Shown here piece by piece: positions 1-36,317 of a stretch of 36,317 bases of DNA; within the stretch, counting starts at the first letter, position 1, and every line of letters starts with the position of its first letter. Below the pieces are notes generated by a model. It had not been told where the DNA came from, did not search any database, and saw nothing but the letters and a program-made list of their open reading frames with translations. Both the position numbers and the translations under genes were made by a program. Origin of the DNA: Alphaproteobacteria bacterium (GTDB lineage: Bacteria > Pseudomonadota > Alphaproteobacteria > Bin95); contig JAJECZ010000172.1 in assembly GCA_022821735.1 (NCBI GenBank), positions 1-36,317 on the forward strand, in the 5' to 3' direction.

Positions 1-2
1 GG

Positions 3-593
3 TTCGACGGCCAGAGCCGGGAACCGGTCCTGCGGCCTGTGCCGCTTGGGCCTCTCCCGACGGCTCTGGCACCCCACTACGAAAAAATCCGCCAGTTCGG
101 GCTGGACGCGCAGCTCACCACCGGGCCCTGGCTGCTCAAGCTGGAAGCCATCCGCCGCCTCGGCGCAAGCAACCGGCCGGCACTGGAGAACGGGTTCCAG
201 GGCGAGGAAGACGATTACGGCGCGTGGATACTCGGCGGCGAATACAGCCTGTATTCCGTCTTCGACACGGAGGCGGAAATCACCCTGCTGTCGGAATGGC
301 ACTGGGACGGGCGCGGACCGGAGCGGGCCACCAACGCCTTCGAGAACGACCTGTTCCTCGCCGTCCGGCTGGCGCTCAACGACGTCGAGGGCACCGAGTT
401 CACCCTCAGCGTGGCGGAGGACCTGGACCATGCAGGCCGGGTATTCGGCTTCGAGGCCAAGCGGCGGCTGGACGACAACTGGCTGCTGGAACTCGAGGGC
501 ACGGCGTTCCACGGCGTCGACTGGCCGGGCGACGCCCTCTACGGCGTGCGCCGCGACTCCTTCATTGCGCTCAGCCTCATCTACAACCTGTAG
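3..593 (+). CDS. C-terminal part of an outer-membrane beta-barrel-like protein (5' truncated by window edge)
   Basis: Frame is open from base 3 (FDGQSREPVLRPVPLGPL...). Alternating amphipathic strands (WLLKLEAIRR, AWILGGEYSLYSV, AEITLLSEWHWDG, FLAVRLALND, FTLSVAEDL, WLLELEGTAF) and terminal aromatic-rich strand ...SFIALSLIYNL. Confidence 0.6.
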   Translation, partial: FDGQSREPVLRPVPLGPLPTALAPHYEKIRQFGLDAQLTTGPWLLKLEAIRRLGASNRPALENGFQGEEDDYGAWILGGEYSLYSVFDTEAEITLLSEWHWDGRGPERATNAFENDLFLAVRLALNDVEGTEFTLSVAEDLDHAGRVFGFEAKRRLDDNWLLELEGTAFHGVDWPGDALYGVRRDSFIALSLIYNL

Positions 594-1381
594 CCGCCGG
601 CAAGGCGCGCGGCGAAGTCTGTCATGGCGGGCATGACGGCGTCCCCGGCCTCGCGCCAGGGGGTATGGCCGCAGCCGGGCAGCAGCAGGACTTCCGCCGG
701 GCCGGACACCTGCGCGGCGATGCGGTCCGTCTGGGCGCGCGTGCCGTAGGGGTCGGCCTCGCCCTGGAAGGCCAGCAGCGGCGCCGTTACCGCCGGCAGG
801 TAGTTTTCGATGTTCCAGTCACGGAAGCGCGGGTCGAGCCAAGCCAGGTTCCAGGCGTCGAAGGTCCCGGCGGCGTCCCGGTGCCAGCGGGCGAGCCGCT
901 TGTCGAGGCCGCCCGTGTCGAAGGCGCGCCGGGCCTCGGCGATGGCGCGGATCGAGCAGTCCTCGACGAACACGTGCGGTGCCATGAGGACCAGCCCCGC
1001 CACGGCGTCCGGGAAAGCGCCGGCATGGATGAGCGCGATCGAGCCGCCGTCGCTGTGGCCGACGAGCACCGGCCGCTCGATATCGAGGACGGCAAGGATC
1101 GCCGGCAGGCGCCGCTCGGCCTCGACATGCATGTAATCGAGCGGGAACGCCCCGCCGGCCGGCAGCGACGACCCGCCATAGCCGAGCCGGGAATAGACCA
1201 GCGCACCCGCGCCCGTTGCCGCCGCCGCCTGGTCGGGGAAATCGCGCCAGAGGGCCGCGCAGCCGAGCCCCTCATGCAGGAACACCAGCACCGGCAGGGC
1301 CGGGTCGCCCTCGACCCGGCGGTATTCGATCTCGCCGTCGTCGAGGGCGAGCCGGCCGTGGAGGACCGGCGGACCGTTCAT
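581..1381 (-). CDS. alpha/beta hydrolase (possibly thioesterase-like, box locus)
   Basis: Nucleophile elbow GHSDGG, catalytic His in LPGCGHTPWREAGD. ATGA-type overlap with upstream ligase gene. Confidence 0.85.
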   Translation of the reverse strand: MNGPPVLHGRLALDDGEIEYRRVEGDPALPVLVFLHEGLGCAALWRDFPDQAAAATGAGALVYSRLGYGGSSLPAGGAFPLDYMHVEAERRLPAILAVLDIERPVLVGHSDGGSIALIHAGAFPDAVAGLVLMAPHVFVEDCSIRAIAEARRAFDTGGLDKRLARWHRDAAGTFDAWNLAWLDPRFRDWNIENYLPAVTAPLLAFQGEADPYGTRAQTDRIAAQVSGPAEVLLLPGCGHTPWREAGDAVMPAMTDFAARLAGGYRL

Positions 1382-2871
1382 GCCCTGAGCTTGTACCGCT
1401 GGATCTTGCCCGTCGCCGTCTTGGGCAGCTCGTCCACGAATTCGACCCAGCGCGGATATTTGTAGGCTGCGAGCTGGCCGCGCACGAAGTCCTGGAGCTC
1501 CGCCGCGCCGGCTTCCCTGCCCTCCTGCAGCACCACGAAGGCCTTGGGCTTGACGAGGCCGTCCGGGTCCTCCGCGCCCACCACCGCCGCCTCCAGCACC
1601 GCCTCATGCTTCAGCAGCGCGCCTTCCACCTCGAAGGGCGAGACATAGATGCCGCCGACCTTGAGCATGTCGTCCGCGCGCCCGGCGAAGGCGTAAACGC
1701 CGTTTTCGTCGCGGGTGTATTTGTCGCCGGTGCGCGTCCAGGCGCCGCGGAAGGTCTCGACCGAACGCTCACGACGGTTCCAGTAGAACACCGCGCTGGT
1801 CGGCCCCTTCACCTCCAGCGCGCCGAGCGCCCCCGCTTCTTCGATCACCCGGTCGTCGTCATCGACAAGGCGGACCTCGTAGCCATCCACCGGGCGCCCG
1901 GAAGCTCCCGGCGCGATGTCGCCGACGCGGTTGGTGATGAAGATATGCAGCATCTCGGTCGAGCCGAGGCCGTCCAGAATGTCCACGCCGACGGCCTCCT
2001 GCCAGCGGCGCAGGATTTCCGGTGGCAGCGCCTCGCCGGCCGAGACCGCAAGCCGGAGCGCGTGTTCGCCCGGCCCCGGCGCCTCCCCGCTCGCCAGCAG
2101 CATGGCGAACAGGGTCGGCACGCCGAAGAAGATCGTGGGGCCTGCCTCGCGCAGCAGGCGGCAGATCGGCCCCGGCTCCGGCGGTCCTTCGAGCAGCACA
2201 GCGGTCGCGCCCGCCGCCATCGGGAAAGTCAGGCCGTTGCCGAGCCCGTAGGCGAAGAACAGCTTGGCGGCGGAGAACAACACGTCGTCTTCGCTCACGC
2301 CCAAGGTCGGCCCGGCATAGAGTTCGGCCGTGCGCGCCATGTCGCCGTGCAGGTGCACCGCGCCTTTCGGCTGGCCCGTCGTGCCCGAGGTGTAGAGCCA
2401 GAAGCACATCTCGTCCTCGACGGTTTCGGCGGCGGCGAACACGGGGCTCTCGGGCGCAATCAACGCCGCCAGCCCGCCGCCGTCCGGGATCACGCGGTCA
2501 TGCAGGCCCTCGAAGACCGGGGCGAGGTTCGCCGAGACGAACGCCGCCTGCGCGCGCGCGTCGTGCAGCATGAAGGCGTAGTCGTCGCGGGTGAGCCGCG
2601 TGTTGACCGGCACCGGCACGACGCCGGCCTTGATCGCGCCGAGGAAGCAGGTGTGGAAATCCGCCGTGTCGTTGAGGCAGAGGAGGATGCGCTCCTCGCG
2701 CCGGACGCCGAGCCTGCCGAGCGCATGGGCGAACCGGCTCGTGGCCGCGTCGATGTCGGCATAGCTGTGGGCGCCCCGGCTGTCGATCACGGCCGTCTTC
2801 GCGCCGCGCCCGGCCGCGAGGTTGCGTCCGATCAGGTCCGCCGCCGCGTTGTAACCGGCCATGTCGCTCAC
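1378..2871 (-). CDS. benzoate-CoA ligase family protein (AMP-forming acyl-CoA synthetase)
   Basis: YTSGTTGQPKGAVHLHGD AMP-binding motif, TGDKYTRDENGVYAFAGRADDMLKVGGIYVSPFEVE, C-terminal PKTATGKIQRYKLR. Genomic context boxC/boxB. Probable GTG start. Confidence 0.9.
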   Translation of the reverse strand: MSDMAGYNAAADLIGRNLAAGRGAKTAVIDSRGAHSYADIDAATSRFAHALGRLGVRREERILLCLNDTADFHTCFLGAIKAGVVPVPVNTRLTRDDYAFMLHDARAQAAFVSANLAPVFEGLHDRVIPDGGGLAALIAPESPVFAAAETVEDEMCFWLYTSGTTGQPKGAVHLHGDMARTAELYAGPTLGVSEDDVLFSAAKLFFAYGLGNGLTFPMAAGATAVLLEGPPEPGPICRLLREAGPTIFFGVPTLFAMLLASGEAPGPGEHALRLAVSAGEALPPEILRRWQEAVGVDILDGLGSTEMLHIFITNRVGDIAPGASGRPVDGYEVRLVDDDDRVIEEAGALGALEVKGPTSAVFYWNRRERSVETFRGAWTRTGDKYTRDENGVYAFAGRADDMLKVGGIYVSPFEVEGALLKHEAVLEAAVVGAEDPDGLVKPKAFVVLQEGREAGAAELQDFVRGQLAAYKYPRWVEFVDELPKTATGKIQRYKLRA

Positions 2872-3341
2872 GCCTCCGCCACGGCACTTTCATACCACGC
2901 CCGCGCCCAGTCCGCCGCCTCGTCCTCGGGCAGGACGCCGGAGGACGCATTGTGGCGCATCGGCTCGCCCACGCGCCTTGCGCCGAGCTCGCTCAGGATG
3001 CGGTCGAAGGTCATGCCGCCGCCGCAGAAGGTGCGCGCATAGGTCATGTCGCCGAGCGCAAAGAGGCCGTAGCGGACATGGGCGAGGTCGGGCCGCTCGC
3101 GCTCCAGCGCGTCGGCAAGCGCCTGGCCGTTGTCCGGCACGTCGCCCTGGCCGTAGGTGGAGCTGACGACGAGGTAGAGGCCGGGCACGGCGAAAGCGCC
3201 CGCGTCGAGATCGTCCATCGGCTGGAGTTCCACCTCCACGCCTTCCTCCTCCAGCGCGGCCTGGACTTCCTCGGCGACGAGATCGGCCGTGCCGGTCATC
3301 GTCGCGACATAGATGGTGACAGTGCTGTTCACATCGTGCAT
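2868..3341 (-). CDS. flavodoxin (short-chain, MioC-like)
   Basis: TVTIYVATMTGTADLVAEEV FMN phosphate loop, SSTYGQGDVPDNG, FALGDMTYARTFCGGG. Start taken at MHDVNSTV (AGGA SD-like sequence 6 nt upstream). Overlaps downstream ligase start by 4 nt. Confidence 0.85.
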   Translation of the reverse strand: MHDVNSTVTIYVATMTGTADLVAEEVQAALEEEGVEVELQPMDDLDAGAFAVPGLYLVVSSTYGQGDVPDNGQALADALERERPDLAHVRYGLFALGDMTYARTFCGGGMTFDRILSELGARRVGEPMRHNASSGVLPEDEAADWARAWYESAVAEA

Positions 3342-3354
3342 TATATTTCCTGTA

Positions 3355-4227
3355 ATGGAAGCTGCCAAGGAAAACCTCGCAGCGCCGCTCGGCGCAAGGC
3401 TGCGCACGCTCCGGGCCGCGCGCGGCATGAGCCGGCGCATCCTGGCGCGGGACAGCGCGGTCTCGGAACGCTATCTCGCCGAATTGGAGAACGGAAGGGC
3501 GAACCCCTCCATCGGCGTGCTGGCGCGCATCGGGCTGGCCATCGGGGTGGATATTGCCGAGCTGTTCACGTCCCCTTCCCGCGATGCCGCAACCGCCCTG
3601 CTGGAGCGGCTCGGCCCCGAAGACCGGGCCGCCGCCGGCGCGCTGCTGGAGCGCCATTTCGGCCGCGCCGCCGACAAGGCGGAACGGATCGCGCTGGTCG
3701 GTCTGCGCGGGGCGGGAAAGACCACCCTCGGCCGGCTGCTGGCGGAGCGCCTTGGCTGGCCCTTCGTCGAACTCACGCGCGAGATCGAGCGGGATTACGG
3801 CGCCGATGTCGCGGAAATCCTGGCCCTGGCGGGCCAGCCCGGCCTGCGGCGGCAGGAGTATCGGGCGCTGGGCCGCCTCGTAGAGGAACGGGAGCGCGCG
3901 GTGATCGCCGCGCCCGGCGGCATCGTGGCGGAGGCCGCAAGCCTCGACCTGCTGCTCGCCCGGACGCACACCGTCTGGCTGACCGCTTCGCCCGAGGAGC
4001 ACATGGCGCGCGTCGCCGCCCAGGGCGACCGCCGGCCGATGGCCGACAACCCGGAGGCGATGGCCGACCTGCGCACGATCCTCGCCGCCCGCAGCCCCGA
4101 CTACGCCCGCGCCGACGCCCGCCTCGACACCTCGGGCCGCCCGCTCGAAGACTGCCTCGACGATCTGGAGCGCACCGCGCGCCGCATGGTCCGCGACGGG
4201 TTGCTTCCGGCCGAACAGGAAGTATAG
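3355..4227 (+). CDS. boxR: BoxR/BzdR-type transcriptional regulator (XRE HTH + shikimate kinase-like domain)
   Basis: N-terminal HTH LGARLRTLRAARGMSRRILARDSAVSERYLAELENGRANPSIGVL fused to P-loop domain IALVGLRGAGKTTLGRLLAERLGWPFVEL with shikimate-kinase-like organisation. Divergent from flavodoxin/ligase, upstream of boxC. Confidence 0.9.
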   Translation: MEAAKENLAAPLGARLRTLRAARGMSRRILARDSAVSERYLAELENGRANPSIGVLARIGLAIGVDIAELFTSPSRDAATALLERLGPEDRAAAGALLERHFGRAADKAERIALVGLRGAGKTTLGRLLAERLGWPFVELTREIERDYGADVAEILALAGQPGLRRQEYRALGRLVEERERAVIAAPGGIVAEAASLDLLLARTHTVWLTASPEEHMARVAAQGDRRPMADNPEAMADLRTILAARSPDYARADARLDTSGRPLEDCLDDLERTARRMVRDGLLPAEQEV

Positions 4228-4234
4228 TGCATAT

Positions 4235-5857
4235 ATGATCGACAATGCGCCCATCGCCTACGACCGCGAGCCGGAGAGCTACCGGCACTGGTCGCTCGCC
4301 GTCGAGGGAGCCGTCGCCACGCTCACGCTCAAGGTGGATGAAGACGGGTGTCTCCGTCCGGGCTACCGGCTCAAGCAGAACTCTTACGATCTCGGCGTCG
4401 ATATCGAGCTGAACGACGCGCTCAACCGGCTGCGCTTCGAGCATCCGCGGGTCCGCGCGGTCATCGTCACCAGCGGCATGGAGCGCATGTTCTGCGCCGG
4501 GGCCAACATCTACATGCTCGCCCGGTCGAGCCATGCGGCGAAGGTGAACTTCTGCCGCTTCACCAACGAGACCCGCAACTTCATGGAGGATGCGAGCCGG
4601 CGCTCCGGCATCGCCTTCATCGCCGCCTGCAACGGCACGGCGGCGGGCGGCGGCTACGAACTGGCGCTCGCCTGCGACGAGATCTGGCTGGTGGACGACC
4701 GGTCGAGCGCGGTCAGCCTGCCGGAAGTGCCGCTGCTGGGCGTGCTGCCGGGCACGGGCGGCCTGACGCGCATCACCGACAAGCGCCGCGTGCGCCGGGA
4801 CCTCGCCGACGTGTTCTGCACCGACCCGGACGGCGCGCGGGGACGGCGGGCGCTCGAATGGGGCCTGGTGGACCGCACCGCGCCGCCGCAGCGCTTCGAG
4901 ACCGCGGTCAGGGCGCGCGCGGAGGAACTCGCCGCCCGGCCCGGCCTGCCCGCCGGCGATCCGGTGGTGCTGACGCCTCTGGAACGGCATATCGAAGCGG
5001 ACGGCTACCGCTACCCGAATGTGCGGTTGCGGATCGACGATGCGCGCCGGCTCGCGGAAATCACCGTCTCCGGTCCCGCCGCGCCGGTCGCGGTCGAACG
5101 CGCCGCCGGCTGGTGGCCGCTTGCCGCCGCGCGCGAGCTCGAAGACGCGGTGCTGATGCTGCGCACCAACCATGAGCAGGCCGGCGCCTGGGTGCTGAAG
5201 ACCGAGGGCGACCCGGAGGCGCTGCTGGCGGTGGATGCGCTGCTGGCCGGCGGCGCGGAAACCGACCGGTTCCTCTGCGAGACCGTCGCCTGGTGGCGGC
5301 GCGCGCTCGCCCGGCTGGACGTGACCTCGCGCTCGCTGATCGCGCTCATCGAGCCCGGCTCCTGCTTCGCCGGCCCGCTGCTGGAACTGGCGCTCGCCGC
5401 CGACCGCAGCTTCATGTTCCTCCCCCTCGACGAGCCGGAGACCGCGCCCCGGATCGCGCTCGGCGCGCTGAACCGGGGCGGCCTCGAAACGGCGAACGGG
5501 CGCACCCGCCTCGACTGCCGCTTCGCGGGCGCGGTGCCGGAATTCGAGGCCGCGAGCTTCGGGCCGGAAGAGGCGCTCGCCGCCGGGCTCGTGACCTTCG
5601 CTCCCGACGAACTCGACTGGGAGGACGAGGTGCGCATCGCGCTGGAGGAGCGCGCGGCGCTCTCGCCGGACGCGCTCACCGGCATGGAGGCGAGCCTGCG
5701 CTTCGGCGGCGCGGAGACGCTCGCCACCAAGATCTTCGGCCGGCTCTCCGCTTGGCAGAACTGGATATTCAGCCGCCCCAACGCCGTCGGCGAGGACGGG
5801 GCGCTCAAGCGTTTCGGCACCGGCACGAGGCCGGGCTTCGACTGGAGGCGTGTGTGA
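4235..5857 (+). CDS. boxC: benzoyl-CoA-dihydrodiol lyase BoxC
   Basis: Double crotonase-type sequence, NSYDLGVDIELNDALNRLRFEHPRVRAVIVTSGMERMFCAGANIYML; 540 aa; adjacent to boxB. Confidence 0.93.
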   Translation: MIDNAPIAYDREPESYRHWSLAVEGAVATLTLKVDEDGCLRPGYRLKQNSYDLGVDIELNDALNRLRFEHPRVRAVIVTSGMERMFCAGANIYMLARSSHAAKVNFCRFTNETRNFMEDASRRSGIAFIAACNGTAAGGGYELALACDEIWLVDDRSSAVSLPEVPLLGVLPGTGGLTRITDKRRVRRDLADVFCTDPDGARGRRALEWGLVDRTAPPQRFETAVRARAEELAARPGLPAGDPVVLTPLERHIEADGYRYPNVRLRIDDARRLAEITVSGPAAPVAVERAAGWWPLAAARELEDAVLMLRTNHEQAGAWVLKTEGDPEALLAVDALLAGGAETDRFLCETVAWWRRALARLDVTSRSLIALIEPGSCFAGPLLELALAADRSFMFLPLDEPETAPRIALGALNRGGLETANGRTRLDCRFAGAVPEFEAASFGPEEALAAGLVTFAPDELDWEDEVRIALEERAALSPDALTGMEASLRFGGAETLATKIFGRLSAWQNWIFSRPNAVGEDGALKRFGTGTRPGFDWRRV

Positions 5858-7281
5858 TGGCTGTCGATTACCGGGGGCGTATCCCCAACAATATCGATCT
5901 CTCCGCCGACCGGCGGCTGCAGCGCGCGCTGGAGCACTGGCAGCCCCGCTTCCTGAACTGGTGGAGCGAGCTCGGGCCCGAGGGCTTCCAGGCGGCGGAC
6001 GTCTATCTGCGCACCGCCACGGCGGTCGACGCCAGGGGCTGGGCCAGCTTCGGCTATGTGCGGATGCCGGAATACCGCTGGGGCATCTTCCTAGCCGAGC
6101 CGGAGCAGGACCGCACCATCGGCTTCGGCGACGAGATGGGCAAGCCGGTCTGGCCCGAGGTTCCGGGAGAGCACCGGGCCGCGCTCCGCCGCCTGATCGT
6201 GACGCAAGGCGACACCGAGCCCGCCTCCGTCGAGCAGCAGCGCCGCCTCGGCCACAGCTGCCCCTCGCTCTACGACCTGCGCAACCTCTTCCAGGTCAAT
6301 GTCGAGGAAGGCCGCCACCTCTGGGCGATGGTCTATCTGCTGCACGCCCATTTCGGCCGCGACGGGCGCGAGGAGGCCGAGGAGCTGCTCTACCGCCACT
6401 CCGGCGACCCGGACAATCCGCGCATCCTGACCACCTTCAACGAGCCGATAGACGACTGGCTCTCCTTCTTCATGTTCACCTATTTCACCGACCGGGACGG
6501 CAAGTACCAGCTGAAGTCCTTCGCCGAGTCGGCCTTCGACCCGCTGGCCCGCACCTGCTCCTTCATGCTGACCGAGGAAGCCCACCACATGTTCGTCGGC
6601 GAGACCGGCATCGGGCGGATCGTCCGGCGCACGCTGGAGGTGATGCAGGCGCTCGGCACCGACGATCCCGACGCGGTGCGCGCCCAGGGCGCCATCGACC
6701 TGCCGACGCTCCAGCGCTACATCAATTTCTGGTTTTCCTCCTCGCTCGACCTGTTCGGCTCCGAGACCTCGTCCAACGCTGCCACCTATTTCGCCGCGGG
6801 CCTCAAGGGCCGGCCAGACGAAGCCAGTTTCGAGGACCATGTGTGCCTCGATACCGCCGAGCGCATCGCCGTCCCCGGTGAAGCGGGCGGCGTCGCCGAG
6901 GAGGAGGTGCCGACGCGCAACGCGATGAACGAGATCACGCGCAGCCTCTATGTGAAGGACTGCGCCATCGGCATGACCCGCTGGAACCGGACGATAAAGC
7001 GCGCCGGCTTCGACGCCGAACTCTTCCTGCCGTCGACGCGCTTCCGCCGCACCATCGGCCGCTGGGCCGGGGCCTCCGTCGCCCCCGACGGCACGCCGAT
7101 GGCGGACGACCTCTACCGCAAGCGCCTGCCCGGCTGGCTGCCGACGGAGGAGGACAAGGCCTATGTCCGCTCGCTGATGCGCGCCGTTACCGAGCCCGGC
7201 AGGATGGCGGGCTGGATCGCCCCGCCCGCGCGCGGCATCGACGGCAAGCCGGTCGATTACGAATATGTGAAGCTGCATTGA
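5857..7281 (+). CDS. boxB: benzoyl-CoA 2,3-epoxidase subunit BoxB
   Basis: Start MAVDYRGRIPNNIDLSADRRLQRALEHWQPRFLNWWSELGPEGFQ; diiron ligand region MLTEEAHHMFVGETGIGRIV; TGATG overlap with boxC. Confidence 0.93.
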   Translation: MAVDYRGRIPNNIDLSADRRLQRALEHWQPRFLNWWSELGPEGFQAADVYLRTATAVDARGWASFGYVRMPEYRWGIFLAEPEQDRTIGFGDEMGKPVWPEVPGEHRAALRRLIVTQGDTEPASVEQQRRLGHSCPSLYDLRNLFQVNVEEGRHLWAMVYLLHAHFGRDGREEAEELLYRHSGDPDNPRILTTFNEPIDDWLSFFMFTYFTDRDGKYQLKSFAESAFDPLARTCSFMLTEEAHHMFVGETGIGRIVRRTLEVMQALGTDDPDAVRAQGAIDLPTLQRYINFWFSSSLDLFGSETSSNAATYFAAGLKGRPDEASFEDHVCLDTAERIAVPGEAGGVAEEEVPTRNAMNEITRSLYVKDCAIGMTRWNRTIKRAGFDAELFLPSTRFRRTIGRWAGASVAPDGTPMADDLYRKRLPGWLPTEEDKAYVRSLMRAVTEPGRMAGWIAPPARGIDGKPVDYEYVKLH

Positions 7282-8255
7282 CGGCGCGTTTCGCCATCGC
7301 CGGGTCCGGCCCGGCGGGCTGCTACCTGGCGGACGCGCTCGCCCGGGCTGCGCCCGGCGCCGTCATCGACGTGTTCGAGCGGCTGGATGAGCCCTTCGGC
7401 CTGGTGCGCTTCGGCGTGGCCCCGGACCATGAGGCGACCCGCGCCATTACCCGCGTGCTGCGCCGGCCGTTCGACAAGGGCGCGGCCCGTCTCCATCTCG
7501 GCGTCGAGGTCGGCCGCGACTTAAGCCTCACCTCCCTCCGCCGCGACTATGACGCGGTGGCGCTGGCGACAGGCGCGCCGGTGGACCGCAGGCTGGGCGT
7601 CCCCGGCGAGGAACTGGCCGAACCGTCCGGCCGCTTCATCCGCTGGATCAACGGCCACCCCGAAGCCGCCCCGCCGGCCCGTCTCGCCGGCGCGCGGCGC
7701 GCGGTCGTCATCGGCGCCGGCAACGTGGCGCTCGACGCCGTCCGCCTGCTGGCGAAGCACCGCGAGATCGGCTGCCTGAACCCGCTGGCGCTGGAGCGCA
7801 TCGACCTGCTGGTCCGCGGCGGCCCGGAAGACGTGCGGTTCACGCCGTCCGAACTCGTCGAAATCGGCGACCTCGCGGCGGCATGGCCCGACCTTGACGC
7901 CTTCGACGACGCGACCGGCGAGGCGGCGGTCCTGCTGAAGGAGTTTGCAGCCCGCCCGCCGAGACAGGGCATCCCGATCCGCTTCCATTTCCGCACGCAG
8001 GCGACCGCCTTCCTCGGCGCGGGCCGGCTGGAAGCGGTCGAAACGGACCGCGGCGCGCTCCCGGCCGACCTCGCCGTCACCTGCATCGGCTACGAAAAGG
8101 CCCCCGTGGACGGCATCCGCCCCACCGGCCCCGAAATCGAACCCGGCCTTTACGCCGCCGGCTGGGCCGCCCGCGGCCCAAGCGGCACGATCCCGACGAA
8201 CCGCACGGAGGCCCGCGCCCTCGCGCAGCGGATGATTGCCCCCCTCAGGCAGTGA
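7278..8255 (+). CDS. short FAD-dependent oxidoreductase of ferredoxin/adrenodoxin reductase (FprA-like) type
   Basis: TTG start overlapping the boxB stop. FAIAGSGPAGCYLADAL FAD Rossmann motif, DVFERLDEPFGLVRFGVAPDHEATRAI, VVIGAGNVALDAVRLLAK NAD(P)H motif, GLYAAGWAARGPSGTIPTNRTEA. 325 aa, shorter than typical FprA. Confidence 0.85.
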   Translation: MTARFAIAGSGPAGCYLADALARAAPGAVIDVFERLDEPFGLVRFGVAPDHEATRAITRVLRRPFDKGAARLHLGVEVGRDLSLTSLRRDYDAVALATGAPVDRRLGVPGEELAEPSGRFIRWINGHPEAAPPARLAGARRAVVIGAGNVALDAVRLLAKHREIGCLNPLALERIDLLVRGGPEDVRFTPSELVEIGDLAAAWPDLDAFDDATGEAAVLLKEFAARPPRQGIPIRFHFRTQATAFLGAGRLEAVETDRGALPADLAVTCIGYEKAPVDGIRPTGPEIEPGLYAAGWAARGPSGTIPTNRTEARALAQRMIAPLRQ

Positions 8256-8766
8256 GACGGCCTACGATCTCCTCGACCGCTGCGTCGGCCAACGCCTGGA
8301 TTTCGGCATCGGTGCGGTCCTGGATCGGGTGGGGGACGAAAATCATGGGCGGCTCGTAGCCGAGCGCGGCGGACTGCGCCTGCCACGCCTCCACGAACTC
8401 CGTGGTCGCCACGCCCACGCCGGGGACGCCGCGGGCTTCGAGGTCTGCGATATCATGCGTACAGCACGATGTGCAGGAGCCTCAGTCGGCCAGCCCTTCG
8501 ACGACGAGGGCGGCCTCCGACGCGATCTGCTGCTTGACGGCGACCGGGGCGATGCGCGCGAAGGTCGGCTTCATGTAGCGCTTCACTTCAATGCCCCGCT
8601 CGTCCAGGCGCATATGCAGACGGTCCAGGAAGATGTCGCCGCGCGCCTTGGAAATGTCGAGCAGGGCCACGGTCCTGCCGTCCAGCGAGGCCGGCCGGGC
8701 GAGCGGCTCGCGCCGCGCCGGCTCCACTTCGCCGGTCGGATCGACCAGCACCGGTGTGTTCCTCAC
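8245..8766 (-). CDS. UGSC-motif selenoprotein (173 aa; Sec at codon 95 encoded by in-frame TGA 8482-8484)
   Basis: GTG start at 8764-8766 with perfect AAGGAGG SD (8774-8780), 94 codons ending VVEGLAD, then TGA, then in-frame GSCTSCCTHDIADLEARGVPGVGVATTEFVEAWQAQSAALGYEPPMIFVPHPIQDRTDAEIQALADAAVEEIVGRLTA-stop (tca 8245-8247 on +). SECIS-like hairpin follows the TGA. The ORF track lists only the N-terminal part (8482-8766). Confidence 0.85.
8452..8470 (-). promoter_or_regulatory. bacterial SECIS-like stem-loop
   Basis: On the minus-strand RNA: AUCGUGC-UGUAC-GCAUGAU, 7 bp stem (one G-U) and 5-nt loop containing GU. Loop begins 18 nt after the UGA. Outer helices CUGC/GCAG (8473-8476 with 8445-8448) and GAGG/CCUC (8480-8483 with 8440-8443) can extend it. 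Confidence 0.75.
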
Positions 8767-10127
8767 GTTCCTACCTCCTTCGTTACGGGAATGCTGCCGA
8801 CCGGGCCGGTGGCGGCCCAGCCGGGCAGAATGGCGGAGAACATGCCCGCCCCGCCGCCGGCGCGCACGATCAGCAGGCCGCCCTCGCGCAGCTTGGGTGT
8901 CTCGTGGCCGGGTTCGTCGAGTGCGGTGCGGAGTGCGGCTTCCAGGTCCTCGCGCGACCAGCCGCCGTCCCGGAACACGCGGTCATGCTCCGGCGACACG
9001 ACGACCACGGCGTCGATATTGCGCCGGTTGCGGTTCTCGAGGCCCCGGAACACGTCCGCGAAGGTTTCCACAAGGGCCTCGGGCGTGCGGGAATCCTGGT
9101 CCACCACGCCCATCACGCCGTAGCCGGCAAACAGCGTGACCGCCGAGGCCCCTTTGCCCGCGCCCCGGCTCTCGGACAGCGGCGGCCAGGCGGAGCCCTC
9201 CTCGTCCTCAGGGAAGCAGAAGGTGTATTTGCCGGGATTGCCGAGCGCGGCCCGGTCCACGCCCTGCGGCTTGCCGCCGCCGACATTGCGCACCACCAGC
9301 TGCAGCGCGCGGCCGACGGTCGCGTTGGCGCGGTTGCCCTGCCCGAGGACGTTGCCCTTCGCGTTCATGCCGACGGCGCGGCGCACCGGGCCGTTCACGA
9401 TGACGATGGGGCCGATATAGTAGGTCGTCGCGAGCACCCCGTGCATGCAGAAGGCATCGTCCAGCGCCGCCTCGACCGCCGCCAGCACGACGGGCAGGTA
9501 TTCGGGCTTGCAGCCCGCCATCACGGCGTTGACCGCCACCTTCTCGACCGTGCAGGGCTGGAGGTTCGGCGGCGCGAGGCCCAGCACTTCGCCGGGATCG
9601 CGGGTAGTGCCGTCCAGCATCGCCAGCACGCGCGCCTCGGTCGGCGGCACGACTGGCAGCCCGTCCGACCAGCCGCGGTCGTAAGCCGCCTCGACCTCGT
9701 CTTCCAGCGGCGCCAGCGGCACCCGGCGGGACTTGAGATGCGCGGAGCCGAAACGCGCTGCAAGCGCCTCCGGCATTCCGGGCTCGACGTTCTTCGCCCC
9801 GCAGCCCGGCCGGAAGGGCGGCAGGCCGGCGCCGAGGCCTTCGAGGCCGGTCAGGCGCTCCCACTCCGCGCGGTCCCAGCCCCAGGTGCGCCCCGTCTCC
9901 TCGCCGTCCTCGCGCCGGATCAGGGTCGGCACGATCTCGACGCCGAGCCGGAAGGACCGCTCCAGCTCCTCGTCGAGCGCGCCGGACACGCTTTCCGGGA
10001 AGGCGGGGTCGTCCTGGGTCCATACGTCGAGCGCGAGCCCGGAGGCCGCAAGCTCGGCATAGACCGGCTCAAGCAGGGTGCAGGTCGGGCAGTCGCGCTT
10101 CACGACCAGGGTGAACTGTTTCGTCAT
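8763..10127 (-). CDS. thioredoxin-like domain fused to a conserved uncharacterised domain; translationally coupled to the UGSC selenoprotein
   Basis: N-terminal TLVVKRDCPTCTLLEPVYAEL (CxxC) ... GVEIVPTLI cis-Pro-like motif; C-terminal ~320 aa region DRGWSDGLPVVPPTEARV...LQPCTVEKVAVNAVMAGCKPEYLPVVLAAV... GTGA overlap with downstream gene. Confidence 0.75.
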   Translation of the reverse strand: MTKQFTLVVKRDCPTCTLLEPVYAELAASGLALDVWTQDDPAFPESVSGALDEELERSFRLGVEIVPTLIRREDGEETGRTWGWDRAEWERLTGLEGLGAGLPPFRPGCGAKNVEPGMPEALAARFGSAHLKSRRVPLAPLEDEVEAAYDRGWSDGLPVVPPTEARVLAMLDGTTRDPGEVLGLAPPNLQPCTVEKVAVNAVMAGCKPEYLPVVLAAVEAALDDAFCMHGVLATTYYIGPIVIVNGPVRRAVGMNAKGNVLGQGNRANATVGRALQLVVRNVGGGKPQGVDRAALGNPGKYTFCFPEDEEGSAWPPLSESRGAGKGASAVTLFAGYGVMGVVDQDSRTPEALVETFADVFRGLENRNRRNIDAVVVVSPEHDRVFRDGGWSREDLEAALRTALDEPGHETPKLREGGLLIVRAGGGAGMFSAILPGWAATGPVGSIPVTKEVGT

Positions 10128-10172
10128 GGCGCGGCCACGCTACCGCATCGTTCCGCGCCTGTCTTGCAGGAA

Positions 10173-11864
<1,692 letters not shown>

Positions 11865-11949
11865 GTGCTAATCGCCGGAATTCCGCCATATTGCACCCGG
11901 AGATTTTAGTGTTCCGGATGCAGCATCTTCGCGGGAGGGCCGGAAGCCC

Positions 11950-12639
11950 ATGAAACACAAGATCGCCCTCGTCGACGACGACCGCAATATCCTCACATCG
12001 GTGACGATGGCGCTTGAGGCGGAAGGCTTCGATGTCCACACCTATGTGGACGGCGAACAGGCCTGGCCGGCCTTGCGCAACAACAGCGTCGATCTGGCGG
12101 TCCTGGACATCAAGATGCCGCGCATGGACGGAATGGAATTGCTGCAGCGCGTGCGGGCGAAGACGACGCTTCCCGTCATTTTCCTCACCACCAAGGTCGA
12201 GGAGCAGGATGAGGAACTCGGCCTGAACATGGGGGCCGACGACTACATAAAGAAGCCGTTTTCGCAGCGCCTGCTGATTGCGCGCATCCGCGCCCTGTTG
12301 CGCCGCAAGGAGCTGGACCGGGAGGGCGGTGCCGGGAATGTGCTGGTGCGGGGCGATCTCACCGTCGATCCGGACCGCTATCTGTGCACCTGGAAAGGCG
12401 AGATGGTGAAGCTCACGGTCACCGAGCTGCTGATTTTGAGTTCGCTCGCCTACCGGGCCGGCTACGTGAAGACCCGGGACCAGCTGATGACGGCCGCCTA
12501 CGGCCTCGACGCCATGGCCAACGACCGGGTCATCGACAGCCATATCAAGCGGATGCGCCGCAAATTCCGCGCTGTGGACTCGACTTTCTCCTCGATCGAG
12601 ACGCTCTACGGCGGCGGATACTGCTACCGCCCGTCATAG
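11950..12639 (+). CDS. chvI: two-component response regulator ChvI
   Basis: [53 protein letters not shown], OmpR-type C-terminal winged helix. Followed by chvG and hprK. Confidence 0.93.
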
Positions 12640-12646
12640 CCGCGGG

Positions 12647-14275
12647 ATGGCCCGGCACGGCGGAGGCATGGCGGTCCGACGCAAGGCGAGGCGATGGTAC
12701 CGCTCTCCGCTGATGCGCCGTCTCCTGGCGGTGAACCTGCTTGCGCTCATCATCCTGGCGGCGAGTCTGCTCTATCTCGGAGGCTACAAGCGCGAACTGA
12801 TCGAGACCGAACTCCGCCTGGCGGAGGCCAAGGGCCGGACCATCGCAGTCGCTCTGGGGCACGCGTCAACGGAACTTCTGGCCGAAGGCGAACCCGCCCT
12901 GGATACGAAGGGGGCCGAACCCCTGCTGCGGCGGCTCATCGAAGAGTCGAGCCTGCGGGTGCGGGTACGGGTGCGGGTGTTCGGCCTCGACGGGACGCTT
13001 CAGCTGGACAGCCGGCGGTTTCCCGGCTTCGGCGACGCCGTGGAAAGCGAGCCCCTGCCCCCGGCCGGAGGCTGGAACATCTTCGGCGCGCCGCTGCGCT
13101 GGATGCTGGGGCTGTTCGACCTCGCCTTCCGGGAGCTGGAGACCATCGAGCCCTATGTGGAACGCGCGGAACAGAGGGCGTCGGACTATCGCGAGGTCGA
13201 AGGAGCATTGCGCGGGGAAACCGGCCAGGTCGTCCGCTCGCTCGGCGCAAGGGGGCTCGTGCTGAGCGTTGCCTTGCCGATCCGGGACTTCAAGCGCGTG
13301 GTGGGCGCGGCGATGGTTTCCGCAGACGGCCGCGCCATCGACGAGGCCGTGAGCGAGATCCGCCTGAACATCCTCTCGGCCGCTGGCGTGGCGCTGGTCG
13401 TGACCGTCCTGCTCACGATCTACATGGCGCGCGGCATAGCGACGCCGTTGAGGGACCTTGCGGCGACCGCCGAGCGCGTCCGTCCCGGTTTCGGCCGGGT
13501 GGATATCCAGGAGCTGAGGGGCCGCAACGACGAAATCGGCGATCTTTCCGCCGCCCTGCGCCGGATGACTCATGCGCTCTGGGAAGGGATGGAAGAGACC
13601 GAGAAATTCGCCGCAGACGTCAGCCACGAGCTCAGAACGCCGCTGGCGTCCACCTACAGCGCGGCGGAAACCGCGATGCGCGAGAACGACCCGGCCAGGA
13701 GGCGCAGGCTGATGCAGATCGTCCTGGACGATGTCAGGCGCCTGAATCGGTTGATCGACAGCGTGGCGGACTTTTCCAGTCTCGGCGCCCAGTTTTCGCG
13801 CGCGGAAACCCGCCCGGTCGATATGCGGGAGGCGGTCGAAGCCTGTGTCGAAGCCGAAGCGCCGCCTCAGCCGGTATTGGCAGTCGAATCGACGGAGCCG
13901 TTCATTGTCCGCGGCCTCGAAGAACAGCTCGTACGCGTCGTCCGCAACCTGATCGACAATGCCCGGTCGTTCTCTCCCGCGGCGGGAGGCGTGAGGCTCT
14001 CGCTTGCGCGGCACGGGGACGAGGTGGTTCTTCGGGTGGACGATGACGGCCCGGGCATCCAGGCCGGCAAGGAGGAAACCATCTTCGAGCGCTTCTATTC
14101 CGACCGCCCGGAAGCCGGCGAGCATTCCGAACGGCATTCGGGCCTCGGGCTGTCGATTTCGCGCGATATCGCGAGGCTCCACGGCGGCAGCATCGCCGCG
14201 TCCAACCGCTCCGGCGACGGCGGCGCCGTTCGGGGCGCCCGGTTCGAACTCCGTTTGCCGGCGGCCGAGGCCTGA
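12647..14275 (+). CDS. chvG: sensor histidine kinase ChvG
   Basis: Transmembrane LLAVNLLALIILAASLLYL, HAMP, FAADVSHELRTPLAS H-box, N-box NLIDNARSFSP, DDDGPGI, GLGLSISRDIARLHGG. Confidence 0.92.
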   Translation: MARHGGGMAVRRKARRWYRSPLMRRLLAVNLLALIILAASLLYLGGYKRELIETELRLAEAKGRTIAVALGHASTELLAEGEPALDTKGAEPLLRRLIEESSLRVRVRVRVFGLDGTLQLDSRRFPGFGDAVESEPLPPAGGWNIFGAPLRWMLGLFDLAFRELETIEPYVERAEQRASDYREVEGALRGETGQVVRSLGARGLVLSVALPIRDFKRVVGAAMVSADGRAIDEAVSEIRLNILSAAGVALVVTVLLTIYMARGIATPLRDLAATAERVRPGFGRVDIQELRGRNDEIGDLSAALRRMTHALWEGMEETEKFAADVSHELRTPLASTYSAAETAMRENDPARRRRLMQIVLDDVRRLNRLIDSVADFSSLGAQFSRAETRPVDMREAVEACVEAEAPPQPVLAVESTEPFIVRGLEEQLVRVVRNLIDNARSFSPAAGGVRLSLARHGDEVVLRVDDDGPGIQAGKEETIFERFYSDRPEAGEHSERHSGLGLSISRDIARLHGGSIAASNRSGDGGAVRGARFELRLPAAEA

Positions 14276-14721
14276 TGCGGGTCCACGCAAGCTGCATCGC
14301 GTTCGACGGCATGGGCGTGCTGCTGCGCGGGCCGCCGGGGGCGGGCAAGTCCGACCTCGCGCTCAGGGCTGTCGAAGCGGGCGCGCGGCTGGTCGCCGAC
14401 GATCTCGTTGCGCTGGACCTTCGCGGCGACCGCGTCTGGGCGGGCCCCCTGCCCCGGGCCGGCGGCAGGCTGGAAGTGCGCGGGGTCGGGATCGTTCGGC
14501 TGCCGGCGCTGGATGGCGCGCCGCTTGTGCTGATCGCCGACCTTGCCGCGCCGGAGCGGCTGCCCGAGCCGGAATTCGAGTCCCTCCTGGGTCGGCGGGT
14601 GAGGCGTATCCGGTTGGCGCCGTTCGAGATTTCGGCAGCAATCAAACTGCGCCTTGCCGTGCATATGGCATCGGAGGATAAAGGCGCCGCACGAGTGTCG
14701 GACAACGATGACGGTCGGTAG
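14275..14721 (+). CDS. hprK: HPr kinase/phosphorylase (short alphaproteobacterial form)
   Basis: VLLRGPPGAGKSDLALRAVEAGARLVADDLVAL; VRGVGIVRLP; position between chvG and rapZ. Confidence 0.9.
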   Translation: MRVHASCIAFDGMGVLLRGPPGAGKSDLALRAVEAGARLVADDLVALDLRGDRVWAGPLPRAGGRLEVRGVGIVRLPALDGAPLVLIADLAAPERLPEPEFESLLGRRVRRIRLAPFEISAAIKLRLAVHMASEDKGAARVSDNDDGR

Positions 14722-15634
14722 CGAATCCATGCGCAGACGCCTCGTGCTGGTAACCGGCATGTCCGGGGCCGGCCGCTCCACCGCCCTGAAGGAACTCGAG
14801 GACCTCGGGTTCGAAGCGATCGACAATATTCCGCTGGCCATGCTGGACGGCATCGATACGGACCGTTCCGGGCGCCCGCTGGCAGTGGGGATCGACGCCC
14901 GCGCGCGCGACTTCGCCATAGAGGCGGTGCTGGAGCGCATCGCGGACGCTGCGGCCCGTTTCGACATCGCGCCGCTGTTCCTGCACGCCGACGAAGAAAC
15001 CCTGACACGCCGGTATCGGGAGACGCGCCGGCGGCATCCGATGGCGCCGGACGGCAGCCTCATTGCCGGCATCGAGCGGGAGCGCCGGCTGCTGGAGCCG
15101 CTGCGCCGCGCTGCGGATATCGTCATCGACACGTCCCTGCTGACCGCGCACGACCTCCGCCGCCTGCTGCGGGCGCATTTCACCTCCGACCCGCAGGAAG
15201 GCATGTCGATTTTCGTCACTTCCTTCGCGTTCCGCCTCGGGCTGCCGCGCGAGGCGGACCTGGTGTTCGACATGCGGTTCCTGTCCAACCCCCACTACAT
15301 CGATGCGTTGCGGCCGTTGACGGGCCGCGACGAGGCGGTTGGCGCGCACATAGCCGCAGACCCGGACTTCGCGTCCTTTCTCGAAGGCGTCGGCGGTCTG
15401 CTGGGGACGCTCCTGCCCCGCTATGCGCGGGAGGGCCGCGCCTATCTGACGATCGCTCTTGGCTGCACCGGCGGCCGCCACCGCTCCGTCTTTACCGCCG
15501 AAGAGCTGGCGCGCCTGTTGCGCGAACAGGGCTGGCGGGCCACGCTCACCCATCGCGACCTCGATGAGGCGCGTGAAGATTCGGAGGCGTCGGACGGGCC
15601 GTCCGGCGCGCTGGAAACGGAGAACAGCCCATGA
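14708..15634 (+). CDS. rapZ: RNase adapter RapZ (YvcJ family)
   Basis: LVLVTGMSGAGRSTALKELEDLGFEAIDNIP; GLPREADLVFDMRFLSNPHY; IALGCTGGRHRSVFTAEEL. Start could also be ATG 14729. Confidence 0.93.
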   Translation: MTVGSESMRRRLVLVTGMSGAGRSTALKELEDLGFEAIDNIPLAMLDGIDTDRSGRPLAVGIDARARDFAIEAVLERIADAAARFDIAPLFLHADEETLTRRYRETRRRHPMAPDGSLIAGIERERRLLEPLRRAADIVIDTSLLTAHDLRRLLRAHFTSDPQEGMSIFVTSFAFRLGLPREADLVFDMRFLSNPHYIDALRPLTGRDEAVGAHIAADPDFASFLEGVGGLLGTLLPRYAREGRAYLTIALGCTGGRHRSVFTAEELARLLREQGWRATLTHRDLDEAREDSEASDGPSGALETENSP

Positions 15635-16047
15635 TCGGCCTGGCGCTCGTTACGCATGGCCGCCTGGCAAGCGAACTGCTTGCGGCGCTCGAGCATGTCG
15701 TCGGGCCGCAGGAGCAGGTCTCGGCCGTGTGCATCGGTCCCGACGACGACATGGAGGATCGCCGAACGGAAATCGCCCGCGTTGCGAAGGCCCTCAACAC
15801 CGGGGACGGCGTTGTCCTGTTGACCGACATGTTCGGCGGCACACCCTCGAACCTCGCCATTTCGGTGCTGGGCGCGTCCAACAGGGGCGAGGTCGAGGTG
15901 ATCGCAGGGGTCAACCTGCCGATGCTGGTCAAGCTCGCGACCTGCCGCCGGCACAAGACGCTCGCCGAGGCCGTCGCGGATGCCGAGGAAGCCGGGCGGA
16001 AATACATCCAGATCGCCTCGAAACTGCTCGCCGAGGCGCCCGGCTGA
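15631..16047 (+). CDS. PTS EIIA component, mannose family
   Basis: MIGLALVTHGRLASELLAALEHVVG; VVLLTDMFGGTPSNLAISV; GVNLPMLVKL. Confidence 0.92.
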   Translation: MIGLALVTHGRLASELLAALEHVVGPQEQVSAVCIGPDDDMEDRRTEIARVAKALNTGDGVVLLTDMFGGTPSNLAISVLGASNRGEVEVIAGVNLPMLVKLATCRRHKTLAEAVADAEEAGRKYIQIASKLLAEAPG

Positions 16048-16048
16048 C

Positions 16049-16315
16049 ATGCCCTCGGCGCATTTGCGGATCGTCAACGAACGCGGCCTGCACGCGCGCG
16101 CCGCGGCGAAATTCGTGGCGCTTGCGGGGCGCTTCGACGCCGAGGTGCATGTCACCCACCACGACATGACCGTGCCGGGCGTCTCGATCATGGGCCTGTT
16201 GCTGCTCGGCGCCGGTAAGGGCTGCGAAATCGAGGTGGTCTGCGAGGGCGCCCAGGCCGCCGCTGCCCTGGCCGCCCTTCGGGCGCTCGTTGCGGACGGC
16301 TTCAGCGAGACATGA
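16049..16315 (+). CDS. HPr family phosphocarrier protein
   Basis: RIVNERGLHARAAAKFVALA His15 motif and GVSIMGLLLLGAGKGCEIEV Ser46-region motif. Confidence 0.92.
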   Translation: MPSAHLRIVNERGLHARAAAKFVALAGRFDAEVHVTHHDMTVPGVSIMGLLLLGAGKGCEIEVVCEGAQAAAALAALRALVADGFSET

Positions 16316-16330
16316 CGGCGGCCGGCGCGC

Positions 16331-16753
16331 TCACCCGGCCGTCCATGGGTCGATGAGCTCAACTCCGGTGTCGGCGAAGTCCCGGACATTGCGGGTCGCC
16401 AGCGCCATGCTGCGCGAGAGCGCGATGGCGGCGATCTGGCAGTCCGCCGGCGAAATCGGCCGGCCCGACCGGCGGCGGCGGGCGGCGACTTCCGCATAGA
16501 CGCGCGCCGCCCGGCTGTCGAACGGCAGGATGCGGTCGGCGAACAGCCGGCCGAAAGCGCGTTGTGCGGCATCCGCGAGGTTTCGGCGGCGCGCCCCGTC
16601 GGGCAGGAAGGCGACGCCAGCGCGGATCTCCGCCTCGGTCACCGCCGCCACGAACAATCGCTCGGCGCGCTGGCTGTCCATCCAGGCGACAACCTCCGGA
16701 TTCGGCGTAGCGCGCATCGTTTCAGAGACGACATTCGTGTCGAGCACGACCAT
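16331..16753 (-). CDS. type II toxin, PIN domain (VapC/FitB-like)
   Basis: MVVLDTNVVSETMR ... VAAVTEAEIRAGVAFLPDG ... ISPADCQIAAIALSRSMALATRNVRDFADTGVELIDPW. Confidence 0.92.
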   Translation of the reverse strand: MVVLDTNVVSETMRATPNPEVVAWMDSQRAERLFVAAVTEAEIRAGVAFLPDGARRRNLADAAQRAFGRLFADRILPFDSRAARVYAEVAARRRRSGRPISPADCQIAAIALSRSMALATRNVRDFADTGVELIDPWTAG

Positions 16754-16762
16754 TCCTGCCGC

Positions 16763-17008
16763 TCAATCGAAGGTGGGCGGATCGCGCATCGGTTCGCGCG
16801 GCGGCAATTCCAGTTCGACGCCGCCGAAGGGCTTGAACAATTCGTGGATCATCGTGCCCAATCCCTGCGCCGGCGGGTCCTCCCGCTGCACTGCCGAGCG
16901 CAGGATGGTTCGCGCCTCCTCCTCCATGGACCGGCCGTTGGCCGCCGCACGCAGACGCAGGCGCGTTTTCACTTCGTCGTCGAGCTTGCGGATCGTGATG
17001 CTCGCCAT
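16763..17008 (-). CDS. antitoxin, FitA/StbC-like ribbon-helix-helix
   Basis: MASITIRKLDDEVKTRLRLRAAANGRSMEEEARTILRSAV; hidden in the track inside a spurious 1213-aa ORF; 9 nt upstream of the toxin start. Confidence 0.9.
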   Translation of the reverse strand: MASITIRKLDDEVKTRLRLRAAANGRSMEEEARTILRSAVQREDPPAQGLGTMIHELFKPFGGVELELPPREPMRDPPTFD

Positions 17009-17050
17009 CGCCCCCTGCCCTCCTCCCGGCCTGAATGACAGCCTAGAACG

Positions 17051-17067
17051 TGATTGCAATGCAATCA
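17051..17067. promoter_or_regulatory. perfect palindrome, candidate toxin-antitoxin operator
   Basis: TGATTGCA-A-TGCAATCA, 8-nt arms around 1 nt, 43 nt upstream of antitoxin start. Confidence 0.5.
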
Positions 17068-17170
17068 AGACAAGCAGGCGCCAGCGTCCGGTTGAAAGGA
17101 TGCCCCGCCGCTTGCTATACGCATCGGGCTTTTCGCGAGCATCCCTTTCCGAACAAGGATCTGTCCTCCG

Positions 17171-18457
17171 ATGCCCGATTATGAGGTTGCCGATATCTCG
17201 CTTGCCGACTGGGGCCGCAAGGAGATCGCCATCGCCGAAACCGAGATGCCGGGGTTGATGGCGATCCGCGAGGAATACGGCCCGTCCCGGCCGCTGGAGG
17301 GCGCGCGGATTGCGGGCTGCCTGCACATGACCATCCAGACCTCGGTGCTGATCGAAACGCTGCAGACGCTGGGCGCGGAGGTGCGCTGGTCGTCCTGCAA
17401 CATTTTCTCGACCCAGGACCAGGCGGCTGCGGCCATGGCGGCGTCCGGCGTGCCCGTCTTCGCCTGGAAGGGCGAGACGGAAGACGAGTACTGGCAATGC
17501 GTGCACCGCACGGTGGAGGGGCCGGGCGGCTGGCATCCGAACCTGCTGCTCGACGATGGCGGCGACCTGACCAGGCTCATGCACGACGACTATCCGGAAC
17601 TCATGGGCGGCGTGCGGGGCGTGTCGGAGGAGACGACGACCGGCGTGCTGCGCCTCTACGAGATGGCGAAGACCGGCTCGCTCGCCTGCCCGGCTTTCAA
17701 CGTCAACGACTCGGTGACCAAGTCCAAGTTCGACAATCTCTACGGCTGCCGCGAGAGCCTCGTGGACGGGATCAAGCGCGCCACCGACGTGATGATCGCC
17801 GGCAAGTCCGCGCTCGTCTGCGGCTATGGCGATGTCGGCAAGGGGTCGGCGGAGAGCCTGCGCAGCCAGGGCGCGCGCGTCATGGTAAGCGAGATCGACC
17901 CGATCTGCGCCCTCCAGGCCTGCATGGCCGGCTACGAGGTCGTGCGCCTCGACGATGTCGCGGACCGGGTGGACATCGTGGTGACGGCGACCGGCAATAC
18001 CGATGTCGTGACCATCGACCACATGCGCGCCATGAAGGACCGGGCGATCATCTGCAATATCGGCCATTTCGACAATGAGATTCAGGTGGACGCGCTGCGG
18101 AACCTGGTCTGGCACAATGTCAAACCGCAGGTGGACGAGGTCGAATTTCCCGACGGCAAACGGCTGATCCTGCTGGCGGAGGGCCGACTGGTGAACCTCG
18201 GCTGCGCGACCGGCCATCCGAGCTTCGTGATGTCGGCGAGCTTCTCCAACCAGGTGCTGGCCCAGATCGAACTCTGGACCAACGGGGAGCAATACGACCG
18301 GCAGGTGCATGTGCTGCCGAAGCATCTCGACGAGAAGGTCGCCCTGCTGCACCTGTCGCGGCTCGGCGCCCGGCTGACCGAATTGCGCCCGGACCAGGCG
18401 GACTATATCGGCGTCCCGCAGGCCGGACCGTTCAAGCCCGACTACTACCGCTACTGA
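17171..18457 (+). CDS. ahcY: adenosylhomocysteinase
   Basis: [64 protein letters not shown]-terminus. Confidence 0.96.
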
Positions 18458-19233
18458 GCGTTGCCGGGCGCAGGCAGCAGGCCCTCCAGAACGGTTGCGA
18501 GAAGCGCCAGGTCGGCAGGGCGGCTGAGCCGGTGGTCGCCGTCTTTCACGAAAACCGCCCGCACATCCTCGCATTCGAGACGCTCGATCAGCCGCAGCGA
18601 CTCCCGCCAGGGAACGGCGTCGTCGCGCATCCCGTGAAGGAGGCGCACCGGCCGGCGCAGGGCGATCGGGCCGTCCAGCAGGCAGTGGCGCTTTCCATCC
18701 TCGATCAGCGCCTTCGTGATCGTGTAGGGCCCGTCCCCGTACTCGCTCGGGCGCAGGAAGAATCCCTGCCCGTCGAGCGCGCGGCGCTGCTCCGCCGTCA
18801 ATCCCGCCTCCATGCGCCGCACGAAATCGGCCGCCGGGGCAATGCCGATGAGCGCATGAATCCGCTCCGGACGGGCCAGCGCCGCCAGCAGCATCAGCCA
18901 GCCGCCCATGCTGGAGCCGACCAGTATCTGCGGCCCCTCCGTCAGCCGGTCGAGCACCGCGAGCGTGTCGGCGAGCCAGTCCGAAATCACCGCCTCGTCG
19001 AACCGCCCGCCCGAGGTGCCGTGGCCCCGATAGTCGAACCGGAGAAAGGCCCTGCCCTGCCGCCGGCAGAGGGCGTCCAGGGCCGTGGCCTTCTCGCCCG
19101 TCATGTCGGACATAAAGCCGCCGAGGAACACCACCCCCGGCTCCCATCCGGCGACGCGCCGGTAAGCCAGCGGCGGCCCGTCCGGTCGGGTCAGGAACTC
19201 CGGCTTCGGGTCTTCCTTCTCCGTCACGGCCAC
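18451..19233 (-). CDS. alpha/beta hydrolase
   Basis: [27 protein letters not shown] nucleophile elbow; [13 protein letters not shown]. Confidence 0.85.
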
Positions 19234-19348
19234 CTCCGATCATGCAACGGAACGCAGCCTCAGCCTGCAACCGATCCGCCGAAGACGCCAGCCATGGGCA
19301 AGCCGGGCCTTCACATTGCCGCCGAGATTGCCGATGGTCGCGTTTGCC

Positions 19349-20473
19349 ATGCCGCCATCCCCCGCCGAAATCCGGATCAAGGGCAAGACAATCCTGCAGG
19401 TGCTGCCTGCGCTGGAGGCGGGCGGCGTCGAGCGGGGGACGCTGGAGATCGCCGCGGCACTCCGCGAGGCGGGCGCACGGGCATTGGTGGTCTCCTCCGG
19501 CGGACGGATGGCGGCAGGCCTGGGCGCGGACCACATCGCCCTGCCCGTCCACACGAAAAACCCTCTCGGCCTCTGGCGCAATGCGGCCCGCCTGAAGGAA
19601 CTGATCGAGCATGAAGGTGTGGACCTCGTCCACGCCCGGTCGCGCGCGCCCGCCTGGAGCACCCGCTCGGCGGCAAGGCGCGCGGGGGTTCCGTTCGTCA
19701 CCACATTCCACGGCGCATACGGCGCCCGCAGCGCCGCCAAGCGCGCCTGGAACCGGATCATGATCCGGGGCGACCGGGTCATCGCCGTCTCGGACTTCAT
19801 CGCCGCACATATGCGCGAAGTCTATGGCTGTGCCCCGGAACGCATCCGGACTGTGCATCGGGGCATCGACGCCGCGGCGTTCGATCCCAGCACCGTCCCG
19901 CCGCGCGAGAGGGCTGCCCTGCGCGCCGCATGGGCCGTCCCGGAAGGCGCGCGGGTCGTGTTGCTGCCGGGCCGTCTCACCCGGCTCAAGGGTCACGGCG
20001 TGCTGATCGAGGCGATGCGGCTGCTCGCAGACCCGGAGCTCGTCGCCGTATTCGCGGGCTCCGACCGGGACCGGGACGCCTATCGGCAGGAACTGGAAGC
20101 GCAGGCGCGCGGCCTCCCGGTGCGCTTCGCCGGTCATATCGACGACGTGGCGGCCGCCTATGCGGCAAGCGATGTCGTCATTTCCGCTTCCGTCCAGCCG
20201 GAATCCTTCGGGCGCGTGCTGGCGGAGGCCGGCGCCATGGGCGTTCCCGTCGTCGCCAGCGACCACGGCGGCGCGCGCGAAATCCTTCTGCACGGCGAGA
20301 CCGGCTGGCTGGTCCCGCCGGGCGACCCCGCCGCACTCGCCGGGGGCATTCGCACCGCGCTCGCCGCCGCAGGACCCGCCCTTGCGGAAAGGGCCCGCGG
20401 CCATGTGCTCGCCCGCTTCACCCGCGCGGCCATGTGTGCGAAGACGCTGGCGGTCTATGGAGAACTGCTTTGA
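19349..20473 (+). CDS. glycosyltransferase family 4
   Basis: ILQVLPALEAGGVERGTLEIAAAL; VVLLPGRLTRLKGHGVLIEAM; SVQPESFGRVLAEAGAMGVPVVASDHGGAREI. Confidence 0.9.
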   Translation: MPPSPAEIRIKGKTILQVLPALEAGGVERGTLEIAAALREAGARALVVSSGGRMAAGLGADHIALPVHTKNPLGLWRNAARLKELIEHEGVDLVHARSRAPAWSTRSAARRAGVPFVTTFHGAYGARSAAKRAWNRIMIRGDRVIAVSDFIAAHMREVYGCAPERIRTVHRGIDAAAFDPSTVPPRERAALRAAWAVPEGARVVLLPGRLTRLKGHGVLIEAMRLLADPELVAVFAGSDRDRDAYRQELEAQARGLPVRFAGHIDDVAAAYAASDVVISASVQPESFGRVLAEAGAMGVPVVASDHGGAREILLHGETGWLVPPGDPAALAGGIRTALAAAGPALAERARGHVLARFTRAAMCAKTLAVYGELL

Positions 20474-21288
20474 CGAGTTCCCGGAAGCGCCCGACCGAAG
20501 CCGGAGAGCCTTCCCCGATTTCCTGCTACATCCGCACCCTCAACGAAGAGAGCCGGATCGGGGCGGCCGTCCGCGCGGCCCTTTCGGTCGCGCGCGAAGT
20601 CGTTGTGGTCGATTCCGGCTCGACGGATGGCACCGTTGCAGCGGCCGAAGCCGCAGGCGCAAGGATTGTGAAGCAGGAGTGGCTGGGCGGCGGCCACCAG
20701 AAGCGCGTCGGAGAGGACGCCTGCCGGCACGACTGGCTGCTGGACCTGGACGCCGACGAGATCGTAAGCGAGGATCTGGCGCAGGAGGTCCGGGCCCTTT
20801 TCGCCGGGGCCGGGCCGGATGCAGACGTTTACCGGCTCTCCCTCGTGACCGTCGATCCGTCCGGACGCATCTGGCGCCGGGCGCGCGCTCCCCGCCGCGC
20901 CAAGCTCTACGATCGGCGCAAGATCCGCATGCCCGCGCACGGCGCATGGGACCAGTTCCGTATTCCCGCCGGCCTTCGGGTGCGCCGGCTCCGGGGACCG
21001 CTCCTGCACCATGCCTTCGAAGACATCGCCCATCTCTCGCGCAAACAGGGCAGCGCCATGGTCCGCCGGGTCCGGTTTCTGGACGGGGACCGGCGCCCGG
21101 CGATCGCGCTCAGGGTCTGGCTCGGCCTGCCGGTCTTCTTCCTCCGGAACTACCTGCTGCGCGGCCAGTGGCGGGAAGGCCGCTACGGTTTCCTCTTCGC
21201 GCTGACCACCGCATACAATCACTGGCTGCGCTACGCGATGCTCTACGAGCGTCGGCACGGGCGCGCGGGCAGGGACGGCAGCGAGTGA
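20470..21288 (+). CDS. glycosyltransferase family 2 (LPS core WaaE/KdtX-like)
   Basis: EVVVVDSGSTDGTVAAAEAAGARIVKQEW; DWLLDLDADEIVSEDL; TTG start overlapping previous gene stop. The track ORF starting at 19930 is over-extended. Confidence 0.85.
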   Translation: MTSSRKRPTEAGEPSPISCYIRTLNEESRIGAAVRAALSVAREVVVVDSGSTDGTVAAAEAAGARIVKQEWLGGGHQKRVGEDACRHDWLLDLDADEIVSEDLAQEVRALFAGAGPDADVYRLSLVTVDPSGRIWRRARAPRRAKLYDRRKIRMPAHGAWDQFRIPAGLRVRRLRGPLLHHAFEDIAHLSRKQGSAMVRRVRFLDGDRRPAIALRVWLGLPVFFLRNYLLRGQWREGRYGFLFALTTAYNHWLRYAMLYERRHGRAGRDGSE

Positions 21289-21426
21289 CTGTCGATTCTA
21301 TTTCCTTGACGGCCGCGCCGTATGGACGCAGGCTTCCGCCTTCACGGCGCCAGAGCCTGTACCTACCGCCTTGTTGATGCGGTCGTTGAGGGCCCGCGCC
21401 GAAGCGAGGAGTGAGGAGGACTATCG

Positions 21427-22533
21427 ATGACAGGGTTGAAACGAATTACGGTCTGGTGCCTGGCGCTGTTCGCCGGCGCGCTGGTCGCAATGGCGCCGGC
21501 AAAGGATGCTTCGGCGCAGGAATTCAAGCTGCAATTCCAGACGGCGTTCCCATCTTCGTTCTACACCCACAACAGCTTCCTGTATTTCGCGGACCGCGTG
21601 AAAGCGTTGTCGAACGGGCGCGTCGAGATCATCGTCCAGCCGGGCGGCGCGATCGTGCCCTCGTTCGAGCTTCTGGACGCGACGGCCCGCAAGGTGCTGG
21701 ACGGCGGATTCTCGGCATCGGCCTACTATGTCGGCAAGAACCGCGCCGCGGCGCTGTTCGGCCCGGCGCCGGGCGGCCCGTGGGGCTTCGACTGGATCGA
21801 CTATTGGGGCTGGGTCTATGACGGCGGCGGCCTCGAACTGCACAACCGGCTCTTCACGGAAATCCTCGACCGCGATGTCGTCGTGTTCCCGATCTCGCCG
21901 GTGGGCAACCAGCCGCTCGGCTGGTTCAACCGCGAGGTAACGAGCTGGGAGGACCTCGCCACGATCAAGTGCCGGGCGACGGGCATTACCGGCGAGGTGA
22001 TGTCGAAGTCGGGCATGAAGACCGTCAACATGTCCGGCGGCGAAATCCTGCCCGCCGTCGAGCGCGGCATCATCGACTGCGCCGAGTGGGCGGGTCCGGC
22101 CGCCGACATCGACATGGGCTTCTACCAGATCCTGAAGCACTACTACCTGCCGTCCGCGCATGAGCCGGCGACGCTGATCGAACTCATCATCAACGGCGAT
22201 GTGTGGCGCTCGCTGCCGAAGGACATCCAGGAGATCATGAAGTCGGTGAGCTGGGAGGCGACGCTCTGGCAGGTGATCCAGACGCACAGGCTCAACGCCG
22301 TTGCGATCAAGAAGCTGAAGGAGGCCGGCGTCCAGTTCCACAAGACCCCGGACAGCATCCTCGACGGCCAGATGAAGGCCTGGGAGGAAATCCGCGATCA
22401 GGCAATCGCGGAAAACCCCTTCTTCGCCGAGGTGATCGAGTCCCAGCGCGTCTATGCCGAGGAGATCGTGCCTGCACGGCAGTTCTCCCAGGTCGATTAC
22501 GACTGGCTGGCGGACTACTACTGGAAGAAGTAG
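21427..22533 (+). CDS. dctP: TRAP transporter substrate-binding protein DctP
   Basis: Signal peptide (WCLALFAGALVAMAPAKDASAQ), LQFQTAFPSSFYTHNSFLYFADRVKALSNGRVEIIVQPGGAIVP; followed by DctQ/DctM. SD gaggagg upstream. Confidence 0.9.
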   Translation: MTGLKRITVWCLALFAGALVAMAPAKDASAQEFKLQFQTAFPSSFYTHNSFLYFADRVKALSNGRVEIIVQPGGAIVPSFELLDATARKVLDGGFSASAYYVGKNRAAALFGPAPGGPWGFDWIDYWGWVYDGGGLELHNRLFTEILDRDVVVFPISPVGNQPLGWFNREVTSWEDLATIKCRATGITGEVMSKSGMKTVNMSGGEILPAVERGIIDCAEWAGPAADIDMGFYQILKHYYLPSAHEPATLIELIINGDVWRSLPKDIQEIMKSVSWEATLWQVIQTHRLNAVAIKKLKEAGVQFHKTPDSILDGQMKAWEEIRDQAIAENPFFAEVIESQRVYAEEIVPARQFSQVDYDWLADYYWKK

Positions 22534-22551
22534 CGGCGACAGCGTGACGGG

Positions 22552-22591
22552 CCGCCCGCCTCCCGCTCCGGCGGGAGGCGGGCGGTTTCTT
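22552..22591 (+). terminator. intrinsic terminator / mRNA-stabilising hairpin downstream of dctP
   Basis: CCGCCCGCCTCCCGC-TCCG-GCGGGAGGCGGGCGG, perfect 15-bp stem, UCCG tetraloop, followed by TTTCTT. Confidence 0.8.
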
Positions 22592-22637
22592 CCGGTCCGG
22601 CCCGGATACGCAGACGAACTCGCATGGAGGCAGGCCC

Positions 22638-23681
22638 ATGAAGGCCGTGGTGTTTCTCGGCGACCGCCAGCTCGAATTCATGGAGTTCCCCGATCCCGTT
22701 CCCGGGCCCGGCGAAGCGGTGATCGAGATCAAGGCTTCGGGCATGTGCGGCAGCGACCTCAAGATGTACCGGGCCAGGGGCGGAGCGGCCGCGCTCGGTC
22801 TCGGCGGTCCGGGAGGGCCGGTGATCGCCGGGCATGAGCCCTGCGGCGTGGTGGCGGCCGTCGGCGACGGCGTGCCGGAAGCGCTCGCCAGGGTCGGCGA
22901 CCGCGTCATGGACCACCACTATGACGGCTGCGGCGTGTGCAAGCATTGCCGGCAGGGCTGGTCGCAGATGTGCCTCGAAGGCACGACGGTATTCGGCGCG
23001 ACGGGCCACGGCGCGCATGCCGCCTACATGAAGGTGCCGGCGCACACGCTCGTGAAGCTGCCGGACGAGCTTTCCTACAAGACGGGCGCCGCGATCTCCT
23101 GCGGCACTGGCACCGCCTACGGCGCGCTGAAGCGCCTCGCGCTGGCGGGCGACGAGACAATCGCAATCTTCGGCCAGGGCCCGGTCGGCCTGAGCGCCAC
23201 GCAGCTGGCCAAGGCGATGGGCGCCCGCGTAATCGCGCTCGATATCGGCGAGGAACGGCGCGACCTCGCGCGGCAATTCGGCGCCGACGAGGTCGTCGAT
23301 CCACGCTCCAACGATGTCGTCCAAGCGATCCGCGACCTGACCGACGGCGAGGGCGCGCAGAAATCGCTGGACTGCTCATCCAGTCCGGAGGCGCGCCGCG
23401 ATGCCGTGCGCTGCGTGAGGAGCTGGGGCACGGCCTGCTTCGTCGGCGAAGGCGGCGATGTCACCATCGACGTTTCCACCGACATGCTGCGCCGCCAGGT
23501 GACCGTGGTCGGCTCCTGGACCTTCTCGAAGAACGGCCAGGCCGAATGCGCGCGCTTCGTCGCCGAGCGCGGGATCGATGTGGATGCGCTGTTCACGCAC
23601 GAGTTCGCGCTAGACCAGGCCGTGGACGCCTACAAGCTTTTCGACACCCAGACGACCGGCAAGGGCGTATTCCTGATGTGA
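22638..23681 (+). CDS. zinc-dependent alcohol dehydrogenase (MDR family)
   Basis: GMCGSDLKMYRARGG; GHEPCGVVAAVGDGV; CGVCKHCRQGWSQMC; FGQGPVGLSATQLAKAMGARVIALD. Confidence 0.9.
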   Translation: MKAVVFLGDRQLEFMEFPDPVPGPGEAVIEIKASGMCGSDLKMYRARGGAAALGLGGPGGPVIAGHEPCGVVAAVGDGVPEALARVGDRVMDHHYDGCGVCKHCRQGWSQMCLEGTTVFGATGHGAHAAYMKVPAHTLVKLPDELSYKTGAAISCGTGTAYGALKRLALAGDETIAIFGQGPVGLSATQLAKAMGARVIALDIGEERRDLARQFGADEVVDPRSNDVVQAIRDLTDGEGAQKSLDCSSSPEARRDAVRCVRSWGTACFVGEGGDVTIDVSTDMLRRQVTVVGSWTFSKNGQAECARFVAERGIDVDALFTHEFALDQAVDAYKLFDTQTTGKGVFLM

Positions 23682-23740
23682 CGGCCGGCGCCGGAGCAGA
23701 CGGCGCGGGTTCCGCCAATTCGAGAGGGAACGAGGCTGCG

Positions 23741-24307
23741 ATGAACGAAACGGTTGAGAAGTGGATGCGACGTATCGTCGGCTTCGTCGATGGCGTGTCC
23801 GACTGGATCGGGGCCTGGATCCTCGCGTTCCTGGCGCTGCCGCTGCTGTATGTCGTCTGCCACGAGGTGATCGCGCGCTATGTGTTCAATGCGCCGACCA
23901 ATTGGGCGTTCGAACTCACCTTCATGACTTACGGCGCCTTCTTCATGCTGGGCGCCGGCTACACCCTGCTCAAGGGCGGCCATGTCCGCACCGACATCTT
24001 CTACAACAACTGGTCGTTCCGCACCCGCGGCATCATCGACACGACGCTCTACATCGTCGCCTTCTTCCCCGGCATGATCTTCTTCTTCATCGTCGGCTGG
24101 GAAGAAATGCTCCACGCCTACAACACCGCCGAACGGTCGGACATGACACCGTGGGGGCCGTCTATCGTGCCGTTCAAGGCGACGATACCGGCCTCGGCGG
24201 CGTTGCTGTTGTTCCAGGGCGTCTCGGAACTCTGCAAGAGCTTCTACGCCATGGTGGAAAACAAGCCGCTCCTTGAGGATGCTGAGCTGATAGGGAGCGA
24301 AGTATGA
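23741..24307 (+). CDS. dctQ: TRAP transporter small permease DctQ
   Basis: Hydrophobic small permease between dctP and dctM: WAFELTFMTYGAFFMLGAGYTLLKGGHVRTDIFY; ATGA overlap with dctM. Confidence 0.9.
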   Translation: MNETVEKWMRRIVGFVDGVSDWIGAWILAFLALPLLYVVCHEVIARYVFNAPTNWAFELTFMTYGAFFMLGAGYTLLKGGHVRTDIFYNNWSFRTRGIIDTTLYIVAFFPGMIFFFIVGWEEMLHAYNTAERSDMTPWGPSIVPFKATIPASAALLLFQGVSELCKSFYAMVENKPLLEDAELIGSEV

Positions 24308-25623
24308 GCACTGACATTCTCGGCCTGGTCCTGCTCTGCTCGCTCATCGCAGGCATCTTCGTCGGCTTCCCTATCGCCTTCACGCTGATCATCCTGGCGA
24401 CCGGTTTCGGCTATGCCGTCTTCGGCGATTCGGTCTTCTACCAGATGTACTTCCAGACCCTGGGCATCATGAAGGCAAGCGAACTCGCCGCGGCTCCGCT
24501 GTTCATCTTCATGGGCCACATTCTGGAACGCGCCGGGTTGATGGCGCGGCTCTTCCGATCGTTCCAATTCATATTGGCCCCGGTGCGGGGCTCGCTCTAT
24601 CTGGGCGTGCTCGGCACCGCGACGCTCTTCGCCACGGCGACCGGCATCATCGGCGCGTCGATCACCGTGATGGGCATGATGGCGGCGCCGGCCATGACCC
24701 GCGCCGGCTACGATCCGCGCATGTCTGCAGGCGTCATCGCCGCCGGCGGCTGCCTCGGCATTCTCATCCCGCCAAGCGTCATGCTGCTGGTCATGGGCCC
24801 CATCATCGGCGTCTCGGTCATCGACCTGTTCGCCGCCGCGCTCATTCCGGGCCTGATCCTGGCCGGCCTCTATATCGGCTACGCGATGATCCGCTCGTTC
24901 CTGAACCCGGAACTCGGGCCGCCGCTGCCGCCGGAAGACCGCGCGACTTCGATCGGCCAGATCTTCCGGGAATTCTTCTCGGGCATCGTGCCGCTGGCCG
25001 TCATCATGTTCTCGGCCCTGGGCAGCATCATCGTCGGCATCGCGACGCCGACAGAGGCCGCCGGCATGGGAGCGCTCGGCGCGACCCTGCTGACGGTGGC
25101 CTATCGCCGGCTGACCTGGCGCATCCTGCTCGACGCCTGCCGGCACACGCTCACCACTACGAGCCTGGTGCTGTTCCTGGCGGTCGCCTCGAACATCTAC
25201 GGCGCGGTGTTCACCCGGCTCGGCACCGGCAACCTGCTGACCAACTTCATGCTCGGGCTGCCCGTGGACCCGCTGTTCCTGCTCGCCATCCTGATGGTGG
25301 TCATCTTCATTCTCGGATGGCCGCTGGAGTGGCCGGCGGTGGTGTTCATCTTCCTCCCGGTCTTCGTGCCCGTCGTGCAGAAGCTCAACTTCGACCTGGT
25401 CTGGTTCAGCACGCTCGTAGCCGTGAACCTGCAGACGGCGTTCCTGTCGCCGCCCGTTGCGATGGCTGCATATTATTTGCGTGCCGTGGCGCCACACTGG
25501 TCGCTGGGCGACATCTACCGCGGCATGGCGGCCTTCATGTGTCTGCAGGTGATCGGCCTGGCGATCGTGTTCTTCTTCCCCGGAACCGCGACCTGGCTGC
25601 CGAGCATCCTGTTCGACCGCTGA
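24304..25623 (+). CDS. dctM: TRAP transporter large permease DctM
   Basis: Polytopic; PLFIFMGHILERAGL, GCLGILIPPSVMLLVMGPIIGVSVIDLF, ATPTEAAGMGALGA. Confidence 0.93.
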   Translation: MSTDILGLVLLCSLIAGIFVGFPIAFTLIILATGFGYAVFGDSVFYQMYFQTLGIMKASELAAAPLFIFMGHILERAGLMARLFRSFQFILAPVRGSLYLGVLGTATLFATATGIIGASITVMGMMAAPAMTRAGYDPRMSAGVIAAGGCLGILIPPSVMLLVMGPIIGVSVIDLFAAALIPGLILAGLYIGYAMIRSFLNPELGPPLPPEDRATSIGQIFREFFSGIVPLAVIMFSALGSIIVGIATPTEAAGMGALGATLLTVAYRRLTWRILLDACRHTLTTTSLVLFLAVASNIYGAVFTRLGTGNLLTNFMLGLPVDPLFLLAILMVVIFILGWPLEWPAVVFIFLPVFVPVVQKLNFDLVWFSTLVAVNLQTAFLSPPVAMAAYYLRAVAPHWSLGDIYRGMAAFMCLQVIGLAIVFFFPGTATWLPSILFDR

Positions 25624-25645
25624 CCCGCTGACCTGACGACGCTTC

Positions 25646-25686
25646 GCCGCCGCCCTGCCCCGCTTGCGCCGGGGCGGGGCGGCGGC
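25646..25686. terminator. terminator-like hairpin between dctM and LLM oxidoreductase gene
   Basis: GCCGCCGCCCTGCCCCG-CTTGCGC-CGGGGCGGGGCGGCGGC; 17-bp stem with one T-G (U-G) position; no clear U-tract. Confidence 0.55.
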
Positions 25687-25725
25687 AATACTCGGCTGCG
25701 GACGAGAAGGAAGCGGGAAGGCCCC

Positions 25726-27000
25726 ATGAAGCATCTGTGGTTCCACCTCATGCCCTATACCGAGCTGCCGGACGATTTCCGGGAGCAGAACCCGTCGGTG
25801 TGGGTCGATATCCATTCGCGCCTCTTCGACCCCGAACGCGCGCACTACATGTACAACGACTTCATGGACGAGATGGAGTATGCGGCCGAGGTCGGCTTCG
25901 ACGCCGTGTGCTGCAACGAGCACCACTCCAACGGCTACGGGCTGATGCCCTCGCCCAACCTGATCGCGTCGGCGCTCGCCCGGCGCGCCAACCCCGACAC
26001 CGCGCTCTGCGTCATGGGCAACAGCCTCGCGCTCTACAACCCGCCGACCCGCGTCGCGGAAGAGTTCGCGATGATCGACTGCATCTCGGGCGGGCGGCTG
26101 ATCGCCGGCTTCCCGGTCGGCTCGCCGATGGATACCTGCTACGCCTACGGCCAGAACCCGAGCCTGCTGCGCGAGCGCTATCTCGAGGCCCACGACCTCG
26201 TGATGCGCGCCTGGACCGAGCCCGACACCTTCGCGTTCAACGGCCGCTTCAACCAGCAGCGCTACATCAATATCTGGCCGCGCCCGGTGCAGAAGCCGCA
26301 CCCTCCGGTCTGGATTCCCGGCGGCGGCTCGGTCGAGACCTGGCGCTGGTGCGCCGAGATGGACTATGTGTACTGCTACCTCTCCTATTTCGGCTACAAG
26401 GCCGGCCTGCAGACCATGCAGGGCTTCTGGGAGGAGATGAAGCGGCTCGGCAAGGAGCCGAACCCCTACCGCGCCGGATTCCTGCAATTCGTCGGCGTCG
26501 CCGAGACCGAGGAAGAGGCCTACAGGCTCTACCGGGAGCCGGCGGAGTATTTCTACGGGCGGTGCCTGCATATCGACCCGCGCTTCGCCGCCCCGCCGGG
26601 CTACACCACCGAGGCGACGCAGCGCGCCGGCATCCAGAGCCAGGTCGCCAACGCCGCGCTGCAGAACCGCAAGGCGCTCCAGGTCTCCAGGTCCGCGCGC
26701 GAGTTCGACGCCATTCTGGACAACGGCTATGTCATCATCGGCACGCCGGACCAGGTGGCGGACAAGCTGCGCCAGGTGATCCGCGACCTGCGCTTCGGGC
26801 AGCTCATGCTGCTGCTGCAGTTCGGCAACATGGACAAGCAGCTGGCGAAGTACAACTCCCGCCTCTATGCCGAGCAGGTGATGCCGCAGCTCCAGGATGT
26901 CTGGAGCGAGTGGGAGAACCACTGGTGGCCGACGCCGATGGCCGCCGCCGACCGCGCTGCTCCCGACCCCATCGCGCACCGCGCCGTGGCGGCCGAATAG
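25726..27000 (+). CDS. LLM-class flavin-dependent oxidoreductase (luciferase-like monooxygenase)
   Basis: FDAVCCNEHHSNGYGLMPSPNLIASALARR; SGGRLIAGFPVGSPMD; GTPDQVADKLRQ. Confidence 0.9.
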   Translation: MKHLWFHLMPYTELPDDFREQNPSVWVDIHSRLFDPERAHYMYNDFMDEMEYAAEVGFDAVCCNEHHSNGYGLMPSPNLIASALARRANPDTALCVMGNSLALYNPPTRVAEEFAMIDCISGGRLIAGFPVGSPMDTCYAYGQNPSLLRERYLEAHDLVMRAWTEPDTFAFNGRFNQQRYINIWPRPVQKPHPPVWIPGGGSVETWRWCAEMDYVYCYLSYFGYKAGLQTMQGFWEEMKRLGKEPNPYRAGFLQFVGVAETEEEAYRLYREPAEYFYGRCLHIDPRFAAPPGYTTEATQRAGIQSQVANAALQNRKALQVSRSAREFDAILDNGYVIIGTPDQVADKLRQVIRDLRFGQLMLLLQFGNMDKQLAKYNSRLYAEQVMPQLQDVWSEWENHWWPTPMAAADRAAPDPIAHRAVAAE

Positions 27001-27014
27001 GAGCGCGGCAGGCT

Positions 27015-27812
27015 ATGGACATGGCTTCCCCGCCTCCCGCCGTCGACCATGTGGACGTCAACGGCGAACCCTGCCGCGTCTGGCGCAAGGGATCGGGCCG
27101 CCCACTCGCCTTCCTGGCCGGCCATGGCGGACTGCCCAAATGGCCGGCCTTCCTCGACCGGCTGGCGGAGAGCCACGAAGTCGTCGCGCCCTCCATCCCC
27201 GGCTATCCGGGCGGCCTCGGGCACACGAAGCTCGTGGACCATCTGGACTGGGTGCTGGCGGTCCGCGACCTGTTGAACGGCTGCGGCCTCGAGGGCGGCG
27301 ACACCCTGCTGGCCGGCTCCGGGCCCGGCGCATCCTTCGCGCTGGAGGTCGCCGCACTCTGGCCGCACAAGGTGGACCGGCTGGCGCTGATCGCGCCTTG
27401 GGGCCTGTTCGACGAAGCCGAGCCGATGACCGACCCCTGGGGCCAGCGCATTCCGGAACTGCCGGGGATGCTCTGCGCCGACCCGGAGAACTGGAACGCG
27501 CTCAAGGCCGCGCCCGAAGGCGCGAATTCGGTGGAATGGCCGATCGAGCAGACGCGCGCCCTGGAGGCGTCCGCGCGCGCCTTCTGGCCGCTCGGCAACA
27601 GCGGGCTGGAGAAGCGCCTCGGCCGGGTGCGGGCGCCCGCCCTGCTGCTCTGGGGCGCGGAGGATCGCATCCTGCCGCGCTCCTACGGGGAGCGGATCGC
27701 AGCGGGGCTCGGCGGCCCGGCCAGCCTTCAGGCCATCGACGGCGCCGGCCACCTCGCCGAACTCGACAGGCCTGCCGAGGTCGCGGAGGCCATCCGGGCC
27801 TTCTTCGCCTGA
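27015..27812 (+). CDS. alpha/beta hydrolase
   Basis: LAGSGPGASFALEVAALWPHKVDRLALIAPWG; LLLWGAEDRILP; DGAGHLAELDRPAEVAEAI. Confidence 0.85.
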   Translation: MDMASPPPAVDHVDVNGEPCRVWRKGSGRPLAFLAGHGGLPKWPAFLDRLAESHEVVAPSIPGYPGGLGHTKLVDHLDWVLAVRDLLNGCGLEGGDTLLAGSGPGASFALEVAALWPHKVDRLALIAPWGLFDEAEPMTDPWGQRIPELPGMLCADPENWNALKAAPEGANSVEWPIEQTRALEASARAFWPLGNSGLEKRLGRVRAPALLLWGAEDRILPRSYGERIAAGLGGPASLQAIDGAGHLAELDRPAEVAEAIRAFFA

Positions 27813-27820
27813 TCCGCAGC

Positions 27821-28417
27821 ATGTCCTGCACGGGTAACGCGCGAATCGTCTTCCCGGAGTTGCCGAAGCGGATCTTCCAGATCATCTATGCCGACCCGCC
27901 ATGGGACTATAAGGGCCAACTCCAGCATGCCGGGCCGGGCAGCGGCGACTCCGGCGGCGCGGTCCGCCACTATCCGACAGTCACGCTGGACGATCTCAAG
28001 ACGCTTCCGGTCGCGGACATCGCAGCAGAGAATTCGCTGCTGTTCCTCTGGGCCACCAATCCGCATCTGGACCAGGCCATCGATCTCGGGAAGGCATGGG
28101 GCTTTAACTGGGCCACGGTCGCGTTCGTGTGGGACAAGCAGAAGACCAATCCCGGCTTCTACACGCTCAGCCAGTGCGAGCTGTGCCTCGTCTTCAAGCG
28201 CGGCAGGATTCCGCAACCGCGGGGTGCGAGGAACATCCGCCAGCTCGTGAGCGCCAAGCGCGGCCCGCATTCGGAAAAGCCCGCCGAAGTCCGAGAGCGC
28301 ATCGAGGCGATGTTTCCCGCCCAATCGAAGATCGAACTCTTCTCTCGCGAGCGCGCACCCGGCTGGACGGCCTGGGGCCTCGAAGCCCTGTCCGTCCCGA
28401 TGAATGCAGGCGGGTAG
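27821..28417 (+). CDS. MT-A70 family adenine-specific methyltransferase
   Basis: IIYADPPWDYKG catalytic motif; LLFLWATNPHLDQAI; VKR..HSEKPAEVRERIEAMFP..KIELFSRERAPGWTAWG. Confidence 0.92.
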   Translation: MSCTGNARIVFPELPKRIFQIIYADPPWDYKGQLQHAGPGSGDSGGAVRHYPTVTLDDLKTLPVADIAAENSLLFLWATNPHLDQAIDLGKAWGFNWATVAFVWDKQKTNPGFYTLSQCELCLVFKRGRIPQPRGARNIRQLVSAKRGPHSEKPAEVRERIEAMFPAQSKIELFSRERAPGWTAWGLEALSVPMNAGG

Positions 28418-28420
28418 CCG

Positions 28421-28840
28421 ATGAGCGAAGCAGCATTCGGTGTCCGCGCGCTGGGCGAAGTCGTCCTGCGAACGGGCCGGCTGGACGAGATGCGGGCCTT
28501 CTACCGGGACATCATCGGACTTGAGGTCATGCGAGTGTTCGAGGACGGCATGACCTTCTTCCGCCTGGCGCCCGGCTTCGAAGGCCACACGGCAGTGCTG
28601 GCCCTCTTCCCGCTCGACCGGGGCGAGGGCTGGCAGGGCCACGAGCAGTCCCGCTCCACGCTGCACCATTTCGCGCTGAGCATCCCCCATGCCGAGCATG
28701 CCGCCGCGCTGGCCGCGCTCACCGCCCGGGGCCTCGAACCGTGGACCGCATTTCACGAATGGGTCGGCTGGCATTCCATCTATGTCCATGACCCCGACGG
28801 CAACACGGTCGAACTCGTCAGCGCCCCGGAGCCGGCATGA
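28421..28840 (+). CDS. VOC family (glyoxalase/extradiol-like) protein
   Basis: LGEVVLRTGRLDEMRAFYRDIIGLEVMRVFEDGMTFFRLAPG; FHEWVGWHSIYVHDPDGNTVELVS. Confidence 0.88.
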   Translation: MSEAAFGVRALGEVVLRTGRLDEMRAFYRDIIGLEVMRVFEDGMTFFRLAPGFEGHTAVLALFPLDRGEGWQGHEQSRSTLHHFALSIPHAEHAAALAALTARGLEPWTAFHEWVGWHSIYVHDPDGNTVELVSAPEPA

Positions 28841-28977
28841 CGGACTGTACGCGGCCAAGCCTTCGGTTTCCGGGCGAAGCTTGCCGCGATAGTCCGGCCC
28901 GCCTAGTGTAATTCGACTTCCGAGCCGTGGACCCACGCGGCGGACCGAAGCGGCTTCTTCGACAAGTCGGCACGCAA

Positions 28978-30690
28978 ATGGCTATGAATTTCGACACCAG
29001 CAACCGCACTTGGCGCCAGTTGATGGGGAACGGTCTGCTCTACCGGGTCCCGCCGTTCCAGCGCGACTACAGTTGGGGCGAAGAGGAGTGGGATGACCTC
29101 TGGCACGATGTTCGCGAGGTCATGCGCCCGGAAGGAGAGCCGGCGCACTATATGGGTTATCTCGTCCTGCAGTCGGAGGACGGCAAGCGGTTCGACATCA
29201 TTGACGGGCAACAACGCCTTACAACCCTGAGCATTCTCGTGCTGGCCGCCTTGCGACGATTGAACGTCCTGCTGGACAAGGGACGGGATACGGAAAACAC
29301 CCGCAAAAGGCTTGAGAGTCTGCGGCAAGGCTACATCGGATACCTCGATCCTGTGACGCTGGTGTCGGAGCCCAAGCTGAAACTGAATCGAAACAATGAC
29401 CATTATTTCCAGACATATCTGGTCCCTCTGAGGTCGCCCTTGCCGAGACGGGGATTCAGAAGGTCGGAACACGACATGCGCAAGGCGTTCGAGTGGTTCG
29501 ACCGCCGTTTTCGAGATTATCTGGAGGAAGAGGACGATCCCGGCTTAGCTGTCGTGCGACTGATCGACGGGATGAGCGACAAACTGCTTTTTACCGTCAT
29601 CACGGTCACCGACGAACTGAATGCCTACCGGGTGTTCGAAACGCTGAATGCACGGGGCGTGCGGCTCTCGGCGACCGATCTTTTGAAAAACTACCTGTTC
29701 TCGCTTCTGCATCGCCAAGGCGAGCATGAGCGCGAGATCGAGACGCTGGAAGAACGCTGGAACGAAATCGTGGGAAGGCTCGGGGAGGAGAGCTTTCCCG
29801 ATTTCCTGCGTGTCCACTGGATCAGCCGGAGAACGACCGTCCGGTTGTCGGACCTGTTCAAGACTGTCCGCGCCCAAGTCCAAGACAGGGGGGATGCGTT
29901 TTCGCTGTTGCAGGAACTCGAAGCCGATATCGAGGCTTATCTGGCGCTGACGCAGCCGGACGGCTCGGATTGGCCTGTCGAGTGGAAGCAGCACGCCCGG
30001 ACCCTTCGCATGTTCAGTGTCCGCCAGCCATTCCCGCTGCTGCTGGCTGCCCGGCGTTCGCTGGGCGATGCCGAATTCGAGAGGCTGCTGCGCAACGTCG
30101 TGATTATCTCCTTTCGCTACAATGTCATCGGCGGCCTTCATGGAAGCGAGCAGGAGCGGATTTACCACGCAGAGGCCCAAAGGATTTCGAGAGACGAACA
30201 CTCGTCGATCAAGGAAATCATGGGCAGCTTGAGGCCGGTCTATCCCGATGACGAGCGGTTCCGGCTGAGTTTCGGCGAGAAGTCCATCGGCGTTGCGCAG
30301 ACACGGAACAAGCGGGTCGTCCGCTATATTCTGTTCGAGTTGGAGCGGCAGGCCTCCGGCAATCGCCTTGACTTCGAGGACAGCCGGATAACCCTGGAGC
30401 ATATCTATCCGCTGAATCCCGAAGAGGGCTGGGACCGGTTCGGCGAAGGAGGCCTGGACGCACAGACATCGCGCCTCGGCAATATGGCGTTGCTGGAAGC
30501 CGGCCCGAACCGCGATGCCGGCAATTCCGGCTACGAAGCCAAGCGGGCACTGCTCGCAAACAGCGGTTTCCGGACGACCCAGGACATTGCGCGCAAATAC
30601 ACGGAGTGGACGCCGGAGACCATCGAGGCGCGCCAGGAGGCTATGGCAAGGATCGCAGCGGCCGCATGGCGTATCGACTTTCCCCGCTGA
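28978..30690 (+). CDS. DUF262 + DUF1524 (HNH) protein, GmrSD-like putative restriction/defence factor
   Basis: YRVPPFQRDYSWGEEEWDDLW; HYMGYLVLQ; FDIIDGQQRLTTLSIL; FETLNARGVRLSATDLLKNYLFS; C-terminal ITLEHIYPLNPEEGWD...SRLGNMALLEAGPNRDAGNSGYEAKRALL. Confidence 0.9.
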   Translation: MAMNFDTSNRTWRQLMGNGLLYRVPPFQRDYSWGEEEWDDLWHDVREVMRPEGEPAHYMGYLVLQSEDGKRFDIIDGQQRLTTLSILVLAALRRLNVLLDKGRDTENTRKRLESLRQGYIGYLDPVTLVSEPKLKLNRNNDHYFQTYLVPLRSPLPRRGFRRSEHDMRKAFEWFDRRFRDYLEEEDDPGLAVVRLIDGMSDKLLFTVITVTDELNAYRVFETLNARGVRLSATDLLKNYLFSLLHRQGEHEREIETLEERWNEIVGRLGEESFPDFLRVHWISRRTTVRLSDLFKTVRAQVQDRGDAFSLLQELEADIEAYLALTQPDGSDWPVEWKQHARTLRMFSVRQPFPLLLAARRSLGDAEFERLLRNVVIISFRYNVIGGLHGSEQERIYHAEAQRISRDEHSSIKEIMGSLRPVYPDDERFRLSFGEKSIGVAQTRNKRVVRYILFELERQASGNRLDFEDSRITLEHIYPLNPEEGWDRFGEGGLDAQTSRLGNMALLEAGPNRDAGNSGYEAKRALLANSGFRTTQDIARKYTEWTPETIEARQEAMARIAAAAWRIDFPR

Positions 30691-30738
30691 AACCCGTCGC
30701 GGCGAAGCGCTGTCCGATTCGAGCGGCCTCTTCGAACG

Positions 30739-31185
30739 ATGACCGGCGTGAACAGCGATAGCCCATCCGGAGCAAACCTGTCACCCGCCGCGCACCTGCA
30801 CCATGTGCATCTGTTCGCGGCGGATATCGACGCGACCGTCGCGTGGTGGCGGGAGAAGCTCGGGGGCGTGGTGGCCTTCGACGGCGAGTTCGGCGGGGCG
30901 CGCAATGTGTTCATGGAGGTGGGGCGCGGCCGCCTCCACCTCTACGACCAGCCGCCGCGCGGGGCGCCGGGCGGGGCCGTGCACCATGTCGGCATCCGGA
31001 CGGACGACCTCCCCGCACTCCATTCACGGCTGCTCGCGCTCGGTGTGCCGTTCCGCTCCGGCATCCGCGAGTTCGGGTCGTGGCGCTACATCATGTGCGA
31101 GGCGCCCGACGGCGTGCTGCTGGAACTCTTCCAGATCGACACGGACGACATGCCGCCCGCGCTGGCGCGTTATTTCGTCCCCTGA
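30739..31185 (+). CDS. VOC family protein
   Basis: LHHVHLFAADIDATVAWWREKLGGVVAFDGEFGGARNVFMEVG; VHHVGIRTDDLPALHSRL; IMCEAPDGVLLELFQ. Confidence 0.9.
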   Translation: MTGVNSDSPSGANLSPAAHLHHVHLFAADIDATVAWWREKLGGVVAFDGEFGGARNVFMEVGRGRLHLYDQPPRGAPGGAVHHVGIRTDDLPALHSRLLALGVPFRSGIREFGSWRYIMCEAPDGVLLELFQIDTDDMPPALARYFVP

Positions 31186-31208
31186 CGCTCTGGCGGCTTC
31201 CACTTCCC

Positions 31209-32375
31209 CTACCGCAGGGAGCTGCCGAACAGGTCGCGGGCGACGATGTGGCGCTGGACCTCGTTCGGGCCCTCGCCGATGCGGCGGATACGCATTTCGC
31301 GGTACCAGCGCTCGAAGGGCAGGTCCTTGGTGACGCCGTAGCCGCCGTGTATCTGCATCGCCCGGTCCACCACCCGGCCCGACGCCTCGGTCGCCACGAT
31401 CTTGGCGAGCGCGGAGTCGGTGCGGAAGGGCTCGCCGCGCCGCGCCTTGTCGGCAGCGGCAAGCGTGATCCAGAGCGCCTGGCGGATGTCGATCTCGTTT
31501 TCGACCACCATCCACTGGATGCCCTGGCGGTGCGCCAGCTTGTCGCCGAAGGTCTCCCTGATCCCGGCATATTCGACCGCGAGCTCCTGCGCCTTGACGG
31601 CGACGCCGATGCAGGTGGCCGCATAGGGGATGCGCTGGCGCGATACGCGGTCGTTGGCGATGGCGAACCCGCCGTTGACCTCGCCCAGCACGTTTGCGTG
31701 CGGCACTCGCATGTCCTCAAATTGCAACTCGGTGGCGTAACGCGCCGCGCGCAGCGTGTGGACGATGCGGCGCACATGGAAGCCGGGCGTGTCGGTCTCG
31801 ACGATGAAGCAGGTGACGCCCGCCCGCCCCTTCGTCGGGTCGGTGCGCGCGAAGACGAGGCCGAAATCCGCCCGGTCGGCCCCGGAGATGAACATCTTGG
31901 CGCCGTTGACGACCCAGTCGTCGCCGTCGCGCACCGCGCGGGTCTGGATGGCCCGGGCCGGGTCCGAGCCGCCCGAGGGCTCGGTCAGGCCAAAGAAGGT
32001 CTTCTTCTCGCCGCGCAGCATCGGAAACAGGAAGCGCTGCTTCTGGTCGTCATTGGCCTCGAACATCTGCGCGAGGCCGGCTCCGCCGAACACGTTGTAG
32101 CAGGGCGCGTAGAGGCCCGCGCGGTGCTGCGACATCTCGATGGCGAGCAGGGTGCGCGTCACGATATCCACGTCCGGGCCGCCGAATTCGGGCGGGATGT
32201 CGAGGCCGTAGAGCCCCATCTCCGCCACCCTTCCAGCCAGCCGTTCATGGTCCTCCGGCGGCAGGCTGTCGGCGTCGGGGTCGAGGCCGTCTTCCAGCGG
32301 CACGATCTCCTCGCGGACGAAGCGGCGCACCTGGTCCACGATCAGTTTCTGCTCGTCGGTAAGGGACAGGTCCAT
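31209..32375 (-). CDS. acyl-CoA dehydrogenase
   Basis: MDLSLTDEQKLIVDQVRRFVREEIVPLE; FFGLTEPSGGSDPARAIQTRAVRDGDDWVVNGAKMFISGADRADF; MQIHGGYGVTKDLPFERWYREMRIRRIGEGPNEVQRHIVAR. Confidence 0.95.
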   Translation of the reverse strand: MDLSLTDEQKLIVDQVRRFVREEIVPLEDGLDPDADSLPPEDHERLAGRVAEMGLYGLDIPPEFGGPDVDIVTRTLLAIEMSQHRAGLYAPCYNVFGGAGLAQMFEANDDQKQRFLFPMLRGEKKTFFGLTEPSGGSDPARAIQTRAVRDGDDWVVNGAKMFISGADRADFGLVFARTDPTKGRAGVTCFIVETDTPGFHVRRIVHTLRAARYATELQFEDMRVPHANVLGEVNGGFAIANDRVSRQRIPYAATCIGVAVKAQELAVEYAGIRETFGDKLAHRQGIQWMVVENEIDIRQALWITLAAADKARRGEPFRTDSALAKIVATEASGRVVDRAMQIHGGYGVTKDLPFERWYREMRIRRIGEGPNEVQRHIVARDLFGSSLR

Positions 32376-32421
32376 AAGTCTTGCGCTTTCCCGATTTCGA
32401 AAATGTCGTCGCAGCGGCCGG

Positions 32422-32757
32422 TCAGGCCGGGCTGAGGCGCCCCAGGCCCACGCCGTCCTCCGGCGGGTTCCAGTCCGGGAGGCATCCGTGGTCGGCCCGG
32501 TGGACCATCATCAGCTCCAGCCAGCGGGTACGCGGCTGGTGGTTGACCTCCAGGCGGAAGAACAGCCCCTCGCCGCGCTCCGCCAATTCCCGCCCGAGCT
32601 CGCCGCGCAGGCCGAACAGCGAGCGCGCATCGACCCGGACGATGGCCCGCACCGCCGCTCCGTTGTCGGAGAGCTGATAGACGCCGAGCTGGCCGCTGAG
32701 CGCGGCCACGGCCTCCGCGTCGAGCCGCCGCCAGGGCTTGTCGAGTCGCACGGCCAT
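32422..32757 (-). CDS. conserved hypothetical protein (111 aa)
   Basis: Intact ORF directly following the enoyl-CoA hydratase gene stop, MAVRLDKPWRRLDAEAVAALSGQLGVYQLSDNGAAVRAIVRVDARSLFGLRGELGRELAERGEGLFFRLEVNHQPRTRWLELMMVHRADHGCLPDWN. Confidence 0.75.
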   Translation of the reverse strand: MAVRLDKPWRRLDAEAVAALSGQLGVYQLSDNGAAVRAIVRVDARSLFGLRGELGRELAERGEGLFFRLEVNHQPRTRWLELMMVHRADHGCLPDWNPPEDGVGLGRLSPA

Positions 32758-33513
32758 CTATTCCCCCGTGAAATTCGCCGGGCGCTTCTCCAGCCGCGCC
32801 GCGATCCCCTCCCGGGCGTCGCGGGAAAGGCGGGCGGCCCGCAGCATCCCCGCCAGGTCTTCGTGGGGCGTCGCATCGCGAAAGGTCATCTGCCGCAGCA
32901 TGACGGCCTTCATCGCCTTCATCGCGAGCGGCGCATTGGCGGCGAGGCGCGCGGCGACGGCCGCAACCGCCGCTTCGAGTTCGTCGTCGGGCGCGACCTT
33001 GTGGATCATGCCGAGCGCGTGCATCCGCGCCGCGGACATCGGGTCGCCGAGCAGCAGCATCTCGCGCGCCGCCACGGGACCGCCGGTCTCCACGATCTTC
33101 TTGGCGAGGAACCAGGTCGGCACCAGCCCGATCTGCGCCAGCGACATGCCGAAGCGCGCGCTCTCCGCGGCCACGACGAGGTCGCAATGCAGGGCGAGTT
33201 CGTTGCCGCCCGCAATCGCATCGCCGTGTACGACTGCCACGACCGGCAGGGGATAGTGCTGCACGGCGTCCAGCACCGCCTCTATCGGGCTCTCGGTGTC
33301 GAGCGTCCCGGCCCGTTCGCGCAGGTCCATCCCGGCGCAGAACACGGGCCCCTCGGCGCGCAGCACGGTCAACCGCTCGGTCCTGTCCGGCTCGCCCCGG
33401 AAAGCGTCGAGCAGGGCGTCGAGCATCTCGCGGTTGAGCGCGTTGCGCTTCTCCGGGCGGTTCAGGCGCACGGTGCGCACCGGGCCCTCGCGTTCGATCG
33501 GGACAATCGTCAT
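32758..33513 (-). CDS. enoyl-CoA hydratase/isomerase family protein
   Basis: RTVRLNRPEKRNALNREMLDALLDAF; GPVFCAGMDLRERAG; VVAVVHGDAIAGGNELALHCDLVVAAESARFGM. Confidence 0.92.
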   Translation of the reverse strand: MTIVPIEREGPVRTVRLNRPEKRNALNREMLDALLDAFRGEPDRTERLTVLRAEGPVFCAGMDLRERAGTLDTESPIEAVLDAVQHYPLPVVAVVHGDAIAGGNELALHCDLVVAAESARFGMSLAQIGLVPTWFLAKKIVETGGPVAAREMLLLGDPMSAARMHALGMIHKVAPDDELEAAVAAVAARLAANAPLAMKAMKAVMLRQMTFRDATPHEDLAGMLRAARLSRDAREGIAARLEKRPANFTGE

Positions 33514-33611
33514 CGATTCCTCAAACTGTCATTTTTTCCCCGCGAAAGTCTTGCATGCGGGCGCGCGCTATCCAACCATGCCGGTCTTGGGGACAGATTC
33601 AGAGACACGGC

Positions 33612-34028
33612 ATGAAACCTTCGCTTGCGCCCGACCTGAAAAGCGTTCGCCGTTTCGATGTCACGGTGGACCAGACCATCGACTTCATGGGCGAGGACCT
33701 GCGCGTCTTCGCCACCACCTTCATGCTGGCGCGGATCGAGCAGACCTGCCGCGAGCTGGTGCTGTCCCATCTCGACGACGGCGAGGACTCCGTCGGCGCG
33801 CGGGTGGAGATCGACCATCTGGGGCCGACGCTTGCGGGCATGTGGATCGAGGTCAACGCCCGCGTCCTGTCCCTCGACGGGCAGCGCGTCGAAATGGCTG
33901 CCGACATCTGCGATGCGCTCGGCCAGGTAGGCCGCGCCCGCCACACGCGTTTCGTCATCGACAAGAACCGCCAGCGCGAGCGCATCTCCGCGCGGCGGGC
34001 CAAGGCCGAGGCCGCCGGCGCGCTGTAG
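33612..34028 (+). CDS. hotdog-fold thioesterase (FlK-like)
   Basis: VDQTIDFMGEDLRVFATTFMLARIEQTCRELVLSHLDDGEDSVGARVEIDHLGPTLAGMWIEVNARVLSLDGQRVEMAADICDALGQVGRARHTRFVI. Confidence 0.8.
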   Translation: MKPSLAPDLKSVRRFDVTVDQTIDFMGEDLRVFATTFMLARIEQTCRELVLSHLDDGEDSVGARVEIDHLGPTLAGMWIEVNARVLSLDGQRVEMAADICDALGQVGRARHTRFVIDKNRQRERISARRAKAEAAGAL

Positions 34029-34047
34029 CACCCGACCGCCGCCGCCG

Positions 34048-34356
34048 TCAGCGGTCCAGCACCGATTCGAACCCTTCGAAGTGCGGATGGCCGAGATAGA
34101 GGTCGCGCCGTTCGCCGGCGCCCGCATGTGCCTTCCGGAAGGCCTCGGAGCGGGTCCACGCGATGAAGGCTTCGCGGTCGCGCCACGTCGAGTGGGAGGC
34201 GTACAGCGTATGGTCTTCCTCCTCCGGCCCCTTGAGAAGCCGGAATTCCAGGAACCCCGGCACGCCGTCGAGATGGGAGTTGCGTTCGGCCCATAGCCCT
34301 TCGAAGTCCGCTTCGCGTCCGCGCACGATGCGGAACCGGTTCATCGCGATAAACAT
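34048..34356 (-). CDS. antibiotic biosynthesis monooxygenase / IsdG-like protein
   Basis: [79 protein letters not shown]. Confidence 0.87.
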
Positions 34357-34577
34357 CGCCCGCTCGCCCCTCCTCTTCGCCATTGGCTGCGAGGCAAGAA
34401 TACCGGCGCGCCCCGGCAGGGAAAGAGGATAGTGCGTACGGCGGCCGCCGGGAGCAGGCTTGCGCAGGAGGCGGGTTGGGCATACCGTTTTTCCCGCCCG
34501 CAACCTTTGCAGGCATGAAGACGAACGGCAGCAATCTCGACAGGCCGGCATCTTCGATGCGGCCGCCGGTGGACCCC

Positions 34578-34997
34578 ATGACCGACATCCTCGACAGAGC
34601 GCCTCCCCGAACCGAACTCAGCGACGCCGAGTGGCGCCGCCGCCTCACGCCCGAGCAATACAAGGTGACGCGCCGGCACGGCACCGAGCGACCCTTTGCG
34701 AACGAGTACCACGCCACCAAGACGCCCGGCACCTATCGCTGCATATGCTGCGGTATCCCGCTGTTCGAAAGCGATACCAAGTTCGACAGCGGCACCGGCT
34801 GGCCCTCCTTCACCCGGCCGGTCTCCGAGGCGGCGGTGGCCGAGAAGGTGGACCGGAGCTGGTTCATGACCCGCACCGAGGTGCTTTGCGCGGGGTGCGA
34901 CGCGCATCTGGGCCATGTCTTCCCGGACGGGCCGCCGCCGACGGGGCTGCGCTACTGCATGAACTCGGCCTCGCTCCGCCTGGAGCCGAAAGGCTGA
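34578..34997 (+). CDS. msrB: peptide-methionine (R)-S-oxide reductase MsrB
   Basis: [64 protein letters not shown]. Possible longer start at ATG 34515. Confidence 0.95.
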
Positions 34998-35027
34998 CCT
35001 CGCCCCAACCCAAGGAAAGACGCCCCC

Positions 35028-35348
35028 ATGCTCTACGAACTGCGCACCTACAATGCCGCGCCCGGCAAGATCGACGCGCTCAACGCCCGCTTCCGCAACC
35101 ACACCTGCGCCCTCTTCGCCCGGCACGGCATCGGGGTCGCCGGCTTCTGGATCAACCGGGCGGACCCGAACCAGCTCATCTACATCTGCACCTTCGAGGA
35201 CGCCGCGCAGATGGAGAGCGCCTGGGCGTCCTTCCGCGACGATCCCGAGTGGCAGAAGGCGCGGGCCGAGAGCGAGCGCGACGGCTCCCTCGTTGCCTCC
35301 ATCGAAAGCGTGGTCATGGACCCGACCGACTACTCCACGATGAAGTAG
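35028..35348 (+). CDS. NIPSNAP family protein
   Basis: MLYELRTYNAAPGKIDALNARFRNHTCALFARHGIGVAGFWINRADPNQLIYICTFEDAAQMESAWASFRDDPEWQKA. Confidence 0.9.
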   Translation: MLYELRTYNAAPGKIDALNARFRNHTCALFARHGIGVAGFWINRADPNQLIYICTFEDAAQMESAWASFRDDPEWQKARAESERDGSLVASIESVVMDPTDYSTMK

Positions 35349-35375
35349 AGGGAGGGGCCGGGAGGCGAACGGGCC

Positions 35376-36317
35376 ATGGGGGGCGCGGCCAAGGACGCCG
35401 CCGGGCATCTGGCGAGCCTTGACGACGGCCGGGCCGTCTGGCTGGACGGCGCCCGCATCGAGAACCCGTCCAGGCATCCCGCCTTCCGCAATGCGGTGCG
35501 CTCCGCCGCCGGGCTTTACGGCTACCAGGCCGACCCCGCCAATCTGGAGGCTATGACCTTCGCCTCGCCGACGGCCAGGCGGCAGGTCAACCGCGCCTGG
35601 CAGATGCCGACGTCGCTGGACGAGCTCGTCCAGCGCCGCCGCGCGCTCACCGCCTGGGCGGAATGCCATGCGGGCTTCATGGGCCGCGCGCCCGACCACC
35701 TGGCGTCCGCGGTCACCGGGCAGATCATGGGGCTGGAAGTGTTCCAGGCGCACGACCCGGAGCGCGCGCGCGCCTTCCACGACTATTTCGTCCATGCGCG
35801 CGACAGCGACCTCTACCTCACCTATGTGATCGTCAACCCGCAGCTCGACCGCTCGAAGAGCACGGGCGAGCAGGGAAGCGACAGCCCGATGCTCCGCATC
35901 GTGGACGAGGATGGGGAAGGGGTGACGGTACGCGGCGGCAAGATGCTCGGCACCGCCGCCATCCTGGCCAACGAGATGTTCGTCGCCCATCTCCAGCCGC
36001 TGAAGCCGGACGAGGAGGACTACGCCGTCAGCTTCGCGGTCCCGATGGCGGCGAAGGGCCTCCGGCTGCTCGCGCGCAAATCCTACGAAGGCCGCGCGCT
36101 CTCCACCTTCGACGACCCGCTCGCCTCGCGCTTCGACGAGAATGACGGGCTGGTCTGGTTCGACGACGTGAAGGTCCCGTGGGAGCGGGTCTTCGTCCAT
36201 CGCAGCCCCGCCATGTGCGCGCGCCAGTTCCACGCCACGCCCGGCCATATCTACCAGAACTACCAGGCGCAGATCCGCCTCGCGGTGAAGTTCCGGTTCC
36301 TCGTCGGGCTGGCGCGC
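35376..36317 (+). CDS. 4-hydroxyphenylacetate 3-monooxygenase (HpaB)-like flavin hydroxylase, 3' truncated by window edge
   Basis: Read from sequence: NPSRHPAFRNAVRSAAGLYGYQADP...RRRALTAWAECHAGFMGRAPDHLASAVTGQIMG...YLTYVIVNPQLDRSK...GGKMLGTAAILANEMFVAHLQP...DDVKVPWERVFVH. No stop before window end, hence absent from the ORF track. Confidence 0.88.
   Translation, partial: MGGAAKDAAGHLASLDDGRAVWLDGARIENPSRHPAFRNAVRSAAGLYGYQADPANLEAMTFASPTARRQVNRAWQMPTSLDELVQRRRALTAWAECHAGFMGRAPDHLASAVTGQIMGLEVFQAHDPERARAFHDYFVHARDSDLYLTYVIVNPQLDRSKSTGEQGSDSPMLRIVDEDGEGVTVRGGKMLGTAAILANEMFVAHLQPLKPDEEDYAVSFAVPMAAKGLRLLARKSYEGRALSTFDDPLASRFDENDGLVWFDDVKVPWERVFVHRSPAMCARQFHATPGHIYQNYQAQIRLAVKFRFLVGLAR

Follow-up and report, generated by a model that had tools for sequence, protein, structure and literature searches.

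A UGSC-family selenoprotein gene and its uncharacterised partner in an alphaproteobacterial contig

An open reading frame of 94 codons in the 36,317-nt stretch of alphaproteobacterial DNA analysed here (the window) ends at a TGA, and the same frame runs on beyond it. The locus thus raises the question of whether this TGA is a stop or a selenocysteine (Sec) codon within a single gene and, in the latter case, what the encoded protein might do.

The UGSC gene and its in-frame UGA

The gene comprises the following features:

8245 to 8766, minus strand: selenoprotein gene of the UGSC family, with 173 codons (UGA-95 read as Sec) plus stop (matches to NF041046 and PF24696; pN/pS after the UGA)
8482 to 8484, minus strand: in-frame UGA (Sec95) of the U-G-S-C motif, with a Cys codon at this place in 28 homologous loci
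8439 to 8484, minus strand: SECIS-type stem-loop starting at the UGA, with a core hairpin at about 8452-8470 and the apical loop UGUAC
8774 to 8780, minus strand: Shine-Dalgarno sequence AAGGAGG, within the end of the partner gene

The initial annotation proposed one selenoprotein gene split by the ORF caller, and its details are borne out by the sequence. The 94-aa ORF at 8482-8766 (minus strand) begins with GTG, 7 nt downstream of a perfect AAGGAGG. Past the TGA at 8482-8484, the frame continues for 78 more codons to a TGA stop at 8245-8247, and the peptide is identical to the one quoted in that annotation. The 3' end lies, as described, inside a convergent gene, the Pyr_redox_2 gene at 7278-8255, with an overlap of approximately 11 nt. 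The GTG start and the stop codon of the partner gene upstream (8763-10127) overlap in four nucleotides, GTGA; translation of the two genes is therefore probably coupled. As judged from the family matches given below, the open stretch across the TGA is far beyond chance.

Membership in the UGSC family, which the initial annotation had tentatively suggested, was established by two curated models. The 173-aa read-through product matches NF041046 (UGSC_fam) with 141.4 bits (cut-off 125, E=2.1e-41) and PF24696 with 136 bits (cut-off 25, E=1.9e-39), the latter over residues 7-172, that is, nearly the whole length. A UGSC-containing protein was described in the selenoproteome of the Global Ocean Sampling (GOS) expedition in 2008, where UGSC was among the most abundant selenoprotein families and particularly common in non-marine samples (PMC2398784). 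Given these matches to a family named earlier, the window gene is a further member of a described family. The statement that the family has no established function also stands: UGSC proteins have been known since 2008, a review of 2026 enters the family without a function (PMC13188914), and no biochemistry for any member was present in the literature found.

Homologues spanning the TGA, with U or C at residue 95, do exist. The TGA is kept in all four same-genus orthologues compared. Approximately 60 UGSC hits were obtained in 14 genomes of the same bacterial family, and each contains exactly one in-frame TGA, except for a 46-residue fragment at a contig edge. This conservation excludes an assembly error, which had been considered a possible explanation of the TGA. 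A motif scan for the Cys version revealed 28 further loci in Pseudomonadota, Bacteroidota, and Actinomycetota; since the scan demanded Cys at the motif, the ratio of Sec to Cys forms cannot be read from this count. The first position of the [UC]-G-S-C motif is an invariant Sec/Cys column in 42 aligned homologues, and UxxC occurs in every aligned UGSC protein, while C102, and sometimes also C101, varies. The tree places the 22 Cys proteins from Pseudomonadota and Bacteroidota in a single clade within the Sec proteins, which makes one replacement of Sec by Cys likely there. Among five same-genus orthologues, pN/pS was 0.171 before the UGA versus 0.041 after it, which indicates that purifying selection is stronger after the UGA than before.

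The RNA directly downstream of the UGA displays a further signature. The core hairpin occupies positions 15-33 after the UGA, and its loop, UGUAC in the window gene, is built around A-G-U in others. Mean minimum free energy of this hairpin was -9.7 kcal/mol in 34 distinct Sec genes versus -3.7 kcal/mol in 27 Cys homologues. The serine at +7 is encoded by AGT in 18 of 18 Sec genes and in none of 26 Cys homologues; the histidine at +9 is encoded by CAT in all 28 Sec genes and in 11 of 24 Cys homologues. The codons of loop and stem are thus fixed among synonyms in Sec genes and not in Cys homologues, which indicates a SECIS-type element at this place. Base-pair covariation in the hairpin is modest, with compensatory changes present but few, and one slid control had a higher covariation score with far fewer paired cells. 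An Rfam search for SECIS gave no match.

The source genome is a draft, 95% complete and divided into 554 contigs. Of the Sec machinery for which the initial annotation proposed a search, tRNA-Sec (selC) with anticodon TCA (UCA) and a selA truncated by a contig edge were identified. The genes selB and selD were not found in this draft assembly, yet each is present in 12 of 13 relatives, which makes assembly gaps the simplest explanation. Loss of the Sec pathway is very unlikely, because the genome contains at least two further UGSC genes (loci L002 and L003) as well as a PrdB-like selenoprotein (locus L117). UGSC genes are uncommon in the phylum, with 5 positive genomes among 398 sampled (the source genome included), but were detected in 14 of 14 genomes of the same bacterial family, at two to six matches per genome. 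The selD genes of relatives (L056-L059) lie within open frames 715-765 aa long, in agreement with the Ndh-SelD fusion of the GOS paper (PMC2398784). In one genome (G008), selD is convergent with a UGSC gene.

The reading of the TGA as a genuine stop or nonsense mutation with an untranslated downstream part, to which the absence of selB and selD from the assembly could lend weight, is practically negligible in view of the TGA in all same-genus orthologues, the Cys homologues, and the full-length family match, and is refuted by the selection acting after the UGA. The curated models, Cys homologues, selection, SECIS-type hairpin, and Sec machinery agree on one selenoprotein gene. We conclude from these comparisons that positions 8245-8766 (minus strand) encode a predicted 173-aa UGSC selenoprotein with Sec at codon 95. 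Gene callers easily split genes of this type at the UGA.

The partner protein and genomic neighbourhoods

The gene just upstream encodes a protein with these features:

8763 to 10127, minus strand: partner gene, 454 aa, with an N-terminal thioredoxin-like domain and a conserved core; 4-nt overlap with the UGSC gene
10080 to 10091, minus strand: C-P-T-C redox motif of the partner's thioredoxin-like domain (C-x-T-C in alignment A4)
8766 to 9740, minus strand: partner core domain, RGWSDGLPVVPPT ... NAVMAGCKPEY ... KYTFCF ... AGGGAG (alignment A4, natural UGSC fusions)

UGSC is nearly always located beside, or fused to, this one uncharacterised partner protein, which the initial annotation had overlooked. 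A homologue of the partner core adjoins UGSC in 28 of 28 Cys loci. The same holds for the Sec loci examined, except for a single group of orthologues from three sister-genus genomes, where both genes are present but unlinked and a full-length partner is located elsewhere without a UGSC neighbour. Most often the partner is found 8-64 nt upstream of UGSC in the same orientation; in some loci it is 0.5-0.9 kb away, upstream or downstream, and in others the two are fused. Natural fusions were observed in at least two distinct subfamilies. The 2008 paper had already described UGSC fused to another domain, termed Unknown_1 (PMC2398784). That UGSC works together with the protein encoded at 8763-10127 is strongly supported.

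Assignment of the partner to a known family was rejected: the core has no Pfam or NCBIfam model, the thioredoxin-like N-terminus alone gives a weak match, and comparison of the core with solved structures (PDB) revealed no fold match at E<0.001. Partners in alignment A4 with a thioredoxin-like domain keep the C-x-T-C motif, except one cut at a contig edge. Since some partners have no such domain, it cannot be the sole electron donor.

Several variants of this arrangement were observed. Loci L088-L096 (e.g., L088:1547-3280) contain a second fused UGSC-partner subfamily from the same bacterial family, with a Cys directly before Sec (C-U-G-S-C); its members are without the otherwise invariant Asp94 and Lys40 and score far below the UGSC cut-off. 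Two tandem partner genes per UGSC gene were present in L137, L140, and L144, next to pyridine nucleotide oxidoreductase or monooxygenase-like genes. In L003, an apparent small toxin-antitoxin pair (PIN toxin and ribbon-helix-helix antitoxin, identified by eye, at about 540-1300) is located between the third UGSC gene and its partner.

Within the window, the operon of the UGSC-partner pair contains no gene for a substrate-specific enzyme. In further genomes from the family and its class, paralogues are accompanied by genes for an amidohydrolase and CobW, molybdopterin oxidoreductase, hydantoinase B, enolase-superfamily proteins, HpcH aldolase, or pyridine nucleotide oxidoreductase (Pyr_redox). 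These varied operon neighbours suggest different substrates for the paralogues. No single recurrent neighbour names a substrate; FCD/GntR regulators, TctC, and Pyr_redox recur weakly. A 775-aa molybdopterin oxidoreductase (Pfam) is encoded at L136:1655-3982 and a 771-aa gene occupies the same place at L143:1610-3925; each overlaps or abuts the partner gene, which suggests that molybdopterin oxidoreductase and partner belong to one operon.

The window itself carries, at 1378-7281, genes of the aerobic benzoyl-CoA (box) pathway, namely benzoate-CoA ligase, a BoxR-like regulator, BoxC (TIGR03222), and BoxB (TIGR03225). They adjoin the Pyr_redox_2 gene, which is convergent with the UGSC gene. Other genes of the window code for PEP carboxykinase, a response regulator and histidine kinase, HPr kinase, RapZ, and S-adenosylhomocysteine hydrolase, in a gene order which presumably resembles the alphaproteobacterial one.

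Predicted fold and possible remote kinship to PrdB and GrdB

The AlphaFold2 model of UGSC (mean pLDDT 92.6) displays alternating strands and helices and places Sec where the third strand ends and the third long helix begins. A Foldseek search with this model returned flavodoxins and related alpha/beta folds and no thioredoxins; the fold is accordingly predicted to be flavodoxin-like alpha/beta. A thioredoxin-like fold had once been suggested in the 2008 paper (PMC2398784); the model and its Foldseek matches do not support it. The natural fusion in L002 (548 aa) was modelled with a pTM of 0.87, a value resting on few fused sequences. Sequence hits of UGSC to histidinol dehydrogenase and other PDB entries were chance matches (E>0.4).

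The same genomes carry PrdB-like selenoproteins (VPVUPNCTRAV...). Comparison of UGSC with a PrdB-like profile by hhalign gave a remote match with Sec aligned on Sec (P=5.4e-5, hhalign probability about 66-69%). The score was 40.4, whereas 150 column shuffles reached 28.0 at most and the reversed control 13.1; masking the Sec and Cys columns still left a score of 35.8. One PrdB-like selenoprotein of a relative matches NF041046 over the Sec region (E=0.004). Neither the window protein nor any of 18 UGSC members gave a hit above the cut-off of PF07355/TIGR04483. Taken at the level of profiles, there is moderate evidence that UGSC and the Sec domain of PrdB/GrdB may be of common descent. The partner was also compared with the PrdB-like profile, and kinship was rejected (hhalign probability 1.1%). 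A role of its conserved Cys206 as pyruvoyl precursor is unlikely, this residue being Ala in a fusion.

The PrdB-like selenoprotein of the source genome (L117:1195-2478, contig C206) has a UPNC motif and a C-terminal extension of approximately 200 residues. Its relatives are present in most related genomes, and gene callers would cut them at the UGA as well.

A two-part reductase as the proposed function

In PrdB and GrdB, Sec attacks the substrate, and the U-x-x-C motif is thought to cycle through a selenylsulfide. We consider UGSC to be probably the Sec subunit of a two-part reductase formed with the upstream partner, with paralogues for different substrates. Such a two-subunit reductase, including complex formation, chemistry, substrate, and electron path, is what we infer from the chemistry of PrdB/GrdB, the U-x-x-C and C-x-T-C motifs, and the partner association. 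UGSC and partner would form one enzyme, in which the alpha/beta domain of UGSC would place the catalytic selenolate at the beginning of the helix that follows strand three. A small polar substrate may be accommodated in a pocket made up of the conserved residues Lys40, Lys66, Asp94, Asp105, and His146; the Sec95 selenolate would attack this substrate, as in PrdB and GrdB. Cys98, perhaps Cys101, would then resolve the intermediate to give a Sec-Cys selenylsulfide, and the CPTC thioredoxin-like domain of the partner would re-reduce it. The partner core may contribute to substrate binding or seal the active site. Paralogues, which are found in different catabolic operons, probably differ in their substrates.

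A narrower version of the two-part reductase, in which Sec attacks carbon and a carbon-heteroatom bond (C-N, C-O, C-S, or C-halogen) is cleaved reductively, appears possible but on balance doubtful. It would agree with the profile link to PrdB/GrdB-like selenoproteins and with the paralogue operons that contain amidohydrolase, hydantoinase B, HpcH aldolase, and enolase-superfamily genes. For GrdB homologues, cleavage of the C-F bond of monofluoroacetate via Sec attack has been proposed (PMC10838667), which supports this reading. No pyruvoyl subunit (GrdE/PrdA) was identified, however: the partner gave no match to the PrdB-like profile, and in a fusion its conserved Cys206 is replaced by Ala.

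We regard it as unlikely that UGSC serves in stress defence as a thiol-dependent peroxidase or disulfide reductase, the role assumed for many UxxC selenoproteins. The U-x-x-C motif and the partner's thioredoxin-like domain would suit such a function, and the GOS paper places UGSC among the redox families (PMC2398784); however, the predicted fold of UGSC is not thioredoxin-like and, unlike general peroxidases, several paralogues are located in catabolic operons and have a near-obligate partner. A carrier or detoxification protein that binds a metal, a metalloid, or selenium via Sec and Cys is very improbable: the Sec/Cys cluster U-G-S-C-T-S-C-C and the CobW metallochaperone beside one paralogue are matched against a C102, and sometimes a C101, that is not conserved and against the lack of recurring metal transport or resistance genes near the loci.

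The two-part reductase may be part of a wider picture, which we offer tentatively, at somewhat less than an even chance. UGSC and its partner would represent a class of reductive enzymes, Sec-dependent and built from two subunits, that has so far escaped recognition, occurs also in Cys form in several bacteria, and derives distantly from the Sec domain of D-proline/glycine reductase without the pyruvoyl subunit. Paralogues of this class would serve different catabolic operons, and many members would have a built-in thioredoxin-like electron donor.

The near-constant partner makes the job of UGSC testable. The pairing, with many partners having a thioredoxin-like domain of their own, shows what to co-express in order to find an activity, and the Cys forms in culturable Methylobacterium, Bradyrhizobium, and Elioraea can be used with no need for selenoprotein production.

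Compared to the described UGSC family (NF041046/PF24696), the window gene is the same in its full-length match, U-G-S-C motif, and in-frame UGA, and nothing in the gene itself is different. What is added to the knowledge of the family is the near-obligate partner with a thioredoxin-like domain, the predicted flavodoxin-like fold, and the possible remote PrdB/GrdB kinship. Statements of the partner association, this fold, or the PrdB/GrdB profile link were not met in the literature found on UGSC. With the thioredoxin-fold selenoproteins, UGSC shares the U-x-x-C redox motif; it differs in its predicted flavodoxin-like fold, the thioredoxin-like domain being present in the partner only. With PrdB of D-proline reductase and GrdB (selenoprotein B; TIGR04483, PF07355), it appears to share a Sec at a strand end in U-x-x-C, the helix that follows, and a G-[IV]-P strand. 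It differs from them in that its partner is no recognised pyruvoyl subunit and in that it stands beside separate PrdB-like selenoproteins in the same genome.
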